Assembly (NCBI RefSeq): GCF_001905825.1
Contig: NZ_LIVV01000011.1
Coordinates: 62,001 to 126,000, forward strand
Origin: Streptomyces sp. CB02009
GTDB lineage: Bacteria > Actinomycetota > Actinomycetes > Streptomycetales > Streptomycetaceae
Direction of reading: 5' to 3'
DNA length: 64,000 nt
The notes beneath the pieces were generated by a model, which made no database searches, was not told the DNA's origin, and saw nothing but the letters and a program-made list of their open reading frames with translations. A program made the position numbers and the translations under genes. Of this stretch, positions 1 through 64,000 are shown piece after piece (position 1 is the stretch's first letter; the number at the start of each line of letters is the position of its first letter).

Positions 1-179
1 TCGAAGCGGACGACCGTGCGGTGCGGGGCGAGGAGCGGGACGACCGGGTCCCAGTCGAACCAGCTCATCCCGAGGCCCGCGCTCAGGACGCAGACGGGTC
101 CCGAGCCCTCGACGACGACGTGGTGGGCGACGCCGTCGATCCGTACGAAGGCCGGTTCTCCGGCCGGTTGTCCGGTCAT
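1..179 (-). CDS. Alpha/beta hydrolase, N-terminal part (cut by window edge)
   Basis: Only the first 59 or so residues are present, beginning at an ATG read from 179 downward. The visible part (VRIDGVAHHVVVEGSG, then a strand ending VLSAGLGMSW, then DPVVPLLAPHRTVVRFD) is the usual start of an alpha/beta hydrolase: first beta hairpin, oxyanion-loop region with GLGMS, and the strand before the nucleophile elbow. The catalytic Ser, Asp and His lie outside the window, so substrate cannot be judged. The ATG overlaps the stop of the upstream DUF998 gene by four bases (ATGA), so the two are probably co-translated. Family assignment is moderately sure. Confidence 0.7.
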   Translation of the reverse strand, partial: MTGQPAGEPAFVRIDGVAHHVVVEGSGPVCVLSAGLGMSWFDWDPVVPLLAPHRTVVRF

Positions 180-1024
180 CGCTCCTCCTCCGGGGCGGGG
201 CGGGACGTGGCGAGGGAGTAGGCCAGGACCGCGAGCCACACCGCCACCAGGAGCACCTGGAGCCGCTGGCCGGCGCCGAGCGCCCAGGTGCCCTTCCCCG
301 CCTCGAAGGCGGCGACGGCGGCGAGGGTCCAGACGGTGGCGGCGAGCTCCAGGGCGACGACGACCGGGCCGGTACGGGCGAGGGGCCGCCCCCGGCCGTA
401 ACGGCGGGCGGCCACGGTGAGCGCGACGAGGGCGAGGAGGGCGCCGGTCATGGCGAGACCGGAACTGACGGCATGGGCCGTATGGGTGGCGGGCACGAGC
501 CCGGCGGCCTCGCGCGCGGCGCACGCGGGGTCGGTGGTGGCGGCGCAGCTGAGCGGGAGACGCGAGTCGGCGACGGTGGCGGCGCCGAAGAGGGCGAGCG
601 CGCCCCACCCGAGGACCGACCAGGGCTCGCGGACGCGCCGCCGCAGCGGGCCGGCGTCCAGAGTGCCCGGCCCAGCGGCTTCCGAGGCGGGCCGACGGAC
701 GGCCCACGACTCCCCGGCGGGCCCGGCCTCCGAGGCCCATCGGTGACCGGACCCCCTCGTCTCCCGGTGTCCGATCCCCCTCGTTCCCCGGCGCCAGGTC
801 CCCGCCCATCCCAGCACCGCACCCGCCAGGACGAGCGCCCCCGACACCAGGTCGGTCGCCCGGAAGAAGGTGCCGAACGGCTGGTCCGAAGCCGCCAGTT
901 CGGAGACGTACGTCCGGACCGGGTCGAGCCCGGTCCGCAGGACGGCTTCGAGGACCCACGCGGTGTACGCGAGCGCGCCGAGGGCCAGCAGGGCGGCCGA
1001 GGCTCGTGTCACGTTTCCGGGCAT
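176..1024 (-). CDS. DUF998-family integral membrane protein
   Basis: This is a 282-residue membrane protein with about six predicted helices, near residues 7-29, 55-75, 136-153, 183-206, 220-241 and 254-272. The segments YVSELAASDQPFGTFFRATDL and the HTAHAVSSGLAMTGALL region match the DUF998 family pattern as I remember it. Members are usually nearer 200-230 residues. The extra length here is a roughly 55-residue charged, Gly/Arg-rich loop (about 77-133) between helices 2 and 3 with internally repeated GHRETRGSGHR-type sequence. The gene overlaps the following hydrolase by 4 bases and is divergent from nadE. Function is unknown. Confidence 0.8.
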   Translation of the reverse strand: MPGNVTRASAALLALGALAYTAWVLEAVLRTGLDPVRTYVSELAASDQPFGTFFRATDLVSGALVLAGAVLGWAGTWRRGTRGIGHRETRGSGHRWASEAGPAGESWAVRRPASEAAGPGTLDAGPLRRRVREPWSVLGWGALALFGAATVADSRLPLSCAATTDPACAAREAAGLVPATHTAHAVSSGLAMTGALLALVALTVAARRYGRGRPLARTGPVVVALELAATVWTLAAVAAFEAGKGTWALGAGQRLQVLLVAVWLAVLAYSLATSRPAPEEER

Positions 1025-1161
1025 AGTGGGTCTGACGCTACGGCGTGCCGGAGGGTTGCCGCTGCCCGGGGTGGATCCGGCCCGGTTCTGCCGGGTGGTC
1101 AGCGGCCGCCGCGGGCGTCACGCGCGGCCCGTTTCCCAGGACATCGCGTCGGTCTGACGAT

Positions 1162-1167
1162 TACACT
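1162..1167 (+). promoter_or_regulatory. Putative -10 element of nadE, leaderless promoter
   Basis: The hexamer TACACT ends six bases before the GTG that opens nadE, so transcription would begin at or next to the start codon. No purine-rich ribosome-binding site lies between them, and no convincing -35 hexamer is visible. A leaderless transcript is inferred. Confidence 0.5.
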
Positions 1168-1173
1168 GGCCGG

Positions 1174-2931
1174 GTGCCTCAACTACGCCTCGCCCTGAAT
1201 CAGATCGACTCGACCGTCGGAGACATCGCCGGGAACGCCGAGGCGATCGTGCACTGGACCCGGCACGCCGCCGGACAGGGCGCGCATCTCGTCGCGTTCC
1301 CCGAGATGGCGCTGACCGGATACCCCGTCGAGGACCTCGCGCTGCGCTCCTCGTTCGTCGAGGCCTCGCGGACGGCCCTGCGCGGTCTCGCCCGCCGGCT
1401 CGCGGACGAGGGCTTCGGGGAGCTGCCGGTCGTGGTCGGCTATCTGGACCGCTCCGAGCGGGCGGAGCCGAAGCTCGGCCGGCCCGCCGGCTCGCCGGAG
1501 AACGCCGCCGCGGTGCTGCACCGGGGCGAGGTGGTGCTCCGCTTCGCCAAGCACCACCTGCCGAACTACGGGGTCTTCGACGAGTACCGCTACTTCGTCC
1601 CGGGCGACACCCTGCCGGTCGTCCGGGTGCACGGGATCGACGTGGCCCTGGCGATCTGCGAGGACCTGTGGCAGGAGGGGGGCCGGGTCCCGGCGGCGCG
1701 TCACGCGGGGGCGGGGCTGCTGCTGTCGGTCAACGCCTCGCCGTACGAGCGGGACAAGGACGACACGCGCCTCGAACTGGTCCGCAGGCGGGCCCGGGAG
1801 GCCGGTTGCGTGACCGCGTACCTGGCGAGCACCGGAGGCCAGGACGAGCTGGTCTTCGACGGCGACTCGATCGTGGTGGACGCGGACGGCGAAGTGATCG
1901 CGCGGGCCCCGCAGTTCGTCGAGGGCAGCGTGATCCTGGACCTGGAGCTGCCGGCGGCCAGCGACGAGGCGCCGGAGGGCCTGGTGAACGACGGGCTGAC
2001 GATCGACCGCGTGGTGCTGTCGCGGGAGCCGCTGCCGGCGTACGAGCCGGAGCTGACGGGCGGCTACGCGCACCGGCTGGACGACGAGGAGGAGATCTAC
2101 TCGGCGCTGGTCATCGGGGTCCGGGCGTATCTCGCGAAGAACGGTTTCCGCTCGGTGGTCGTCGGCCTCTCCGGGGGCATCGACTCGGCGCTCGTCGCCG
2201 CCATCGCCTGTGACGCGCTCGGCTCGGACCACGTGTACGGGGTGTCGATGCCCTCGAAGTACTCCTCCGACCACTCGCGCGGCGACGCAGCCGAGCTGGC
2301 CCGGCGCACCGGGCTCCACTTCCGCACGGTGTCGATCGAGCCGATGTTCGACGCGTACATGGGCGCGCTGGGCCTCACCGGCCTGGCCGAGGAGAACCTC
2401 CAGTCGCGGCTGCGGGGCACGATGCTGATGGCGCTCTCCAACCAGGAGGGCCATCTCGTCCTCGCGCCGGGCAACAAGTCCGAGCTGGCGGTGGGCTACT
2501 CGACGCTGTACGGCGACTCCGTCGGCGCTTTCGGGCCCATCAAGGACGTCTACAAGTCGACCGTGTTCCGGCTGGCGCGCTGGCGCAACCGGGCGGCGGA
2601 GGAGCGCGGCCAGACCCCGCCGATCCCGGAGAGCTCGATCAGCAAGCCGCCGAGCGCGGAGCTGCGCCCCGGGCAGGTCGACACGGACTCGCTGCCCGAC
2701 TACGACACCCTGGACGCGATCCTCGCCCTGTACGTGGACCAGGACCGGGGCCGGGACGAGATCGTGGCCGCCGGCTTCGACGAGGAGCTGGTCACGAGGA
2801 CGCTGCGGCTGGTGGACACGGCGGAGTACAAGCGGCGCCAGTACCCGCCGGGCACCAAGATCTCGGCGAAGGGCTTCGGCAAGGACCGGCGCCTGCCGAT
2901 CACGAACCGCTGGCGGGAGACGACGAGCTGA
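1174..2931 (+). CDS. nadE: NAD+ synthase, glutamine-hydrolysing
   Basis: A 585-residue two-domain enzyme that makes NAD+ from nicotinate adenine dinucleotide, ATP and glutamine, the last step of NAD synthesis. The N-terminal nitrilase-type glutaminase has the Glu-Lys-Cys triad in FPEMALTGYP (Glu44), RFAKHHLP (Lys126) and ICEDLW (Cys162). The C-terminal synthetase has the PP-loop motif GLSGGIDSALVAAI near residue 331 and LAPGNKSELAVGY. The GTG at 1174 is preferred over the upstream in-frame ATG at 1045: the protein then begins directly at the conserved VPQLRLALNQ strand, length fits the family, and a -10 element sits just upstream. The 3' end overlaps the converging MFS gene by 32 bases. Confidence 0.95.
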   Translation: MPQLRLALNQIDSTVGDIAGNAEAIVHWTRHAAGQGAHLVAFPEMALTGYPVEDLALRSSFVEASRTALRGLARRLADEGFGELPVVVGYLDRSERAEPKLGRPAGSPENAAAVLHRGEVVLRFAKHHLPNYGVFDEYRYFVPGDTLPVVRVHGIDVALAICEDLWQEGGRVPAARHAGAGLLLSVNASPYERDKDDTRLELVRRRAREAGCVTAYLASTGGQDELVFDGDSIVVDADGEVIARAPQFVEGSVILDLELPAASDEAPEGLVNDGLTIDRVVLSREPLPAYEPELTGGYAHRLDDEEEIYSALVIGVRAYLAKNGFRSVVVGLSGGIDSALVAAIACDALGSDHVYGVSMPSKYSSDHSRGDAAELARRTGLHFRTVSIEPMFDAYMGALGLTGLAEENLQSRLRGTMLMALSNQEGHLVLAPGNKSELAVGYSTLYGDSVGAFGPIKDVYKSTVFRLARWRNRAAEERGQTPPIPESSISKPPSAELRPGQVDTDSLPDYDTLDAILALYVDQDRGRDEIVAAGFDEELVTRTLRLVDTAEYKRRQYPPGTKISAKGFGKDRRLPITNRWRETTS

Positions 2932-4150
2932 CCTGCTTCCCGGCAGCGGGGGAGGCTTCGGCGAGGGGGCTCTGCGCGACGACGCGCGAGGCCCCCTCCG
3001 CCGTACCCCGGTCGCGGTCGAGGAGGCCCGCCACCGCCGCGATCGCCAGGCCCACCACCGTGAGGCCCGCGCCGACCAGGGCCGGCGAGGTCCAGCCCCA
3101 GCCGGCGGCGACGGCGGCGCCGCCCGCCCAGGCGCCGCCGGCGTTGGCGAGGTTGAAGGCGGAGTGGTTGGAGGCGGAGGCGAGCGTCGGGGCGTCCTTG
3201 GCCTTGTTCATGACCAGCATCTGGAGCGGGGTGGTGGTCATGAAGCCGACGGCCCCGAGCACCACGACCGTGACCAGGGCCAGCCAGGGCACGTGGACCG
3301 TGAAGCGGAAGGCGACCAGGGCGAGGACGAGGGCGGCGAGCGAGCCGTAGAGCGTCGGGCGGAGGGCCCGGTCGGTCAGCGGGCCCGCGGCGAGCGCCCC
3401 GCCGGTCATGCCGAGGCCGAAGAGGGCGAGGACGAGGGTGACGGTGGAGTCGCCGAAGCCCATCACCTCGGTGGTCATCGAGGCGAGGTAGGAGTAGACG
3501 GCGAAGACGCCGGCGAAGCCGAAGACGGCGGTGAGCAGGCCGAGCAGCACCTGCGGGCGGCCGAGCGCGCGCACCTCGCGGCCCAGGCTCTGCCGCTCGT
3601 CCACGGGGACGTGCGGGACGAGGCGGGCGAGCGCGGCCATGGCGATCAGGCCGACGGCGGCGACCACGAGGAAGGTGGCCCGCCAGCCGAGGTGCTGTCC
3701 GAGCAGGGTCGCGGCGGGTACGCCGAGGATGTTGGCGACGGTCAGGCCGAGGAACATCGTGGCCACCGCCCGCGCCTGGCGGCCCTCGCGCACGAGCCGG
3801 GCGGCGACGACCGCGCCGAGGCCGAAGAAGGCGCCGTGCGGGAGTCCGGCGAGCACCCGGCCTGCGATCAGCCAGCCGAAGCCGGGGGCGAGCGCGGAGG
3901 CCAGGTTGCCGACGGTGAAGAGGGCCATGAGCAGGAGCAGCATCCGCTTGCGCGGGATGCGGGAGCCGAGGGCGGTGAGCAGCGGGGCGCCGACGACGAC
4001 GCCGATCGCGTACGCCGAGACGAGGTACCCGGCGGTGGGGACGGAGGTGCCGAGGTCGTCGGCGACCTGCGGGAGCAGGCCCATCATCACGAATTCGGTG
4101 GTGCCGATGCCGAAGGCGGAGACGGCGAGCGCGAGCAGCGCCAGGGGCAT
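2900..4150 (-). CDS. MFS transporter, DHA1 family
   Basis: A 416-residue, 12-helix major facilitator with no N-terminal extension. It shows the family start FGIGTTEFVMMGLLPQVADDL, motif A between helices 2 and 3 (LGSRIPRKRMLLL), and a G-rich helix 5 (VANILGVPAATLLGQHLGWR) typical of AraJ/Cmr-like drug and sugar exporters. The substrate is not evident. The ATG at 4150 is followed at once by the first helix. Its C-terminus overlaps the nadE 3' end by 32 bases on the opposite strand. The 207 bases upstream hold a short imperfect inverted repeat (GTTC-N7-GAAC near 4171-4185) but no regulator gene. Confidence 0.9.
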   Translation of the reverse strand: MPLALLALAVSAFGIGTTEFVMMGLLPQVADDLGTSVPTAGYLVSAYAIGVVVGAPLLTALGSRIPRKRMLLLLMALFTVGNLASALAPGFGWLIAGRVLAGLPHGAFFGLGAVVAARLVREGRQARAVATMFLGLTVANILGVPAATLLGQHLGWRATFLVVAAVGLIAMAALARLVPHVPVDERQSLGREVRALGRPQVLLGLLTAVFGFAGVFAVYSYLASMTTEVMGFGDSTVTLVLALFGLGMTGGALAAGPLTDRALRPTLYGSLAALVLALVAFRFTVHVPWLALVTVVVLGAVGFMTTTPLQMLVMNKAKDAPTLASASNHSAFNLANAGGAWAGGAAVAAGWGWTSPALVGAGLTVVGLAIAAVAGLLDRDRGTAEGASRVVAQSPLAEASPAAGKQVSSSSPASGS

Positions 4151-4357
4151 GGGGAGGGCCTTTCCTGAAGATAGTTCTTCTACGGAACAAAGGCTCTCAG
4201 ATGTTTTCTTCCCGGCGGCTTCCGGGGAGTGAAGGGGAGATTTCGACCCGTGTGCTACGTGACACCGAGGTCACGTGGCCAGGCGACCCGGGCCGCGGGT
4301 CACCGGACACCGCCGCGCGGACCGCGGATCTCCGGACGCCGCGCGGGCCGCGCCCCG

Positions 4358-5383
4358 TCAGAACGCCACGCGGGCCGCGACCGGCAGGTGGTCGCTCCGG
4401 GTCTCCGGGAGGGCCCAGGACGACATCGGCTCGACGCCCTTGACCAGGATCTGGTCGATGCGGGCCATCGGGAACGAGGCGGGCCAGCTGAAGCCGAAGC
4501 CGTCGCCCGCCGCGCCCTGGGTGGAGCGGAGCTGCGAGGTGATGCCGTTGAGCGCGCGGTCGTTCATGGTGCCGTTGAGGTCGCCGAGGAGGACGATCCG
4601 CTCGTGGCGGTCGCGGGAGATGGCCTCGCCGAGGGCGTTCGCGCTGTCGTCGCGCTGGTTGGCGGTGAAGCCGGCGTTCAGCTTGACCCGGACGGACGGC
4701 AGGTGGGCGACGTACACGGCGATCTCGCCCTGGGGGGTCACGACGTCGGCGCGCATCGCGCGGGTCCAGCCCATCCGGATGTCCACGGGCTGCGGGTCGC
4801 GCAGGGGCAGCTTGCTCCAGAGCCCGACCGTGCCCTGGACGGAGTGGTACGGGTAGGCCTTCGCCAGGCCCTTCTCGTACGCCGGGACCATGTCGCCCTT
4901 CAGTTCCTCCAGGGCGAGGACGTCGGCGCCGGAGGCGGCGAGCTGCTCGGCGGTGCCCGCGGGGTCCGGGTTGTCGGCGTTCACGTTGTGGGTCGCGACG
5001 GTCAGGTCGCCGCCGGCCACGGACTTGTCGGCGACGAGCCCGCCGAAGAGGTTCAGCCACACCACGGCCGGCAGCAGCAGGGCGATCAGCGCGGTGGCGG
5101 ACCGGCGCAGCAGGGCGAGGACGAGGAGGAGGGGGACGAAGAGGCCGATCCAGGGCAGGAAGGTCTCGGTGAGGCTGCCGAGGTTGCCGATCCGGTTGGG
5201 GATGTCGGCGTGGAGAACCATCAGCAGGGTGAGGGCGACCGCGAAGAGCGCGAGCAGGATGCCGCGGCGCCAGATCCCGGGGTCGCGGCGGAGTCCGCCG
5301 AGGGCGGTCCGGAAGCGGGAGGAGTTCGTCGGCTCGTTCCCCGTGCCGCCCTGCTCGGTCTCCGTCATGTCCACCCGCGCCAT
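4358..5383 (-). CDS. Membrane-anchored endonuclease/exonuclease/phosphatase family protein
   Basis: A 341-residue protein. The N-terminal third has three predicted membrane helices (about 41-62, 74-91, 95-117), followed by an outward-facing EEP hydrolase domain. Catalytic landmarks of the fold are visible in order: ATHNVNADN, LALEELKGD (metal-binding Glu), VAHLPS, LLGDLNGT (Asp and Asn) and the terminal SDHLPV (Asp-His). Family members cleave phosphodiesters or phospholipid head groups, and the substrate here cannot be read. The ATG at 5383 gives a 40-residue cytoplasmic tail before the first helix. Both neighbours lie on the same strand but more than 200 bases away, so it is probably monocistronic. 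Confidence 0.85.
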   Translation of the reverse strand: MARVDMTETEQGGTGNEPTNSSRFRTALGGLRRDPGIWRRGILLALFAVALTLLMVLHADIPNRIGNLGSLTETFLPWIGLFVPLLLVLALLRRSATALIALLLPAVVWLNLFGGLVADKSVAGGDLTVATHNVNADNPDPAGTAEQLAASGADVLALEELKGDMVPAYEKGLAKAYPYHSVQGTVGLWSKLPLRDPQPVDIRMGWTRAMRADVVTPQGEIAVYVAHLPSVRVKLNAGFTANQRDDSANALGEAISRDRHERIVLLGDLNGTMNDRALNGITSQLRSTQGAAGDGFGFSWPASFPMARIDQILVKGVEPMSSWALPETRSDHLPVAARVAF

Positions 5384-5586
5384 CGCCCGTCCTCACTGCC
5401 TTGCTGCCGTGCTGTCTTGCTGCCGTGCTCCGTGACCCGACGTCGACACTAGGGGATGACGGGGTCGTCGTACGTCCGGTGGGACGACGGGTACGGCGTG
5501 GCGGGTTCCTGCAGGTGGCGCCCGCGGGCGGGCTGTGACAGAACGCGCACATTTGGCCGGGTCCGGTCTTGTGGCACGGGCGGTGG

Positions 5587-6342
5587 TCAGTCCCGGGGCC
5601 GCAGGCCCTCCATCACGGTGTCGACGACCCGCTCGGCGAGGCCGGGTTCCAGGGAGGCGCCGGGGCGGATGACGGTGCGCAGCAGCAGCGGGCCCGTGAG
5701 GAGGTCGTTGACGAACTCGATGTCGAGGTCGTCGCGGATCTCGCCCTGTTCCATCCCGCGCCGGACGGTGTCCAGGCTGAGGCGGCGGCGCGGTTCGATG
5801 ACGGTGTGGTGGTAGGCCTCCCACAGCCGGGGGTAGAGCTGCATCTGCGCGAACGCGTTGTGGAGCAGGCTGGAGGTCCGCTTGGCGACGCCGCGTTCGC
5901 GCATCGATTCCAGGAGGATCACGAGGTCGCCCCGGACCGAGGTGCCGGAGAGCACCGGGTCCGGGGGTTCCATCGAGCGGAGCAGGTCGACGAAGAGCTC
6001 TTCCTTGCCGGTCCAGCGGCGGTAGATGGTGGCCTTGCCGACGCCGGCGGTGCGGGCGATCCGCTCGATGGACAGTTCGGCGAGCGGGACGCCCTCGTCG
6101 AGGAGCCCGCCGACCGCGTCGAACACGGCCCGCTCGACGCCCTCGCTCCGGGGCCTCCCGCGCCGGGCCCCGGCGGGTGCCCCCGCCGAACCACCGGTCG
6201 AACCAGCGGTCGGACCAGCGGTCGGACCGCCGGCCGCACCAGCGGTCGGGCCACCGGCCGCATCACCGGTCGAACCGCCGGTCGCGGCCCCGTCGCCCTG
6301 GGTCTCCGGGATTCCGGGGGTCCCGCCGTCCTGCCGCGACAC
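5587..6342 (-). CDS. TetR-family repressor of the adjacent EmrB-type exporter
   Basis: A 251-residue TetR regulator. The DNA-binding helix-turn-helix is at about residues 70-115 (RGRPRSEGVERAVFDAVGGL, then RIARTAGVGKATIYRRWTGK), followed by an all-helical ligand domain ending NDLLTGPLLLRTV. The first 60 residues are a Gly/Ala/Pro/Thr-rich low-complexity leader encoded by eight 12-bp repeats. The ATG at 6342 is 174 bases downstream of the exporter's stop on the same strand, so both may share a transcript started at the palindrome 8290-8320. This repressor is the natural candidate to bind that site and control both genes. The start is not certain, since a shorter protein lacking part of the leader would still be complete. 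Confidence 0.85.
   Translation of the reverse strand: MSRQDGGTPGIPETQGDGAATGGSTGDAAGGPTAGAAGGPTAGPTAGSTGGSAGAPAGARRGRPRSEGVERAVFDAVGGLLDEGVPLAELSIERIARTAGVGKATIYRRWTGKEELFVDLLRSMEPPDPVLSGTSVRGDLVILLESMRERGVAKRTSSLLHNAFAQMQLYPRLWEAYHHTVIEPRRRLSLDTVRRGMEQGEIRDDLDIEFVNDLLTGPLLLRTVIRPGASLEPGLAERVVDTVMEGLRPRD
6191..6286. repeat. Eight 12-bp tandem repeats inside the TetR gene
   Basis: Units are close to CCAGCGGTCGGA or CCACCGGTCGAA. The period is a multiple of three, so it codes for a Gly-Pro-Thr-Ala-type repeat in the TetR N-terminus. The core CACCGGT recurs in the non-coding array at 6376-6508. Confidence 0.85.
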
Positions 6343-6375
6343 GTGCGCTCCACCTCTCGTTCGGGCCCTCGGACG

Positions 6376-6508
6376 CCACCGGCGCCTTCAGGCATCACCG
6401 GCGCCCTCGGACTCCACCAGTGCCGTCGGGCACCACCGGCACCGTTGGGTACCACCGGTGCCTTCCGACACCACCGGCGCCTTCGGGCACCACCGGTGCC
6501 GTCGGCAC
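6376..6508. repeat. Seven 19-bp tandem repeats between exporter and TetR genes
   Basis: Seven head-to-tail units with 19-base period, consensus near CCACCGGYGCCKTCGGGCA. Each holds the self-complementary octamer CACCGGTG or a one-base variant. The period is not a multiple of three and the array lies in the 174-base gap between the exporter stop and the TetR start, so it is non-coding. It could form serial small hairpins in the transcript. Confidence 0.9.
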
Positions 6509-6516
6509 CTCGTGTC

Positions 6517-8271
6517 CTACCGTCGGGCCGATTCTCCCGCCTCGGACGACGGGCCCGGCACCGAGCCCCGCCGGGTGTGGCCCGCCGGGCCGGTTCCGGT
6601 TGCCGCCGCACCCGGTTCCGCCTCGCCAGGACCCGTTCCGCCCGGTCCCGCCCCGCCGGGTCCCGCGGCACCCGGTCCGGGGGCGCCCGCGGTGCCCGCC
6701 GGCGTGCGGCCGGGGAGGAACATCGCGACCACCGCCGCGCCGATCAGGCCGATCACCGCAGAGGCCAGCGCGGTGACGTGCATGGCGTCGAGGAAGGCGT
6801 CGTACGCCGGGGCCACCAGGTCTCGGCCCGCCGGGCCGAGCTTCTCGGCCACCGCGAGCGTCGCCTCGACGGACTCGCCCGCCGTGGCCCGCAGGGCCTC
6901 GGGGACGCCGCCGAGGTGACCCTCGATCTCTCCGCGGTACGTGGAGGAGAGCAGCGAGCCGAGCACGGCGACCCCGAGCGCACCGCCGACCTGGCGGAAG
7001 GTGTTGTTGATCGCCGAGCCGGAGCCGGCCTTCTCACGCGGCAGCGCCTGCATGATCGCGACCGTGACGGGCGGCATGATGTGCGCCATCCCCGCGCCCT
7101 GCACGAAGAAGACGATCTCCATGACCCAGACCGGGGTCGAGGCGTCGAAGAAGGCGAAGGCCGCGAGGCCGAGGGCGACGAGCAGCATGCCGGCGGTGCA
7201 GACGGCCTTGGCGCCGAAGCGCTCGACGACGAGCCGCGCGCGGGGCGCGAAGACCATCTGCGCGACGGCCAGCGGCAGGATGAGCAGCCCGGACTGCAGG
7301 GCGCTGTAGCCGCGGACGCTCTGCAGGTAGAAGGCGGAGAAGAAGGTCACGCCCATGAGCGCGAAGAAGACGAGCGCGATCGCGGCGACGGCCGCCGAGA
7401 ACGCGGGCCTCTTGAAGTACGTCATGTCGATCGCCGGGTGGTCGCTGCGCCGCTCGTGGAGGACGAAGAGGACCAGGACGGCGAGGCCGCCGAGGACCGG
7501 GGCGAGGACGGTGGCGTCGGTGAAGTCGGCCAGTTCGCCGCCGCGGATGATCCCGTAGACGAGGAGGACGAGTCCGACGACGGAGAGCAGCACGCCGGGG
7601 ATGTCGATCCGGCCGGGCCTGGGGTCGCGGGAGTCGGGAACCAGCCACATCATCAGGGCGAGGGCGATCAGCACGACCGGCACGTTGATGAGGAAGATCG
7701 ATCCCCACCAGAAGTGTTCGAGCAGGATGCCGCCGGTGATCGGGCCGATCGCGATGGCGAGGCCGACGCTGCCGGCCCAGATGCCGATGGCCTTGGGCTG
7801 CTCCTCGCGCTCGAAGACGTTCATCAGGACGGCGAGCGTCGCGGGCATGACGAAGGCGGCGCCGAGGCCCATGACGGCCCGGAAGGCGATGAGCTCGCCC
7901 GGGGAGCCGGAGAGCGCGGCGAGCGCGGACCCGATGCCGAAGACGGTGATGCCGAAGAGGAGCACCTTCTTGCGGCCGAGGCGGTCGCCGAGCAGGCCGG
8001 AGGTGAAGAGGAGCCCGGCGAAGACGAGCGTGTAGGAGTTGATCGCCCACTCCAGCTCGCTCTGGGTGGCCCCGATGCCGGTGGGCGCGGGGGCGGCGAT
8101 CGTCTTCACGGCGACGTTCAGGATCGAGTTGTCGAGGACGACGATCAGCAGGCTGAGCATGAGGACGCCGAGGACGGCCCAGCGGCGCCGGTGGACGGCC
8201 TCGGGGACCCGGGGCGCGGAGGCTCCGGGGGGCGCGGCGGAGGCGGAGGAGGCGGAGGACGGCTGTGACAT
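6517..8271 (-). CDS. MFS drug exporter, DHA2 (EmrB/QacA) family
   Basis: A 584-residue exporter of the 14-helix type that moves drugs or metabolites out using the proton gradient. It shows the family motif C-like [11 protein letters not shown] in helix 1, [20 protein letters not shown], motif [14 protein letters not shown], and [14 protein letters not shown], then [20 protein letters not shown]. The last 60 residues are a disordered Gly/Pro/Ala tail. The ATG at 8271 is chosen over the GTG at 8280 because the latter lies almost against the operator. The gene runs toward its TetR gene, and the palindrome at 8290-8320 lies 18 bases upstream of the ATG. A TetR-controlled efflux operon is the clear reading. 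Confidence 0.92.
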
Positions 8272-8289
8272 GCCCACCACCCTAGGGGC

Positions 8290-8320
8290 ATTTCGATACG
8301 AGACCGTCTCGTATCGAAAT
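8290..8320. promoter_or_regulatory. Perfect 31-bp palindromic operator of the exporter/TetR operon
   Basis: Two 15-base arms, ATTTCGATACGAGAC and its exact reverse complement, flank a single C. It is one of the most AT-rich spots in the neighbourhood and sits just upstream of the exporter start. Length and symmetry fit binding of two TetR dimers. Confidence 0.85.
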
Positions 8321-8530
8321 TCCTGACCGAGCCTTTACGTTGCGGGCGTGTGAACGCCCGCGACGGCACGCGGTCCGCCCGCGGCGGCGCGTCGGTCCGC
8401 CCGCGCCGACGCGCCGGTGTGAACAGCGCCACTCCGGCCCACTTCCCCGCCCGCCCGGCGAAGTGCCACCATGGATGTGGTCCGGGGACGCCGTCAGGGC
8501 GCCTCGAGATGACACAAGGAGCCGTGCACC

Positions 8531-9394
8531 ATGACGCTTCAGGCTGCCCAGAAACCGCCCGCCGACAGCAGCAAGGCGCTGTACGGCGGCAAGGGCACGC
8601 GCCGCATCACCGTCCACGACATCGCCGCCGCCAAGACCCGCGGCGAGAAGTGGCCCATGCTCACCGCCTACGACGCGATGACCGCGTCCGTCTTCGACGA
8701 GGCCGGCATCCCGGTGATCCTCGTCGGGGACTCCATGGGCAACTGTCACCTCGGCTACGACACCACCGTGCCCGTCACGATGGACGAGATGACGCTGCTC
8801 TCCGCCGCGGTCGTCCGGGGCACGAAGCGCGCCCTCGTCGTCGGCGACCTCCCCTTCGGTTCGTACCAGGAAGGGCCGGTCCAGGCCCTGCGCAACGCCA
8901 CCCGGCTGGTCAAGGACGCGGGCGTCGGTGCGATCAAGCTGGAGGGCGGCGAGCGCTCGCTGCCCCAGACCGAGCTGCTCGTCCAGGCCGGCATCCCCGT
9001 CATGTCCCACCTGGGCCTCACCCCGCAGTCCGTGAACACCATGGGCTACCGGGTGCAGGGCCGCTCCGACGAGGGCGCGCACAAGCTGCTCCGCGACGCG
9101 AAGGCGGCGCAGGACGCGGGCGCGTTCGCGGTCGTCCTGGAGCTCGTACCGGCCGAGCTGGCCGCCGAGGTCACCCGCTCGCTCCACATCCCGACCATCG
9201 GGATCGGCGCGGGCGCCGGCACCGACGCCCAGGTCCTCGTCTGGACCGACATGGCCGGTCTGACGGGCGGCAAGGTGCCGCGCTTCACCAAGCAGTACGC
9301 CAACCTCCGCGAGACGCTCGGCGACGCCGCGCGCGCCTTCGCCGAGGACGTCAGCGGCGGGGCGTTCCCCGCCGAGGAGCACACCTTCCACTAG
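8531..9394 (+). CDS. panB: 3-methyl-2-oxobutanoate hydroxymethyltransferase
   Basis: A 287-residue TIM-barrel enzyme that adds a hydroxymethyl group from 5,10-methylenetetrahydrofolate to alpha-ketoisovalerate, the first committed step of pantothenate and coenzyme A synthesis. Family signatures are present: TAYDAMTASVFDEAG, the metal-binding VGDSMGN with Asp67, GDLPFGSY, KLEGG, and FAVVLELVPAEL with the conserved Glu. The ATG at 8531 has an AAGGAG about ten bases upstream. Residues 1-25 are a flexible extension common in actinobacteria. It stands alone between the exporter operator and a strong terminator. Confidence 0.97.
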   Translation: MTLQAAQKPPADSSKALYGGKGTRRITVHDIAAAKTRGEKWPMLTAYDAMTASVFDEAGIPVILVGDSMGNCHLGYDTTVPVTMDEMTLLSAAVVRGTKRALVVGDLPFGSYQEGPVQALRNATRLVKDAGVGAIKLEGGERSLPQTELLVQAGIPVMSHLGLTPQSVNTMGYRVQGRSDEGAHKLLRDAKAAQDAGAFAVVLELVPAELAAEVTRSLHIPTIGIGAGAGTDAQVLVWTDMAGLTGGKVPRFTKQYANLRETLGDAARAFAEDVSGGAFPAEEHTFH

Positions 9395-9428
9395 TCGCGA
9401 CCGGCCCACACAGCCACTGCGGCACCAC

Positions 9429-9467
9429 CCGACAGCCCGCCGACATCCCCCATCGGCGGGCTGTCGG
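9429..9467 (+). terminator. Strong hairpin terminator after panB
   Basis: A perfect 15-base stem (CCGACAGCCCGCCGA and its complement) with a 9-base loop begins 35 bases after the panB stop. There is no long T tract, as is usual in Streptomyces. Confidence 0.85.
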
Positions 9468-9489
9468 TCGTCTGTCGGAGGATTGTCGG

Positions 9490-9513
9490 TGGCCCCTGGT
9501 CTAGTAGGGGCCA
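9490..9513. promoter_or_regulatory. Inverted repeat abutting the ABC transporter start codon
   Basis: Arms TGGCCCCT and AGGGGCCA are separated by eight bases, and the last base of the right arm is the A of the ATG. The spacer holds TCTAGT, a plausible -10 element seven bases before the ATG, so the palindrome would cover the promoter of a leaderless transcript. Confidence 0.5.
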
Positions 9514-10505
9514 TGACGCGATCACACACCAACGCCGTCGAGGTCCGGGGCCTCGTGAAGCACTTCGGCGACACCAAGGCCCTCGACGGGGTCGACCTGG
9601 ACGTACGGGAGGGCACCGTCCTCGGCGTGCTCGGCCCGAACGGCGCAGGGAAGACCACCCTCGTCCGCTGCCTCTCCACCCTCCTCGTCCCGGACGCCGG
9701 GACCGCCACCGTCGCCGGCTACGACGTGGTGAAGCACCCCCGCCAGCTGCGCCGCACCATCGGGCTCACCGGTCAGTACGCCTCGGTCGACGAGAAGCTG
9801 TCCGGCTGGGAGAACCTGTACATGATCGGGCGGCTGCTCGACCTCTCCCGCGCCGACGCCCGCCGCCGGGCCGACGAGATGCTGGAGCGCTTCTCCCTCA
9901 CCGACGCCGCCAAGCGTCCCGCCATGAACTACTCGGGCGGCATGCGGCGCCGGCTCGACCTGGCCGCCTCGATGATCGGGCAGCCCGCCGTCCTCTACCT
10001 GGACGAGCCGACCACCGGTCTCGACCCCCGCACCCGCAACGAGGTGTGGGACGAGGTCCAGCGGATGGTCTCGGAGGGCGTCACCGTCCTCCTCACCACC
10101 CAGTACATGGAGGAGGCGGAGCAGCTCGCGAACGAGCTGACCGTCATCGACAAGGGCAAGGTCATCGCCCGGGGCGGCGTCGACGAGCTCAAGGCCAAGG
10201 TCGGCGGCCGGACGCTGAAGATCCGCCCGGTGGACCCGGTCCAGCTGCCCGCGATGGCCGCCGCGCTCCGCGAGACCGGCCTCGACGGGGTCGCCGGGTC
10301 GACCGTGGTGCCCGACGAGGGCGCGCTGTACGTGCCGATCCTCACCGACCAGCAGCTGACCGCCGTCGTGGCCCTGCTCGGCGCCCGCGGCTTCGGCATC
10401 GCGCACATCGGCACCCATCTGCCCAGCCTGGACGAGGTGTTCCTGGCGATCACCGGCCAGAAGACCAGCGTTTCCGACGAGATCAACGAGGAGGTCGCCG
10501 CATGA
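9513..10505 (+). CDS. ABC exporter ATP-binding subunit, DrrA type
   Basis: A 330-residue ATPase driving export through the adjacent permease. Walker A GPNGAGKTT is at residues 41-49, the signature is YSGGMRRRLDLA, Walker B is VLYLDEPTTGLD, and the switch region is LLTTQYMEEAEQLA. The C-terminal 90 residues form the domain seen in daunorubicin-resistance (DrrA) ATPases. The ATG at 9513 is preferred over the in-frame GTG at 9483, because a TCTAGT -10-like hexamer lies just ahead of it and conserved sequence starts soon after. Its TGA overlaps the permease ATG. The substrate is unknown; the divergent position of panB argues only that it is a separate unit. Confidence 0.92.
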   Translation: MTRSHTNAVEVRGLVKHFGDTKALDGVDLDVREGTVLGVLGPNGAGKTTLVRCLSTLLVPDAGTATVAGYDVVKHPRQLRRTIGLTGQYASVDEKLSGWENLYMIGRLLDLSRADARRRADEMLERFSLTDAAKRPAMNYSGGMRRRLDLAASMIGQPAVLYLDEPTTGLDPRTRNEVWDEVQRMVSEGVTVLLTTQYMEEAEQLANELTVIDKGKVIARGGVDELKAKVGGRTLKIRPVDPVQLPAMAAALRETGLDGVAGSTVVPDEGALYVPILTDQQLTAVVALLGARGFGIAHIGTHLPSLDEVFLAITGQKTSVSDEINEEVAA

Positions 10506-11356
10506 GCACGACCACGGTCACCAAGTCCCCCGTCGGATCCCCGAGTCCGGCGGCCGAGCGGCGCGAGCCCGTCGCCGAGGGCCGGATCGGCCTCCGGGCC
10601 AACCTCCGCCACATCGGCGCGCTGGCCCGCCGCAACGCCCTCCAGATCAAGCAGGACCCGGAGTCGATGTTCGACGCCGTCCTGATGCCGATCATCTTCA
10701 TCCTGCTGTTCGTGTACGTCTTCGGCGGCGCGATCTCCGGCAAGGGCAACAACGACGTCTACGTCAACTACGTGACGCCCGGCCTGATGGCGATGATGGG
10801 CATGAACATCGCGATGGCCGTCGGTGTCGGCATCAACGACGACTTCAAGAAGGGGGTCATGGACCGATTCCGGACGATGCCGATCGCCCGGTCCTCCGTC
10901 CTGATCGCGAAGATCGTCGTCGAGGTCGGCCGGATGCTGATCGCCACCGCGATCCTGCTCGGCATGGGCTTCCTGCTCGGCCTGGAGATCCACACCTCGG
11001 TGCTGCACCTGTTCGCCGCCATCGGCCTCTCGATGGTCTTCGGGGCGTCCCTCATGTGGATCTTCATCCTGCTCGGCCTCACCCTGAAGACCGCCCAGGC
11101 CGTCCAGGGCATGGCGATGCTGGTCCTGATGCCGCTGCAGTTCGGCTCGTCGATCTTCGCCCCGACGAGCTCCATGCCGGGCTGGCTGGAGACCTTCACC
11201 GACTACAACCCGCTGTCGAACCTCGCCGACGCGGCCCGGAACCTGATCAACGGCGGTGCGGTCGCCCACTCCGTGTGGATGGTGCTCGGCTGGGCGCTCC
11301 TGATCACGGTCGTCACGGCGCCGCTGGCGGTGACCAAGTTCCGCAAGAAGACCTGA
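10502..11356 (+). CDS. ABC-2 exporter permease, DrrB type
   Basis: A 284-residue integral membrane partner of the preceding ATPase. After a 35-residue cytoplasmic lead it shows the amphipathic helix RRNALQIKQDPESMFDAVLMP, then six helices. The ABC-2 signature region DRFRTMPIARSSVLIAKI lies between helices 2 and 3, and the family motif STSMPGWLETFTDYNPLSNLA variant (here APTSSMPGWLETFTDYNP) lies before the last helix. The ATG is inside ATGA, overlapping the ATPase stop by four bases, which indicates translational coupling. The complex would be two DrrA plus two DrrB subunits exporting a hydrophobic compound. Confidence 0.92.
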   Translation: MSTTTVTKSPVGSPSPAAERREPVAEGRIGLRANLRHIGALARRNALQIKQDPESMFDAVLMPIIFILLFVYVFGGAISGKGNNDVYVNYVTPGLMAMMGMNIAMAVGVGINDDFKKGVMDRFRTMPIARSSVLIAKIVVEVGRMLIATAILLGMGFLLGLEIHTSVLHLFAAIGLSMVFGASLMWIFILLGLTLKTAQAVQGMAMLVLMPLQFGSSIFAPTSSMPGWLETFTDYNPLSNLADAARNLINGGAVAHSVWMVLGWALLITVVTAPLAVTKFRKKT

Positions 11357-11380
11357 GTCCACCACGGGGGTTCAGGACTC
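11355..11380. terminator. Short hairpin between converging ABC permease and AfsR-type genes
   Basis: GAGTCC at 11355 pairs with GGACTC at 11375-11380. It is only six pairs plus a wobble, and it overlaps the final codons of the opposite gene, so it is a weak terminator candidate. Confidence 0.35.
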
Positions 11381-14300
11381 GGCGCGCTCACTGATCGCGT
11401 CGGCGGCGCGACCGAGCAGGGCGGCGGCCTCTTCCAAGGAGAGGCCGTCGCCTTCCGCGTGCGCCGCGGCGAACTCCGCGTCCCCCAGCGCGGCCCGGCA
11501 CAGTTCCTCGGCCCGCGCCAGGTTCTCGAGCTCCATCGGCGGGGCCAGGTGCCCCGGCGGGACCATGGTGTCCCTGGCACCGAGCAGCACCGCCCCCATC
11601 CGCGCGCCCGGACCGCCGAGCCCGGCCAGCGCCCAGGCCGCGACGACCAGATGGACCCCGGGCATCTGCGGGGCGACCATCATCGACAGCGCGCCGAGGG
11701 ACCTCTCGTAGGCCTCCGTGGCGAAGGCGAGCGCGGAGCCGTACCGTCCGTCGAGGTCGTCGAGCCAGCCCAGGCTGCCGAGCGTGAAGCCCTCGAAGAT
11801 GGAGAGCGTCTCGGAGCCGAACTCCCCCCGCAGCGCGTGCAGGTGCTCGCGGGCCTCGTCGGTGCGGCCGCTGCGGCCGAGCGCCAGGGCGAGGAAGATA
11901 CGCGCCCCGAGCAGGGGTTCATGACCCCAGAGGTGGCCGCCGTCCACGATCTCGCGCAGGATCGCCTCGCCCTCGTCGAGCCGCCCGGTCTCGACGAGCG
12001 TTCCGGCGTACCGGGCCCGCAGGAGCGCCATCTGCGACTGGGCGCCGATCCGTTCCGCGTAGCCAATGGCCGCCTCGAAGTCCGCGGCCGCGTCCTCGAA
12101 CGAGAGCCGCCGCTCGTGGGCCTCCGCGCGGGAGGAGAGCGCCTCGGCCGCGCCCCAGGAGTCCCCGAGCCGGACGAAGATCTCCAGGCTCTCGTCGGCG
12201 TCGGCGATCGCCTCGACGGCCTGGTCCCCCCGGTTGGCGAACATGTTGGCCCGCATCTGGAGGGCGTTGGCGAGCTCCCAGTCGTAGCCGTAGCGGCGGC
12301 AGGTCCCGATGGTCGTGTCGAGGAGCTCGCGGAGCCGGCCTGCCTCGCCGATGAGGAGGACCGCGAAGACGGCGAGGGAGCCGGGCAGCCGGGCGTTCTG
12401 GGGCAGGCCGGGCTCGTAGACGGCGGTCATCTCGCGGAGCCGCTCCATGCCCGCGGGGCTGGTCCAGCGCCCGGTCTCGTGATCCATGTTGCTCAGCTCG
12501 ACGAGCCGCACCCCGCGCCGGGCCTCCCAGCGCTGCTCCTCGGCGAGCGGCGGCGGCACAGCCGTGCACGGCTCGTCCAGGGGGACGACCGGGGCGGCGG
12601 GCGGCGTGAACGGGTCGGGTCCGAGGGCGGCCGTCGCCCGCGCCCAGTGCAGGGCGTCGGAGCGCAGGTCGCGCATCTGCCAGTACCAGAGCAGGGAGTG
12701 GACGAGGACCAGCGCCTCGTCCTCCTCGTGGGCGTCGACGGCCCGGTGCAGGGCGGTCCGCAGGTTCCCGTACTCGGCGCCGAAACGGGCGACGGCGGCG
12801 ACCTGGCCCGATCCGCGCAGCTCGGGATCGGTACGGCGGGCCAGCTCGCGGTAGTACGTCAGATGGCGCCGCTCGACCGCCGCCCGCTCACCGGCCTCGT
12901 CGAGGCGCTCCCCCGCGTACTCCGCCACGGTCTCCAGGAGGCGGAAGCGCATCCCCTCGTCCCCCGGGCCGGCCACCACGAGCGACTTGTCGACGAGCGC
13001 CCCCAGCAGATCCAGTACGTCGAGCCCCTCGCCGGTCCCGTCGTCCGTGCAGACCGCCTCGGCCGCCGCCAGGTCGCAGCCTCCCGTGAAGACGGCGAGC
13101 CGCCGCAGCACCGCCCGCTCCACCTCGTCGAGCAGGTCCCACGACCAGTCGACCACGGCCCGCAGCGTCTGCTGGCGCGGCAGCACGGTCCTGGCCCCCG
13201 AGGTCAGCAGCCGGAACCGGTCGTCGAGCCGGTCCGCGATCTGGCGCGGCGTCAGCATCCGCAGCCGGGCCGCGGCCAGCTCGATCGCCAGCGGCAGACC
13301 GTCGAGGCGGCGGCAGATCTCCTCCGCCGCCTCGGGGTCCTCGCCCACGGTGAACCCCGGCCGCGCCGCCGCGCCCCGCTCGTCCAGCAGGCGCAGCGCC
13401 ATGCCCGTCGGCAGCGGGCCCAGGGGCCGTACCAGCTCCCCGGGCACGCCCAGCGGCTCACGGCTCGTCGCGAGGACCCGGAGTCCCGGGCAGCGGGCGA
13501 GCAGGGTCTCGGCCAGTCGGGCGGCGGCGGCCACGACGTGCTCGCAGTTGTCGAGGAGCACCAGCATCCGGCGCCCGGCGCAGTGCTCGACGAGCCGGGA
13601 GAGCGGGTCGTTGCCGGCCCGGAGCTCCTCCGCTCCCGCGCCCCGCAGGACGGTCTCGCGGGCGCCGACGGCGGCGAGGACCGCCTCGGGGACGGCCTCG
13701 GGGTCGGTGACGGGCGCGAGTTCGGCGACCCAGACGCCGTCCGGCCATGCCTCGGCCGCGCGCTCGGCGGCCTCCTGCGAGAGCCGGGTCTTCCCGGCGC
13801 CGCCGGGGCCGAGCAGGGTGACCAGCCGGGCGTCCTTCAGGTCGCTGCGGAGGGCGGCGATCTCCTCGTCACGGCCGACGAAGCTGGTGAGCCGGGCGCG
13901 CAGGTTGCCTGGAGCGGGGGCGGCGGGGGCGGTAGCGGTGGCGGCGGGCGCCCGGTCCGGCGCGGGCTTCGGCCCGCGCTTCGGTTCCGGGCCCTGCCCC
14001 TGCCCCTGCCCCCGGGCGAGCAGCTCCGCGTGGAGGGCGCGCAGGGCCGGTGACGGGTCCGTGCCGAGGCGGTTGGCGAGGGCGCGCCGGACCGACTCGT
14101 ACGCGGCGAGGGCCTCGGCCGCGCGTCCGGTGTCCCGCAGGGCACGGATCCGCAGCGCCTGGAGGGGCTCGTCCAGGGGCTGGGCGGCGCAGAGGGCGGT
14201 CAGTTCGGGGAGGACCGCGGGCGCCCGGCCGAGTCCGAGGGCCGCGTCGAGCGCGGCCCGGCGGACGTCGAGGCGGCGGGCCTCCCAGCGGGGGGCCTCC

Positions 14301-14731
14301 GTGTCCCGGTCGGGCAGGTCGGCGAGGGCGGGCCCGCGCCAGAGCCCGAGGGCCTCGTCGAGGAGGGCGGCGGCCCGGGCGGGGTCCCCGGCGCCGAGCG
14401 CGGCCACGCCCTCGGCGGCGAGCCGCTCGAAGCGGCGGGCGTCCACGTCCTCGGGCCGGGCGTCGAGGCGGTAGCCGCCCTCCGCGGAGACGATCCGGTC
14501 CCGGCCGAGGGCCTTGCGGAGCCGTCCGACGAGGGCCTGGAGCGCGGCGACGGCGTCGGCGGGCGGCTCGTCGCCGTGCCACACCTCGTCGACGAGGTCC
14601 GGTACGGGCACGGTCCGGCCGGCCCGCAGCGCGAGGACGGTGAGCAGCGCGCGGACCCGGGGGCCGCCGACGGCCACGTCGGTGCCGTCGGAAGCGCGGG
14701 CGAGGGTGGGGCCGAGGACGCAGTAGTGCAC
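11372..14731 (-). CDS. AfsR/SARP-family transcriptional regulator with NB-ARC ATPase and TPR-like domain
   Basis: An 1119-residue regulator. Residues 1-93 form an OmpR-type winged helix (RVRALLTVLALRAGRTVP, DEVWHGDEPP, ALQALVGRLRKALG). Residues 95-240 are the bacterial transcriptional activation domain (DARRFERLAAEG to ALRALHAELLARG). A Gly/Pro/Ala linker (241-275) follows, then an NB-ARC-type ATPase with Walker A GPGGAGKT at 308-315, Walker B MLVLLDNCEHV and the RLDGLPLAIELAAARL motif, and a long helical TPR-like C-terminus. Such proteins activate antibiotic or developmental genes when nucleotide binding and phosphorylation permit. It is divergent from the M50 protease gene and converges on the ABC exporter, a possible target. 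Confidence 0.93.
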   Translation of the reverse strand: MHYCVLGPTLARASDGTDVAVGGPRVRALLTVLALRAGRTVPVPDLVDEVWHGDEPPADAVAALQALVGRLRKALGRDRIVSAEGGYRLDARPEDVDARRFERLAAEGVAALGAGDPARAAALLDEALGLWRGPALADLPDRDTEAPRWEARRLDVRRAALDAALGLGRAPAVLPELTALCAAQPLDEPLQALRIRALRDTGRAAEALAAYESVRRALANRLGTDPSPALRALHAELLARGQGQGQGPEPKRGPKPAPDRAPAATATAPAAPAPGNLRARLTSFVGRDEEIAALRSDLKDARLVTLLGPGGAGKTRLSQEAAERAAEAWPDGVWVAELAPVTDPEAVPEAVLAAVGARETVLRGAGAEELRAGNDPLSRLVEHCAGRRMLVLLDNCEHVVAAAARLAETLLARCPGLRVLATSREPLGVPGELVRPLGPLPTGMALRLLDERGAAARPGFTVGEDPEAAEEICRRLDGLPLAIELAAARLRMLTPRQIADRLDDRFRLLTSGARTVLPRQQTLRAVVDWSWDLLDEVERAVLRRLAVFTGGCDLAAAEAVCTDDGTGEGLDVLDLLGALVDKSLVVAGPGDEGMRFRLLETVAEYAGERLDEAGERAAVERRHLTYYRELARRTDPELRGSGQVAAVARFGAEYGNLRTALHRAVDAHEEDEALVLVHSLLWYWQMRDLRSDALHWARATAALGPDPFTPPAAPVVPLDEPCTAVPPPLAEEQRWEARRGVRLVELSNMDHETGRWTSPAGMERLREMTAVYEPGLPQNARLPGSLAVFAVLLIGEAGRLRELLDTTIGTCRRYGYDWELANALQMRANMFANRGDQAVEAIADADESLEIFVRLGDSWGAAEALSSRAEAHERRLSFEDAAADFEAAIGYAERIGAQSQMALLRARYAGTLVETGRLDEGEAILREIVDGGHLWGHEPLLGARIFLALALGRSGRTDEAREHLHALRGEFGSETLSIFEGFTLGSLGWLDDLDGRYGSALAFATEAYERSLGALSMMVAPQMPGVHLVVAAWALAGLGGPGARMGAVLLGARDTMVPPGHLAPPMELENLARAEELCRAALGDAEFAAAHAEGDGLSLEEAAALLGRAADAISERAES

Positions 14732-14845
14732 GGGCCCATTCTCCGTGAGAGGGTGCCCGACTCCGGAACTCGCCCCGTCACCCGATACGTTTCCCGCACA
14801 TCAGACACCGCACGACACGCCCTCCGTCCCCTGGGAGCTTCCGCG

Positions 14846-15640
14846 ATGACCACGGCCACCACCCGGCGCCACGAGCGGCGGATCAGCCCCGTCTTCCTGG
14901 CGATCCTCGCCGTCATGGCCGTCACGGGCTGGGCGGTGTGGACGGACTTCGCCGCCCTGCCCGGTCTGGCGATCTTCCTCTTCGTGACCTCGGCGTGGGT
15001 GGTGTCGCTCTGCCTCCACGAGTACGCGCACGCCCGCACGGCCCTGCACGGCGGTGACATCACGGTCGGCGCGAAGGGCTATCTGACCCTGAACCCGCTG
15101 GCGTACACCCACGCCGTCCTCAGCATCATCCTGCCCGTGCTGTTCGTGATCATGGGCGGGATCGGTCTGCCGGGCGGCGCGGTCTTCATCGAGCAGGGCC
15201 GGATCAAGGGCCGCTGGAAGCACAGCCTGATCTCGGCGGCGGGTCCGCTCGCGAACGTGCTGTTCGCGCTGGTCTGCACGGCCCCGTTCTGGCTGGGCGC
15301 GCTCGACGGCGTCCCGCTCCCGTTCCAGTTCGCGCTGGCCTTCCTGGCGTTCCTCCAGGTGACCGCGGCGCTCCTGAACCTGCTGCCGGTGCCGGGCCTC
15401 GACGGGTACGGGATCGTCGAGCCCTGGCTGTCGTACAAGGTGAAGCGGCAGATCGAGCCGTACGCGCCGTACGGCTTCTTCATCGTGATCGCGCTGCTGT
15501 TCGTGCCGGCCGTCAACGACGGCTTCTTCGACGCGATCGACGCGCTGATGCGGTCGCTCGGGGTGCCGGAGCTGTCCCGCTACTGCGGCTCGCAGCTGTT
15601 CCGGTTCTGGCAGGAGGCACCGGAGTTCTGCCAGGTCTGA
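14846..15640 (+). CDS. M50 (site-2-protease-like) membrane metalloprotease
   Basis: A 264-residue polytopic protein. The zinc-binding HExxH is HEYAH at residues 58-62 in the second membrane helix, and the third ligand is in LNLLPVPGLDGYG, the NxxPxxxLDG signature of site-2 proteases. Such enzymes cut substrates inside the membrane, often anti-sigma factors. The protein has no PDZ or CBS domain, so it is a minimal form. The ATG at 14846 is chosen because about 20 residues of basic leader then precede helix 1. In-frame upstream codons would run through the divergent AfsR-type gene. The substrate is unknown. Confidence 0.88.
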   Translation: MTTATTRRHERRISPVFLAILAVMAVTGWAVWTDFAALPGLAIFLFVTSAWVVSLCLHEYAHARTALHGGDITVGAKGYLTLNPLAYTHAVLSIILPVLFVIMGGIGLPGGAVFIEQGRIKGRWKHSLISAAGPLANVLFALVCTAPFWLGALDGVPLPFQFALAFLAFLQVTAALLNLLPVPGLDGYGIVEPWLSYKVKRQIEPYAPYGFFIVIALLFVPAVNDGFFDAIDALMRSLGVPELSRYCGSQLFRFWQEAPEFCQV

Positions 15641-15717
15641 CGGCGGGACCGGGGTCCCTGGGGGCGGACCGCCGCCGGGGGCTCGGGCCTCGGCGCGCGC
15701 GGAGGCCCTCCGGGCCT

Positions 15718-15903
15718 CTAGGCCTCGGCGCTCGCGGCCCTCTCGACCTTCGCGCGGCGGATGTAGTACCAGGCCATGTTGGAGGACAGGCCGGCGATCA
15801 GGATCCAGACGACGCCGAGGAAGCTGCCCTCGACGAAGGAGACGACGGCCGCGGCCACGGCCAGGGCGCAGACCACGAGGGCGAAGAGGGCGAGGCGGGG
15901 CAT
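15718..15903 (-). CDS. Small membrane protein, 61 residues
   Basis: Starts at ATG 15903 and ends at 15718. Residues 4-24 and 28-46 form two hydrophobic helices (LALFALVVCALAVAAAVV, then FLGVVWILIAGLSSNMAWYY), followed by a short basic and acidic tail. GAGCCGAC-like purines precede the ATG. It lies between the protease gene and npdG on the opposite strand to the former. No function is assigned; codon use and hydrophobicity support a real gene. Confidence 0.65.
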   Translation of the reverse strand: MPRLALFALVVCALAVAAAVVSFVEGSFLGVVWILIAGLSSNMAWYYIRRAKVERAASAEA

Positions 15904-16004
15904 GGGGGTCGGCTCCTGTCCGGGTACGGCTGCTGTGCCCGTCCAGTGTCCCCCATGCCCCGCGTGCGGCCCGGACCGGCTCGGCCGTCCCGCCGGGAAG
16001 CGGC

Positions 16005-16718
16005 TCAGATGTCGGTGACGCGCAGCCCGGCGTGGGCCTTGTAGCGGCGGTTGACCGAGATCAGGTTGGCGACGAGCGACTCGACCTGGTGGGCGTTGCG
16101 CAGCCGGCCGGCGAAGACGCCGCGCATGCCGGGGATGCGGCCGGCGAGGGCCTGGACCAGCTCGACGTCGGCGCGCTCCTCTCCGAGCACCATCACGTCC
16201 GTGTCGATCTCCTCCAGGGAGGTGTCCTGGAGGAGGACGGCGGACAGGTGGTGGAAGGCGGCGGCGACGCGGGAGTCCGGGAGGAGCGCGGCGGCCTGCT
16301 CGGCGGCGGAGCCCTCCTCGGGCTTGAGCGCGTAGGCGCCCTTCTTGTCGAAGCCGAGCGGGTTGACGCAGTCCACGACGAGCTTGCCCGCGAGCTCCTC
16401 GCGCAGGGACTCCAGCGTCTTGGCGTGCCCGTCCCACGGCACGGCGACGATCACGATGTCGCTGCGGCGGGCGCAGTCGGCGTTGTCGGCGCCCTCGACG
16501 CCGTGGCCGATCTCCTCGGCGGCCTGCTGGGCGCGGTCGGCGGCCCGGGAGCCGATGATCACCTTCTGTCCGGCCTTGGCGAGCCGGTAGGCGAGGCCGC
16601 GGCCCTGGTCGCCGGTGCCGCCGAGGACGCCGACGACGAGGCCGGAGACGTCGGGCAGGTCCCACGGGTCCTTGGGGGCGGCCTTGGCGGCGGGGGTGCT
16701 GGGAGTCGAGGAAGTCAT
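16005..16718 (-). CDS. npdG: NADPH-dependent F420 reductase (F420:NADP+ oxidoreductase)
   Basis: A 237-residue Rossmann protein that transfers hydride between coenzyme F420 and NADP(H). The dinucleotide loop is VVGVLGGTGDQGRGLAYRLA near residue 30, the NADP-selecting segment is VIIGSRAADRAQQAA, and the family segments IVIVAVPWDGH and VVDCVNPLGFDKKG follow. The 22-residue Thr/Pro/Ala leader before the fold is typical of streptomycetes. Reduced F420 serves many oxidoreductases in actinobacteria. The divergent hypothetical gene starts 107 bases away. Confidence 0.93.
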   Translation of the reverse strand: MTSSTPSTPAAKAAPKDPWDLPDVSGLVVGVLGGTGDQGRGLAYRLAKAGQKVIIGSRAADRAQQAAEEIGHGVEGADNADCARRSDIVIVAVPWDGHAKTLESLREELAGKLVVDCVNPLGFDKKGAYALKPEEGSAAEQAAALLPDSRVAAAFHHLSAVLLQDTSLEEIDTDVMVLGEERADVELVQALAGRIPGMRGVFAGRLRNAHQVESLVANLISVNRRYKAHAGLRVTDI

Positions 16719-16825
16719 GGACCCGACACTACCGAGCGGTCGGCCCCGCCGGGGCGGCTCCCGTACGGGTGGAACGACCGCAACAGGCCGCGCGAAGGCC
16801 TCCGCCTGGTGCAGGATGCGGGGCC

Positions 16826-17428
16826 ATGGATGCCGTACGGGTCGCGTTGCTGCGGGAAGTGCTCGCCGGGACGGAGTGGCCGCGGGCGGCCCGCCGGTTC
16901 GCGGGTGCGCTCAGGTCCTCGGTCGTCCCGCACCGGGGCGGGCTGCTGCTGGTCGGCACGGAGGAGTACGAGCCGTGGCACCTGGCGGCGCACCTGGTCG
17001 ACGAGTCGGCCTGGTCAGGGATCCCCGAGCTGGCGCCGACACTGGTGCGGCACCGGGTGCGGCCGGGGGATCCGGCGCATCTGGCGGTGGGGCTCGGGCG
17101 GCTGGAGGCGGCGGGGCGCGGGGCGACGCTGCTGATGGTGGCGCCGGAGCGGCCGGACGCGGGGCTGCTGCAGCGGGTGCACGACGCCCGCCGGGCGGGG
17201 GCGACGGTGCTGTCGCTCGACGGGGGCGACGCGGAGGTGCGCGGGCTGGCGCACGAGACGCTCACGGTGGCGGCGGGGGCGGAGGTCGACCTGGACACGG
17301 TGCAGCATCTGGTGAGCGCGGCGGCCGGCGAGAACAGCCTGCCGTCCCCGCGGGGGAGCCGGCGCTTCCGCGACCGTCTCTCGGACCTCGCGGACCGGCT
17401 GACGGCGCCGCCGCCTGCGCGCTGGTAG
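16826..17428 (+). CDS. Conserved hypothetical protein
   Basis: I do not recognise a named family. The 200-residue product reads as a soluble alpha/beta protein: MDAVRVALLREVLAGTEW, RGGLLLVGTEEYEPWHLAAHL, HLAVGLGRLEAAGRGATLLMVAP, and GATVLSLDGGD, with alternating strands reminiscent of SIS or Rossmann-like sugar or nucleotide binders. The tail FRDRLSDLADRL is helical. The internal ATG at 16826 is preferred to the one at 16769, because the intervening residues are low-complexity Pro/Ala. It follows npdG divergently and precedes an MFS gene by 100 bases. Confidence 0.7.
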   Translation: MDAVRVALLREVLAGTEWPRAARRFAGALRSSVVPHRGGLLLVGTEEYEPWHLAAHLVDESAWSGIPELAPTLVRHRVRPGDPAHLAVGLGRLEAAGRGATLLMVAPERPDAGLLQRVHDARRAGATVLSLDGGDAEVRGLAHETLTVAAGAEVDLDTVQHLVSAAAGENSLPSPRGSRRFRDRLSDLADRLTAPPPARW

Positions 17429-17528
17429 GCGCCGGGGCGGGGACGCGCCGGCAGGCGCCGGGGCAAGGGGCGTCGTGACGGGCAAATGAAGTTGCCTTCG
17501 GCACCCTATGGCCGGAGCATGACCCTTC

Positions 17529-18875
17529 GTGTCCTCTGTGCGTTCTGTGTTCTCCACGTTCTCCAAGTTGTCCAGGCTCTCCGCCCTGCTCCCCGATACC
17601 GCGCCCTGGCGCGAGTCACGCGACTTCCGCCTCCTCTGGGTGCAGGGGCTCGTGACCTTCTTCAGCAGTGCGATGGCGATGATCGCCCTGCCGCTGCAGA
17701 TCAAGGAGCTGACGGGTTCGCCGCTCGCGGTCGGCGCGATGGGCGCGGTGGAGCTGGTGCCGCTGATCGTGTTCGGCCTCTACGGCGGGGCGCTCGCCGA
17801 CGCGGTCGACCGGCGGCGGGTGATCCTGTGGACCGAGGCGGGCCTCGGGCTGCTCGCGGGACTCCTGCTGGTCAACGCGCTGCTGCCGGAGCCGATGCTC
17901 TGGCCGCTGTACGTGGTCGCGGCCGGCGTCTCGGCGCTCGCGGGTCTCCAGCGTCCCGCGCTCGACTCGCTGTTCGCCCGGATCGTGCCGCACCGGCACC
18001 AGACCGCGGCCGCCGCGCTGAACTCGCTGCGCTGGCAGATCGGCGCGATCGCGGGCCCGTCGATCGCGGGTCTGGTCGTGGCGTACGCCGGTCACGCGCC
18101 CGCGTACGGGGTGACGATCGCCGGTTTCGCGGTCTCGGTCCTGATGTGCCGCCGCCTCTCCCCCGCCCCGCCGGCCCACGACGCGGAGAAGCCCTCGCTG
18201 CGGGGCATCGCGGAGGGCGCGCGGTACGCCTGGTCGCGGCCGGTGCTGCTCGGCACGTACGCGGTCGACCTCGCGGCGATGTTCTTCGCCTTCCCGAACA
18301 CGATCTTCCCGTTCCTCGCGGACGAGCTGGACGCGGACTGGTCGCTGGGCCTGATGTACGCGGCCGGCTCGGTCGGCTCGCTGGTCCTCGGACTGACCAG
18401 CGGCTGGACCGCCAAGGTGCGGCGGCACGGACTGCTCGTGGCGGGGGGTGCGGCGGGCTGGGGCCTGGCCATCGCGGCGGCCGGCTGGTTCGGGAACATC
18501 TGGCTGGTCCTGCTCTGCCTGGCCTTCGCCGGGGCCGGGGACATGCTGAGCGGGCTCGGGCGCTCGACCATCTGGAACCAGACGATCCCGGAGGAGCTGC
18601 GCGGCCGGCTGGCGGGCATCGAGGTGCTCTCGTACAGCGTCGGCCCTCAGCTGGGCCAGGTCAGGGCGGGCGCGATGGCGGGCTGGACCGGCACCCGTTC
18701 GGCCGTCTGGACGGGCGGAGTGGCCTGCGTCGCCTCGGTGGGCCTGCTCTGCCTGGCGCTGCCGAAGCTCCTCACGTACGACTCCGAGACCGACGAGGAC
18801 TCCCTGCGCCGCAAGGCCCAGCAGGAGGCCGCCCAGCGCGAGGCGGAGCGGCCGGAGGCGGCCGGGACCGTCTGA
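17529..18875 (+). CDS. MFS transporter, EntS/DHA3-like
   Basis: A 448-residue, 12-helix exporter. The start WRESRDFRLLWVQGLVTFFSSAMAMIALPLQI and motif A GGALADAVDRRRVILW place it with the MFS_3 group that includes enterobactin exporter EntS. ALNSLRWQIGAIAGPSIAGL is the antiporter-like helix 5. A charged 50-residue tail (YDSETDEDSLRRKAQQEAAQ) follows. The start is a GTG at 17529. Its nearness to iron genes makes siderophore export conceivable, but several kilobases and unrelated genes intervene and no iron box precedes it. Confidence 0.88.
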   Translation: MSSVRSVFSTFSKLSRLSALLPDTAPWRESRDFRLLWVQGLVTFFSSAMAMIALPLQIKELTGSPLAVGAMGAVELVPLIVFGLYGGALADAVDRRRVILWTEAGLGLLAGLLLVNALLPEPMLWPLYVVAAGVSALAGLQRPALDSLFARIVPHRHQTAAAALNSLRWQIGAIAGPSIAGLVVAYAGHAPAYGVTIAGFAVSVLMCRRLSPAPPAHDAEKPSLRGIAEGARYAWSRPVLLGTYAVDLAAMFFAFPNTIFPFLADELDADWSLGLMYAAGSVGSLVLGLTSGWTAKVRRHGLLVAGGAAGWGLAIAAAGWFGNIWLVLLCLAFAGAGDMLSGLGRSTIWNQTIPEELRGRLAGIEVLSYSVGPQLGQVRAGAMAGWTGTRSAVWTGGVACVASVGLLCLALPKLLTYDSETDEDSLRRKAQQEAAQREAERPEAAGTV

Positions 18876-18912
18876 GCGGTCCCGGCGTCCCCGCGGGGGT
18901 CTGCGCCCGGCG

Positions 18913-19155
18913 TCAGTCCTTCCCGCCCTCGGGCGTCCCGTCCTTCCCGGCGCCGTCGTGCCAGCGCGGGTCGGTCTCCCACTCCAGGTTCCGCTCACGG
19001 GCGGTCTCCATGGCGTGGGAGGCCTCCTCACGCGTGGCGTACGGGCCGAAGCGGTTCTTCGCCGGGCAATCGGGGCCCTCCTCGACCTTCTTGTGCTCCA
19101 GGCAGTAGTACCACTCGCCCGGTTTGCCCGCGGTGCGCTTCTTGAACAGGGCCAT
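18913..19155 (-). CDS. Conserved 80-residue cytosolic protein
   Basis: A small protein beginning [21 protein letters not shown]. The central part ends [20 protein letters not shown], which resembles the SPOR-like [10 protein letters not shown] pattern of small actinobacterial proteins. Two cysteines (CLEH, CPAK) could bind metal. A strong GGAGCC precedes the ATG. It is divergent from map, with 62 bases between the starts. No function is known to me. Confidence 0.75.
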
Positions 19156-19204
19156 CGTCGTCGGCTCCTTCCCTTGGGACCATGCTGCCCCAAGACCCGG
19201 TCGT

Positions 19205-19210
19205 TAGACT
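19205..19210 (+). promoter_or_regulatory. Putative -10 element of map, leaderless promoter
   Basis: TAGACT lies seven bases before the map ATG, with no Shine-Dalgarno between. A matching -35 is not evident at normal spacing. Confidence 0.45.
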
Positions 19211-19217
19211 CGCTGGC

Positions 19218-20075
19218 ATGTCTGGCCAGTCGCTTCTCGTCCCGGGGGAGCTCTCCCCCCATCGTTCCGTTCCGGGCTCCATCCGCCGCCCCGAGTACGT
19301 CGGGAAGCCCGCCCCGACCCCGTACACCGGGCCGGAGGTGCAGGACTCCGACACCATCGAGCGGATGCGGATCGCCGGCCGCATCGCCGCGCAGGCGATG
19401 GAGGAGGCCGCCAAGCACATCGCCCCGGGTGTCACCACCGACGAGCTCGACCGGGTCGCGCACGAGTACATGTGCGACCACGGCGCCTACCCGTCCACCC
19501 TGGGCTACCGCGGGTTCCCGAAGTCGCTGTGCGCCTCGGTCAACGAGGTCATCTGCCACGGCATCCCGGACTCCACCGTCCTGCGGGACGGCGACATCGT
19601 GAACCTCGACGTCACGGCGTACATCAACGGCGTCCACGGCGACAACAACGCCACCTACCTCTGCGGCGACGTCGACGAGGAGTCGCGGCTGCTCGTGGAG
19701 CGGACCCGGGAGTCCCTGAACCGGGCCATCAAGGCGGTGAGGCCGGGCCGTCAGATCAACATCATCGGCCGGGTCATCGAGTCGTACGCCAAGCGCTTCG
19801 GCTACGGCGTCGTCCGTGACTTCACCGGGCACGGCATCAACTCGTCCTTCCACTCCGGCCTGATCGTCCCGCACTACGACTCGCCCCACCACACCACCGA
19901 GATCAAGACCGGCATGACCTTCACCATCGAGCCGATGCTGACGCTCGGCACCCACGACTACGACATGTGGGACGACGGCTGGACGGTCGTGACCAAGGAC
20001 CGCAAGCGGACCGCGCAGTTCGAGCACACGCTCGTCGTGACGGAGACCGGGGCGGAGATCCTCACCCTGCCCTGA
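19218..20075 (+). CDS. map: Methionine aminopeptidase type I
   Basis: A 285-residue metalloprotease that removes the initiator methionine from nascent proteins. The pita-bread fold metal ligands are visible: Asp in [19 protein letters not shown] (two Asp), His in FTGHGIN, Glu in FTIEPML, and Glu in FEHTLVV. The substrate-pocket segment [20 protein letters not shown] matches type I enzymes. The roughly 40-residue N-terminal arm ([19 protein letters not shown]) carries the Pro-rich linker of actinobacterial MetAP. The ATG at 19218 is preferred to the one at 19182, since a TAGACT -10 lies between them. A perfect hairpin follows the stop. Confidence 0.95.
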
Positions 20076-20092
20076 ACCGGCACGGACCCCCT

Positions 20093-20130
20093 CGAATCGG
20101 CGCGGACCCCCACGGGTTCGCGCCGATTCG
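20093..20130 (+). terminator. Hairpin terminator after map
   Basis: A perfect 12-base stem (CGAATCGGCGCG with its complement at 20119-20130) around a 14-base loop that can itself pair (ACCC/GGGT) begins 18 bases after the map stop. Confidence 0.85.
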
Positions 20131-20211
20131 CATGTGGTCCCCCTCCGGACGTTGCCCCCGGCCCGCGATTGGGTACCGTTTTTACCGACAGGACGTCGGG
20201 AACCAGTTGAC

Positions 20212-20230
20212 TTAGGTAAGCCTAAGTTGG
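20212..20230. promoter_or_regulatory. Iron box upstream of heme oxygenase
   Basis: TTAGGTAAGCCTAAGTTGG, embedded in the symmetric ACTTAGG-TAAG-CCTAAGT, matches 14 of 19 positions of the DmdR1/IdeR consensus as I remember it. It lies 46 bases before the heme oxygenase start, where a DtxR-family repressor would block transcription in high iron. Confidence 0.75.
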
Positions 20231-20275
20231 GAGGATCGGCACTGGTTCCCGTCCCATCGGTCCCGGAGGCACGCC

Positions 20276-20926
20276 TTGGACACGCCCTTCTCCACGCTCA
20301 TCCGTACGGCTTCGCACGAGCAGCACACGGAAGCGGAGACGTCGTCCTTCATGGGCGACCTCCTGGGCGGCCGCCTCGGCGTCGACGCCTACGCGCGCTA
20401 CACCGAGCAGCTCTGGTTCGTGTACCAGGCCCTGGAAGAGGGCGCGGAGGCCCTGCGCGACGACCCGGTCGCCGGGCCGTTCATACAGACCGAGCTCTTC
20501 CGCACCGCCGCCCTGGAGCAGGACCTCGCCCACCTGCGGGGCCCCGACTGGCGCGCCGGGGTCTCCCCGCTGCCCGCCACCGTCGCCTACGCCGAGCGGG
20601 TCGCCGAGTGCGCCCGTGACTGGCCCGCCGGATACGTGGCCCACCACTACACCCGCTACCTGGGCGACCTGTCGGGCGGCCAGATCATCCGCGACAAGGC
20701 GGAGCGCACCTGGGGCTTCGCGCGCAAGGGCGACGGCGTCCGGTTCTACGTCTTCGACGAGATCACGAACCCGGCCGCGTTCAAGCGCGCCTACCGCGAG
20801 CTGCTCGACGGTGTGAACGCGGACGACCTGGAGAAGCAGCGGATCGTCGACGAGTGCAAGCGCGCGTTCGCCTTCAACAGCGCGGTCTTCCACCAGCTGG
20901 GCGGGGAGTTCTCCCTCAGCGCGTGA
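20276..20926 (+). CDS. Biliverdin-producing heme oxygenase
   Basis: A 216-residue all-helical enzyme that opens heme to biliverdin, CO and Fe2+, so iron can be drawn from imported heme. The proximal-histidine helix is at the N-terminus (RTASHEQHTEAETSSFMGDL; His17 is the likely ligand by comparison with HmuO). The kinked distal helix with conserved glycines is YLGDLSGGQIIRD. The start is a TTG at 20276, chosen for the GGAGG at 20265-20269 and because conserved sequence begins at once. An iron box precedes it. With hmuTUV and the HtaA genes nearby it completes a heme-iron route from surface to cytoplasm. Confidence 0.95.
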   Translation: MDTPFSTLIRTASHEQHTEAETSSFMGDLLGGRLGVDAYARYTEQLWFVYQALEEGAEALRDDPVAGPFIQTELFRTAALEQDLAHLRGPDWRAGVSPLPATVAYAERVAECARDWPAGYVAHHYTRYLGDLSGGQIIRDKAERTWGFARKGDGVRFYVFDEITNPAAFKRAYRELLDGVNADDLEKQRIVDECKRAFAFNSAVFHQLGGEFSLSA

Positions 20927-20927
20927 C

Positions 20928-20953
20928 CCCCGGGGCCCACCGGCCCCCCGGGG
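20928..20953. terminator. Hairpin between converging heme oxygenase and PhzF genes
   Basis: CCCCGGGGCC pairs with GGCCCCCCGGGG (two-base bulge) around a four-base loop in the 40-base gap. It could stop transcription from both sides. Confidence 0.6.
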
Positions 20954-20966
20954 ACCGCCCGCGCCG

Positions 20967-21647
20967 TCAGCGCGCGAGCGGTCCCTCCAGGCGGACCCGT
21001 CCGCCGAGTTCCACGATTCCGTCAGGGCCGGGGGCAGTGAGCAGCTGCGAACCCCGGCCCTGCGTGATGTTCAGGGCCCGTCCCAGCTCTGCCGTGAGCA
21101 GCAGCGCCGCCGCGCCGGTCGCCTCGTCCTCGTCGATGCCGTCGCCGCGCCCCGGGAAGGCCCGCGCCCTGATCCGGCCCGCGGCCTCCTCCTCCCAGGC
21201 CCAGGCATAGATCCACTCGCCCGGCTCGGGCACGTCGAGCGCCTCCACCTCGGCGGCGGAACCGTACTGGCGCAGGGTCCGCGGCGGCGCCCACTCGGCG
21301 CGCGCCTCGATCCAGGTGAACTCCCCGTCGCCGCGTACCCACACCTCGCCCGCGGGCGGACAGATGACCTCCAGGTCGAGCAGCCAGGCCGCGCCGACCA
21401 GCGGGTGTCCGGCGAACGGCAGCCGCACGCCGGGCGTGTAGATGTCGACGATCCCGCGCTCCGGGTCGTCCACGAACACCGTCTCGCTGAATCCGAGTTC
21501 CTTGGCGAGCGCCTGCCGGGAGGCCTCGTCGGGGTGGGCCCTGGCGTCCCGTACGACTCCGAGGGCGTTGCCGTACCGGCCGTCGGCCGCGCAGAAGACC
21601 CGGAGGACGTCGATGTCTGAGGCGATGCTGGGCACGGTCGTGGTCAT
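20967..21647 (-). CDS. PhzF-family epimerase/isomerase-like protein
   Basis: A 226-residue protein with the diaminopimelate-epimerase fold. Landmarks are CAADGRYGNALGVV near residue 19, the active-site Glu region LAKELGFSETVFV, PFAGHPLVGAAWLL, and the C-terminal DGIDEDEATGAAALLL, matching the family GxxEDPATGSA loop. PhzF relatives isomerise small metabolites. It is shorter than PhzF itself (about 278), with a reduced middle. The ATG at 21647 is preferred over the upstream codon at 21689, because the extra residues are basic low complexity. It lies downstream of the HtaA genes, but a hairpin separates them, so co-expression is uncertain. Confidence 0.82.
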   Translation of the reverse strand: MTTTVPSIASDIDVLRVFCAADGRYGNALGVVRDARAHPDEASRQALAKELGFSETVFVDDPERGIVDIYTPGVRLPFAGHPLVGAAWLLDLEVICPPAGEVWVRGDGEFTWIEARAEWAPPRTLRQYGSAAEVEALDVPEPGEWIYAWAWEEEAAGRIRARAFPGRGDGIDEDEATGAAALLLTAELGRALNITQGRGSQLLTAPGPDGIVELGGRVRLEGPLAR

Positions 21648-21681
21648 GGCGGAAATTGAACCATTCGCCGCACGGCGGCAA

Positions 21682-21710
21682 GGCCGCACCCGGAGATGTC
21701 GGGTGCGGCC
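21682..21710 (-). terminator. Hairpin terminator after the HtaA operon
   Basis: A perfect 11-base stem (GGCCGCACCCG with its complement) around a 7-base loop lies about 32 bases beyond the HtaA stop on the minus strand and 35 bases ahead of the PhzF start. Confidence 0.75.
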
Positions 21711-21741
21711 CTGCGGGGTGCCCGCGGGGCGGGACGGCCGG

Positions 21742-23667
21742 TCAGGAGCCCGTCGCGCGACGGCGCACGGCGACGACGACGCCCGCGCCGGCCGCCACGG
21801 TCAGGGCGGAGGTGGTGAGGAGGAGGGAGGTGGAGACCCCGGCGCCGGTGGTGGCGAGGGCGCCGGAGCCGCCGCCCGTGGTGGACGAACCGCCGACGGT
21901 GCCGGAGCCGCCGGCCGTACCGGCCCCACCGGCCGTGCCGCCGCCCACGGTGCCGCCACCGCCGACGGTGCCGCCGCCCGTGGTGGACGAGCCGCTGCCG
22001 CCGGACGTGCCCGAGCCGCCGCTGTCGGACCCGCCGGCGGTTCCGGTGCCGCCGGTGGTCGGGGGCAGCGTGGCGCCGCTGTCGGACGTCAGGCTCAGGG
22101 TCAGTGCGTCCAGCTCGGTGCCGGCCGGGTAGCCGCCCTGGCCGCCGGGGGCGGTGAAGGTGGCCGAGCCGGCCTCCGTCAGCTTCGCCGGGACGTTCGC
22201 GAGGGTGACGACGTCCCCCTTCGCGGACCAGTCGGACGCCGAGAGGTCGAGCGTGGCGAACGCCACGTCGTTCTGGGTGCCCTGGGCACTGGTGACGTCG
22301 GCGGAGAGGGTGCCGGTCGTGCCGGACGCCTTGACCTTCAGGTCGCCGACGGTCCAGTCGATGCCGTGGGCGTTGCAGACGAAGGCGACCTTGCCGGAGA
22401 AGGCGGCGTCGACCTTACGGGCGTCGGCGTCGAGTTCGGCCTTCACGAAGCCGAAGTCGTAGGCGGAGCCGTTCTTCTTCGCACCCTCGGAGGCGGTGAC
22501 CGTACCGCCGCAGATCTGCCCGACGTACCGCTGCCAGCTCTCCTTGACGCCCCAGGTCAGCTTGCCGTTGACGACACCACCGGGGGCGGGGGTGGGCGCG
22601 GGGGTGGTCGGGTCCGTCGTGGGATCCGTCGTCGGGTCGGTGGTCGGGTCAGTCGTCGGGTCCGTGGTCGGATCGGTCGTCGGATCGGTCGTCGGGTCCG
22701 TCGTCGGGTCCGTCGTCGGGTCCGTCGTCGGATCGGTGGTCGGGTCGGTCGTCGGATCGGTCGTCGGACCCGTGGTCGGGTCCGTCGTGGGATCCGTCGT
22801 CGGGTCCGTCGTGGGGTCGGTTGTCGGGTCGGTGGTCGGGTCCGTCGTCGGGTCGGTGGTCGGATCGGTCGTCGGGTCCGTCGTGGGATCGGTCGTCGGA
22901 TCCGTCGTCGGCGTCGGAGTCGGGTCCGTCGTCGGATCGGTCGTCGGCGTCGGAGTCGGATCCACCGTCGGGTCCACGGTCGGCGACGGGGTCGGCGGGG
23001 TGGTCGGCGGCGGGGTCGTCGGGCGGCTGCCCGCCTTCACCGTGAGCGTGGCCGCGTCGAGCGCGTCGCCCTCCTTGTAGAAGCCCGCGAACGCCGCCGC
23101 GCCGTCCTTCGTCAGCTTCGCCGGTATGTCCTTGAACACCATCGCGCCGCCCGCGCCCTGGCCGGGACGGATGCCGGTCATGTCGAGCGCGGCGAAGGCG
23201 ATGTCCTCGCGGGTGCTGAAGGAGCCGTCCTTCTCCTTGGTGACGACGTCGGCGGTGATCTCGCCGGTCGGCGTCACCACGCCCTTCGTCGAGAGCTTGA
23301 CGTCCGAGATCAGGATGTCGAGGGCGCCCTCGTGGGCCTCGAAGTGGACGCTGCCCTTGAAGTCGGTGGCGGTGCCGTGGGTGCCCATGTCGTAGGTACC
23401 GGTGCCGTCGACGAAGGTGAAGACGCCGTTGTTCGCGGCCTGGGTGGCACCGCCGGCGACGGTGGTCTTCCCGTGGGCGAAGGGCATGGCGAGGTAGGAG
23501 CGGAAGGACTGCTTGATGCCCCAGTCCAGGGTGCCGTCGACGAGCGTCATCGGGGGCGCGCCCTCGGCCGCCGCGGGCAGCGCGAGGACGACGGCGCCCG
23601 TGCCCAGGGCGGCGGCCGTGGCGACGGCGGCGGCCAGGGTGACGGAACGGCGCAAGGGGATGGCCAT
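21742..23667 (-). CDS. Cell-wall HtaA-domain heme-binding protein with LAxTG sorting signal
   Basis: A 641-residue secreted protein. The signal peptide (residues 1-34) has an RR start and ends AAAEGA. HtaA domain 1 is at about 40-210 (TLDWGIKQSFRSYLAMPFAHG, then FVDGTGTYDM). A Thr-Thr-Asp-Pro spacer follows (about 215-360). HtaA domain 2 is at about 365-535 (KLTWGVKESWQRYVGQICGG, VAFVCNAHG). A Gly/Thr/Ser stretch leads to LATTG, a hydrophobic helix and RRRATGS: an LAxTG signal for class E sortase. HtaA domains bind heme through Tyr and His. Two cysteines in domain 2 may form a disulfide. It follows the other HtaA gene by 63 bases on the same strand. Its role is inferred as the outermost heme receiver. 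Confidence 0.92.
   Translation of the reverse strand: MAIPLRRSVTLAAAVATAAALGTGAVVLALPAAAEGAPPMTLVDGTLDWGIKQSFRSYLAMPFAHGKTTVAGGATQAANNGVFTFVDGTGTYDMGTHGTATDFKGSVHFEAHEGALDILISDVKLSTKGVVTPTGEITADVVTKEKDGSFSTREDIAFAALDMTGIRPGQGAGGAMVFKDIPAKLTKDGAAAFAGFYKEGDALDAATLTVKAGSRPTTPPPTTPPTPSPTVDPTVDPTPTPTTDPTTDPTPTPTTDPTTDPTTDPTTDPTTDPTTDPTTDPTTDPTTDPTTDPTTDPTTGPTTDPTTDPTTDPTTDPTTDPTTDPTTDPTTDPTTDPTTDPTTDPTTDPTTDPTTPAPTPAPGGVVNGKLTWGVKESWQRYVGQICGGTVTASEGAKKNGSAYDFGFVKAELDADARKVDAAFSGKVAFVCNAHGIDWTVGDLKVKASGTTGTLSADVTSAQGTQNDVAFATLDLSASDWSAKGDVVTLANVPAKLTEAGSATFTAPGGQGGYPAGTELDALTLSLTSDSGATLPPTTGGTGTAGGSDSGGSGTSGGSGSSTTGGGTVGGGGTVGGGTAGGAGTAGGSGTVGGSSTTGGGSGALATTGAGVSTSLLLTTSALTVAAGAGVVVAVRRRATGS
22605..22985. 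repeat. 12-bp-period tandem repeat coding for a Thr-Thr-Asp-Pro spacer
   Basis: About 30 near-identical 12-base units (GTCGGGTCCGTC or GTCGGATCGGTC as read on the plus strand) encode a TTDP array joining the two HtaA domains. The third-position GGTCC/GGATC variation suggests an older array kept by protein-level selection. Confidence 0.92.
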
Positions 23668-23730
23668 GACGGGGTTCTCCTAGGGACGCGGGGGCGCAAG
23701 GGGGGTGCGCGGGAAGGGAGGTGCGGGGGC

Positions 23731-25197
23731 TCAGACCGTGGGGGTGCGGCCGGTACGGCGACGGCGTACGGCACCGAGGACGGCCAGTGCGGCGACGAGC
23801 AGCACACCCGCGGCGATCGCGAGGTAGGTGCCCGTGGACGAGGAGGGGGACTCGGCGGACGCGGCGGCGGGGGCGGCGGCCGCGGAGGCGGTGGCGGCGG
23901 GGGCGGCCGGCGCCGACGGGGTGGCGGTCTGCGCGGCCTCGCTGCCGAGGTCCGGGAGGGCGGGCAGCGCGGCCTCGGCGTCGACGGTGACGGCGAGGGA
24001 CACCGGGTCCATCGCGGTCCCGGCCTTGTACATCCCGCCGAAGGCCTTGGCGCCGCCCTCGGTGAGGGTGGCGGGGGCCTCGGTGACGGCGGCGAGGCCG
24101 TTCTTCGGCGTGAAGTCCCGGGCGGCGAAGGTGACGAGGGGGACGGCCCTGTCGGTCTTCCCGGCGCTCGTGACGTCGGCGCTGAGGGTGCCGGTGCCGC
24201 CGGTGACCTTGACGGCGACCTTGCCGAGGGTGAGGTCGAGGTGGGCGCCGGTGAAGCGGACGCTGCCCGCGAAGGCGGCGTCGAGGGTGCCCTTCTTCGG
24301 GTCGTACGTGCCCTTGCCGTTGGTGAAGCGGAAGAGCGCGCCGCCGTCCTGGGCTCCGTCGGCGAGCGTCCACCTGCCCTGGGAGATGGCGCCGGTGACG
24401 TATTCGCGGAAGGTGCGGCGGACGCCCCAGTCGACCGCGGCGGCCCGGAGGGAGCCGGTGCGTGACGGCGCCTTGGAGGAACTCGCCTTGGGCGACGGGC
24501 TCGTGGAGGGCCGTGTGGTCGGGTCGGACGGCGCGGTGGTGGTCGGCGGGTTCGTCGGGGCCTGCTGCCGCGGTGTCCTGACGTCGACGCTGAGGCTGAC
24601 GGGGTCGAGCGCGGTGCCGGCCGGGTAGTAGCCGGCGAAGGCGGAGGCGCCCTGCGGGGTGAGGGTGGCGGGCACGCCGGCGAGGGAGACCGGGCTGCCT
24701 CCGCCGCGCATGTCGATGCCGCCGAGGCCGAGGGTGGCGAGCGGCACCTGCGACGAGGTGGTCACGCGGCCGCTGCCCTTGGCCTTGCTCGCCATGTCGG
24801 CGTAGAGGGTGCCGCTGCCGCCCTGGATCCGGATCCGGGGGCGGCTGATGGTGAGGTCGAGCTCGTTCGTGCCGTCCGCCTTGCGGTGGCCGGTGAAGTG
24901 GACGCCGCCGGAGAAGGCGGCTTCGAAGGCGCCGGTCGCGGGGTCGTAGGTGCCCTGCGCGGAGTGGAAGCGGAACTGGCTGCCGCCGATGGTGGCGGCT
25001 CCGCCGGTGAGGCCCCAACTGCCTTGGGCGATGGGCCCGGTGACGTAGCTCTGGAAGGAGGACTTGATGCCCCAGTCGAGTCGTCCGCCGTTCACCGTGC
25101 GGCTCTCCGCGTGGGCCGCGCCGGCCGGGACGAGGGCGGCGAGCAGGGCCGCGAACAGGGTCACGGCGAGCGCGCGGGCGGGTCTGGACAGCATCAT
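23731..25197 (-). CDS. Membrane-anchored HtaA-domain heme-binding protein
   Basis: A 488-residue secreted protein with a signal peptide (1-30, ending AAHA). HtaA domain 1 is at 33-203 (RLDWGIKSSFQSYVTGPIAQG), a Pro/Ser/Thr linker at 204-250, and HtaA domain 2 at 255-415 (VDWGVRRTFREYVTGAISQG). An Ala/Pro spacer leads to one helix (TYLAIAAGVLLVAALAVLGA) and an RRRRTGR tail. Unlike its neighbour it lacks LAxTG, so it should stay in the membrane. The ATG at 25197 is 25 bases from the iron box and divergent from hmuT. Inferred role: pass heme from the wall protein to HmuT. Confidence 0.92.
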   Translation of the reverse strand: MMLSRPARALAVTLFAALLAALVPAGAAHAESRTVNGGRLDWGIKSSFQSYVTGPIAQGSWGLTGGAATIGGSQFRFHSAQGTYDPATGAFEAAFSGGVHFTGHRKADGTNELDLTISRPRIRIQGGSGTLYADMASKAKGSGRVTTSSQVPLATLGLGGIDMRGGGSPVSLAGVPATLTPQGASAFAGYYPAGTALDPVSLSVDVRTPRQQAPTNPPTTTAPSDPTTRPSTSPSPKASSSKAPSRTGSLRAAAVDWGVRRTFREYVTGAISQGRWTLADGAQDGGALFRFTNGKGTYDPKKGTLDAAFAGSVRFTGAHLDLTLGKVAVKVTGGTGTLSADVTSAGKTDRAVPLVTFAARDFTPKNGLAAVTEAPATLTEGGAKAFGGMYKAGTAMDPVSLAVTVDAEAALPALPDLGSEAAQTATPSAPAAPAATASAAAAPAAASAESPSSSTGTYLAIAAGVLLVAALAVLGAVRRRRTGRTPTV

Positions 25198-25221
25198 GGA
25201 ACCCCTCCGAGGGCTGGCAAG

Positions 25222-25240
25222 TGAGGTAAGGCTAACCTAA
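25222..25240. promoter_or_regulatory. Iron box in the htaA/hmuT divergent promoter
   Basis: TGAGGTAAGGCTAACCTAA agrees by hand at 16 of 19 positions with the actinobacterial iron-box consensus. It lies 25 bases from the HtaA start and 95 bases from the hmuT start, so one DmdR1/IdeR site may govern both transcripts. Confidence 0.85.
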
Positions 25241-25334
25241 ACTACGTCGAGCCTCGGCTGGAATCCCCGGCGACGAACTCGTCCGACCAGAACCACGGCA
25301 GTACGAAGCGGAACGAACGACAGGACGGTGTCCG

Positions 25335-26360
25335 GTGCGCAGAACTCGCCTGGCGGGAGCGCTGACAGCAGTGCTAGCCCTGGCCCTCATGGCGACCGGC
25401 TGCGGTGGCGCAGCCGGCGACGGGACCGGAAACGGAAGCGGAAGAAAGTCGTCCGCAACCGATACGTCCACCACGGCCCGCGACCGGGTCGAGCCGCTCG
25501 CCGACCCGGTCGCACCCCGGCTCCCCGCCACCGTCCCCTCGGCCGACGGACGCACGGTCACCGTCACCTCCACCGACCGGATCGTGCCGCTCAGCGGCTC
25601 CCTCAGCGAGATCGTCTTCACCCTCGGCCTCGGCCCGAAGGTCGTCGCCCGGGACATCACCGCCACCTTCGAACAGGCCGCGAAGCTCCCGGTGGTGACC
25701 CGCGCCCACGACGTCTCCGCCGAGAGCGTGCTCTCGCTGCGGCCCACCGTCGTCCTCGCCGAGGGCACCACGGGACCGGCCGAGGCCATCGCGCAGATCC
25801 GGGACGCGGGCATCCCGCTCGTCGTCGTGAAGCCCGCGAAGGCACTCTCCGACGTCGGCACGCGGATCGACGCGGTCGCCGCCGCCCTGGGCGTACCGGA
25901 CTCCGGCACGGCGCTCAGGAAGCGCACCCAGGAGCGGATCGACGCGGTACGGAAGGGCATTCCCGCCCGCGCGGAGAAGCCCCGGGTGGCCTTCCTCTAC
26001 GTCCGCGGCACGGCCGCCGTCTATCTGCTCGGCGGCGCCGAGTCCGGCGCGAGCTCGCTCCTGGAGGCCGCGGGGGCGATCGACGCGGGCAAGGAGTCCG
26101 GTCTCACCAAGGACTTCACCCCGATCACCAGCGAAGCCCTGGCGAAGGCCGCCCCCGACGCGATCCTCGTCATGAGCAAGGGACTCACCTCCGTCGGCGG
26201 GATCGACGGCCTGGTGAAGGTCCCCGGCGTCGCCGAGACCCCGGCCGGCGCCGACCGCCGGGTCGTCACCGTCGACGACGGCGTCCTCCTCAACTACGGC
26301 CCGCGCACCGACCAGGTCCTGACCTCCCTGGTCGGCCAGTTGTACGGGGAGAAGAAGTGA
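25335..26360 (+). CDS. hmuT: Heme ABC transporter substrate-binding lipoprotein
   Basis: A 341-residue lipoprotein with lipobox LMATGC (Cys23) and a Thr/Ser/Gly linker. The fold is the type III (BtuF/HmuT-like) binding protein: RIVPLSGSLSEIVFTLGLGPKVVARD at about 82-107, LRPTVVLAEGTTGPAEAIAQI, and the C-terminal lobe AEKPRVAFLYVRGTAAVYLLGG and YGPRTDQVLTSL. The start is GTG at 25335, giving a standard basic signal peptide. It begins the hmuTUV operon: its stop overlaps the permease GTG by four bases. Heme is assigned from family resemblance and from the HtaA and heme oxygenase neighbours. Confidence 0.93.
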   Translation: MRRTRLAGALTAVLALALMATGCGGAAGDGTGNGSGRKSSATDTSTTARDRVEPLADPVAPRLPATVPSADGRTVTVTSTDRIVPLSGSLSEIVFTLGLGPKVVARDITATFEQAAKLPVVTRAHDVSAESVLSLRPTVVLAEGTTGPAEAIAQIRDAGIPLVVVKPAKALSDVGTRIDAVAAALGVPDSGTALRKRTQERIDAVRKGIPARAEKPRVAFLYVRGTAAVYLLGGAESGASSLLEAAGAIDAGKESGLTKDFTPITSEALAKAAPDAILVMSKGLTSVGGIDGLVKVPGVAETPAGADRRVVTVDDGVLLNYGPRTDQVLTSLVGQLYGEKK

Positions 26361-27454
26361 CGGCGCTCCAGGAGACCCCGCCGGCCCTCGGCAAGGACCT
26401 GCCGCCGCAGGCGCCTCCCGCCGCCCGGCCGCGCACCGCCGCCCTCCTCACCGGCGGCCTCCTCGCCGTCCTGCTCCTCCTCGCCCTGCTCTCCGCCGGG
26501 ATCGGGGCGTACGAGATCCCGCTCGGCGACGTCCTCGCCTCCGTGCAGCACCGGATCGGGCTCGGCGGACACGGCCTCGACCGCACGGCCGAGAGCGTCC
26601 TGTGGAACATCCGGCTCCCCCGGGTCGTCCTCGCCGTCCTCGTCGGCGCCTCGCTCGGCTGCGCGGGCGCCCTCATGCAGGGCGTGTTCGGCAACCCGCT
26701 CGCCGAGCCCGGCGTCATCGGCATCTCGGCGGGCGCGGCCGTCGGCGCGGTCGGCGCCATCGCCCTCGGCCTCACCTTCCTCGGCAACTGGACGGTGACG
26801 GTCTGCGCGTTCGTCGCCGGCCTCGCCACCGTGCTCCTCGTGTACGCGATGTCCCGCTCCGGCGGCCGTACGGAGGTGGTGACGCTGATCCTCACCGGGA
26901 TCGCGGTGAACGCCTTCGCGGGCGCGCTCATCGGCCTGTTCATCTTCTTCGCCGACAACGCCCAGGTCACCCAGATCACCTTCTGGCAGCTCGGCTCGCT
27001 CGCCCAGGCCACCTGGCCGAAGGTCCTCGCCGTGCTGCCGTGCGCGCTCGCCGGCCTCGTCGTCGCCCCCTTCTACGCCCGCAGGCTCGACCTGCTCGCC
27101 CTCGGCGAGCGGCCCGCCCGCCATCTCGGCGTGGACGTGGAGCGGCTGCGGATCGCCCTCGTGCTCGTGGTGGCGCTGCTGACGGCGGCCGCCGTCGCGG
27201 TGGCCGGGATCATCACCTTCGTCGGGCTGCTCGTCCCGCATCTGCTGCGGATGGCGAACGGCCCGGGCCACCGCTTCCTGGTGCCGGGCAGCGCACTCGG
27301 CGGCGCGGTCGTCCTCACGGCCGGCGACCTCGCGGCCCGTACCCTCGCGGCCCCGGCCGAGCTTCCCCTGGGCGTCCTCACCGCCCTCCTCGGCAGCCCG
27401 TTCTTCTTCTGGCTGCTGCGCAGGACCCGTCGCAGGCAAGGTGGTTGGGCATGA
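26357..27454 (+). CDS. hmuU: Heme ABC transporter permease, FecCD family
   Basis: A 365-residue permease with about ten helices. The family start IRLPRVVLAVLVGASLGCAGALMQGVF, the EPGVIGISAGAAVGAV loop, and the late GIITFVGLLVPHLLRM helix are the FecCD hallmarks. The GTG at 26357 sits in GTGA, overlapping the hmuT stop, and the first 25 residues are a Pro-rich cytoplasmic leader before helix 1. It forms the membrane channel with HmuV below. The longer in-frame reading from 25328 runs through hmuT and is not real. Confidence 0.94.
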   Translation: MTALQETPPALGKDLPPQAPPAARPRTAALLTGGLLAVLLLLALLSAGIGAYEIPLGDVLASVQHRIGLGGHGLDRTAESVLWNIRLPRVVLAVLVGASLGCAGALMQGVFGNPLAEPGVIGISAGAAVGAVGAIALGLTFLGNWTVTVCAFVAGLATVLLVYAMSRSGGRTEVVTLILTGIAVNAFAGALIGLFIFFADNAQVTQITFWQLGSLAQATWPKVLAVLPCALAGLVVAPFYARRLDLLALGERPARHLGVDVERLRIALVLVVALLTAAAVAVAGIITFVGLLVPHLLRMANGPGHRFLVPGSALGGAVVLTAGDLAARTLAAPAELPLGVLTALLGSPFFFWLLRRTRRRQGGWA

Positions 27455-28350
27455 CATCGGTACGTCTCCGGGGGCTGCTCCCCGCACTCGCGCAGCGGCG
27501 CACCCGCGTCCTGCCCGCCGCCGCCGCTCCGGGCGGGACGGTCGCCGAGGCCGTCGGCGTACGGGTCGAACGCGCCGGCCGGGCCGTGCTGGACGACGTC
27601 GGCATCGAGGTGCGGGCCGGAGAGGTCCTCGCCCTGGTGGGGCCCAACGGGGCCGGCAAGTCGACCCTGCTCGCCGCGCTCGCCGCCGATCTCGTACCGA
27701 GCGCCGGAGAGGTACGGATCGAGGGCCGGCCGGCGGCCGCCTGGACGCCCGGCGAACTCGCCCTGCGGCGGGCGGTGCTGCCGCAGGACGCCGCGCTCTC
27801 CTTCCCCTTCGCCGTCGGCGACGTGGTGCGGATGGGCCGGGCCCCGTGGGCCGGGACCGAGCGCGAGGACGAGGACGAGGCGGCGGTCGCCGGGGCGATG
27901 GCGGCCACCGAGGTCGAGGCCTTCGCCGGGCGCCCCTTCTCGGCGCTGTCGGGCGGCGAGCGGGCCCGGGTCGCGCTGGCCCGGGTGCTGGCCCAGCGGA
28001 CCGGCCTCCTGCTGCTCGACGAACCGACGGCCGCGCTCGACCTGCGCCACCAGGAACTGGTCCTGCGGGTCTGCCGGGAGCGGGCGGCGGCCGGGGACGC
28101 CGTGGTGGTCGTGCTGCACGACCTCGGGCTCGCGGCGGCCCACGCGGACCGGGTCGCGGTGCTGCACGACGGACGGATCGCGGCGGAGGGGCCGCCGTCG
28201 GAGGTCTTCGGCGAGGAGTTGCTGAGCCGGGTCTACCGGCAGCCCGTGGAGGTCTTCCCGCACCCGCGGACCGGGGTCCCGCTCGTCGTGCCGAAGCGCG
28301 CCCACGCCACCACGCGACGAACAGCGAATCGGACAATTCGACACTCTTGA
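27451..28350 (+). CDS. hmuV: Heme ABC transporter ATP-binding protein
   Basis: A 299-residue ATPase energising heme import. Walker A is GPNGAGKSTLLAAL, the Q-loop is RRAVLPQDAALSFPF, the signature is ALSGGERARVALARVLAQ, Walker B is GLLLLDEPTAALDLRH, and the switch His is in VVVLHDLGLAAAHADRV. The Q-loop segment with SFPFAVGDVVRMGRAPW is typical of HmuV hemin importers. The ATG at 27451 overlaps the permease stop (ATGA). The first 35 residues and the last 40 are less conserved tails. A small hairpin and the efeO iron boxes follow. Confidence 0.94.
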   Translation: MTSVRLRGLLPALAQRRTRVLPAAAAPGGTVAEAVGVRVERAGRAVLDDVGIEVRAGEVLALVGPNGAGKSTLLAALAADLVPSAGEVRIEGRPAAAWTPGELALRRAVLPQDAALSFPFAVGDVVRMGRAPWAGTEREDEDEAAVAGAMAATEVEAFAGRPFSALSGGERARVALARVLAQRTGLLLLDEPTAALDLRHQELVLRVCRERAAAGDAVVVVLHDLGLAAAHADRVAVLHDGRIAAEGPPSEVFGEELLSRVYRQPVEVFPHPRTGVPLVVPKRAHATTRRTANRTIRHS

Positions 28351-28403
28351 CCGGCCCTTGACCACTCCATGAGAACCCCATGAAGCCCCTGTGATCCCGC
28401 CGT

Positions 28404-28419
28404 GTCCGGTCCGCCGGAC
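28404..28419 (+). terminator. Small hairpin downstream of hmuV
   Basis: GTCCGG pairs with CCGGAC around a four-base loop, 54 bases after the hmuV stop. It is a weak terminator candidate. Confidence 0.4.
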
Positions 28420-28453
28420 CTGAGAGCTGAATCACTGGACGACCGGGTATGGC

Positions 28454-28487
28454 TGAGGTAAGCCTCGGTTAAGTTAGGTCCGCCTCA
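28454..28487. promoter_or_regulatory. Two overlapping iron boxes upstream of efeO
   Basis: Box 1 (28454-28472, TGAGGTAAGCCTCGGTTAA) and box 2 (28469-28487, read on the minus strand as TGAGGCGGACCTAACTTAA) overlap by four bases. By hand they match the consensus at 13 and 14 of 19 positions. DtxR-family dimers bind such overlapping sites in pairs. The boxes end 29 bases before the efeO ATG. Confidence 0.75.
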
Positions 28488-28516
28488 GTCCCCGTCCCCG
28501 TGTTTCTGGAGTCTCC

Positions 28517-29671
28517 ATGCGAGCCGTTCGCCTCTCCGTCGTCACCGCCGCCGCGACCGCGGCGGCCCTGGCCGCCGTCACGGGCTGCACCGAGAAGAGC
28601 GACGCGAAGGCGGACGACGGCACGATCACCGTGGTCGCCAAGGACGACTCCTGCGAGGTCTCCAAGAAGGACTTCCCGGCGGGCCACGTGCAGCTGTCCG
28701 TCGAGAACCGCGGCTCCAAGGTCACCGAGGTCTACGTCCTCTACCCCGACGACCGCATCGTCACGGAGCGCGAGAACATCGGCCCCGGCACCAAGGCCAG
28801 TCTGACCGCCGAGATCAAGGCCGGCGACTACGAGATCGCCTGCAAGCCCGGCATGGTCGGCGACGGCATCCGGCAGCAGGTCAAGGCCACCGGCGGCGCC
28901 GCCGCCGTCAAGCGCTCCCCCGAGATGGACGCCGCAGTCGCCGCCTACCGCCAGTACGTCCAGGCACAGGCCGACGCGACCCTGCCCAAGGTCAAGGTCT
29001 TCACCGACGCCGTCCGCGCCGGGGACGTCGAGGCCGCGAAGAAGGCCTACGCCGAGTCCCGCATCGGCTGGGAGCGCACCGAGCCGGTCGCCGAGTCCTT
29101 CGGCGACATCGACCCCAAGGTCGACGTCCGCGAGGACGGCCTGGAGGACGGCCAGGACCCGGCCAAGGACTGGACCGGCTGGCACCGCCTGGAGAAGGCC
29201 CTCTGGCAGGACAAGAAGATCGGTGAGCGCGAGAAGCAGCTCGCCGACCTCCTCGACAAGGACCTCGCGGACTGGGTGAAGCGGGTCGGCAAGGCCGAGA
29301 TCACCCCCACCTCGATGGCCAACGGCGCCAAGGAGCTCCTCGACGAGGTCGCCACCGGCAAGGTCACCGGCGAGGAGGAGCGCTACTCCCACACCGACCT
29401 CGTCGACTTCAAGGCCAACGTCGAGGGCGCGCAGAAGTCCTTCGACCTGCTCAAGCCGGTCGCCACCAAGAACGACCCGAAGCTCGTCGCCGACCTGGAG
29501 AAGCGGTTCGCCGCCCTGAACACGCTCCTCGACAAGTACCGCACCGACAAGAACAGCTACGTCTTCACCTCCTACGAGAAGGTCGGCAAGCCCGAGCGCA
29601 AGGAGCTGTCGGACGGCGTCAACGCGCTCGCCGAGCCGCTCTCCAAGCTCTCCGCCGCCGTCGTCAAGTAA
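28517..29671 (+). CDS. efeO: Iron uptake lipoprotein EfeO (cupredoxin plus M75 peptidase-like domain)
   Basis: A 384-residue lipoprotein (lipobox AAVTGC, Cys24). The N-terminal cupredoxin-like domain (about 37-130: ITVVAKDDSCEVSKKDFPAG, YEIACKPGM) is followed by the M75 imelysin-type domain with the metal motif HRLE (His223 to Glu226 in WTGWHRLEKALW). EfeO is the extracytoplasmic iron-binding part of the EfeUOB ferrous/ferric importer. The ATG at 28517 lies just after the paired iron boxes. efeB follows after 28 bases and efeU after that, one operon in the order O-B-U. Confidence 0.95.
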   Translation: MRAVRLSVVTAAATAAALAAVTGCTEKSDAKADDGTITVVAKDDSCEVSKKDFPAGHVQLSVENRGSKVTEVYVLYPDDRIVTERENIGPGTKASLTAEIKAGDYEIACKPGMVGDGIRQQVKATGGAAAVKRSPEMDAAVAAYRQYVQAQADATLPKVKVFTDAVRAGDVEAAKKAYAESRIGWERTEPVAESFGDIDPKVDVREDGLEDGQDPAKDWTGWHRLEKALWQDKKIGEREKQLADLLDKDLADWVKRVGKAEITPTSMANGAKELLDEVATGKVTGEEERYSHTDLVDFKANVEGAQKSFDLLKPVATKNDPKLVADLEKRFAALNTLLDKYRTDKNSYVFTSYEKVGKPERKELSDGVNALAEPLSKLSAAVVK

Positions 29672-29699
29672 CCGGCAGAGAGAGCGGGGAGGCGCGGAC

Positions 29700-30983
29700 G
29701 TGTCCGAGGAGACCCAGGAAGACCGGGAGACGCAGGCGGCCCGGGCCGCCGCGCCCTCCCGCCGCACCGTCATCGCCGCGGGCGGTGCCGGGCTCGCGCT
29801 CGGTGCCGCCGCGGCGGGCGGCGCCGCCGCCCTGCTGGCCCGGGACGGGGACACCCCGGTACCGGTCGCCGACAGCGGCGCGGCCGTGCCGTTCCACGGC
29901 CCGCACCAGGCCGGCATCGCCACCGCCGTCCAGGACCGGCTGCACTTCGCGGCCTTCGACGTGACGACGACCGACCGCGCCGAACTGGTCCAGCTCCTCA
30001 AGGACTGGACGCGGGCGGCCGAGCGCATGACCGCGGGCGCCGAGGTCGGCGAGGGCGCGTACGGCGGCCTCCCGGAGGCGCCGCCGGACGACACCGGAGA
30101 GGCCCTCGGCCTCAAGCCCTCGCGCCTCACCCTCACGATCGGCTTCGGCCCCACGCTCTTCGACGGGCGCTTCGGGCTGAAGGACAAGCAGCCCGGGGCC
30201 TTGGTGGACCTTCCCAAGTTCCCGGGCGACAACCTGGATCCGGCGCGCAGCGGCGGCGACCTCTGCGTCCAGGCGTGCGCCGACGACCCGCAGGTCGCCG
30301 TGCACGCCATCCGGAACCTGGCACGGATCGGCTTCGGCAAGGTCGCGGTGCGCTGGTCACAACTGGGCTTCGGCAAGACGTCCTCGACGACCCCGGACGC
30401 CCAGACCCCCCGCAACCTCTTCGGCTTCAAGGACGGCACCCGCAACATCGCCGGCACCGAGACCGAACGGCTCGCGCGGCACGTCTGGGTCTCCGGCAAG
30501 GACGCGGAGGGTCCCGCCGCCTGGATGGACGGCGGCTCGTACCTCGTCGCCCGCCGCATCCGGATGAACGTCGAGACCTGGGACCGCACCCCGCTCGCCG
30601 AGCAGGAGGACATCTTCGGCCGCGACAAGCGCGAGGGCGCGCCCGTCGGCAAGGCCAAGGAGCACGACGAGCCGTTCCTGAAGGCGATGAAGCCGGACTC
30701 CCACGTCCGGCTCGCCCACCCGGACACCAACGCCGGGGCGACCATCCTGCGCCGCGGCTACTCCTTCACCGACGGCACGGACGGCCTCGGCCGCCTGGAG
30801 GCCGGGCTGTTCTTCCTCGCGTACCAGAAGGACGTGCGGACCGGCTTCATCCCGGTGCAGACCTCCCTGTCCCGGGCCGACGCCCTCAACGAGTACATCC
30901 AGCACGTGGGTTCGGCGCTGTTCGCGATCCCGCCGGGCGTCCGGGACAAGGGCGACTGGTGGGGCCGGGCGCTGTTCTCGTGA
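29700..30983 (+). CDS. efeB: Dyp-type heme peroxidase/deferrochelatase EfeB
   Basis: A 427-residue peroxidase exported folded by the Tat route: the twin-arginine motif SRRTVIAAGG is at residues 20-29, followed by an Ala/Gly-rich helix. The dye-decolourising peroxidase motif GFKDGT is near residue 242 (catalytic Asp), with the proximal His in the later DSHVRLAHPDTN region and the distal Arg in ATILRRGYSF. EfeB oxidises iron or removes it from heme for uptake through EfeU. The GTG at 29700 follows a GGGGAGG and is 28 bases after efeO. Confidence 0.95.
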   Translation: MSEETQEDRETQAARAAAPSRRTVIAAGGAGLALGAAAAGGAAALLARDGDTPVPVADSGAAVPFHGPHQAGIATAVQDRLHFAAFDVTTTDRAELVQLLKDWTRAAERMTAGAEVGEGAYGGLPEAPPDDTGEALGLKPSRLTLTIGFGPTLFDGRFGLKDKQPGALVDLPKFPGDNLDPARSGGDLCVQACADDPQVAVHAIRNLARIGFGKVAVRWSQLGFGKTSSTTPDAQTPRNLFGFKDGTRNIAGTETERLARHVWVSGKDAEGPAAWMDGGSYLVARRIRMNVETWDRTPLAEQEDIFGRDKREGAPVGKAKEHDEPFLKAMKPDSHVRLAHPDTNAGATILRRGYSFTDGTDGLGRLEAGLFFLAYQKDVRTGFIPVQTSLSRADALNEYIQHVGSALFAIPPGVRDKGDWWGRALFS

Positions 30984-31013
30984 CACTCCACGCAACCCCG
31001 GGAGGGAACCGGC

Positions 31014-31895
31014 GTGTTCGGTAACTATCTGATCGGCCTGCGCGAGGGCCTCGAAGCAAGCCTGGTCGTCTGCATCCTCATCGCCTATCTGGTCAAGACC
31101 GGCCGGCGGGACGCGCTGAAGCCGATCTGGATCGGCATCGGCGTGGCCGTCGCGGTGGCCCTGGCCTTCGGCGCCGGCCTCGAATTCGGCTCCCAGGAGC
31201 TGACCTTCGAGGCGCAGGAGCTGCTCGGCGGCTCGCTCTCGATCGTCGCCGTCGTCCTGGTGACCTGGATGGTCTTCTGGATGCGGCGCACCGCGCGGCA
31301 CCTCAAGGCCGAGCTGCACGGCAAGCTGGACGCGGCGCTGCAGATGGGCACGGGCGCGCTGGTCGCCACCGCGTTCCTCGCGGTGGGCCGCGAGGGCCTG
31401 GAGACGGCGCTGTTCGTGTGGGCGTCGGTCCGGGCCTCCTCGGACGGCACGTTCGCCCCGCTGGCCGGTGTCCTGCTCGGCCTCCTCACGGCGGTGCTCC
31501 TCGGCTGGCTGTTCTACCGCGGGGCGCTGAGGATCAACCTGGCCAGGTTCTTCACCTGGACCGGCGGGATGCTGGTCGTGGTGGCGGCGGGCGTCCTCGC
31601 GTACGGCGTGCACGACCTCCAGGAGGCCCGCTTCCTCGACGGCCTCGCGAACAAGGCCTTCGACATCTCGGCGACCATCCCGCCGGACAGCTGGTACGGC
31701 ACGCTCCTCAAGGGCGTGTTCAACTTCCAGCCGAACCCGACGGTCCTTCAGGTCACGGTGTGGACGCTGTATCTGGTCCCGACGCTCGCGCTGTTCCTGG
31801 CCCCGATAGGGTCGGGTCCGTCCACGCGGGTGAAGAAGCAGAAGGCGACCGATGAGCAGGCTGACGCTGAGGCGAGCGCCGGGACGACCGCTTGA
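31014..31895 (+). CDS. efeU: Iron permease EfeU (FTR1 family)
   Basis: A 293-residue, seven-helix permease carrying iron across the membrane. The two Arg-Glu-Gly-Leu-Glu motifs that define the family are present: LREGLEASLVVC near residue 8 and GREGLETALFVW near residue 125. The start is GTG at 31014 with GGGAGG upstream. The charged tail after the last helix (TRVKKQKATDEQADAEAS) is overlapped for 44 bases by the next gene in another frame. With EfeO and EfeB it forms the complete EfeUOB system. Confidence 0.95.
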   Translation: MFGNYLIGLREGLEASLVVCILIAYLVKTGRRDALKPIWIGIGVAVAVALAFGAGLEFGSQELTFEAQELLGGSLSIVAVVLVTWMVFWMRRTARHLKAELHGKLDAALQMGTGALVATAFLAVGREGLETALFVWASVRASSDGTFAPLAGVLLGLLTAVLLGWLFYRGALRINLARFFTWTGGMLVVVAAGVLAYGVHDLQEARFLDGLANKAFDISATIPPDSWYGTLLKGVFNFQPNPTVLQVTVWTLYLVPTLALFLAPIGSGPSTRVKKQKATDEQADAEASAGTTA

Positions 31896-32928
31896 GCGGC
31901 TGTCGGCAGGACGGTCCACGCGATCCGCGGGAGCCACGCGCCCCGCGCGACCGGTACGCCTCCTCGCGGCGGCGGCGGCCGCGACCGCCCTCGCGCTGAC
32001 GGCGAGCGGCTGCGTCACCGTGCACGGTGAGCTCGCGCTGATCCCGCCGGCCACCCAGGCCGAGGCCGCGCAGGCCCTCGCCGACTTCACCGCCGCCTAC
32101 AACAGGGCCGACAAGGCCCACGACCCGGCCCTGGACGCGAGCCGGGTCACCGGTCCGCTGGGCGAGATCAACCAGGCGGGTCTGCGCGCGCGTGCGGTGA
32201 CGTCGCCCGGCGGCAACGCGAACCACCGCCCCCTCGAACTGTCGGACGCGCGCTTCGTGCTGCCCAGGAAGGCGGGCTGGCCGCGCTGGTTCCTCGCGGA
32301 CACCGACCCGAACCTGGACACCGACGAGGGCGCCGGCGACCAGCGCTGGCTCGTCGTCTTCGTGCGCAACGGGCCCCAGCAGCTGTGGGAGGCCGCCCAT
32401 CTGGTGATCATGGGCCCGTCGCAGGTGCCCGAGTTCGCCGAGGAGGACGGGTACGCGGTGCCGGTCGCCGCGGACACCGACACGCTCGCGGTCGCGCCCG
32501 AGGACCTCGGCACGGAGTACGTCGCGTATCTGAAGGACGGGCAGCCGGGTCCGTACGCGGCGGGGCCGCACACCACGGCGCTGCGGGAGCAGCGGGAGAA
32601 GGGCGCCAAGCGCCCGGGGCTCGCGACGCAGTACCTGGACCGGGTCGCGGACCAGGGCGACTTCGCCCCGCTCGGGCTGCGGACGACGGACGGCGGCGCG
32701 TTCGTCTTCTTCGCGACGCGGTTCTTCGAGCGGCAGACGGCGGCGCCGGGCTACCGGCCCAAGGTCGACCCCGACATCAAGGCGCTGCTGACCGGCGAGG
32801 TCAAGAACACGGTCACCAAGGAGTGGGTGTCCAACCAGGCGGTCCTGGTGAAGCCGGCGGGCACCGACCGTGACGGGGTCACGATCAAGGCCCGGCTCCA
32901 GGGCGTGGTGGGCGCGCAGGGCTCGTAG
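31852..32928 (+). CDS. Putative lipoprotein translationally linked to efeU
   Basis: A 358-residue lipoprotein with a long Arg-rich n-region, a hydrophobic Ala run and lipobox LTASGC (Cys54). The mature part is a soluble domain (LADFTAAYNRADKAHDPALD, QRWLVVFVRNGPQQLWEAAHLV, GAFVFFATRFFERQTAAPGYRP) that I do not recognise beyond similar streptomycete lipoproteins. The ATG at 31852 lies 44 bases inside efeU. No later in-frame start keeps the signal peptide. The overlap suggests co-expression with iron uptake, but whether it helps import iron is unknown. Confidence 0.78.
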   Translation: MSRLTLRRAPGRPLERLSAGRSTRSAGATRPARPVRLLAAAAAATALALTASGCVTVHGELALIPPATQAEAAQALADFTAAYNRADKAHDPALDASRVTGPLGEINQAGLRARAVTSPGGNANHRPLELSDARFVLPRKAGWPRWFLADTDPNLDTDEGAGDQRWLVVFVRNGPQQLWEAAHLVIMGPSQVPEFAEEDGYAVPVAADTDTLAVAPEDLGTEYVAYLKDGQPGPYAAGPHTTALREQREKGAKRPGLATQYLDRVADQGDFAPLGLRTTDGGAFVFFATRFFERQTAAPGYRPKVDPDIKALLTGEVKNTVTKEWVSNQAVLVKPAGTDRDGVTIKARLQGVVGAQGS

Positions 32929-32933
32929 GCCCG

Positions 32934-32957
32934 GGGTCAGCGGGTCAGCGGGTCAGC
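32934..32957. repeat. Three 8-bp direct repeats at converging gene ends
   Basis: GGGTCAGC occurs three times head to tail. On the minus strand it includes the stop codon and last codons of the prim-pol gene. Confidence 0.7.
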
Positions 32958-33724
32958 GGCCAGGCGATCTCGTGGGCCGAGTGCTCGCCGTCGCTCTCCG
33001 CCTCGCGCGCGGCGACGTGGCGGGCGCAGGCGTCCTGGAGGGTCTCCAGGAGGTTCAGCGGGTCGGGCAGCGGGTGCTCGGGGCCGCGGAGCCAGGCGAC
33101 GACCGGGTGGGCGCTCTCGTCCCCGGGGAGCCGGGCGGGCGGTACGAGGACGTAGCTGCCGCGGCAGTGCCAGCGGAGCCCCGGGTGCTCGGCCATGGTC
33201 TCGGGGTGGCAGTCGAGCTCACACGGCCACCACTCGTCCTCGTCCTCGGGGGTGCCGCGGGTGGCGGTGAAGAAGAGCATCCGCCCGCTGACCGAGTCGA
33301 CGTCGACGGACTCGGCGACCGGCCCGACCTCGACGCCCTCGGCGAGGAGGCGCTCCAGGGCGGCGCGGCCGGCGGCGAGCGGTACGTCGAGGACGTCGTG
33401 GACCATGCCGGTGGCGGTGATGAAGTTCGCCTCGGGCTCGTTGCGGGCCCAGCGCTCGATCTGGGCGCGGTCGGTGGTCGACTGCGTCTGCCAGGCGAAG
33501 GAGACCGGGTGCCGGGCGGGGGTGGGACAGCCGATCCGCTCACAGGAACAGCTGTAGCCGACGGGGTACGCGGCGGGGGCGAGGGGCAGCCCGGCGGCGG
33601 CGACGGCCAGGAGCAGCGTCTCGCGGTCGTTCTCGTCGTCGGCCGCGGTGCGTTTCGGGCGCCTGCGCAGCCACTGTGCGAGTTTGCTCTCCGTGCCGCG
33701 GTAGCGGCCGATCCCGTCGCCCAT
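32945..33724 (-). CDS. Prim-pol (bifunctional DNA primase/polymerase N-terminal) domain protein
   Basis: A 259-residue stand-alone domain of the type annotated as bifunctional DNA primase/polymerase in actinobacteria. Recognisable segments are AAAGLPLAPAAYPVG, a Cys cluster CSCERIGCPTPARHP, TDRAQIERWARNEPEANFITATG, and FDVLDVPLAAGRAALERL-like text. The usual catalytic DxD is weak (VDVDSV; LDVP). No helicase or phage gene accompanies it, and similar stand-alone genes are ordinary in Streptomyces chromosomes. ATG at 33724. Function is unproven, and it may be a degenerate, non-enzymatic derivative. Confidence 0.75.
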   Translation of the reverse strand: MGDGIGRYRGTESKLAQWLRRRPKRTAADDENDRETLLLAVAAAGLPLAPAAYPVGYSCSCERIGCPTPARHPVSFAWQTQSTTDRAQIERWARNEPEANFITATGMVHDVLDVPLAAGRAALERLLAEGVEVGPVAESVDVDSVSGRMLFFTATRGTPEDEDEWWPCELDCHPETMAEHPGLRWHCRGSYVLVPPARLPGDESAHPVVAWLRGPEHPLPDPLNLLETLQDACARHVAAREAESDGEHSAHEIAWPLTR

Positions 33725-33839
33725 CTATCCCCTCACACCTCATGCTCGCCCGTTCGGCTCTGCCCATGGTCCCACCATCCTGCGCCCTGGGTGACCGGAG
33801 TGCGGAACCGGGGTCGGGAACCGGTGTGCGACGGGTGTG

Positions 33840-34460
33840 TCAGACCCTCGGCGCGAGGCCGCGCAGGGCGAGGTCGACGAGGCTGTCGGCGTACGCGTGG
33901 GTGAGCGGCAGCGTGCGGTGGAGCCAGCGGTGGTGGAGCGGCCCGACGAGGAGTTCGAGGGCGATCCGGGGGTCGACGCCGGGGTCCACGTCGCCGGCCG
34001 CCTGGGCCGCCTCGATGCGGCGGACGTAGTACTGGAGCTGCGGTTCGAGGAGCGCCTCGGTGAAGCGGGCGCCGAGCTCGGGGTCGACGATGCCCTCGGC
34101 CGCGAGGGCGCGGGTGGGGGCGTCGAAGGCGGGGTCGTTCATCTCGTCGACGGTGGCGCGCAGGACGTACCTGAGATCGGCGGCGAGGTCGCCGGTGTCG
34201 GGGATCTCACTGTCGGCGTCGCCGCCCAGGGCCTCGTTCGCGCGGGAGGCGAGGTCCAGGAAGGCGTCGAGGAGGACGGCGGCCTTGGACGGCCACCAGC
34301 GGTAGATGGTCTGTTTTCCGACACCGGCGCGGGCGGCGATGCCCTCGATGGTGGTCTTCGCGTAGCCGGCCTCGGAGACGAGGGCGAGGGCGGCGTCGAA
34401 GATGGCGCGGCGGGAGCGCTCGCTGCGGCGGGAGGCGTCGGGGGCCTTGGTGTCGGGCAT
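33840..34460 (-). CDS. TetR-family transcriptional regulator
   Basis: A 206-residue repressor. The helix-turn-helix is at residues 15-60 (RRAIFDAALALVSEAGYAKT, then GIAARAGVGKQTIYRWWPSK). The ligand domain ends LVGPLHHRWLHRTLPLTHAYADSLVDLALRGL, the C-terminal type seen in many TetR/AcrR proteins. The ATG at 34460 is 21 bases from the overlapping palindromes 34481-34506, so it is almost certainly autoregulated. ddaH starts divergently at 34631 and is the only nearby candidate target; the 171-base gap allows shared control. Confidence 0.92.
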   Translation of the reverse strand: MPDTKAPDASRRSERSRRAIFDAALALVSEAGYAKTTIEGIAARAGVGKQTIYRWWPSKAAVLLDAFLDLASRANEALGGDADSEIPDTGDLAADLRYVLRATVDEMNDPAFDAPTRALAAEGIVDPELGARFTEALLEPQLQYYVRRIEAAQAAGDVDPGVDPRIALELLVGPLHHRWLHRTLPLTHAYADSLVDLALRGLAPRV

Positions 34461-34480
34461 GGGCCCAATCTAGCAGCCCA

Positions 34481-34506
34481 CGAGACGTCACGTCTCGCGA
34501 GACGTG
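34481..34506. promoter_or_regulatory. Overlapping palindromic operators upstream of the TetR gene
   Basis: CGAGACGT-C-ACGTCTCG (34481-34497) and CACGTCTCG-CGAGACGTG (34489-34506) are both perfect palindromes sharing one half-site, giving three half-sites in alternating orientation. Confidence 0.8.
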
Positions 34507-34630
34507 GCCGGAACCGAACCACCCGAACGGTCCACAGCGCGGCGGGCCCGGAAGGCGGACCATGGGGTCACCGATCCGGCGGATCATCACCCCGCCGGTC
34601 CTCTGAACTCCCGTCCGTGAGGAGCCCTCA

Positions 34631-35461
34631 TTGCGCACCACTCCGCGCACGTCCTCGCCCCGCCGTTATCTGATGTGCCCACCCACGCACTTCACGGTGA
34701 CGTACTCCATCAACCCCTGGATGGACCCCACGAAACCGGTCGACCTGCCGCTCGCCCTCGCCCAGTGGGAGGACCTGCGCGACCGCTACCGCGCGCTCGG
34801 CCACACGGTCGAGACCCTCGCCCCCGACCCGGCGCTGCCGGACATGGTCTTCGCGGCGAACGGCGCCACCGTCGTCGACGGCCGGGTCCTCGGAGCGAAG
34901 TTCGCCCACGCGGAGCGCGCGGGCGAGGCCGGGGCGCATCTGTCCTGGTTCCGAGGAAACGGTTGGGCAGCCGACGACGTGCAGGTTCCGGAGCACGTCA
35001 ACGAGGGCGAGGGGGACTTCGCCGTCACCGCCTCCTGGATCCTCGCCGGGCGCGGCTTCCGCTCCAGCCCGCTCTCGCACGACGAGGCGCAGGAGTTCTT
35101 CGGCCGCCCGGTGATCGGCCTCGAACTGGTCGACCCGCGGTACTACCACCTGGACACGGCGCTGTCCGTCCTGGACGACGCGGGCGACGAGGTCATGTAC
35201 TACCCGGACGCCTTCTCCCCCGGCAGCCGCGCGGTGCTCGCCCGGCTCTTCCCCGACGCCCTGATCGCGACGGAGGAGGACGCGGCGGCCCTCGGCCTGA
35301 ACGCGGTCAGCGACGGCCGGAACGTGCTCCTCCCCCAGGCGGCGGTGGGCCTCTTCGAACCGCTGCGGCGGCGGGGCTTCGAGCCGATCGGCATGGACCT
35401 GGGAGAACTCCTCAAGGGCGGCGGCAGCGTGAAGTGCTGCACCCAGGAGCTGCGGCCCTAG
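34631..35461 (+). CDS. ddaH: Dimethylargininase / amidinotransferase-fold hydrolase
   Basis: A 276-residue protein of the pentein fold that hydrolyses methylated arginines (or arginine-like guanidines) to citrulline and an amine. The substrate-binding start YLMCPPTHFTVTYSINPWMD, the Asp in MVFAANGATVVDG, the Glu/Asp in NEGEGDF, the catalytic His in RYYHLDTALSVL and the nucleophile Cys in GGSVKCCTQEL (Cys269 or 270) are all present. The start is a TTG at 34631, seven bases after GAGGAG. Divergent from the TetR gene, with a strong terminator after it. Confidence 0.9.
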   Translation: MRTTPRTSSPRRYLMCPPTHFTVTYSINPWMDPTKPVDLPLALAQWEDLRDRYRALGHTVETLAPDPALPDMVFAANGATVVDGRVLGAKFAHAERAGEAGAHLSWFRGNGWAADDVQVPEHVNEGEGDFAVTASWILAGRGFRSSPLSHDEAQEFFGRPVIGLELVDPRYYHLDTALSVLDDAGDEVMYYPDAFSPGSRAVLARLFPDALIATEEDAAALGLNAVSDGRNVLLPQAAVGLFEPLRRRGFEPIGMDLGELLKGGGSVKCCTQELRP

Positions 35462-35484
35462 GCCGGCGGGCCAGGTCCGGACTC

Positions 35485-35520
35485 CTGCCCGCCCGACCCG
35501 CCGTCGGGTCAGGCGGGCAG
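35485..35520. terminator. Bidirectional hairpin between ddaH and the Rsm22 gene
   Basis: Stem CTGCCCGCC/GGCGGGCAG continued by GACCCG/CGGGTC, with single-base mismatched positions and a four-base loop, 24 bases after the ddaH stop. The Rsm22 gene converges from the other side. Confidence 0.85.
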
Positions 35521-35547
35521 GGCCGGACGAAGGCGGACGGGGCGGGG

Positions 35548-35595
35548 GTCCGGGAAGGGGGTCCGCGAAGAGGATCCGGGAAGCGGTCCGGGAAG
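35548..35595. repeat. Four imperfect 12-13-bp repeats at the Rsm22 gene end
   Basis: GTCCGGGAAG or one-base variants start at 35548, 35561, 35574 (ATCCGGGAAG) and 35586. They are non-coding, between the terminator and the Rsm22 stop. Confidence 0.65.
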
Positions 35596-35600
35596 GGCCC

Positions 35601-36584
35601 TCAGCCCTCGTCCTCCGGCGGCCAGGCGTCGCCCCACTCCGCGTCGCGGGCCTGCTTGTACAGCGGGCCGTGCCGCTTGGTGACCGTGTCGCGGGCCAGC
35701 CCGTCCGGGCCGCACAGGTCGAGGAGCACCATCCCCTTGCGGATCTGCGGCCTGCGGGTGATGCGGGAGACCGCGGGCTCCGGCGGGAACCGGGTCGCCG
35801 CCACGTAGCTGTACTTCTCGTCCTCGTACGGCAGCGAACCGCCCTTCACCTTCCGGTGCAGCGAGGAACGGCTCACCCGGGCCGAGAAGTGGCACCAGTC
35901 CGTGCCCGGCTCGATCGGGCAGGCCCCGCTGTGCGGGCAGGGCGCGGCGACCGTGAACCCGGCCTCGATCAGCAGCGTGCGGGCCGCGATGATCCGCTCG
36001 TAGCCGTCGGGGGTGCCGGGCTCGACGATCACGACCGTCTGCGCGGCCCGCGCCGCCTCGGTCACGAGCGCGGCCCGGTCGGCCGCGGTCAGCTCCTTGA
36101 GCACGTACGAGACGGTGACGAGGTCCGTGTCGGCGAGCTTCAGCGCGTCGCCGATCCTGGCCGTGCGCCACTCGGCGTCCAGGGTCCCGGCGGCGAGTTC
36201 GCGGCCGAGGGCGAGGGCCGGCTCGGCCCAGTCCAGGACGGTGGTGCGGGGCGGCCGCTCCTCCCAGGCCTCGGCGACGGCCCAGCCGGCCGCGCCCGTA
36301 CCGCCGCCGACGTCGGTGTGGGTACGCGGCTCCCAGTCGGGCGCCGCCTCGCGCAGGGCGCCGAGGGCGCCCCGTACCGCCTCGAAGGTCGCCGGCATCC
36401 GGTACGCGGCGTACGCGGCGACGTCGGAGCGGTCGCGCAGCACGGGGGCGTCCGTCGGGGTGGTCCCCCGGTAGTTGGCGATCAGCCGGTCGACGGCCCG
36501 GGCGGCCTGCTTGGGCGGCAGCCCGTCGAGGAGCCCGGCGAGGGCGGCGCGCAGGGAGTCGGCGGAGGGAGCGGAGGCGTTCAC
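35601..36584 (-). CDS. Rsm22-family small-ribosome-subunit methyltransferase-like protein
   Basis: A 327-residue protein with a Rossmann methyltransferase core: SAM loop THTDVGGGTGAAGWAVAEA near residue 90, VSYVLKEL and VVIVEPGTPDGY. A cysteine cluster CPHSGACPIEPGTDWC then C at HFSARVSR marks the Rsm22 family, where it binds a metal or Fe-S centre, and the C-terminal part KYSYVAATR matches. In yeast mitochondria the family acts on small-subunit assembly; the bacterial target is unproven. The ATG at 36584 is 9 bases after the MFS stop, so the two form one operon. Confidence 0.88.
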   Translation of the reverse strand: MNASAPSADSLRAALAGLLDGLPPKQAARAVDRLIANYRGTTPTDAPVLRDRSDVAAYAAYRMPATFEAVRGALGALREAAPDWEPRTHTDVGGGTGAAGWAVAEAWEERPPRTTVLDWAEPALALGRELAAGTLDAEWRTARIGDALKLADTDLVTVSYVLKELTAADRAALVTEAARAAQTVVIVEPGTPDGYERIIAARTLLIEAGFTVAAPCPHSGACPIEPGTDWCHFSARVSRSSLHRKVKGGSLPYEDEKYSYVAATRFPPEPAVSRITRRPQIRKGMVLLDLCGPDGLARDTVTKRHGPLYKQARDAEWGDAWPPEDEG

Positions 36585-36593
36585 CGAGACATT

Positions 36594-37910
36594 CTAGGCG
36601 GCGGGACCGGTGGCTCCGGCGGACGTCCTGGCCGTCTGCCACGGCCTGCACAGGCCGAGGAAGCAGGTCAGTGCCAGGACGGCGCAGGTCAGCTGCACGA
36701 CCGCCATCGGGACGGCGGTGTGCTCGCCGGCGATGCCGACGAGCGGCGAGGCGACGGCGCCGACGAGGAACGACGTCGTGCCGAGCAGCGCGGACGCGGA
36801 GCCGGCGGCGTGCGGGGTGCGCATCAGGGCCTGGGCGTTGGTGTTCGGCATCGCGAGGCCCATCGCGGACATCAGGACGAACAGTCCGGCCGCGACCGGG
36901 ACGAGTCCGACCTCGCCGAAGACGCCGCTGGTCATGAGGAACAGCGCGAGGGAGGACACGAGGATGGTCCCGAGGCCCCAGCCGAGCGCCTTGTCGAGGC
37001 TGACGCGGCCGACGAGCAGCTTGCCGTTGATCTGGCCGACGGCGACGAGGCCGATCGAGTTGAGGCCGAAGAGCAGGCTGAACGTCTGCGGCGAGGCCCC
37101 GTAGATCTCCTGGACGACGAACGGCGAGGCGGAGATGTACGCGAAGAGGGCGGCGAAGGCGAGGCCGCCGGTCAGCATGTACCCGGCGAAGACGCGGTCG
37201 GCGAGCAGGCCCTTCATGGTGCGCAGGGCCTGGCCGACGCCACCCTCGTGGCGGCGCTCGGGCGGCAGCGTCTCGGCGAGGAAGCGCCAGACGACGAGGG
37301 TGAGGAGGACGCCGATGACGGTGAGGACGTAGAAGACGCCCCGCCAGTCGGTGATCCGCAGGATCTGGCCGCCGATGAGGGGCGCGATGATCGGGGCGAC
37401 GCCGGAGATCAGCATCAGGGTGGAGAAGAACCGGGCCATCTCCACGCCGTCGTACAGGTCGCGGACGACCGCGCGGGCGATGACGATGCCGGCGGCGCCG
37501 GCGAGGCCCTGGAGCAGCCGGAAGCCGATGAGCATCTCGGCGGTGGGGGCGAGGGCGCAGACGGCGGTGGCGAGGACGTACACGATCATGCCGATGAGCA
37601 GCGGGCGCCGGCGGCCCCACTTGTCGCTCATGGGGCCGACGACGAGCTGGCCGAGGGCCATGCCGGCGAGGCACGCGGTGAGGGTGAGCTGGACGGTGGC
37701 GGCGGGGGCGTTCAGCGCGCCGGTGACCTCGGGCAGGGCCGGGAGGTACATGTCCATGGAGAGCGGGGGCAGTGCGGTGAGCCCGCCGAGGACGAGGGTG
37801 ACGAGCAGCCCGGTCCGGCGGGCCGCCGTGGTGCCGATCGACTCCGGGGCTCTTTCGGTTATGTGCCCTTGTGTTGTTTTCTGGCCGCTCTCCGGCATCG
37901 ACCGCTCCAT
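36594..37910 (-). CDS. MFS exporter, Bcr/CflA family
   Basis: A 438-residue, 12-helix drug exporter. The family signature LTALPPLSMDMYLPALPEVTGAL is in helix 1, motif A is VGPMSDKWGRRRPLLIG, the helix 4-5 run is LLQGLAGAAGIVIARAVVRDLY, and PIIAPLIGGQILRITDWRGVFY follows. Bcr/CflA proteins export bicyclomycin, chloramphenicol-like drugs or cysteine. ATG at 37910 (a later ATG at residue 5 is possible). It is divergent from the Gfo/Idh/MocA gene and leads the operon with the Rsm22 gene. Confidence 0.92.
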   Translation of the reverse strand: MERSMPESGQKTTQGHITERAPESIGTTAARRTGLLVTLVLGGLTALPPLSMDMYLPALPEVTGALNAPAATVQLTLTACLAGMALGQLVVGPMSDKWGRRRPLLIGMIVYVLATAVCALAPTAEMLIGFRLLQGLAGAAGIVIARAVVRDLYDGVEMARFFSTLMLISGVAPIIAPLIGGQILRITDWRGVFYVLTVIGVLLTLVVWRFLAETLPPERRHEGGVGQALRTMKGLLADRVFAGYMLTGGLAFAALFAYISASPFVVQEIYGASPQTFSLLFGLNSIGLVAVGQINGKLLVGRVSLDKALGWGLGTILVSSLALFLMTSGVFGEVGLVPVAAGLFVLMSAMGLAMPNTNAQALMRTPHAAGSASALLGTTSFLVGAVASPLVGIAGEHTAVPMAVVQLTCAVLALTCFLGLCRPWQTARTSAGATGPAA

Positions 37911-37999
37911 TTCGTTGAATCCTTGCCTATGCTCTCAGCTCGACCGGCATGGTCGAGACCTCTGCGGGACCGGTGGGACAGATGGGGACGGGTGGGCAC

Positions 38000-39007
38000 A
38001 TGGGTAAGACGGTGCGCTGGGGAATCCTGGCGACGGGCGGCATAGCGGAGCGGTTCACCACGGACCTGCTGACGCTCGACGGCGCGGAGGTCGTCGCGGT
38101 GGCGTCCCGCACGGAGGCGTCCGCGAAGACCTTCGCGGACCGGTTCGGCATCCCGCGCGCGTACGGCGGGTGGGACGGACTCTTCACCGACGCGGATGTC
38201 GACGTGGTGTACGTGGCGACTCCGCACCACGCGCACCGGGAGGCGGCCGGCCGCGCCCTGGAGGCGGGCAAGGCGGTGCTCTGCGAGAAGGCTCTCACGC
38301 TCAACGCCCGCGAGACAGAGGAACTCGTCACCTTGTCCCGGGACCGCGGCCTCTTCCTCATGGAGGCCATGTGGATGTACTGCAACCCGCTGATCCGGCG
38401 CCTCGTCGAGCTGGTCCGCGACGGGGCGATCGGCGAGATCAGGACCGTACAGGCGGACTTCGGGCTCGCGGGCCCGTTCCCGGCGGACCACCGGCTGCGG
38501 GACCCCGCCGTGGGCGGCGGGGCGCTGCTCGACCTGGGCGTGTACCCGGTGTCGTTCGCCCAGCTGCTGCTCGGCGAGCCGGACACCGTCCACGCGCACG
38601 CGCTGCTCTCGCCGGAGGGGGTCGACCTGAACACCGGCATGCTGCTCGGCTGGTCGGACTCCGGCGCGTCGGCGCTGCTGTCCTGCTCGCTCGACGCGGA
38701 CACCCCGCTGACGGCCTCGGTGACGGGCTCGCTGGGCCGGATCGACCTCCCGCGCGGCTTCTTCTTCCCGGAGCGCTTCACCCTGCACCGCGCCGGCCAC
38801 GAGCCGGAGGAGATCACGTCGTCGGACGATCCCCACTCCCTCCGGCACGAGGCCGCCGAGGTCATGCGCTGCCTGCGGGCGGGCGCGACGGAGTCCCCGC
38901 TCGTCCCCCTCGACGGCTCGCTCGCGGTGATGCGGACGCTCGACGCGGTACGGAACCGCATCGGCGTCCGCTACCCGCAGGAGGACGCGGCGGTCACGCG
39001 GGCTTGA
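38000..39007 (+). CDS. Gfo/Idh/MocA-family NAD(P)-dependent oxidoreductase
   Basis: A 335-residue dehydrogenase. The N-terminal Rossmann domain begins [14 protein letters not shown], with the family's [27 protein letters not shown] (the EKP-like motif appears as EKAL). The C-terminal sheet domain contains [21 protein letters not shown]. Such enzymes oxidise sugars, inositols or trans-dihydrodiols, and the substrate is not indicated. The ATG at 38000 puts the strand 4 residues in; longer in-frame starts at 37949 and 37982 add only Gly/Thr residues. The last 14 bases overlap phoD on the other strand. Confidence 0.9.
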
Positions 39008-40634
39008 GCCCCGGGTCGCCCGCCTCCGTCACGAAGGAGGCGGCCGTGGCGACGGGAGCGCCCTGGGTCGTCACGTACGGCACCGTGCGGAAGTCGGCCC
39101 GGGCGGTCTCCTCGCCGAGCGCGACCGTCACGTAGCCGCGCCGCCCGTTGAAGAACCTCAGGTGCGGGTTGGCCTGCATGAGCTTGTCGTAGTTCGACGG
39201 GCGGTCGGCGCCGTCCTTGCCGCTGGTGACGGAGGTGGCGACGATCTCGGTGCCCACGGTCCGGGAGCCCGGGTCGCGGAAGTCGGCCTTGATGTCGAGG
39301 CCGTAGCCGACGTGGACGTCACCGGTGAGCACCATCAGGTTCTCGACGCCGGCGGCCCCGGCACCGGCGAGGAGCCGCTGCCGGGAGGCCGGGTAGCCGT
39401 CCCAGGAGTCCATGGAGAGCTTGAAGTCGGCGGTGGCGCGGTCACGGCGCTCGGCGAACACGACCTGCTGCGGCAGGACGTTCCAGCGGGCGCGGGAGCC
39501 GCGCCAGCCGTCGAGCAGCCACCGCTCCTGCGTGGCCCCGGTCATCGTCCGGGCCGGGTTCTCGGACTCCGGGCCCGGGACCTGCCAGCCGTCGCCGTAC
39601 GCCTGGTCGGAGCGGTACTGGCGGGTGTCGAGGATGTCGAACTGGGCGAGCCGCCCGAAGCGCAGCCGGCGGTAGAGCCGCATGTCGGGCCCCTGGGGCC
39701 GCTGGGGCGTGCGGAGCGGCTGGTGCTCCCAGTAGGCGCGGTAGGCGGCGGCGCGGCGGAGCAGGAACTCCTCCGGCGGGACGCCGTTCTCGGGGGTGCC
39801 GCCCGCGTAGTTGTTCTCGGTCTCGTGGTCGTCCCAGGTGACGACGAAGGGGTGGGCGGCGTGCGCGGCGCGCAGGTCGGGGTCCGACTTGTAGAGGCCG
39901 TACCGGAGCCGGTAGTCGTCCAGGGTGAGCGTCTCGCGGTCGAAGACGGCCGGGAGGGTCCGGTCGGTGTAGGCGCGGGCGCCGCCGGTGGCGTTCACGG
40001 CGTACTCGTAGAGGTAGTCGCCGAGGTGGAAGACGACGTCGACGTCCTCCTGCGCGAGGTGGCGGTAGGCCGTGAAGTACCCGTCGTGGTACGCCTGGCA
40101 GGAGACGGCGGCGAGCTTCAGGCCGGAGGTACGGGCCCACGGGGCGGGTGCGGTGCGGGTACGGCCGACGGGGCTGCTCCAGTTCCCGACCCGGAAGCGG
40201 TAGAAGAACTCCCGGTCGGGGTCGAGGTGCTCGACCTCGACGTGCACCGTGTGCGAGAACTCCGGGTGCGCGGTGGCCCGGCCGCGGCGGACGGTCCGGG
40301 TGAAGCGCTCGTCGCGGGCCAGCTCCCAGTGGACGGAGACCCGCTCGGCGGGCAGTCCGCCGCCGGGCTCGAAGGGGCGGGGCGCGAGCCGGGTCCACAG
40401 CAGGACGGAGCCGGGCAGCGGGTCGCCGGACGCCACGCCGAGGGTGAACGGGTCCTCGGAGACGCGCCGCCCGTCGAGCTCGGCCGCGGCCGCGGTGCCC
40501 GCGGCGGGAAGCTGCGTGGCGAAGGCGAGCACGGCGGCGGCCCCGGTGGCGGTGAGGAACCGGCGGCGGCCCACCTGGCGCGCGGCGGCGCGGAGTTCCT
40601 CGGAATGCTCGTGAACGTCGTGTACGCGGTTCAT
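38994..40634 (-). CDS. phoD: Secreted alkaline phosphatase D (phosphodiesterase)
   Basis: A 546-residue enzyme exported by the Tat route: the twin-arginine stretch [19 protein letters not shown] is near residue 25, with cleavage likely after GTAAAA. The N-terminal PhoD_N domain ([22 protein letters not shown]) precedes the metallophosphatase: [48 protein letters not shown]. It hydrolyses phosphate esters and teichoic-acid-like diesters outside the cell, normally under phosphate limitation. The ATG at 40634 is chosen for the GGGGAGGGG just upstream. No convincing PHO box was seen by eye. Its C-terminal codons overlap the neighbouring gene by 14 bases. Confidence 0.94.
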
Positions 40635-40769
40635 GTGCCCCTCCCCAGACGGATGCGGTCCGTCGGTCATTCGAGGGGGGCGGGACGACCTCGCGTTGTC
40701 GGGTACAGAACATCCACGTGTCGGGACGATGAGTTCATGGGGCACGCGTCTCGCGTACGCTGCGCGCCC

Positions 40770-41513
40770 ATGAGCATCGCAGTGGTGACGGGAGCGGGAT
40801 CGGGCATCGGCCGGAGTGTGGCCCTCGCCCTGGCGGCGGCCGGCTGGTCGGTGGCCCTGGCGGGACGGCGGCCTGACGCCCTGGAGGAGACGGCGGCGGC
40901 CCTGCCCGACGGGGACTTCCTGACCGTCCCCACGGACGTGACCTCGGCGGAGGAGGTGGCGGCCCTCTTCACGGCCGTACGCGACCGCTACGGCCGCGTC
41001 GACCTGCTCTTCAACAACGCCGGTACGTTCGCGGGCGGCGGCGTCCCCGTCGAGGACCTGGACCCGGACACCTGGCGCGCGGTCGTCGACGTCAACCTGA
41101 CGGGCGCCTTCCTCTGTGCCCAGGCGGCCTTCCGGACCATGAAGGAACAGTCACCGCAGGGCGGCCGGATCATCAACAACGGCTCGATCTCGGCCCACGT
41201 ACCGCGCCCGAACTCCATCGCGTACACGGCGACGAAGCACGCGATGACGGGCCTGACGAAGTCCCTGTCGCTCGACGGCCGCCCGTACCGGATCGCCTGC
41301 GGCCAGCTCGACATCGGCAACGCGGCGACGGAGATGACGGCCCGCATGCAGACCGGCATCCTCCAGGCCAACGGCGAACTGGCGGCGGAACCGGTGATGG
41401 ACGCGGCGGACGTGGCGGCGACGGTGGTGCACATGGCGGCCCTGCCGCTGGAGGCGAACGTCCAGTTCGCGACGGTGATGGCGACGACGATGCCGTACAT
41501 CGGCCGGGGGTAG
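40770..41513 (+). CDS. Short-chain dehydrogenase/reductase (SDR)
   Basis: A 247-residue classical SDR. The cofactor loop TGAGSGIG is at residues 7-14, with GRRP selecting the coenzyme, [14 protein letters not shown] (NNAG), a Ser in [12 protein letters not shown], and the catalytic Tyr-Lys pair in [14 protein letters not shown]. The substrate is unknown. The ATG at 40770 gives immediate entry into the first strand. It is divergent from phoD (135-base gap) and converges with the SnoaL-like gene. Confidence 0.92.
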
Positions 41514-41561
41514 CCCCGCCCGACGCACGGCGTGCGGACGACGGAAGGTGCGGAGGCGGTG

Positions 41562-41885
41562 TCAGGCCTGCCCGGTCTCGAACCGGGAGACCTTGCCGCC
41601 CTCCACGCCGAAGTGCCAGCGGGTCTTCATCTCGCCCCAGGTGTCGTTGCGGAAACGCGCGACGATGTCGCGCCCGCCGCTCTTCTCGGACTCGATCTCC
41701 ATGTGCCCGCGCGAGGAGAAGATCTCCCGCTCGGTCCACTCCGCGAGGTCCCGCTCGGACCCGTCGTCGGACATGGTCGCACCGGGAGTCAGAGCCTCCC
41801 GGAAAGCCGTCTGGTCATTGGCGTTGAGGGCCGCGACGAACGCACGCACGGCCGGATCGGTGAGCCGCTCCACGGGAATGGTCAT
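41562..41885 (-). CDS. SnoaL/NTF2-like small protein
   Basis: A 107-residue alpha+beta barrel-type protein: a helical start LTDPAVRAFVAALNANDQTAF, then MSDDGSERDLAEWTEREIFSSRG and a beta sheet ending RWHFGVEGGKVSRFETGQA. This is the layout of SnoaL-like/NTF2 cone folds, which can be small isomerases, cyclases or binding proteins. No catalytic residues can be assigned. ATG at 41885. It stands alone between the SDR and a hypothetical gene. Confidence 0.8.
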   Translation of the reverse strand: MTIPVERLTDPAVRAFVAALNANDQTAFREALTPGATMSDDGSERDLAEWTEREIFSSRGHMEIESEKSGGRDIVARFRNDTWGEMKTRWHFGVEGGKVSRFETGQA

Positions 41886-41947
41886 GCCCTAGCCGTACAC
41901 CGCCCGATCCGGCCTCCCCGGCGAACACGCCGTGCGCCTGCCGCGTG

Positions 41948-42961
41948 TCAGCGGACGGGCTGGGCCACCTGGGCGAGCAGCGCGCCGCTCTCCTCGGCCG
42001 CCAGGACCCGCTCCAGGACGAGGTCGCCGGTCATGCCGGGGAAGAACCGCCCGGCCGGCCAGCTCCGCTCGTACGGGGGCGGATCGAGGACGACGAGGCG
42101 CACGCCGTCCACGACGGGGATGTCGGCGGGGCAGCCCTCGTTCCAGATCCATTCGCCGTCCGCGCCGAGCAGGTTGAACGACCCCGTCGTGGACGTCTGT
42201 CCGGGCCTGTCCCGGCACATGGCGACGGCCTCGGCCGAGGGCGCCCGGCCCGGGAGGTGTCCGCCGCCGACGAGGGCGTCGGCGAGGAGCGTGTGGAGCT
42301 GGAAGTTGTCGCCGATGCCGGAGGCGCGCAGCGCGAACCCGGCGCCGGTGGCGCGGTCGATCGCGACGACGGGCTCGTCGTCGAGGACGGCGAGGGCGTA
42401 CGCCAGGCACTTGAACGGATCGCCCGACAGCTCCGAGACCCGCGCCACGGAGGCCCGCAGCTCAACCTTTCCGGGGGTGCCCCGCCGCACGGCGGGCGAG
42501 TTGAGCATGGCCACACAGGCCATCTCGAACTGCGGGAGCGACTGCCAGGCCATGACCGGCTCGAAGCCGATCCGCTCGAAGTCCGCCTCCTCAAGGCCTT
42601 CGCCCTCGTGGCCGGGCAGCTCGCCGCGCCCGGCCGCCGCCCACGCCTCGCAGAACACCGCAGCCGCCGCGAAGGCCTCACGCGCCTGCGCGAAGACCGC
42701 GGGAGCGCAGGCGGTCGCGTCCGCACCCCGTTCGACACAGGCCCCGATCACCACGGCCACGATCCCGCGCGGCCCGGGCGGGACCTCGGCCAGGAGGGCC
42801 GCGAGACGCGGCCCGGCAGCGTGGAGCTCCGCGTCCTTGGCCTTGTCCACCGTCGTGGTCAACTGCCCGAAGGCCTTCTCCGCGGCGTCGGCGTCCTGGG
42901 AGCGGACCGCCGTCTCGAAAGCTGCCACGGCGGCCGGGAACCGCCCTCGTCCGAATATCAT
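41948..42961 (-). CDS. Conserved hypothetical protein, 337 residues
   Basis: I do not recognise a named family. The first 120 residues are helical with TPR-like spacing (AAVAAFETAVRSQDADAAEKAF, QLTTTVDKAKDAELHAAGPRLAALL). The rest is a mixed domain (ELSGDPFKCLAYALAVLDDEPVVAIDR, GIGDNFQLHTLLADALVGGG, GVRLVVLDPPPYERSWPAG). There are no membrane helices or signal peptide. ATG at 42961. It is neighboured by the SnoaL-like gene on the same strand with 62 bases between. Confidence 0.75.
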   Translation of the reverse strand: MIFGRGRFPAAVAAFETAVRSQDADAAEKAFGQLTTTVDKAKDAELHAAGPRLAALLAEVPPGPRGIVAVVIGACVERGADATACAPAVFAQAREAFAAAAVFCEAWAAAGRGELPGHEGEGLEEADFERIGFEPVMAWQSLPQFEMACVAMLNSPAVRRGTPGKVELRASVARVSELSGDPFKCLAYALAVLDDEPVVAIDRATGAGFALRASGIGDNFQLHTLLADALVGGGHLPGRAPSAEAVAMCRDRPGQTSTTGSFNLLGADGEWIWNEGCPADIPVVDGVRLVVLDPPPYERSWPAGRFFPGMTGDLVLERVLAAEESGALLAQVAQPVR

Positions 42962-43183
42962 CCGCGCACCCTAGCGGAGGGGTCCGACAGGCCGGTTCGG
43001 GCCGGGGCGGCGGGATGTGCGGGATGCCAGGAAGCCGGAGCCATTCGATCCCGATCCCGCTCTCCGGCGCGCGGAACCTGCCCCTCTCTGACGACTTCTC
43101 ACCGCCACACAGCCTATGAGCTGCGTGTTCCCTGGCACGGGGCGGGGCGTTACGGCACTCTCCGGCCTAACCGCCACACGCGA

Positions 43184-43219
43184 GCCACTCAACCGACTCA
43201 ACCCACTCAACCCACTCAA
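43184..43219. repeat. Four 9-bp repeats just ahead of a Shine-Dalgarno
   Basis: Units GCCACTCAA, CCGACTCAA, CCCACTCAA, CCCACTCAA run directly into CCCAGGAGG, the ribosome-binding site of the gene at 43233. The period is nine, so an upstream start would encode Leu-Asn-Pro repeats, but the SD position argues that the array is 5' leader. Confidence 0.8.
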
Positions 43220-43232
43220 CCCAGGAGGAGCG

Positions 43233-43703
43233 ATGTCGAACGCCGGCAAGGTCGTCAAGCTGTACGCGAAGGGGGCCCCGGTCGGAGTCGAGGACGGAGC
43301 CGTGGTCGGCTACCTCGCCGACCCGACCCGCGCCGGGGAGTGGCTGATCACCCGGGACGACGAGGGCTTCCGGCTCACCGCCAAGGGCACGGAGGAGACC
43401 ATCGCGTCGGAAGGCACCGAGCGGGCGCCCGTCGTCGCCCGCCCCGACGACTCCCCCGCGTCCGTCTGGCGCCTCCAGCGCGTCGAGGGGGACGAGGGGG
43501 CCGAGGGGGACGGTGACGGCGGCACCGTCGCGCTCACCACCCTCACCTCACTCGCCGACCTCCGGGACGGCACGTACGTGATCGACCAGAACGGTCTGGC
43601 CCTCGGCCGCGACCTGTTCGAGGACCGCTCCCTGCTCCCGAAGCGCATCTTCGTCCGTACGGACGACCGGGACCCGCAGTGGCGCATCGAGGTCCTCGCC
43701 TGA
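43233..43703 (+). CDS. Small beta-rich protein, possibly I66-type peptidase inhibitor
   Basis: A 156-residue acidic protein without signal peptide. It alternates short strands and turns (GEWLITRDDEGFRLTAKGTEE, VWRLQRVEGDEG, LRDGTYVIDQNGLALGRDLFED, RDPQWRIEVLA), a pattern that fits a beta-trefoil. It recalls bacterial proteins annotated as I66-family serine peptidase inhibitors, a resemblance I cannot confirm here. The ATG at 43233 is chosen for AGGAGG at 43223-43228; an upstream ATG at 43116 would translate the 9-bp repeats. Confidence 0.65.
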   Translation: MSNAGKVVKLYAKGAPVGVEDGAVVGYLADPTRAGEWLITRDDEGFRLTAKGTEETIASEGTERAPVVARPDDSPASVWRLQRVEGDEGAEGDGDGGTVALTTLTSLADLRDGTYVIDQNGLALGRDLFEDRSLLPKRIFVRTDDRDPQWRIEVLA

Positions 43704-43722
43704 GACGGCCGCCCGGCGCGCA

Positions 43723-43745
43723 CCCCATCCGGAACCCGGGTGGGG
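43723..43745. terminator. Hairpin between converging genes
   Basis: CCCCATCCGG can pair with CCCGGGTGGGG (one wobble and a mismatch). It lies 20 bases after the plus-strand stop and 20 bases from the response regulator's stop. Confidence 0.5.
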
Positions 43746-43764
43746 CAGGCCTTCGTCCTCCCCG

Positions 43765-44481
43765 TCAGCCCGTGAAACCCGGCACCACCAGACCCGACTC
43801 GTACGCGATGACCACCGCGTGCGTCCGGTTCTGCGCGCCGAGCTTGGTCAGGACGTTCCCGACGTGCGTCTTGACCGTCTCCAGGCTCACGGTGAGGGAC
43901 TCCGCGATCTCCGGGTTGGACAGGCCCGTGGCCATCAGCCGCAGTACTTCCTCCTCACGCCCCGTCAGCGCCGCCCTCGGCAGCGCCTCCGCGGAGTCCA
44001 GCGGACGGGCGGCGACCATCCGGCGCAGGGTCGCCGGGAAGAGGATCGCCTCGCCCGCCGCCACCACCCGTACCGCCTCCGCGATCTGCCGGACCGGAAG
44101 CCGCTTGAGCACGAAGCCGCTGGCACCCGCGCTGAGCGCGGCGGTGACGTAGTCGTCGTTCTCGAAAGTGGTGATCACGACGACCTTCGGCGGCGCCGGG
44201 GCAGGGCCCCCGCCCCTCGACCCCGCCGGCTCCCTCGGCGCCGCGAGGAGGCGGCGGGTCGCCTCGATCCCGTTGCACCGGGGCATCCGCACGTCCATCA
44301 GGACCACGTCCGGCCGCAGCCGCAACGCCCGCTCGACCACCTCGACGCCGTCGGCGGCCTCCCCGACCACCTCGATCCCCGGCTGTGCGGCGAGCAGCAT
44401 GCGCAGACCGGTACGGGTCACCTCGTCGTCGTCCGCGATCAGCAGCGTCGTGGCGGTCCCGGTGCCGTCGGGGCCGGTCAT
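43765..44481 (-). CDS. NarL/LuxR-type response regulator
   Basis: A 238-residue regulator. The receiver domain has the acidic pocket LLIADDDE and phospho-acceptor Asp63 in VVLMDVRMP, the switch Thr in VVVITTFEND, and Lys in GFVLKRLP. The LuxR DNA-binding domain (about 170-230) contains LTGREEEVLRLMATGLSNPEIAESL and VKTHVGNVLTKLGAQNR. A Pro/Gly-rich insertion of about 17 residues (near 82-98, EPAGSRGGGPAPAPP) sits in the receiver before the fourth strand. The ATG at 44481 overlaps the kinase stop in ATGA, indicating coupled synthesis; a GTG nine bases earlier is less likely. Confidence 0.92.
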   Translation of the reverse strand: MTGPDGTGTATTLLIADDDEVTRTGLRMLLAAQPGIEVVGEAADGVEVVERALRLRPDVVLMDVRMPRCNGIEATRRLLAAPREPAGSRGGGPAPAPPKVVVITTFENDDYVTAALSAGASGFVLKRLPVRQIAEAVRVVAAGEAILFPATLRRMVAARPLDSAEALPRAALTGREEEVLRLMATGLSNPEIAESLTVSLETVKTHVGNVLTKLGAQNRTHAVVIAYESGLVVPGFTG

Positions 44482-45782
44482 GCCGACCACCGTGCGGGCA
44501 GCCTGACCGCCAGCCGCCAGCGCCTCGGCCCGTCCGGGCCGGCGTCGATCTCGCCGTGCAGGAGTCGTACGCGCTCGGCGAGACCGGGCAGCCCGTGCCC
44601 GGACGTCGGGAAGGCCCGCGTGCGGCCCGTACGCGGCACGGCCCCCGTCTCGTTGACCACATCAAGCTCCAGCGCCTCCGGCCCGGCCGCTACCCGTACG
44701 GTGATCGGACCGCCGGAGCCGTGCCGGACGGCGTTGGTCAGCCCCTCCTGGACGATCCGGTACGCGGCCCGGGAGAGCGTCCCCCGCACCCGCGTCGGAT
44801 CCCCCGACCGCTCCCACTCCACCACCGCCCCCGTGTGCCGCACCCGTTCGAGGAGCTCGGGCAGGTCGGCCAACGTGCGGATCGGCGCGGCCGCGGCGGC
44901 CTCGGCGGTACCGGAAGCCTCGACGGCGCCGGTACCGGCCGTCTCGGCCTCGCGCTCCCGCAGGACGCCCAGGACGTAGTCCAGGTCTTCCAGCGCGGCC
45001 CGGGCGGACTCCTCGATGCTGCGCAGGGCGGCCCGCGCCGCCGCCGGGTCGGTGGACACCAGCTCGCCCGCCACCGCGGCCTGGATCGTGGTCGTCGTCA
45101 GGGTGTGACCGATGGAGTCGTGCAACTCGTGGGCCAGCCGGTTGCGTTCGGCCAGCTGCCGCTCCCGCTCGGCCGCGAGGGCGAGCCGCTCGGCCGTCGA
45201 CGGCCCGAGGAGCCGGGGAGCCGACCACCGCAGGGCGCGCGTCACGAGAACGCAGACGACGGCGGCGAGCAGCAGACAGCCGAGCGCCAGGGCCCAGCTC
45301 TGCCAGCCGCCCGTCACCCGTGCGGACCGGCCGAACAGACTGAGGGCCAGCTCGGCGCGGAGCCAGCCCCCCGGAAGGGCCAGGGCCAGGAAGAGCAGCA
45401 GCCCGCTCGCGAGCGCACCCGTCCAGCCGACGGTCACGTGCAGCAGCAGCCAGAGGGGGGTCCGCCAGCGCTGTCCGGCCTCGGGTGAGGTCCCGGGCGG
45501 ACGGGCGGCCGAGGGCGCGGGCAGGACCACGCGCAGGAGTCGGCGGGCCGCCAGGATCAGCACCCGTCGCGTGGTGCGGGCCAGGCCGACCAGGACGATC
45601 AGGGCGGCCCAGACGACCAGCACCATGACGAACAGGACGCCCTCGGGGGCGGATCGCCACACGAGCGCCGGAAGCAGCGCGAAGGACAGCAGGGGGAGGC
45701 TCGCGAGGGCGGCCGCGTAGGCGAACAGCGCGCCCGTGTACGTGGAACGGCGCAGCAGCGGCCGGAGTGCCTTGATCATCAT
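44478..45782 (-). CDS. Two-component sensor histidine kinase (HisKA_3)
   Basis: A 434-residue membrane kinase with about five N-terminal helices (near 17-40, 48-69, 108-137, 163-182). The dimerisation helix carries the phospho-acceptor His221 in RLAHELHDSIGHTL. The ATPase domain has the N box in YRIVQEGLTNAVRHGSG and the G box in GHGLPGLAERVRLLHG. There is no long extracytoplasmic loop, so it probably senses a membrane signal. It passes phosphate to the response regulator encoded next. ATG at 45782; the palindrome 45813-45834 lies 31 bases upstream. Confidence 0.93.
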   Translation of the reverse strand: MMIKALRPLLRRSTYTGALFAYAAALASLPLLSFALLPALVWRSAPEGVLFVMVLVVWAALIVLVGLARTTRRVLILAARRLLRVVLPAPSAARPPGTSPEAGQRWRTPLWLLLHVTVGWTGALASGLLLFLALALPGGWLRAELALSLFGRSARVTGGWQSWALALGCLLLAAVVCVLVTRALRWSAPRLLGPSTAERLALAAERERQLAERNRLAHELHDSIGHTLTTTTIQAAVAGELVSTDPAAARAALRSIEESARAALEDLDYVLGVLREREAETAGTGAVEASGTAEAAAAAPIRTLADLPELLERVRHTGAVVEWERSGDPTRVRGTLSRAAYRIVQEGLTNAVRHGSGGPITVRVAAGPEALELDVVNETGAVPRTGRTRAFPTSGHGLPGLAERVRLLHGEIDAGPDGPRRWRLAVRLPARWSA

Positions 45783-45812
45783 CGGCCAGTATGGACGGGC
45801 GACCCACGGCGG

Positions 45813-45834
45813 ACCTCCCCCGATCGGGGGAGGT
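45813..45834. promoter_or_regulatory. Perfect 22-bp palindrome between kinase and serine hydrolase genes
   Basis: Arms ACCTCCCCCGA and its exact complement meet with no spacer. The site is 31 bases from the kinase start and 82 bases from the divergent hydrolase start. It is a likely operator, plausibly for the NarL-type regulator of the same locus. Confidence 0.7.
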
Positions 45835-45915
45835 CTTTCTCCCGCGTTCCCGCGATGCGCTCAGCGCCCCCGGAAAACATGATCGTGTCCTGCCCGATCG
45901 ACGGAAGGACAACGG

Positions 45916-47097
45916 ATGAACACGCGAGCGATGAAGACCAGGACGTCGAGGTTCCGCCTCTCCCGAGCGCACAAGGGCCTCCGACGCGGGGGCGCGGCGG
46001 CCGCGGCGGCGGTGGTCGTCGCGGTGATGACGGCGGGCGCGCTCGCGCCGCCCGCGGCGGTCGCGGCGACGCGGCCGGACGCGGTGCAGCAGGGTCTGAA
46101 CGCCCTGGTGCGCGGGGGCCAGCCGGCGGCACTGGCGAGCGTCGAGGACGGCAGGGGGCACGCCCGTACGTACACCGCGGGGGTCGGCGACCTGGCCACG
46201 GGCGCGAAGGTGCCCAGGGACGGCCAGGTGAGGATCGGCAGCAACACGAAGACGTTCACGGCGGTGGTCGTGCTGCAACTGGTCGGCGAGGGGAAGATCG
46301 GCCTTGAGGAGTGGGTCGACACGTACCTGCCGGGGGTGGTCAGGGGGAAGGGGCTCGACGGAGGGAAGATCACCGTCCGTCAGCTGCTGCAGCACACGAG
46401 CGGGATTCCGGATTACGGGGCGGACATCAGCGACGAGGAGATGCTGCACCGGTACTTCGAGCCCCGTGATCTCGTGGATGTGGCGCTCACGCACGAAGCC
46501 GAGTTCGAACCGGGGAAGAAGTGGAGTTACAGCAACACGAACTACGTACTGGCGGGGCTGATCGTCCAGAAGGTGACGGGGCGCCCGTTGGCCGAGGAGA
46601 TCGACCGGCGGGTCGTGAGGCGGATCGGGCTGCGGCACACGTATTTCCCGGGGCAGGGAGACAGGAGCATCAGGGAGGCGCACCCGAAGGGCTATCACCG
46701 GATGAAGGCGGGTGAGCCGCTGCGCGACGTCACGCAGCTCGACCCGTCGGCGGGCTGGGCGGCGGGCCAGATGATCTCGACGAACTCGGACCTGAACCGC
46801 TTCTTCGGCGAACTGCTCGGCGGCGATCGCCTGCTGCGCAAGGCGCAGCGCGAGCAGATGCGGACGACGGTCCCGATCGAAGGGACGGAGTTCCACTACG
46901 GGTTGGGACTCATGAAGAGGCCGCTGTCGTGCGGAGGCTTCTACTGGGGCCACGGCGGCGACATCACGGGCTACGAGACCAGGGGCGGAGTCACGGAAGC
47001 CGGGCGGGCCGCGAACGTGACGGTGACGAGCATCCCGACGGAGACGGAGGCCGTGAAGGGTGTGGCGGAGGTCGTGGACACGGCTTTGTGCGGGTGA
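45916..47097 (+). CDS. Secreted serine hydrolase, class C beta-lactamase/DD-peptidase fold
   Basis: A 393-residue exported protein: a basic leader and signal helix (about 27-50, cleavage near AAVAAT), then the penicillin-recognising fold. Motif 1 SxxK is SNTK at 109-112, motif 2 is YSN at 205-207, and motif 3 is HGG at 346-348, the form used by D-alanyl-D-alanine carboxypeptidases and esterases of this group. ATG at 45916 with GGAAGGA upstream. It is divergent from the two-component system and may be its target, which would suit a cell-wall signal. After its stop begins the large inverted repeat. Confidence 0.92.
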   Translation: MNTRAMKTRTSRFRLSRAHKGLRRGGAAAAAAVVVAVMTAGALAPPAAVAATRPDAVQQGLNALVRGGQPAALASVEDGRGHARTYTAGVGDLATGAKVPRDGQVRIGSNTKTFTAVVVLQLVGEGKIGLEEWVDTYLPGVVRGKGLDGGKITVRQLLQHTSGIPDYGADISDEEMLHRYFEPRDLVDVALTHEAEFEPGKKWSYSNTNYVLAGLIVQKVTGRPLAEEIDRRVVRRIGLRHTYFPGQGDRSIREAHPKGYHRMKAGEPLRDVTQLDPSAGWAAGQMISTNSDLNRFFGELLGGDRLLRKAQREQMRTTVPIEGTEFHYGLGLMKRPLSCGGFYWGHGGDITGYETRGGVTEAGRAANVTVTSIPTETEAVKGVAEVVDTALCG

Positions 47098-47210
47098 GAG
47101 CGGGTGAGAGGGGTGGGCGCCGGAGGGCGGGGGTGAGGTGTCTGGGGCGACGGTCCAGCTCTACCTCGGGTGCGGCCGCCCTCTTTCCGAGTGTGGCGTC
47201 CTCCACCACC

Positions 47211-47273
47211 GCGTCAAGGGCGCTCCTTCGTCGCGTCGGCTTCGCCGATTCCGCTGCGCTCCACCCTTGACCC
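47211..47273 (+). repeat. 63-bp unit, left copy of perfect inverted pair
   Basis: Identical over 63 bases to the reverse complement of 47852-47914. The unit begins GTCAAGGG and ends CCCTTGAC once two or three flanking bases are trimmed, with an internal hairpin TCGGC-TTC-GCCGA, so each copy is itself a quasi-palindrome. It is framed by CGGCCGCCCTC...CCGAGTGTG on the left and CACACTCGGAGGGCGGCCG on the right. Confidence 0.92.
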
Positions 47274-47851
47274 GGCGGCGGAGGCCGCCTTTTCACACTC
47301 GGAGGGCGGCCGAGGGCCGGGGCCGACGCCAAGGCCCGGGTAGTGGGCGCCGCTTGGGGGCGTCTGATCGACGGTGGGTGGGGGCTTGGTTCGCGGCCGG
47401 GCGGGGTGGGCTCCGGTCGGCTGGTTCGGGGTGCGCGGTTGTTGAATGGGGCGGCCCGGCAGCGCTTAGCGGCTGTCCTTCGTCGGTTGGCTGGGATTCA
47501 GGCCCCGCTGGTCACTGCCGGTGGGTGGTGGGGTGGGGTCGGTGTGAGTTTCTTGCACTTTCAGCGCCCGATAAGGGCGATTCGCCCCTGATGGGGCATC
47601 TTTCGGGGCGTGTTACTCGGAGTAGCCCGCAGTTTCCTCCACCCACACCCCACCGGGGGTGACCAGCGGGGCCTGAAGCCCCACCACGGACCACCACAAC
47701 CCGCTAAGCCGTGCCCAACTGCCCCATTCAACTGCCGCGCACCCACCCACCGACCGGCACACGCCCGCCGACGCCGGCCACTGCCCGAGGCCCGGCGTGG
47801 ACCCGGCCCCCCGGACCGCCCTCCGAGAGTGTTTTCGCTCCTGGAGGTGGT

Positions 47852-47914
47852 GGGTCAAGGGTGGAGCGCAGCGGAATCGGCGAAGCCGACGCGACGAAGG
47901 AGCGCCCTTGACGC
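47852..47914 (-). repeat. 63-bp unit, right copy of perfect inverted pair
   Basis: Exact reverse complement of 47211-47273. Here the frame is GACCGCCCTCCGAGAGTG on the left and ACTCTCGGAAAGAGGGCGGTC on the right, matching the left copy's frame in inverted order. Confidence 0.92.
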
Positions 47915-48013
47915 ACCACCGGAAGGAGCGACTCTCGGAAAGAGGGCGGTCCCACCCGTCACTCACACACCCGGCCCACCCCAAGAAACCCAAGACCCGC
48001 ACCCCACCCGTAC

Positions 48014-48475
48014 CTAGTCCAAGCAGAACTCGTTCCCCTCCGGGTCCGCCATCACGATCCACCCCGCGCTCATCGGCGGCTCCGGCTCGAAGCGGCGCAG
48101 CCGCTTTCCTCCCCGCGCGACCAGCCGTTCGCAGGCCGCCTCCAGCGCCGCCATCCTCTCCTCCCCCTCCAGCCCCGGCGCCGCCCGCACGTCGAGGTGC
48201 ACCCGGTTCTTCGCCGTCTTCCCCTCCGGCACCTGCTGGAAGAACACCCGCGGCCCCTGCCCCTCCGGGTCCTCCAGGGCCGATCGCGTGTTGCGCTCCT
48301 CCTCCGGCACCCCCAGCTTCGCCAGGAACTCGTCCCACACGGCCAACGGGTCCGCCCCTTCCGGCAGTTCCACTCCCGGCGGGCCCGGATGGACGTACCC
48401 CAGCGCCTCGCGCCAGAAGGTCGACAGCGTCCTCGGGTCGTGTGCGTCGAACGTGACCTGGAATCGGCGGCTCAT
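48014..48475 (-). CDS. VOC (glyoxalase-like) family protein
   Basis: A 153-residue vicinal-oxygen-chelate protein: a start MSRRFQVTFDAHDPRTLSTFW, then GPRVFFQQVPEGKTAKNRVHLDV and the closing MADPEGNEFCLD motif that carries a metal-ligand position in the fold. Relatives include glyoxalase and antibiotic-binding proteins; the ligand is unknown. ATG at 48475 with GGAAGGGAG upstream, divergent from the broken WYL regulator. Confidence 0.88.
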   Translation of the reverse strand: MSRRFQVTFDAHDPRTLSTFWREALGYVHPGPPGVELPEGADPLAVWDEFLAKLGVPEEERNTRSALEDPEGQGPRVFFQQVPEGKTAKNRVHLDVRAAPGLEGEERMAALEAACERLVARGGKRLRRFEPEPPMSAGWIVMADPEGNEFCLD

Positions 48476-48565
48476 CGTGCTGCTCCCTTCCTCGCGGTGT
48501 GATGGATCCACCCTGGCACCCGAGGCGGACAGGATCGGTCCGCCACCTCTGGCAGGCTGGGCCAC

Positions 48566-49526
48566 ATGGACGAGCGAGGGACCACCGAGCGGGTACTCAC
48601 CCTCCTCGGGCTGCTGCAGCAACGCCGGTCCTGGTCCGGCCCCGAGCTTGCCGACCGGCTCGGCGTCACCCCGCGCACGGTGCGGCGCGACGTCGAGCGG
48701 CTGCGCACGCTCGGCTATCCGGTCCACGCCGGCCTGGGCGTGGGCGGCGGCTACCGGCTGGGCCGGGGGCAGGATCTGCCGCCCCTCCTCCTCGACGACG
48801 AGGAGGCCATCGCGACCGCGGTCTCCCTGCTCGCCGGCGCGGCCGCCGGTTCCGGTGACGCCACGATCCGGGCACTGACAAAGCTGGACCAGGTGCTCCC
48901 GGCTGCGGCACGAGGTGCGCACCCTGTCGGGCTCGGTGGAGTTCTTCGGCTCGGGCCGCGCACCGGTCGACCCCGACGTCCTCATGACCCTGGCCGGGGC
49001 CTGCCGCGAGGAGGTCGAGGCGGGGTTCGACTACCCCTCCGGGGGCTCGGTCGGGCCGCGCCGGGTCGAACCCCATCGCCTGGTCGCCTCCGACCGCCGC
49101 TGGTACCTCCTCGCGTACGACCTCGACCGCGACGGCTGGCGCACCTTCCGCCTGGACAGGATGACGGCGGTCGCGGCCCGGACGTGGCGCTTCCGCCCGC
49201 GCCCCGCGCCCGACGCTGCGGAGTACGTGCAGGAGGGTGTCACGAGCCGGGTCTACGCCCACCGGGCACGCTTCCTCGTCCACGCTCCGGCGGCCACGGT
49301 CCGCGCGCAGGTCCCGGCCTCGGCGGCGGTCGTCCACGAGCGGGGCGAGGACCGTTGCGAGGTCCTGAGCGGCGCGGCGAGCCTCGACCGCGTCCTCATG
49401 CACGTACTCCTCCTCGGGCACGAGTTCGAGCTGCTCGATCCCCCGGAGCTCAGGGACCGCTGCCAGGCTCTGGCGGAGAAGCTCCTGTCCGCTGCCTCCA
49501 CCCGGTGGCCGCGCCGTCCTGCCTAG
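48566..49526 (+). pseudogene. WYL-domain helix-turn-helix regulator, broken by frameshift
   Basis: From ATG 48566 the first frame encodes the HTH domain (LTLLGLLQQRRSWSGPELAD, VTPRTVRRDVERLRTLGYPV) and on to LTKLDQVLP near 48899. The rest of the family, RLRHEVRTLSGSVEFFGSG through the WYL domain (RLVASDRRWYLLAYDLDRDG, FRLDRM) to EKLLSA, is in another frame, readable from about 48903 to 49526. The expected text QVLPARLRHEV is restored by adding five bases: the local CTCCCGGCTGCGG looks like loss of one CCGGC/CCCGG copy. Both halves are well preserved, so the break is recent, or a sequencing or assembly error. Confidence 0.85.
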
Positions 49527-49536
49527 ACTGGCGGCC

Positions 49537-49920
49537 ATGGCATGCCGCATCAGTGAACTGGTCATCGACTGCGCCGATCCCGAGCGACTCGCCGCGTTCT
49601 GGAGCGAGGTCCTCGGGTACGTGGAGCTCGGCCGTGACGACGACGGGAGCATCGAGATCGGGCCGCCCGGCGTCGGCTTCGGCGGGCCGCAGCCGACCCT
49701 CATCCTCAGTCCCAGCAGCGATCCGCGCTCCGGGAAGCTCCCGCTCCACATCGACGTCAACCCCACCGACCGCGACCAGGAGGCGGAGTTGGAGCGGCTG
49801 CTCGCGCTCGGCGCCAGGCGGGCGGACGTGGGTCAGACCGGGGCCGAGAACTGGCACGTCCTGGTCGACCCGGAGGGCAACGAGTTCTGCCTCCTGTACC
49901 GCCGCCTCCAGCCGCTCTGA
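49537..49920 (+). CDS. VOC (glyoxalase-like) family protein
   Basis: A 127-residue protein of the vicinal-oxygen-chelate fold: MACRISELVIDCADPERLAA, FWSEVLGYVELG, HIDVNPTDRDQEAELERLLALG, and the end NWHVLVDPEGNEFCLLYRRL. Such proteins bind metals or small drugs. It starts 10 bases after the regulator pseudogene's stop, so the two were probably one operon. It also resembles the VOC gene at 48014 on the other side, hinting at a regulated pair. Confidence 0.88.
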   Translation: MACRISELVIDCADPERLAAFWSEVLGYVELGRDDDGSIEIGPPGVGFGGPQPTLILSPSSDPRSGKLPLHIDVNPTDRDQEAELERLLALGARRADVGQTGAENWHVLVDPEGNEFCLLYRRLQPL

Positions 49921-49974
49921 GCCACCACCACGGAACCGGGCCGGGCGGAGGGCGGGCGGGGCTCACCGGCCACA

Positions 49975-50004
49975 GTCCGGTCGGGTCCGGTCGGGTCCGG
50001 TCGG
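49975..50004. repeat. Three 10-bp direct repeats upstream of the DUF1203 gene
   Basis: GTCCGGTCGG three times without interruption in the 157-base intergenic gap. Confidence 0.8.
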
Positions 50005-50077
50005 CTGGGCGCCGCCGCCGCACCGCCGCGTCCGAATTCCGCCAGCGGCCGCCTCGCCGCCACGCGACGCTGGCCGT

Positions 50078-50596
50078 ATGAGCACTCAGACCACCACCAC
50101 GACCGCATACGACGCCCGCCCCATCGGGCCCTCCGCCCTCGCCGAGCTGCGGGTCACCGACGACGCGGGCCGCGTCTGCGTTCCGTACTCCGCCGACGAG
50201 GGCGGCGACCCGCTCCGCTGCTGTCTGCGTCTCTCCGTCCCCGGCGAGCGGATCGCGCTCGTCTCGTACGCGCCGCTGCGGCGCTGGGCGGCCGAGACGG
50301 GGGCAGAGCCGGGCGCGTACGACGAGCAGGGCCCCGTCTTCGTCCACGCCGAGGAGTGCGGCGGGCCCGCGCCGTCGGAGGCGTACCCCTTCGCCCGGGC
50401 GGAGGCGCTCAGGACCGTGCGTCGCTACGACGCGGCGGGCCGCATCGTCGGGGGCCGGCTGCTTGAGATTCCGGCGGCGACGTCCGAGGGCTTCGACCGG
50501 GCGTTCGCCGAGGCGTTCGCCGACCCGGCCGTGGCGCTGGTCCACGTCCGGGCGGTCGAGTACGGCTGCTTCCACTTCGAGGTCCGTCGCCCCTGA
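50078..50596 (+). CDS. DUF1203 domain protein
   Basis: A 172-residue cytosolic protein. The segments YSADEGGDPLRCCLRLSVPG, RIALVSYAPLRRW, YDEQGPVFVHAEECGG and FHFEVRRP match the DUF1203 family as I recall it. The family has no established role. ATG at 50078, no clear SD. The preceding 157 bases contain three 10-bp repeats. It converges with the SMP-30 gene (24-base gap). Confidence 0.85.
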   Translation: MSTQTTTTTAYDARPIGPSALAELRVTDDAGRVCVPYSADEGGDPLRCCLRLSVPGERIALVSYAPLRRWAAETGAEPGAYDEQGPVFVHAEECGGPAPSEAYPFARAEALRTVRRYDAAGRIVGGRLLEIPAATSEGFDRAFAEAFADPAVALVHVRAVEYGCFHFEVRRP

Positions 50597-50620
50597 GCGG
50601 CGGGCGCCCCGCCGGCCCGT

Positions 50621-51580
50621 TCAGCGGGACGGCGTCTGGAGCCAGGGCCTGCGCCCGGGGCCGGTCGGGTGGGTGCCCGTGACGCCCATGACGACCGAGT
50701 AGAGGCTGGTCTCGGCGGCGATGAAGAGGCGGTTGCGCTTGGCTCCGCCCCAGGTGATGTTGGCGACGGCCTCGGGCACGTTCAGCCGGCCGATCAGGGT
50801 GCCGTCGGGGTCGTAGCAGTGCACGCCGTCGCCCATGGCGGCCGCCCAGAGCCGGCCGCCGTCGTCGAAGCGGAGGTTGTCGAAGCGGGCGGCCGCACGG
50901 GCTCCGGCCTCGGCGAAGACGTCGCCGTCCGAAAGGGTTCCGTCCTCGCGCACGTCGAAGACCCGGATGAGGCCCGCCCGGGTGTCGGAGACGAAGAGCT
51001 GCCGTTCGTCGGCCGAGAAGACGAGGCCGTTGGGGGCGGCGAAGCAGTCGGCGACCAGGCGTACTTCGCCGGTGGCGGGGTCGACGCGGTAGACGTTGTT
51101 GGCGCCGATCTCGCTCTCCGCGCGGTAGCCCTCGTAGTCGCTGGTGATGCCGAAGTCCGGGTCGGAGAACCAGATGGAGCCGTCGGACTTCACCGTCGCG
51201 TCGTTCGGGCTGTTGAGGCGCTTGCCCTGCCAGCGGTCGGCGAGGACGGTGATCGTGCCGTCGTGTTCGGTGCGGGTGACCCGGCGGTTGCCCTGCTCAC
51301 AGGTGATCAGACGGCCCTGGCGGTCGAGGGTGTTGCCGTTGGTGTGCCCCGCGGTGCGACGGAAGACGGCGACGTCGCCGGTCTCCTCGTCCCAGCGCAG
51401 CATTCGGTCGTTGGGGATGTCGCTCCAGACCAACTGCCTCCATGCGGGCAGGTAGATCGGGCCCTCGGCCCAGCGGCAGCCGGTGTGGAGGACCTCCAGG
51501 CCGTCGTCGCCGTTCATGCAGCGGCCGGTACGGAACCGGTCGTCGAACATCTCGTACAGTGCGGGGCGCTCGCTGGTCAT
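50621..51580 (-). CDS. SMP-30/gluconolactonase-family lactone hydrolase
   Basis: A 319-residue six-bladed beta-propeller enzyme. The metal-site landmarks are present: Glu in CRWAEGPIYLPAWRQLVWSD, Asn in LNSPNDATVKSDGSIWFSDPDFG, Asn in AAPNGLVFSADERQLFVSDT, and Asp in FDNLRFDDGGRLWAA. It hydrolyses sugar or other lactones. ATG at 51580. The divergent Lrp gene and the phased repeats between the two make it the likely target of that regulator. Confidence 0.9.
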   Translation of the reverse strand: MTSERPALYEMFDDRFRTGRCMNGDDGLEVLHTGCRWAEGPIYLPAWRQLVWSDIPNDRMLRWDEETGDVAVFRRTAGHTNGNTLDRQGRLITCEQGNRRVTRTEHDGTITVLADRWQGKRLNSPNDATVKSDGSIWFSDPDFGITSDYEGYRAESEIGANNVYRVDPATGEVRLVADCFAAPNGLVFSADERQLFVSDTRAGLIRVFDVREDGTLSDGDVFAEAGARAAARFDNLRFDDGGRLWAAAMGDGVHCYDPDGTLIGRLNVPEAVANITWGGAKRNRLFIAAETSLYSVVMGVTGTHPTGPGRRPWLQTPSR

Positions 51581-51612
51581 GCGGGTTCCTTCCCATCCAC
51601 ACGGATGCCGTT

Positions 51613-51681
51613 CCGAATGTCGTACGGCGCGAAGAGAAGACTGCCGAATGAGATACGGTCTCGACAAGATCGGACCGAATG
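51613..51681. promoter_or_regulatory. Three CCGAATG direct repeats at exact 31-bp spacing
   Basis: CCGAATG starts at 51613, 51644 and 51675. The first two extend to CCGAATG-N4-ACGG. Thirty-one bases is close to three helical turns, so the sites face the same side of the DNA, as in Lrp/AsnC binding arrays. They lie between the SMP-30 and Lrp starts. Confidence 0.65.
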
Positions 51682-51688
51682 GAGAGTT

Positions 51689-52138
51689 GTGGATCACATC
51701 GATCGCGTCCTGCTGGCCCAGCTCCAGCAGGACGCCGGCCAGTCCTACGCCGCGCTGGGCCAGGCCGTGGGCCTCTCGGCCGGGGCGGCCCATGAGCGCG
51801 TACGGAAGCTGAGGGAGCGCGGCGCGATCCGCCGCACCACCGTCGAGGTGGACCCGGCGGCGGTGGGCGGAGCCGTCCTGGCGTACGTGATGGTCGACTC
51901 GGTCGCGTGGATGGGCGATTCGGCCGAGGACTTCGCCGCGCTCCCCGAGATCCTGGAGGCGCACGTCATCGCGGGCAGCGCGTCGGTGCTCGTGAAGGTC
52001 AGGACGGCGACCACGGAGCGGCTGCAGGACGTGCTGCGCCGGATCTACGCGATCGAAGGCGTCAGCGGAACGCAGGCCACGGTCGTCCTGGAGACCTTCT
52101 TCGAGCGGCCGGTCTCCCCGGAGCTCGGCGCCGGGTGA
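51689..52138 (+). CDS. Lrp/AsnC-family transcriptional regulator
   Basis: A 149-residue regulator. The N-terminal helix-turn-helix (DRVLLAQLQQDAGQSYAALG, VGLSAGAAHERVRKLRERG) is followed by the RAM ligand domain (VLAYVMVDSV, VIAGSASVLVKVRTATTERL, EGVSGTQATVVLE). The start is GTG at 51689 with GGAGAG at 51681-51686; the long open frame upstream is an antisense shadow of the lactonase gene. Lrp proteins form octamers that wrap DNA, consistent with the phased repeats just upstream. Confidence 0.9.
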   Translation: MDHIDRVLLAQLQQDAGQSYAALGQAVGLSAGAAHERVRKLRERGAIRRTTVEVDPAAVGGAVLAYVMVDSVAWMGDSAEDFAALPEILEAHVIAGSASVLVKVRTATTERLQDVLRRIYAIEGVSGTQATVVLETFFERPVSPELGAG

Positions 52139-52146
52139 ACGGGAAG

Positions 52147-52179
52147 GGCCCCCGCCCGGCGCACTGCCGGACGGGGGCC
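52147..52179. terminator. Bidirectional hairpin between Lrp gene and rnpB
   Basis: GGCCCCCGCCCGGC pairs with GCCGGACGGGGGCC (one mismatch in 14) around a five-base loop. It lies 8 bases after the Lrp stop and about 15 bases beyond the rnpB 3' end. Confidence 0.85.
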
Positions 52180-52193
52180 TCCCACGTGGGCCG

Positions 52194-52598
52194 ACAGACG
52201 AGTCGGGCTGTACGCCGGGTTCTGTCCCCCGGGACCTCGCGGTCGTCGGGGCGACGGCCATCCATCTAGGACCGGCGTTGCCACCGGCCTCCTGCGGTCT
52301 ACCCGCGGACTCGGGCGAGCAGCCCTCGAACATCCGCGCAGGGACACCGAGGTGTCCCCTCTTGACCTTGCTCCGAGTGGGGTTTACCTAGCCGCCTGAG
52401 TCACCTCAGGCGCTGGTGGTCTCTTACACCACCGTTTCACCCTTACCGGGGACCGAAGTCCCCGGCGGTCTGTTTTCTGTGGCACTGTCCCGCGGGTCAC
52501 CCCGGGTGGCCGTTAGCCACCACCCTGCTCTGTGGAGCCCGGACGTTCCTCGGGAAGATCCGAGGATCTCCACGCGGCCGCCCGCCCGGCTCGTCTGC
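52194..52598 (-). ncRNA. rnpB: RNase P RNA, bacterial type A
   Basis: On the minus strand the transcript opens near 52598 and closes near 52194, about 405 nt. Helix P1 pairs AGACGAG (5' end) with CTCGTCT (3' end). The universally conserved 5' core GAGGAACGTCCGGGCTCC is followed by ACAGAGCAGGGTGGTGGCTAACG, and the 3' core ACAGAACCCGGCGTACAG pairs with it to form P4. The hairpins CGCCTGAGGTGACTCAGGCG and GGGACACCTCGGTGTCCC are typical type-A arms. The RNA is the catalytic part of the enzyme that trims tRNA 5' leaders. A TAGCAT -10 candidate lies just upstream at about 52611-52616. Ends are approximate to a few bases. Confidence 0.95.
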
Positions 52599-52639
52599 CG
52601 TGCCGACCATGCTACCCGGCGATCAGGAGGCCGAAGGAC

Positions 52640-53236
52640 TCAGAGGAAGTCGGCGGTCTCCAGGTCGAAGCCGAAGGGGGCGGGGAGCAGGAGGGGCTTG
52701 CCGAAGGGTGCGAGGTCCCGCCGGAGGTACTCGCCGCCCTCCGGGTCGCTGAAGAGCGTCACAGTCGAAGTGTCCCGGTCGACGAGCAGGTAGAGCGGGA
52801 TGCCGCCGCGGGCGTAGCAGCGGCGCTTGATGTCACGGTCGACGTTCGGGCGGCGCGAGGTGACTTCGAGAACGAGGGCAACGCCCTCGCACGGCATCCA
52901 CGGGTCCGCGCCCCGGAACAGACGCCGGGCCTCCGGCGCGAAAGTCCCGTCGGGGATGACGTGATCCCTCGGAGCCCCAGGGGCCTCCTTCAGGGTGAGG
53001 CCCTTGTTCCCGGAGAAGTCCATCCCGGTCACCGACGTGCGGATCACCTGCGTGACAATCCGGCTGATGTAGTCCTCGTGGTCCCCGTCCGGCGGCGGCG
53101 TCACGACGATCTCCCCTTCGATCAGCTCCGCCCGGAAGCCCTCCGGCGTCTCCAGCGCCAGGAAGCCCTCCAGCAGGCCGTCGGCCTGCGTGAGTGGTGC
53201 GTGCGGCATGGCAGTCATGTCGTGATCGTCGGACAT
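52640..53236 (-). CDS. Uma2-family putative endonuclease
   Basis: A 198-residue protein of the PD-(D/E)XK-like Uma2 (DUF820) family, which is common in streptomycetes and cyanobacteria. Family segments: FRAELIEGEIVVTPPPDGDHEDY, VIPDGTFAPEARRLF, GVALVLEVTSRRPNVDRDIKRRCYARGGIPLYLLVD (Glu-x-x-Ser and Lys of the fold) and VTLFSDPEGGEY. Its DNA target and role are unknown. ATG at 53236. It is divergent from the MerR gene. Confidence 0.88.
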   Translation of the reverse strand: MSDDHDMTAMPHAPLTQADGLLEGFLALETPEGFRAELIEGEIVVTPPPDGDHEDYISRIVTQVIRTSVTGMDFSGNKGLTLKEAPGAPRDHVIPDGTFAPEARRLFRGADPWMPCEGVALVLEVTSRRPNVDRDIKRRCYARGGIPLYLLVDRDTSTVTLFSDPEGGEYLRRDLAPFGKPLLLPAPFGFDLETADFL

Positions 53237-53315
53237 CGAGGCACCCGCCGTCCCTGTGATCGAGGTCGTTCCCCCGATCGTGGCACATGATCGGGGACGG
53301 TCCCTGGAGTGACGC

Positions 53316-53346
53316 TTGACCTTGCCGTAGCGTCAGGGTTTCTACT
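53316..53346 (+). promoter_or_regulatory. MerR-type promoter with 19-bp spacer, leaderless
   Basis: TTGACC (53316-53321) and TCTACT (53341-53346) are separated by 19 bases, the overlong spacer of MerR-controlled promoters. The spacer holds the imperfect symmetry CCTTG-N9-CAGGG. The -10 ends six bases before the ATG, so the transcript would start at the codon. Confidence 0.7.
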
Positions 53347-53352
53347 GGGGCC

Positions 53353-54123
53353 ATGCGTATCGGCGAGATCGCCGCGCTGGTCGGGGTCACCCCCCGTGCC
53401 GTGCGGCACTACCACCAGTCGGGTCTGCTGCCCGAGCCCGCGCGGCGGGCCAACGGGTACCGGGAGTACGGCGTCCGGGACGCCGTCCTGCTCGCCCGTG
53501 TCCGGCGGCTCACCGAGCTGGGGCTCGGGCTCGACGAGGTACGGGTCGTGCTCGCCGACGACGAGGGGCGCGGGCTCGTCGAGGTGCTGGAGGAGCTGGC
53601 GGAGGACCTGGTGCGCCAGGAGGCGGAGATCCGGGCGCGGCGGGAGCGGCTGGCCGGCCTCCTCGACGAGGCCAGGGCCGGGCGGCTGCCCGCCGACGGG
53701 CCGCTGTCGCCGGAGCTCACCTCGCTGCTGGCCGGTCTGGGTGAGCTGCCCGATTCCCCGATGGCGGCGAAGGACCGGCAGATCCTGGCCCTGATGGACG
53801 TCGTCGTGCCCGAGGGGGAGCGGGCCCGGCTGATGGGTCTGATGGAGGGGGCGGCCGAGCACGCGCGTGAGGTGTACCCGCTGCTCGACGCGCTCTCCGG
53901 AGCGGCGGCGGACGACCCGCGGGTCGCCGAGGCCGCGCGGGTGCTCGCCGGCTGCCTGCCGGACGAGCTGGGGGCGGACATGCCGTCCGGGGCGCCGGGC
54001 GAGGCCGGTGCCTTCGACGCCTCCCTCGCGGACGCCCTCTTCGCGGACCTCGCTCCGGCGCAGTCCGCGGCCGTCCACCTGGCGATGCGCCTGGTACGGG
54101 AACGACGGGAGCGGGGCCGATGA
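53353..54123 (+). CDS. MerR-family transcriptional regulator
   Basis: A 256-residue regulator. The winged-helix DNA-binding domain occupies residues 1-70 (MRIGEIAALVGVTPRAVRHYHQSGL, GYREYGVRDAVLLARVRRL), then a coiled coil (VRQEAEIRARRERLAGLLDEAR) and an 130-residue helical effector domain without a metal-binding cysteine pattern, so a drug or metabolite ligand is more likely than a metal. It controls its own 19-bp-spacer promoter. Its stop overlaps the next ATG (ATGA), coupling it to the membrane protein. Confidence 0.92.
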   Translation: MRIGEIAALVGVTPRAVRHYHQSGLLPEPARRANGYREYGVRDAVLLARVRRLTELGLGLDEVRVVLADDEGRGLVEVLEELAEDLVRQEAEIRARRERLAGLLDEARAGRLPADGPLSPELTSLLAGLGELPDSPMAAKDRQILALMDVVVPEGERARLMGLMEGAAEHAREVYPLLDALSGAAADDPRVAEAARVLAGCLPDELGADMPSGAPGEAGAFDASLADALFADLAPAQSAAVHLAMRLVRERRERGR

Positions 54124-55001
54124 GGGGAGCACAGGTGAAGGGTGAAGGGAGCGGGACGAGGAGGGGTGGTGTGCGTCTTCTGCGGTGCGTCGCCTACGCC
54201 GTGCTCCCCGCCGAGCTCGTCCTCGCCGTCCTGCTCGTCGGCGGGGTCCGGATGCCCGCCGCCGTGTGGGCCGGCGCCGAGCTCCTCGTCGGCGCGCTCG
54301 TGCTCGCCGAGGGCGTCTCGTACCTGCGACTGCGTCGTGAGGGGCTGTCCCGGCGGGAGGCCGTGGCCGAGCTCGTGCCGGAGGGCGTGCTGCGGATCGT
54401 CGGGCACGAGCTGCGGATCATGGCGAGTCTGGGGCGGTGGGTGGCACGGCGTCCGCACGGGGTGGAGGGTGCCGACGGCGTGTTCCCGCACGCGCGGGAC
54501 CAGGCGGCGCTCATGTACGGCTTCGCGTTCGTGTGCGTGGTCGAGAGCGTGGGCATGGCGTACCTGCTCGCCGACTGGCCGGTCGTGCACGCGGTCGTCC
54601 TGGTCCTGGACGTGTACACCGTGCTGTTCGTCCTCGGCCTGCACGCCGCCGCGGTGACGCGGCCGCACACCCTCGCGGGGGACGTCCTGCGGCTGCGTCA
54701 GGCCGCGCACGTCGACGTGTCCGTGCCGCTCGACCGGATCGCGTCCGTCCGGCACGAGCTGGTGTTCTCGCACGAAAAGGCCGAGGGGGAGCTGAACCTG
54801 GCCGTCGGCTCCCAGACCTCCCTCACCGTCGAGCTGACCGAGCCGGTCGACGCGCCGCGGTTCTTCGGCGCGCCCCGCCCGGTGCGGCTGATCCGCTTCC
54901 ACGCCGACGACGCGCGTGCCCTGTACCGGGAGCTCGGCGGGGCCGTCACGCGGGCGCGAACAGCACCTTCGCCGTCCCCGGGTCCGCCTCCGCGAGTCTG
55001 A
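54120..55001 (+). CDS. Integral membrane protein coupled to MerR gene
   Basis: A 293-residue protein. Helices are near residues 20-40 and 44-65 (CVAYAVLPAELVLAVLLVGGV, AAVWAGAELLVGALVLAEGV) and 137-185 (ALMYGFAFVCVVESVGMAYLL, VVHAVVLVLDVYTVLFVLGLHAAAV), with cytoplasmic loops and a beta-rich tail (LNLAVGSQTSLTVELTEPVD). I do not know the family. The ATG at 54120 lies in the MerR stop (ATGA), so both are made together, as a regulator and its membrane effector. The 3' end overlaps the RNB gene by 56 bases on the opposite strand. Confidence 0.78.
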   Translation: MRGAQVKGEGSGTRRGGVRLLRCVAYAVLPAELVLAVLLVGGVRMPAAVWAGAELLVGALVLAEGVSYLRLRREGLSRREAVAELVPEGVLRIVGHELRIMASLGRWVARRPHGVEGADGVFPHARDQAALMYGFAFVCVVESVGMAYLLADWPVVHAVVLVLDVYTVLFVLGLHAAAVTRPHTLAGDVLRLRQAAHVDVSVPLDRIASVRHELVFSHEKAEGELNLAVGSQTSLTVELTEPVDAPRFFGAPRPVRLIRFHADDARALYRELGGAVTRARTAPSPSPGPPPRV

Positions 55002-56388
55002 CCCGCAGCCACTCCCCCAGCGGCAGCCGGGACTCGCCGCCCGCGATGCGGGCGACGACCGCCGGGTCGTCCAGGTGGACGGTGCCGACGGCGGGTTCGC
55101 GTTCCTTCACGTCGATCACGTACGCGTCGAAGATCTCGCCGACGCGTTCCCGCAGCAGCGCCGCCTCGACGATGTCGACGCTCTCGCGCTCGACGGTGTT
55201 GGCGCGGCGCGAGCCGTCGGCCATCTCGTCGGGGAGGGCGGGCAGGGCGGCCCGTACCCACTCGGGCGGTTCGTCGCCCGCGACCGCCGCGACGCACAGC
55301 TCGCCCGCGTACCGGTCGACGAGGCGGCGCAGGGGCGCGGTGCAGTGGGTGTACTCGTCGGCGACGGCGGCGTGCACGGCGGGGGTGGGGATGTGGCCGT
55401 CGGTGAAGACGGTGTACCCGGCGCCCCTGAGCAGGGTGGTGCACTCCTGGAGGAAGGCCGCCTGGCGCGGGTCGGCGGGGTCGGCGGCCCGGACGACGTC
55501 GGCGTAGGAGACGTGGTGCGGCCAGTCGACGCCGAGGGCGTGCGCGGAGCGGCGCAGCCGGGCGACGGCGCCGTCGGGGGCGGTGGGGAGGGTGCGCAGG
55601 ATGCCGGTGCCGGCGGCGGTCATGAGGTCGGCGGCGGCCATGCCGGTGAGCAGGGAGATCTGGGCGTTCCAGCCGTCGGCGGGGAGCGGGGCGCGGTAGG
55701 CGAGGGAGTACGTGTGGTCCCGCTCGACGATCTCCTGCTCGGGGACGTTGAGGGAGATCCCGCCACGTTCGGCTTCGAGGGCCTCGCGGAGGCGTCCGAT
55801 GTCGCGGAGGAGGGCCACGGGTTCCTCGGCGGTGCCGGTGTCGATCTGCTTCTGCACGGTGGCGTAGTCGAGTTTGGCGCGGCTGCGGACGAGGGCGCGG
55901 CGGACGTCGGTGGCGACGCGGCGGCCTTCGGCGTCGAGGTCGATGCGCCAGAGGAGGGCGGGGCGGGGTTCGCCGGGGAGGAGGCTGGCGGCTCCCTCGG
56001 AGAGGACGGTGGGGTGGAGGGGGACCTTGCCGTCGGGGAAGTAGAGGGTGAGGACGCGCCGGTGGGCCTCGGCGTCAAGGGCGGAGCCGGGGGCGACGAA
56101 GGCGGCGACGTCGGCGATGGCGTAGTGGACGCGGTAGCCGCCGTCGGCCCTGCGGGCCAGGTGCATGGCCTGGTCGAGGTCGGTGGAGGTCGGCGGGTCG
56201 ATGGTGAGGAAGGGCAGGTCGGTGGCGTCGTACGCGGGGAGCCGGGGGGCTTTCGCGGCGGCTTCGGCCTCGGCGAGGACGGCGGGCGGGAAGTCCTCGG
56301 GGATCGCGAGCTCGGTACGGAGTGCGCGCAGGGCGGCCCGCAGCGGAGCCTCGGCTGCGCCGGTCACGTGAATGTGGCGGCGGGGCAT
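54946..56388 (-). CDS. RNB-domain (RNase II/R-like) ribonuclease
   Basis: A 480-residue enzyme. After a 60-residue N-terminal part the RNB catalytic domain starts with LPFLTIDPPTSTDLDQAMHLAR (the Asp cluster binding Mg2+), followed by YRVHYAIADVAAFV, LDAEAHRRVLTLYFPDGKVPLHPTVLSEG, and the late TEYTHCTAPLRRLVDRY-like segment (EYTHCTAPLRRLVDRYAGEL). Such enzymes degrade RNA 3' to 5'. It lacks clear cold-shock domains at the N-terminus, unlike RNase R. ATG at 56388 begins PRRHIHVTG. Convergent with the membrane protein (56-base overlap) and divergent from yaaA. Confidence 0.92.
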   Translation of the reverse strand: MPRRHIHVTGAAEAPLRAALRALRTELAIPEDFPPAVLAEAEAAAKAPRLPAYDATDLPFLTIDPPTSTDLDQAMHLARRADGGYRVHYAIADVAAFVAPGSALDAEAHRRVLTLYFPDGKVPLHPTVLSEGAASLLPGEPRPALLWRIDLDAEGRRVATDVRRALVRSRAKLDYATVQKQIDTGTAEEPVALLRDIGRLREALEAERGGISLNVPEQEIVERDHTYSLAYRAPLPADGWNAQISLLTGMAAADLMTAAGTGILRTLPTAPDGAVARLRRSAHALGVDWPHHVSYADVVRAADPADPRQAAFLQECTTLLRGAGYTVFTDGHIPTPAVHAAVADEYTHCTAPLRRLVDRYAGELCVAAVAGDEPPEWVRAALPALPDEMADGSRRANTVERESVDIVEAALLRERVGEIFDAYVIDVKEREPAVGTVHLDDPAVVARIAGGESRLPLGEWLRVRLAEADPGTAKVLFAPA

Positions 56389-56483
56389 GGACCGAGCGTA
56401 TGGGGCGGGGAGGGGTGCGGCACCTCGTACGCTGGGCTCCTGGGGCCGCACCCCCATCCCCGTACGGACGAAGGAGAACCACC

Positions 56484-57251
56484 GTGCTCGTGCTGTTGCC
56501 GCCCTCCGAGGGCAAGGCCTCCTCGGGGCGCGGGGCGCCGCTCAAGCCGGAGTCGCTGTCCCTGCCGGGGCTCGCGGAGGCGCGGGCGGCGGTCCTGGAC
56601 GAGCTGGTCGAGCTGTGCGCGGCCGACGAGGAGAAGGCGCGCGAGGTGCTGGGCCTGAGCGAGGGCCTGCGCGGCGAGGTCGCGAAGAACGTGGAGCTGC
56701 GGACGGCGGGCGCGCGGCCGGCCGGGGAGATCTACACGGGTGTGCTGTACGACGCGCTGGGTCTGGCGACCCTGGACGCGGCGGCGAAGCGGCGGGCGGG
56801 GCGGTCCCTGCTGGTCTTCTCCGGGCTGTGGGGCGCGGTGCGGGTGACCGACCGGATCCCGTCGTACCGCTGCTCGATGGGGGTCAAGCTGCCGGGGCTC
56901 GGCGCGCTGGGCGGGCACTGGCGGGGCGCGATGGCCTCGGTGCTGCCCAAGGCGGCGGGGGACGGGCTCGTGCTCGATCTGCGCTCGTCGGCGTACGCGT
57001 CGGCGTGGAAGCCGAAGGGCGAGGTGGCGGCGCGGACGGCGACGGTGCGGGTGCTGCACGCGCCGACCCGGAAGGTGGTGAGCCACTTCAACAAGGCGAC
57101 GAAGGGCCGGATCGTCCGGAGCCTGCTGGAGGCGGGGGCGACGCCGCGGTCGCCCGAGGAGCTCGTGGTGGCGCTGCGGGACCTGGGGTACGTGGTGGAG
57201 GAGAGCGGGAAGCCGGGGGCGCTCGACGTTCTGGTGGACGAGATCCACTAG
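56484..57251 (+). CDS. yaaA: Peroxide-stress protein YaaA (DUF328)
   Basis: A 255-residue protein. The family start LVLLPPSEGKA and the later YTGVLYDALGL, LLVFSGLWGAVRVTDRIPSYRCSMGVKLPG and NKATKGRIVRSLLE segments define YaaA, a DNA-binding fold that limits free iron during peroxide stress in E. coli. The start is a GTG at 56484 with AAGGAGA about ten bases upstream; the conserved strand begins at residue 2. It is divergent from the RNB ribonuclease and precedes eda by 78 bases. Confidence 0.92.
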   Translation: MLVLLPPSEGKASSGRGAPLKPESLSLPGLAEARAAVLDELVELCAADEEKAREVLGLSEGLRGEVAKNVELRTAGARPAGEIYTGVLYDALGLATLDAAAKRRAGRSLLVFSGLWGAVRVTDRIPSYRCSMGVKLPGLGALGGHWRGAMASVLPKAAGDGLVLDLRSSAYASAWKPKGEVAARTATVRVLHAPTRKVVSHFNKATKGRIVRSLLEAGATPRSPEELVVALRDLGYVVEESGKPGALDVLVDEIH

Positions 57252-57270
57252 GCGCCACCCTTCCCGAGCC

Positions 57271-57297
57271 CGTTGCACTCTGCGCAACGCTCGTTGC
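57271..57297. promoter_or_regulatory. Overlapping palindromes in the eda promoter
   Basis: CGTTGC (57271), GCAACG (57284) and CGTTGC (57292) form two palindromes sharing the middle half-site: CGTTGC-N7-GCAACG and GCAACG-CT-CGTTGC. A TACTAC -10-like hexamer follows at 57299. This is a likely repressor operator for eda; the protein is not identified. Confidence 0.65.
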
Positions 57298-57329
57298 GTA
57301 CTACGCTCGTCGTGGGCAGGATGAAGTCC

Positions 57330-57986
57330 ATGACGAGCGTGTTCGACCTTGCCCCGGAAGCCTCTCCCGTCCCGGTCGTCCCGGTGGTCGTGATCGAGGA
57401 CGTCGCCGACGCGGTGCCCCTGGCCCGCGCTCTGGTGGCCGGCGGGCTGCCGCTCGTCGAGGTCACCCTGCGCACCCCGGCCGCGCTCGACGCCGTCCGC
57501 GCCATCGCGGCCCAGGTGCCGGGCGCGGTCGTCGGCGCGGGGACGGTCGTCTCGGCGGCCGGGGTCGCGGACGCGGCCGGCGCCGGGGCACGGTTCCTGG
57601 TCAGCCCCGGGTGGACGGAGCGGCTGCTCGGCGCGATGCGCGACTCGGGCCTGCCCTTCCTCCCCGGTGTGTCGACGACCTCGGAGGTCGTGGCCCTGCT
57701 CGAACAGGGCGTGACGGACATGAAGTTCTTCCCCGCGGAGGCGGCGGGCGGCGTCCCCTACCTGAAGTCCCTCGCGGGCCCGCTCCCCCGGGCCCGGTTC
57801 TGCCCGACGGGCGGCGTGTCGCTCGCCTCCGCCCCCGCCTACCTCTCCCTCCCGAACGTCGGCTGCGTCGGCGGTACGTGGATGCTGCCGCCCGACGCCC
57901 TCGCGGCCCGCGACTGGGCGCGGGTGGAGGCGCTTGCGCGCGAGGCGGCGGCCCTGCGGGGGCCCGTCAGCGCGCGGTCCCGGTGA
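57330..57986 (+). CDS. eda: KDPG/KHG aldolase
   Basis: A 218-residue TIM-barrel aldolase that splits 2-keto-3-deoxy-6-phosphogluconate to pyruvate and glyceraldehyde 3-phosphate (Entner-Doudoroff), or the related KHG reaction. Family text: PVVPVVVIEDVADAVPLARAL, GLPLVEVTLRTPAALDAVRA (Glu of the active site), VGAGTVVSA, and the Schiff-base Lys in TDMKFFPAEAAGG. RFCPTGGVS is the phosphate-binding loop. ATG at 57330 is preferred over 57321 because the AGG of GGCAGG is then well spaced. Convergent with the GNAT gene (20-base overlap). Confidence 0.9.
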   Translation: MTSVFDLAPEASPVPVVPVVVIEDVADAVPLARALVAGGLPLVEVTLRTPAALDAVRAIAAQVPGAVVGAGTVVSAAGVADAAGAGARFLVSPGWTERLLGAMRDSGLPFLPGVSTTSEVVALLEQGVTDMKFFPAEAAGGVPYLKSLAGPLPRARFCPTGGVSLASAPAYLSLPNVGCVGGTWMLPPDALAARDWARVEALAREAAALRGPVSARSR

Positions 57987-58773
57987 ACTCCACGCCCAGG
58001 TGGTCGGTCACCGGGCGGTAGCCGAGACGCTGGTAGAGGGCGTTGCTGGTGGGGTTGGCCAGGTCCGTGAAGAGCACGACCCGGGTGGCGCCGGTCGCGG
58101 CCGCGACCCGGCCGACGGCATCGGTGGCCCCTGCCGCGTATCCGTGTCCCCGGTCGGCGGGCGGGGTGTAGACGAGGTGGACGCGGGCCTGGCCCTCGAT
58201 CGTGCGGGAGACGGCGGCCATCGAGACCGCGCGGCCGTCGGGCGTCTCCCAGAGGACGAGGCGGCCCTCGGAGATCCGCTCGGTGACGAAGCCGGTGTAG
58301 TCCTCGGCGGGCTCGTCGCCGATGGCCGTCGCGAACTCCCTCGTCCAGGCCGCGACGAGCGGGACGTCGGCGCCGGTGGCCGTCCGGTGCCGGCCGGCCG
58401 GGGCCGGGTCCGGCGGGGTCGGCTCGCCGAGCCGGAAGAGCCTCATCCGGACGGTGGGCGTCCAGGGGCGGCCCGAGGCCTTCGCGTACGCCTCCACCGC
58501 GGCCGTCTCGCCACGGACCCCGGTCGGCTCCTCCCCCGCGGGGAGGGCGAGTGCGAGGGCGGCCTCCACCGTCGTCGCGCCGAGGTCGAGGGCCCCGGAG
58601 GAGGAGAGCGCGAGGACCCCCGTGACCCGGCCGTCGGGCTCGGCCCACCAGCCGAGCCGGGCCGCCCTGTCCATGAGGGTCAGCACCGCGGTGTTGCGCG
58701 CGGGCTCGGCGGCGAGGTGCGTCCCGGCCGCGGTACGGAAGGCGGCGGTGTCTTCGGTGAAGTGCCAGCTCAT
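57967..58773 (-). CDS. GNAT-family N-acetyltransferase
   Basis: A 268-residue acetyltransferase. The N-terminal 140 residues are a GNAT-like non-catalytic half (MSWHFTEDTAAFRTAAGTHL), and the catalytic half has the acetyl-CoA loop VYTPPADRGHGYAAGATDAVGR and the final ANPTSNALYQRLGYRPVTDHLGVEF. This two-lobed layout is common in actinobacteria; the substrate is unknown. ATG at 58773. The end overlaps eda by 20 bases. Confidence 0.9.
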   Translation of the reverse strand: MSWHFTEDTAAFRTAAGTHLAAEPARNTAVLTLMDRAARLGWWAEPDGRVTGVLALSSSGALDLGATTVEAALALALPAGEEPTGVRGETAAVEAYAKASGRPWTPTVRMRLFRLGEPTPPDPAPAGRHRTATGADVPLVAAWTREFATAIGDEPAEDYTGFVTERISEGRLVLWETPDGRAVSMAAVSRTIEGQARVHLVYTPPADRGHGYAAGATDAVGRVAAATGATRVVLFTDLANPTSNALYQRLGYRPVTDHLGVEFTGTAR

Positions 58774-58815
58774 GACGGGATGGTGGTACGGGGCGCGGTC
58801 CCGGCGCCACCGCTT

Positions 58816-58847
58816 TGCGGCGGCGGCCCTGTGCGGCGGCGGCCCTG
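58816..58847. repeat. Two tandem 16-bp repeats between GNAT and RNase H genes
   Basis: TGCGGCGGCGGCCCTG occurs twice without a gap and continues for eight more bases into a third partial copy. Non-coding. Confidence 0.75.
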
Positions 58848-58910
58848 TGCGGCGGTGACGCCGACGGTCTGCGGCGGCGCCCCGTCGTGGCGCGCCGCCG
58901 CCCCCGCCTC

Positions 58911-60386
58911 CTACCGGAGGTGGGAGGTGTCGTTGAGGAGCCGTACGGACGCGTTGCCGTCGGCGTAGTAGGCGACCGCCGAGATCGAGGCGGCCGACAG
59001 TTCCATCCGGAACAGCGACTCCGGCGGGGCGCCGAGCGCGAGCCGGATCAGGGTCTTGATGGGCGTGACGTGGGTGACGAGGAGGACGGTCCGGCCCGCG
59101 TGGGCGGCGGTGAGCCGGTCCCGGGTCGCGGCGACGCGGCGGGCGACGGTCGCGAAGCTCTCGCCTCCGCCGGTGGGCGCGGCCTTCGGAGAGGCGAGCC
59201 AGGCGTCGAGGTCCTCGGGGTGCCGCTCCCGGACCTCGCCGAACGTCAGCCCCTCCCAGGCGCCGAAGTCGGTCTCGCGCAGCCCCTGCTCGACGCGGAC
59301 GTCGAGCCCGAGGCGGGCGGCGACGGCGGCCGCGGTCTGGCGGCAGCGGGTGAGCGGCGAGCTGACGATCTCCTGGATGGTCCCGCGGGCGGCGAGCGCC
59401 TCCGCGACGGCCTCGGCCTGCCGGAGTCCGGCCGCCGAGAGCTCGGGATCGGTCCCCCCGCTGCCGGAGAACCGCTTCTCGGGGGTGAGCGCGGTCTCGC
59501 CGTGCCGGAGGAGCACGAAGGTGGCGGGCGCGCTCATGTCGGGCCCGCCGGACCAGCCCTGCCCGGGAGCGGCGGGGGCCGACTGCGCGGGGGCGGCGGA
59601 GGCGGACTGCGCGGCCGGGGCGGGCGCGGGGGCCGCGGCGCCCGCCTCCGCCTCGAAGTCTCCCGAGGCCGGGGCCGTGAGGGCCTCCTCGGCGGCGAAC
59701 AGGCCGTCGTCCTGGGCCGCGGGGCGCGCGACGCCGCCGGGCCAGGCGCCCGGGCCCGTGCCCGTACGGCCGGGGCCGGGGTCGGCGGACGGGCTGGCGC
59801 CCGTCGTCGAGCCCGCACCCGTCGCCAGCGCGGCGCGCGCCCGCGCCGCGCCCGCCGTCGCGTCGCCGGGCGGGCCGGACGGTGCCGGGGGGAGGGTCGC
59901 GGCGTTGCGGGCGGCGGCGGTGTCCAGGGCGGCCGTCGAGTCGGACGGCTCCCACTGGCGGCCCTGCTTGCCCGCGTCCATCGCCTCGTTCGCGAGCCGG
60001 TCCGCGTGCTTGTTCCGCTCGCGCGGGATCCACTCGTACCGGACCCGGCCCGCCGGGAAGACCCGGCCCGCCTCGGCCGCGAGGGGCTTCATGTCCGGGT
60101 GCTTGATCTTCCAGCGGCCGGACATCTGCTCGACGACCAGCTTGGAGTCCATCCGGACGTGCACGGTGGCGTCGGGGAACAGCGACCGCGCCGCCTTCAG
60201 GCCCGCCACCAGGCCCTTGTACTCGGCGACGTTGTTCGTCGCCACGCCGATGTACTCGGCCGCCTCCGCGAGCGTCTCGCCCGTCACCGGATCCAGGACC
60301 ACGGCGCCGTACCCGGCGGGCCCCGGGTTGCCCCGGGAACCGCCGTCCGCCTCGACGATCACCTCACGCGAAGACGACGACGTCAT
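58911..60386 (-). CDS. Bifunctional RNase HI / phosphoglycerate-mutase-like acid phosphatase
   Basis: A 491-residue fusion. Residues 7-135 are RNase HI with Asp14, Glu55, Asp80 and Asp129 in place (VEADGGSRGNPG, VAEYKG, VRMDSK, HADRLAN), cutting RNA in RNA-DNA hybrids. Residues 286-480 are a histidine phosphatase with LLRHGETAL (Arg294, His295, Gly296) and VTHVTPIK; in mycobacteria the same fusion acts as an alpha-ribazole phosphatase in cobalamin synthesis. The 145-residue Ala/Pro/Gly linker is unusually long. The ATG (60384-60386) overlaps the zinc-ribbon stop as TAATG, so the Nif3-zinc ribbon-RNase H genes form one coupled operon. Confidence 0.93.
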   Translation of the reverse strand: MTSSSSREVIVEADGGSRGNPGPAGYGAVVLDPVTGETLAEAAEYIGVATNNVAEYKGLVAGLKAARSLFPDATVHVRMDSKLVVEQMSGRWKIKHPDMKPLAAEAGRVFPAGRVRYEWIPRERNKHADRLANEAMDAGKQGRQWEPSDSTAALDTAAARNAATLPPAPSGPPGDATAGAARARAALATGAGSTTGASPSADPGPGRTGTGPGAWPGGVARPAAQDDGLFAAEEALTAPASGDFEAEAGAAAPAPAPAAQSASAAPAQSAPAAPGQGWSGGPDMSAPATFVLLRHGETALTPEKRFSGSGGTDPELSAAGLRQAEAVAEALAARGTIQEIVSSPLTRCRQTAAAVAARLGLDVRVEQGLRETDFGAWEGLTFGEVRERHPEDLDAWLASPKAAPTGGGESFATVARRVAATRDRLTAAHAGRTVLLVTHVTPIKTLIRLALGAPPESLFRMELSAASISAVAYYADGNASVRLLNDTSHLR

Positions 60387-61129
60387 TACAGGCCGGACTC
60401 CGACGTGCGGACGAGGATCCGGCGGCAGTTCTCGCAGCGCAGGACGGCGTCCTTGGCCGCGGCACGGACCTCGTTGACCTCGGTGATGTTGAGCTCGATG
60501 TGGCAGCCCTCGCACTTGCGCTGGTACAGCCGGGCCGCGCCGACGCCGCCCTGCTGGACGCGCAGCTTCTCGTACAGCTTCAGGAGGTCCGCCGGGACGG
60601 TGCCCGAGACGAGCTCGCGCTCCTTCTCCACGGACGCCTCCTCGGTGGCGAGCTCGCCCTCGGCGGCGTCGCGGCGGGCGGTCGCGTCGTCCGTCTTGGC
60701 CTGGACGGCGGAGACCCGCTCGTTCAGCTCGGCGAGGCGCTCCTGCACGGACTCGCGGCGCTCCATGACCTCGAGGACGATCTCCTCCAGGTCGCCCTGG
60801 CGCTTGGCGAGGGAGACGATCTCGCGCTGGAGGTTCTCCAGGTCCTTCGGGGAGGACACGGCGCCGGAGTCGAGGCGCTGCTGGTCGCGCGTGGCCCGCT
60901 GGCGGACCTGGTCGACGTCCTGCTCGGCCTTGGTCTGCTCGCGGCCGCAGTCGCTCTCCTCGGTCTGCGCGGCGACGAGCAGGTCGCGCAGCTGGGTGAG
61001 GTCCTTGGTCAGGGACTCGATCTCGGCGTGCTCGGGCAGCGACCGGCGCTTGTGCGCGAGCTGCTGGAGGCGGACGTCGAGGGCCTGGACGTCGAGGAGG
61101 CGGATCTGGTCGGCGGGCGCGGCGTTCAG
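60386..61129 (-). CDS. Zinc-ribbon coiled-coil protein with CTG start
   Basis: A 247-residue protein: a long coiled coil (about 10-190: LLDVQALDVRLQQLAHKRRS, KDLENLQREIVSLAKRQGDL) then a zinc ribbon with two CxxC pairs (KCEGCHIEL, RCENCRRIL). It is the usual partner between Nif3 and the RNase H fusion in actinobacteria; its role is thought to be nucleic-acid or protein scaffolding. The conserved start is NAAPADQIRLLD, and the codon just before it is CTG (61127-61129). It overlaps the Nif3 TGA as CTGA, with GGAG seven bases upstream. No ATG, GTG or TTG is positioned for this start. Confidence 0.9.
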   Translation of the reverse strand: MNAAPADQIRLLDVQALDVRLQQLAHKRRSLPEHAEIESLTKDLTQLRDLLVAAQTEESDCGREQTKAEQDVDQVRQRATRDQQRLDSGAVSSPKDLENLQREIVSLAKRQGDLEEIVLEVMERRESVQERLAELNERVSAVQAKTDDATARRDAAEGELATEEASVEKERELVSGTVPADLLKLYEKLRVQQGGVGAARLYQRKCEGCHIELNITEVNEVRAAAKDAVLRCENCRRILVRTSESGL

Positions 61130-61944
61130 TTGGGGGCTCCAGGGGAGGTGTGGTGGGAGGACCAGGGGTCGGTGACCGTCTTCGAGACGTGGACGCGGAG
61201 GTCCCAGCCGTGGCGGTCGGAAATCTCGTCGAGCTGGGCGGCCGCCTGCTCGCACCAGGGCCATTCGGTGGCCCAGTGGGCGGCGTCGACCAGGCCCAGA
61301 GGCGACTGCTGGGTCGCCTCGGAGACGGGGTGGTGGCGCAGGTCCGCGGTGAGGAAGGCGTCCACGCCGGAGGCACGTACGGCGTCGAAGAGGCTGTCTC
61401 CGGAGCCGCCGCTGACGGCGACGCGGCGCACGGTCATGCCGGGGTCGCCCGCGACCCGGATGCCCTGCGCGGTGGCGGGCAGCCGCTTCGCCGCGCGGGC
61501 GGCGAACTCGGCGAGGGTCTCGGGGTGGTAGAGCTCGCAGATCCGGCCGAGGTTGTTCTCGGCCACGAGGGGGCCGGTGACCCGGAGGTCGAGGGCGCCG
61601 GCGAGGGCGTCGGAGACGCCGGGGTCGGCGGTGTCGGCGTTGGTGTGCGCGACGTGGAGGGCGATGTCGTGCTTGATGAGGCGGTGCACCACGCGGCCCT
61701 TGAAGTGGCCGGCCGCGACGGTCGTCGTCCCGCGCAGGTAGAGCGGGTGGTGGGTGACGATCAGGTCGGCGCCGAGGGCGATCGCCTCGTCGGCGATCTC
61801 CTCGACCGGGTCGACGGCGAAGAGCACGCGGGTGACTTCGGCGTCGGGGTCGCCGCAGACGGTGCCGACGGCGTCCCACGACTCGGCCCGCTCTGGTGGC
61901 CAGAGGGCGTCGAGGGCGGCGATGACTTCAGACAGGCGGGGCAC
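61126..61944 (-). CDS. Nif3-like dinuclear metal-binding protein
   Basis: A 272-residue protein of the Nif3/YbgI (DUF34) family. Metal ligands and landmarks: ESWDAVGTVCGDPD, VTHHPLYLRG (His pair), VAHTNADTADPGVSDALA, and HHPVSEATQQSPLGLVDAAHWATE (the second His and Glu). The family may hydrolyse or repair GTP- or cyclic-nucleotide-derived compounds; its role is unsettled. The GTG at 61944 gives PRLSEVIAAL. It leads the three-gene operon with the zinc-ribbon and RNase H genes. Confidence 0.93.
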   Translation of the reverse strand: MPRLSEVIAALDALWPPERAESWDAVGTVCGDPDAEVTRVLFAVDPVEEIADEAIALGADLIVTHHPLYLRGTTTVAAGHFKGRVVHRLIKHDIALHVAHTNADTADPGVSDALAGALDLRVTGPLVAENNLGRICELYHPETLAEFAARAAKRLPATAQGIRVAGDPGMTVRRVAVSGGSGDSLFDAVRASGVDAFLTADLRHHPVSEATQQSPLGLVDAAHWATEWPWCEQAAAQLDEISDRHGWDLRVHVSKTVTDPWSSHHTSPGAPN

Positions 61945-62214
61945 GAGGAAAGGCTACCTGGCCCGCCTTCGCGGCCGGTACCGCCGCCGTCACGGGGCCG
62001 GCGGCGGGCGGCCCGGGGGGGCCGATGGGCGAGCGGCCCGGGGGCGGCCCGGGGACGAGACTCCCCCGGCGACGGGCTGCCCCGGCGGCGGGCCACCCCG
62101 GCCGCGTACTGCCCCGGCGCCGTCGGCCGACGGCGGGGGCCGACGCCGGGGGCCGGCTCGTCCTCCGCCGCTCGTCGGGGGAGGCTCGCCCCCGCCGCTC
62201 GGCAGGTGGCCGCG
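61945..62214. other. 270-bp gene-free stretch, very GC rich
   Basis: No gene is evident. It holds an 18-bp perfect palindrome at 62118-62135 (CGCCGTCGG and its complement) and several G/C-run hairpins. As both flanking genes read on the minus strand, it should contain the terminator of the siderophore-binding gene and the promoter of the Nif3 operon. Confidence 0.6.
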
Positions 62215-63249
62215 CTACTTGACGAGGTAGCCGCGCAGGTCGTCGAGGACCATGTTCGCCGCCGTCACGCCGAGACCCAGGTACCAGGTCTCGTCCGGGA
62301 CGTCCTCCGCCTGGCCGGCCTTGACCGCCTTGAGGTCCTTCCAGAGCGGGTTGGCCTGGGCGGTGTCCTTCTTGGTGGCCTTGGCCTCGCCGTACACGCC
62401 GGTGAAGATCCAGTCGCCGTCGGCCTCGTCGATCTTCTCCGGGCTGATCTCGGCCGCGAGCTCGTCGATCCGCTGGTTCTCGGGCCGCGGCAGGCCGGTG
62501 TCCTGGAGGATGGTGCCGATGAAGGACGCCTTCGCGTACAGGCGGATCTTGCCGGGGAGGTAGCGGACCATCGAGACGGTCGGCTTGTCGGGGCCGATGT
62601 CCTTGCCGAGCTGCTCGGCCTTGGTCTCGTACGCGGCGAGCTTCGCCTCGGCCTCGGCGGTCCGGTCGAGCGCCGCGGCGTTGAGGAGGTAGTTCTCCTT
62701 CCAGGTGAAGCCCGGGCGGATGGAGAACACGGTCGGCGCGATCTTCGACAGCTCGTCGTACTTGTCCGCGGCGCGCAGCTGGCTGCCGAGGATCAGGTCG
62801 GGCTGGAGGTTGGCGATGGCCTCGAGGTTGAGGTTGTTGATGGTGCCGACGGACTTCGGGGTGCCGGCGTCCTTCTGGAGGTAGGCCGGGATGCCGTCGT
62901 CGCCTTCGGCGGGGGCGTAGCCGACGGGCTTGACGCCGAGGGAGACGACGTTGTCGAACTCGCCGACGTCGAGGACGACGACGCGCTTCGGGGCGGCCGG
63001 CAGCTCGGTCTTCCCGAGGGCGTGGGTGAGGGTGCGGGGGAACTGGCCGGCCTTGGCGTCCGTGCCCATGGCCGCGGTCTTCGCGGCGGCGTCGCCGAAG
63101 TCCTTGCCGCCGGTGGCGACGTCCTTCTTCTTGCCGGTGTCCTCCTTGGCGGAGGCGTCGGATCCTCCGTCGCCTCCCCCGCAGGCCGCGAGCGAGAGCG
63201 CGGCGGCGAGGGCGACGACGGCGGCGGTGCCGCGACGGCGGAGGGACAT
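62215..63249 (-). CDS. Iron-siderophore ABC transporter substrate-binding lipoprotein
   Basis: A 344-residue lipoprotein with lipobox LSLAAC (Cys23). The binding-protein fold of the FecB/BtuF type is visible: RVVVLDVGEFDNVVSLGVKPVGYAP, LNLEAIANLQPDLILGS, and TVSMVRYLPGKIRLYAKASFIG. Such proteins deliver ferri-siderophores (hydroxamates in particular) to a permease that is not next to it here, so it may share a transporter. The ATG at 63249 gives a normal signal peptide; the longer open frame to 63375 runs back toward the iron box. The iron box 63385-63403 places it under DmdR1/IdeR-type control. Confidence 0.92.
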   Translation of the reverse strand: MSLRRRGTAAVVALAAALSLAACGGGDGGSDASAKEDTGKKKDVATGGKDFGDAAAKTAAMGTDAKAGQFPRTLTHALGKTELPAAPKRVVVLDVGEFDNVVSLGVKPVGYAPAEGDDGIPAYLQKDAGTPKSVGTINNLNLEAIANLQPDLILGSQLRAADKYDELSKIAPTVFSIRPGFTWKENYLLNAAALDRTAEAEAKLAAYETKAEQLGKDIGPDKPTVSMVRYLPGKIRLYAKASFIGTILQDTGLPRPENQRIDELAAEISPEKIDEADGDWIFTGVYGEAKATKKDTAQANPLWKDLKAVKAGQAEDVPDETWYLGLGVTAANMVLDDLRGYLVK

Positions 63250-63384
63250 GAGAAGGCTCCTGTACGTGTCCTGGCGGGGAGACGGGCGCGACCGGCCGGA
63301 GGTGCGGGAGGGGCTCCGTCCGGGGTGATCGGCCGGAGCCGCGGGTTCCGACCGGAGCGGGCCGGCCGGAGTCACAGCCTCCGT

Positions 63385-63403
63385 TTAGGTTCGCCTTACC
63401 TTA
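63385..63403. promoter_or_regulatory. Iron box upstream of the siderophore-binding gene
   Basis: TTAGGTTCGCCTTACCTTA matches 15 of 19 consensus positions by hand. It lies 136 bases from the siderophore-binding start and 144 bases from the divergent gene at 63547, so it could serve both. Confidence 0.8.
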
Positions 63404-63546
63404 CTCATCACGGGCAACTCCAGCACACGCGCCCCCCACCCCTCAGCAGAACCGCCGCACAGCCACCCTTATGTGTGAAGTGACCCTGCTCGTGTTGTTC
63501 GGCTGGAAGTGCGAAAACTAGCTTCGTGGCCGGAGGTGACGAGTCG

Positions 63547-64000
63547 ATGACAGCGTGTGCCATCGAGACCGCGGCCGAGGACGACGGCCGCGACGGGGAG
63601 CACCCCGGCCGCGGCGCCCGGGCGACGGAGTTCACTGCGGGTCTCACGATCACGGCGAACGGCGCGTACGCGGCCAGGCTCGCGGGCGGCGGGGACGCCC
63701 TGTACGCGGAGAGGTGGACCCTCGACGGCCCGGAGCCGTACGCCGTCCCGCTCCCCCTCGACCAGCCGGAGGAGCCCGGCACCCAGCTGCTGCCGCTGGC
63801 CGACGGCCGGGTCCTGGTGGCCCGCCGCGTGGACGGGCGGCGGAACACGTTCTCGCTGCTCTACCCCACGGGCCCGGCCACCGGGGAGCTCCCGCTGGGC
63901 GCGGTGGAGGCCCCGGGCTCCGAGCGGCTGGTGCTGCTGCCGCCCTCGCCGGACGGCATCGGCGCGTACGCGATGTGCGTCGGTCCCGAGACGACCACGC
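63547..64000 (+). CDS. Unrecognised protein, N-terminal part (cut by window edge)
   Basis: Starts at ATG 63547 with GGAGG at 63532-63536, and stays open to the window end (151 codons). The visible part has an acidic, Gly-rich leader and then repeated short strands with turns (LTITANGAYAARLAGGGDAL, LYAERWTLDGPEPYAVPL, QLLPLADGRVLVARRVDGRR), suggestive of beta-propeller blades. I do not recognise the protein. It is divergent from the iron-regulated siderophore-binding gene and may share its iron box, but this is only position. Confidence 0.7.
   Translation, partial: MTACAIETAAEDDGRDGEHPGRGARATEFTAGLTITANGAYAARLAGGGDALYAERWTLDGPEPYAVPLPLDQPEEPGTQLLPLADGRVLVARRVDGRRNTFSLLYPTGPATGELPLGAVEAPGSERLVLLPPSPDGIGAYAMCVGPETTT

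Follow-up and report, generated by a model that had tools for sequence, protein, structure and literature searches.

What is the inverted repeat of nearly 800 bp that lies between two converging genes of Streptomyces sp. CB02009? The window analysed here is a stretch of 64,000 nucleotides of this genome. A first-pass annotation had described two nested arm pairs folding around a central hairpin at positions 47167-47958, and had proposed two copies of a mobile palindromic element in head-to-head orientation, a very strong bidirectional terminator or a structured RNA.

Results

The window palindrome and its parts

Self-alignment of positions 46900-48200 returned an inverted match of 849 nt scoring 224 bits, whereas the best of 200 dinucleotide-preserving shuffles reached 40 bits; the nested repeat with its outer and inner arm pairs is thus present at 47167-47958, and its arms stand above background. 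The arm pairs are 47167-47273/47852-47958 (107 nt, 88% complementary), 47310-47385/47739-47814 (71%), 47429-47472/47701-47744 (82%) and 47488-47532/47642-47686 (84%). The longest perfect arm is the annotated 63-bp pair, 47211-47273 with 47852-47914; the perfect 19-bp pair can be read in the sequence as TTCAGGCCCCGCTGGTCAC and its complement, and the central feature at 47575-47587 reads GGGCGATTCGCCC. The core limits given earlier hold, while the outer limit was drawn too tightly, as the right side runs to about 47995. The RNA fold of the element has a z-score of -22 (20 shuffles).

As had been noted, the site lies between converging genes, the plus-strand gene ending at 47097 and the minus-strand gene at 48014, and the palindrome occupies most of this 916-nt gap. 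That it is the only long gene-free region of the window was not borne out, since 61264-62215 (951 nt) is also without a called gene according to our crude codon-statistics caller, which overlooked the Glyoxalase_6 gene beside the element. A Pfam transposase match was found in none of the 12 neighbouring proteins scanned (one of the 12 had no match of any kind), in agreement with the absence of a nearby transposase reported before. The parts of the element and its two neighbours are as follows.

45916-47097, plus strand: left neighbour, beta-lactamase-family protein (PF00144), 3' end towards the element
47124-47995, no strand: entire element, outer tails included (the core is 47167-47958); homology with genome G015 extends up to 47123 and begins again at 47996
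47167-47545, plus strand: left (L-type) arm, from an arm profile match at 47159-47578 (plus) and alignments; inner limit by eye
47169-47316, plus strand: module A, L type, a hairpin with a 4-nt bulge on the 5' side, from profile match and covariation
47211-47273, plus strand: left hairpin apex, TCAAGGG...CCCTTGA, content variable among copies
47418-47527, plus strand: module B, left copy, from profile match; primary sequence conserved
47546-47641, no strand: central loop, holding GGGCGATTCGCCC at 47575-47587; limits by eye
47596-47971, minus strand: right (R-type) arm, from arm profile match
47649-47745, minus strand: module B, right copy, from profile match
47810-47956, minus strand: module A, right (R-type) copy, from profile match
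47852-47914, minus strand: right hairpin apex; in the window copy it complements the left apex perfectly over 63 nt
48014-48442, minus strand: right neighbour, Glyoxalase_6 (VOC) protein, 3' end towards the element

Three other features of the window were recorded. A WYL-domain regulator (48566-49526) adjoins the element and is interrupted by a frameshift near 48895-48915, both halves being in one frame in G015, G004 and S. zaomyceticus; it is either a pseudogene or the product of a sequencing error. A class A RNase P RNA gene lies at 52195-52593 on the minus strand, and a small protein at 43233-43703 has a partial peptidase inhibitor I66 match near its C-terminus.

Copies in CB02009 and anatomy of the arm

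Searching the CB02009 genome with the left arm revealed six copies of an element of about 0.8 kb (lettered a to f), each with both outer arms; contig C31 carries four of them, C33 one and C3 the one in the window. When the copies are aligned with their flanks, the core is common and the flanks are unrelated; for the window copy, the core aligns with the others and the right tail is common to other copies, and the left tail is not. The copies differ by indels of varied length, the central loop is conserved among the five readable ones, and the codon-statistics caller found no gene inside these five. The window palindrome is thus one member of a multi-copy family.

Each element is an inverted pair of arms of about 400 nt. 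Outermost in an arm is module A, a hairpin of 145 nt that has a 4-nt bulge and, at its apex, TCAAGGG...CCCTTGA. A G-rich spacer separates it from module B, which measures about 110 nt and is invariant at 23 columns in an alignment of 53 arms. Left and right arms differ at fixed positions (GTGTGGC versus GAGAGTC) in CB02009, G004 and others, from which it follows that the arm pair is old; carriers at a greater distance, ms191 and G076 among them, have two arms of a single type. Apex forms are shuffled among the CB02009 copies, being identical on the left in a and e and in d and f, and on the right in a and b and in c, d, e and f.

An assembly artefact or chance is the first explanation to be considered, as the CB02009 draft consists of 35 contigs and the copy at 658 kb of C31 has N in its middle. 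The shuffle scores speak against it; moreover, an assembly mirror is unlikely because the arms do not match perfectly and single-contig assemblies (G413, G255 and G298) show elements built in the same way. We regard this explanation as negligible, and the earlier view of an old inverted duplication stands.

Occurrence in Streptomyces and beyond

A model of module B matched 24 of 392 Streptomyces genomes, CB02009 included (nine candidates were scored per genome, so that per-genome counts are at least the values obtained). In a sample of 197 genomes drawn over the class, with 19 candidates scored per genome, CB02009 alone matched, that is one of 90 genera and none of the 89 others. Neighbouring module-B pairs within 2.5 kb, among the 121 matches listed, point inward in 40 of 41 cases, one pair being in tandem and none outward. 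Scanning genome contigs for a pattern picked out 18 stretches, which belong to eight named Streptomyces, namely S. zaomyceticus, S. nymphaeiformis, S. flavochromogenes, S. griseoluteus, S. aureus and strains ms191, Root431 and R302.

The whole element found matches in 76 of 150 genomes at E <= 0.001 (three candidates scored per genome), many of which, among the matches listed, are the hairpin apex alone. Twenty larger stretches around such matches comprise 11 with an inverted repeat of 199-599 nt, two with inverted apices and seven with neither; other Streptomyces families with the same apex thus often make long inverted pairs. Placed side by side, the apices agree and the stems differ between groups, and therefore a wider Streptomyces superfamily seems to exist, of which the window repeat would be one family.

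A plasmid origin was rejected, as four plasmids (two from Streptomyces, two from Nocardia) match only 7-14% of the query. The Nocardia plasmids NZ_CP108384.1 and NZ_CP107850.1 match the apex part with 82-86% identity over about 65-72 nt, so that apex-like hairpins are not limited to Streptomyces. A phage origin was rejected too: no phage match was obtained, and IMG/VR gave no exact pattern match. Our searches of open-access literature brought up no recognisable description of the family.

Two observations concern individual copies. One arm in G068 (L253, 3064-3623) contains several head-to-tail units of about 95 nt, each complementary to the other arm. In draft genomes, copies are found at contig ends (G279, C12 at 343650 of 344395; G329, C23 at 107; G042, C5 at 499455 of 499653), and such palindromes therefore probably break assemblies.

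In nine genomes with a one-contig chromosome, 31 of 32 module-B places, among the matches listed, fall in the middle half of the chromosome, as an element of chromosome architecture or replication might do. The core genome sits in the central Streptomyces chromosome, and old common loci are consequently expected there, which makes position weak evidence; in addition, the loci are non-independent and G015 has a single place. We consider such a function very improbable.

Common places and concerted evolution

Several places are occupied in more than one species. Locus f is occupied in CB02009, G015, G076 and Root431, with both flanks matching; locus e in CB02009, G004 and G348 (both flanks) and in G329 (one flank); locus c in CB02009 and G004, with one flank matching; and locus d in CB02009 and G300, where the adjoining genes differ. 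The window place holds a collapsed remnant of about 240 nt in G004 and about 26 nt in G015, 24 of them aligning to 47789-47812, possibly a scrap of the element. S. zaomyceticus lacks an element at locus d (about 60 nt stand there instead of about 909), and G015 lacks one at locus e.

That the same exact gap is used everywhere was rejected, since places are shifted or neighbours changed. G004 copy a lies about 5 kb from locus f and was not accepted as the same gap as CB02009 copy f, nor was G004 copy b paired with CB02009 copy b, the immediate neighbours being different. S. zaomyceticus has an element in the neighbourhood of the window locus, at a distance of about 1.7 kb and not in the gap itself. 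At locus d (L130, 7616-11218, and relatives), flanking genes are present or absent by species, with breakpoints near the element edges.

Within a genome the copies resemble each other. Whole-element identity is 0.84-0.91 among CB02009 copies a-e and 0.93-0.95 among those of S. zaomyceticus, versus 0.73-0.79 between CB02009 and G004 and 0.68-0.72 between CB02009 and S. zaomyceticus. For locus c, comparison of CB02009 with G004 gives identities of 0.81-0.91 in the left flank and of 0.65-0.89 in the element (0.65-0.85 once its first 100 nt are set aside); the elements of CB02009 c and b are 0.89-0.99 identical to each other. In a tree of arms, given the arm type, grouping is mostly by species (CB02009, G004, S. 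zaomyceticus, Root431, ms191, G006, G076), and L joins R in more distant species, several branches being poorly supported. Concerted evolution is incomplete, because G004 copy c is no closer to its genome-mates (0.76 and 0.78) than to the CB02009 copies (0.73-0.77).

The outer tails, judged by eye, are locus-specific and common to species at loci c and f, which favours inheritance over repeated re-insertion at preferred sites; the latter is the less probable account. The comparisons would be explained most simply by elements that pass down vertically and undergo gene conversion, with some gained and others lost.

Genes between the arms and the question of mobility

In some genomes the arms enclose genes: MST in Root431, LysR and SDR in ms191 (where the left arm is partial), SUKH and Glyoxalase_6 in G076, and PadR and a hydrolase in G038. 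At locus f alone, the content between the arms is a few nucleotides in G015, N in CB02009, MST in Root431, and SUKH with Glyoxalase_6 in G076. In R302, the flanks of locus f are about 6 kb apart and a Y1 transposase lies near the single arm found: a 117-aa IS200-like protein (L125, 2102-2455), about 300 nt inward of the arm.

Such enclosed genes, together with the discrete two-ended units, whose neighbouring module-B pairs point inward in 40 of 41 cases, and with presence or absence between species as at loci d and e, are what would be seen of a non-autonomous, MITE-like or fold-back transposon having terminal inverted repeats of about 400 nt, mobilised by a transposase in trans and sometimes carrying genes. 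Against it, the five readable CB02009 copies are without a gene, and the enclosed genes vary by place, several places being common to species. A screen for the Y1 transposase family (PF01797) found it in two of 14 carrier genomes and not in CB02009, and no target duplication was seen at the one clean empty site read, whose flanks have diverged (about 85% identical). A transposon is, in our judgement, rather unlikely. Of the head-to-head mobile element first suggested, the head-to-head arms are borne out and the mobility is not, as elements stay at common places and homogenise.

Position relative to neighbouring genes

Outer arm edges face 49 gene 3' ends and 32 gene 5' ends, compared with 145 and 283 in the background (p about 1e-5 by Fisher's test; the median distances are 62 and 155.5 nt), in a tally whose loci are non-independent, many being common to several species. 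Inner arm sides, distances above 500 nt, the duplicate loci L123 and L198 and ends without a called gene were left out, as were three sides of L143, out of four, and the right side of the window element, where the caller had overlooked the gene. Convergent gaps hold 10 of 30 elements versus 25 of 214 background gaps (p 0.004). A rule that elements always lie between convergent genes was rejected, since the other 20 of the 30 lie elsewhere, four of them between divergent genes. The bias could reflect avoidance of promoters; the bidirectional terminator of the first-pass annotation may also be retained, given the position at gene 3' ends. On this positional evidence, we regard a role at transcript ends as a tentative possibility.

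Fold and covariation

In the alignment of module A (43 distinct sequences, representing few independent events), 97% of cells are paired, 134 cells have changed on both sides and three on one side. The covariation score is 0.214, compared with 0.072 for shuffled and at most 0.054 for slid alignments, and no excess over shuffles appears when one counts the pairs that changed on both sides (11) or the types of pair (17). A bulged stem fits the changes better than the outer stem proposed by RNAalifold, which it replaced.

If the element were a long structured RNA, or gave rise to long double-stranded RNA that RNase III processes, the extreme fold, the matched changes in module A and the conservation of module B and the loop would be accounted for. 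However, the module A fold is at least as strong in antisense (z = -15.6) as in sense (-11.7), wobble-type mismatches between arms in 14 elements divide almost evenly between the two senses (275 and 260), and a fold of module B is not supported, although its sequence is conserved. Rfam, searched with E up to 5, gave nothing near gathering score over the element, the best row being mir-587 with 29.4 bits against the 80 needed. Furthermore, one-sided G-U intermediates are almost absent from module A, and this scarcity hints that the hairpins may have been perfected by copying at the DNA level (template switching). The RNA reading is distinctly improbable, and the evidence lends no specific support to the suggestion made at first sight.

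Discussion

The explanation that we prefer, with moderate confidence, is that the window palindrome is a giant, non-coding, two-armed REPIN/BIME-like repeat, passive and maintained by recombination, for which a two-way role at transcript ends would be the likeliest use. Taken singly, its identity as such a repeat is highly probable and the transcript-end role tentative. The element would be inherited in place, with gene conversion between copies keeping them uniform; the arms of one element would also be homogenised by recombination, more slowly, and template switching would keep the hairpins perfect. It would be retained at gene 3' ends because it does little harm there or some good, as a hairpin read either way could stop or protect converging transcript ends, acting as terminator or exonuclease barrier. 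A pure hairpin barrier is incomplete as an explanation, because the sequence of module B is conserved without a supported fold.

REPINs and BIMEs are the closest known kind (PMC3116915, PMC3733652, PMC1590033, PMC4681348, PMC3765725). Like these and REPs, the window repeat is extragenic, palindromic and dispersed as inverted doublets, with hairpins and compensatory stem changes (PMC3116915, PMC3733652), and its doublets are able to form one hairpin. REPs are given as 20-40 bp long (PMC3733652), and PMC4681348 cites a review whose title poses gene conversion in REPs as a question. Unlike such short, high-copy units, the window repeat measures about 0.8 kb and has six copies, two-module arms and places common across species; CB02009 also lacks a RAYT-type (Y1, PF01797) transposase. 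Because of its size and the missing RAYT, we do not file it as a REPIN/BIME member.

Fold-back or long-TIR elements and MITEs have long inverted ends, are non-coding and sometimes have genes between their ends. The family of the window repeat has all of these features, and differs in that the copies read have no transposase, no target duplication was seen at the one empty site read, and elements are homogenised in place. TIRYTs, according to PMC3733652, have long inverted repeat families that flank tyrosine transposase genes and also occur apart from the gene; the likeness lies in long inverted repeat families away from the gene, whereas R302 is the one carrier in our set where a Y1 gene was found close to an arm. 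An intrinsic terminator consists of a GC-rich hairpin followed by a T run and ends transcripts, and hairpins are seen in the element. The cutoRNAs of Streptomyces also concern convergent genes, whose 3' ends overlap, but they are defined by transcription, and the passages of PMC3765725 consulted name no repeat.

A broader, unlikely reading is that giant paired palindromes form a widespread Streptomyces superfamily with a common apex and clade-specific stems, inherited at central places and evolving in concert as rRNA operons do, with no transposase belonging to them. These palindromes would be maintained by recombination, would bracket sites of gene turnover between or beside their arms and would perhaps be sites of gene exchange or transcription boundaries.

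If the preferred reading of a recombination-maintained, REPIN/BIME-like repeat is true, it raises the questions of what perfects and homogenises palindromes of about 1 kb and of whether convergent transcript ends are set there, and Streptomyces would gain a large counterpart of REP/BIME, in which in-place inheritance and concerted evolution could be traced gap by gap.
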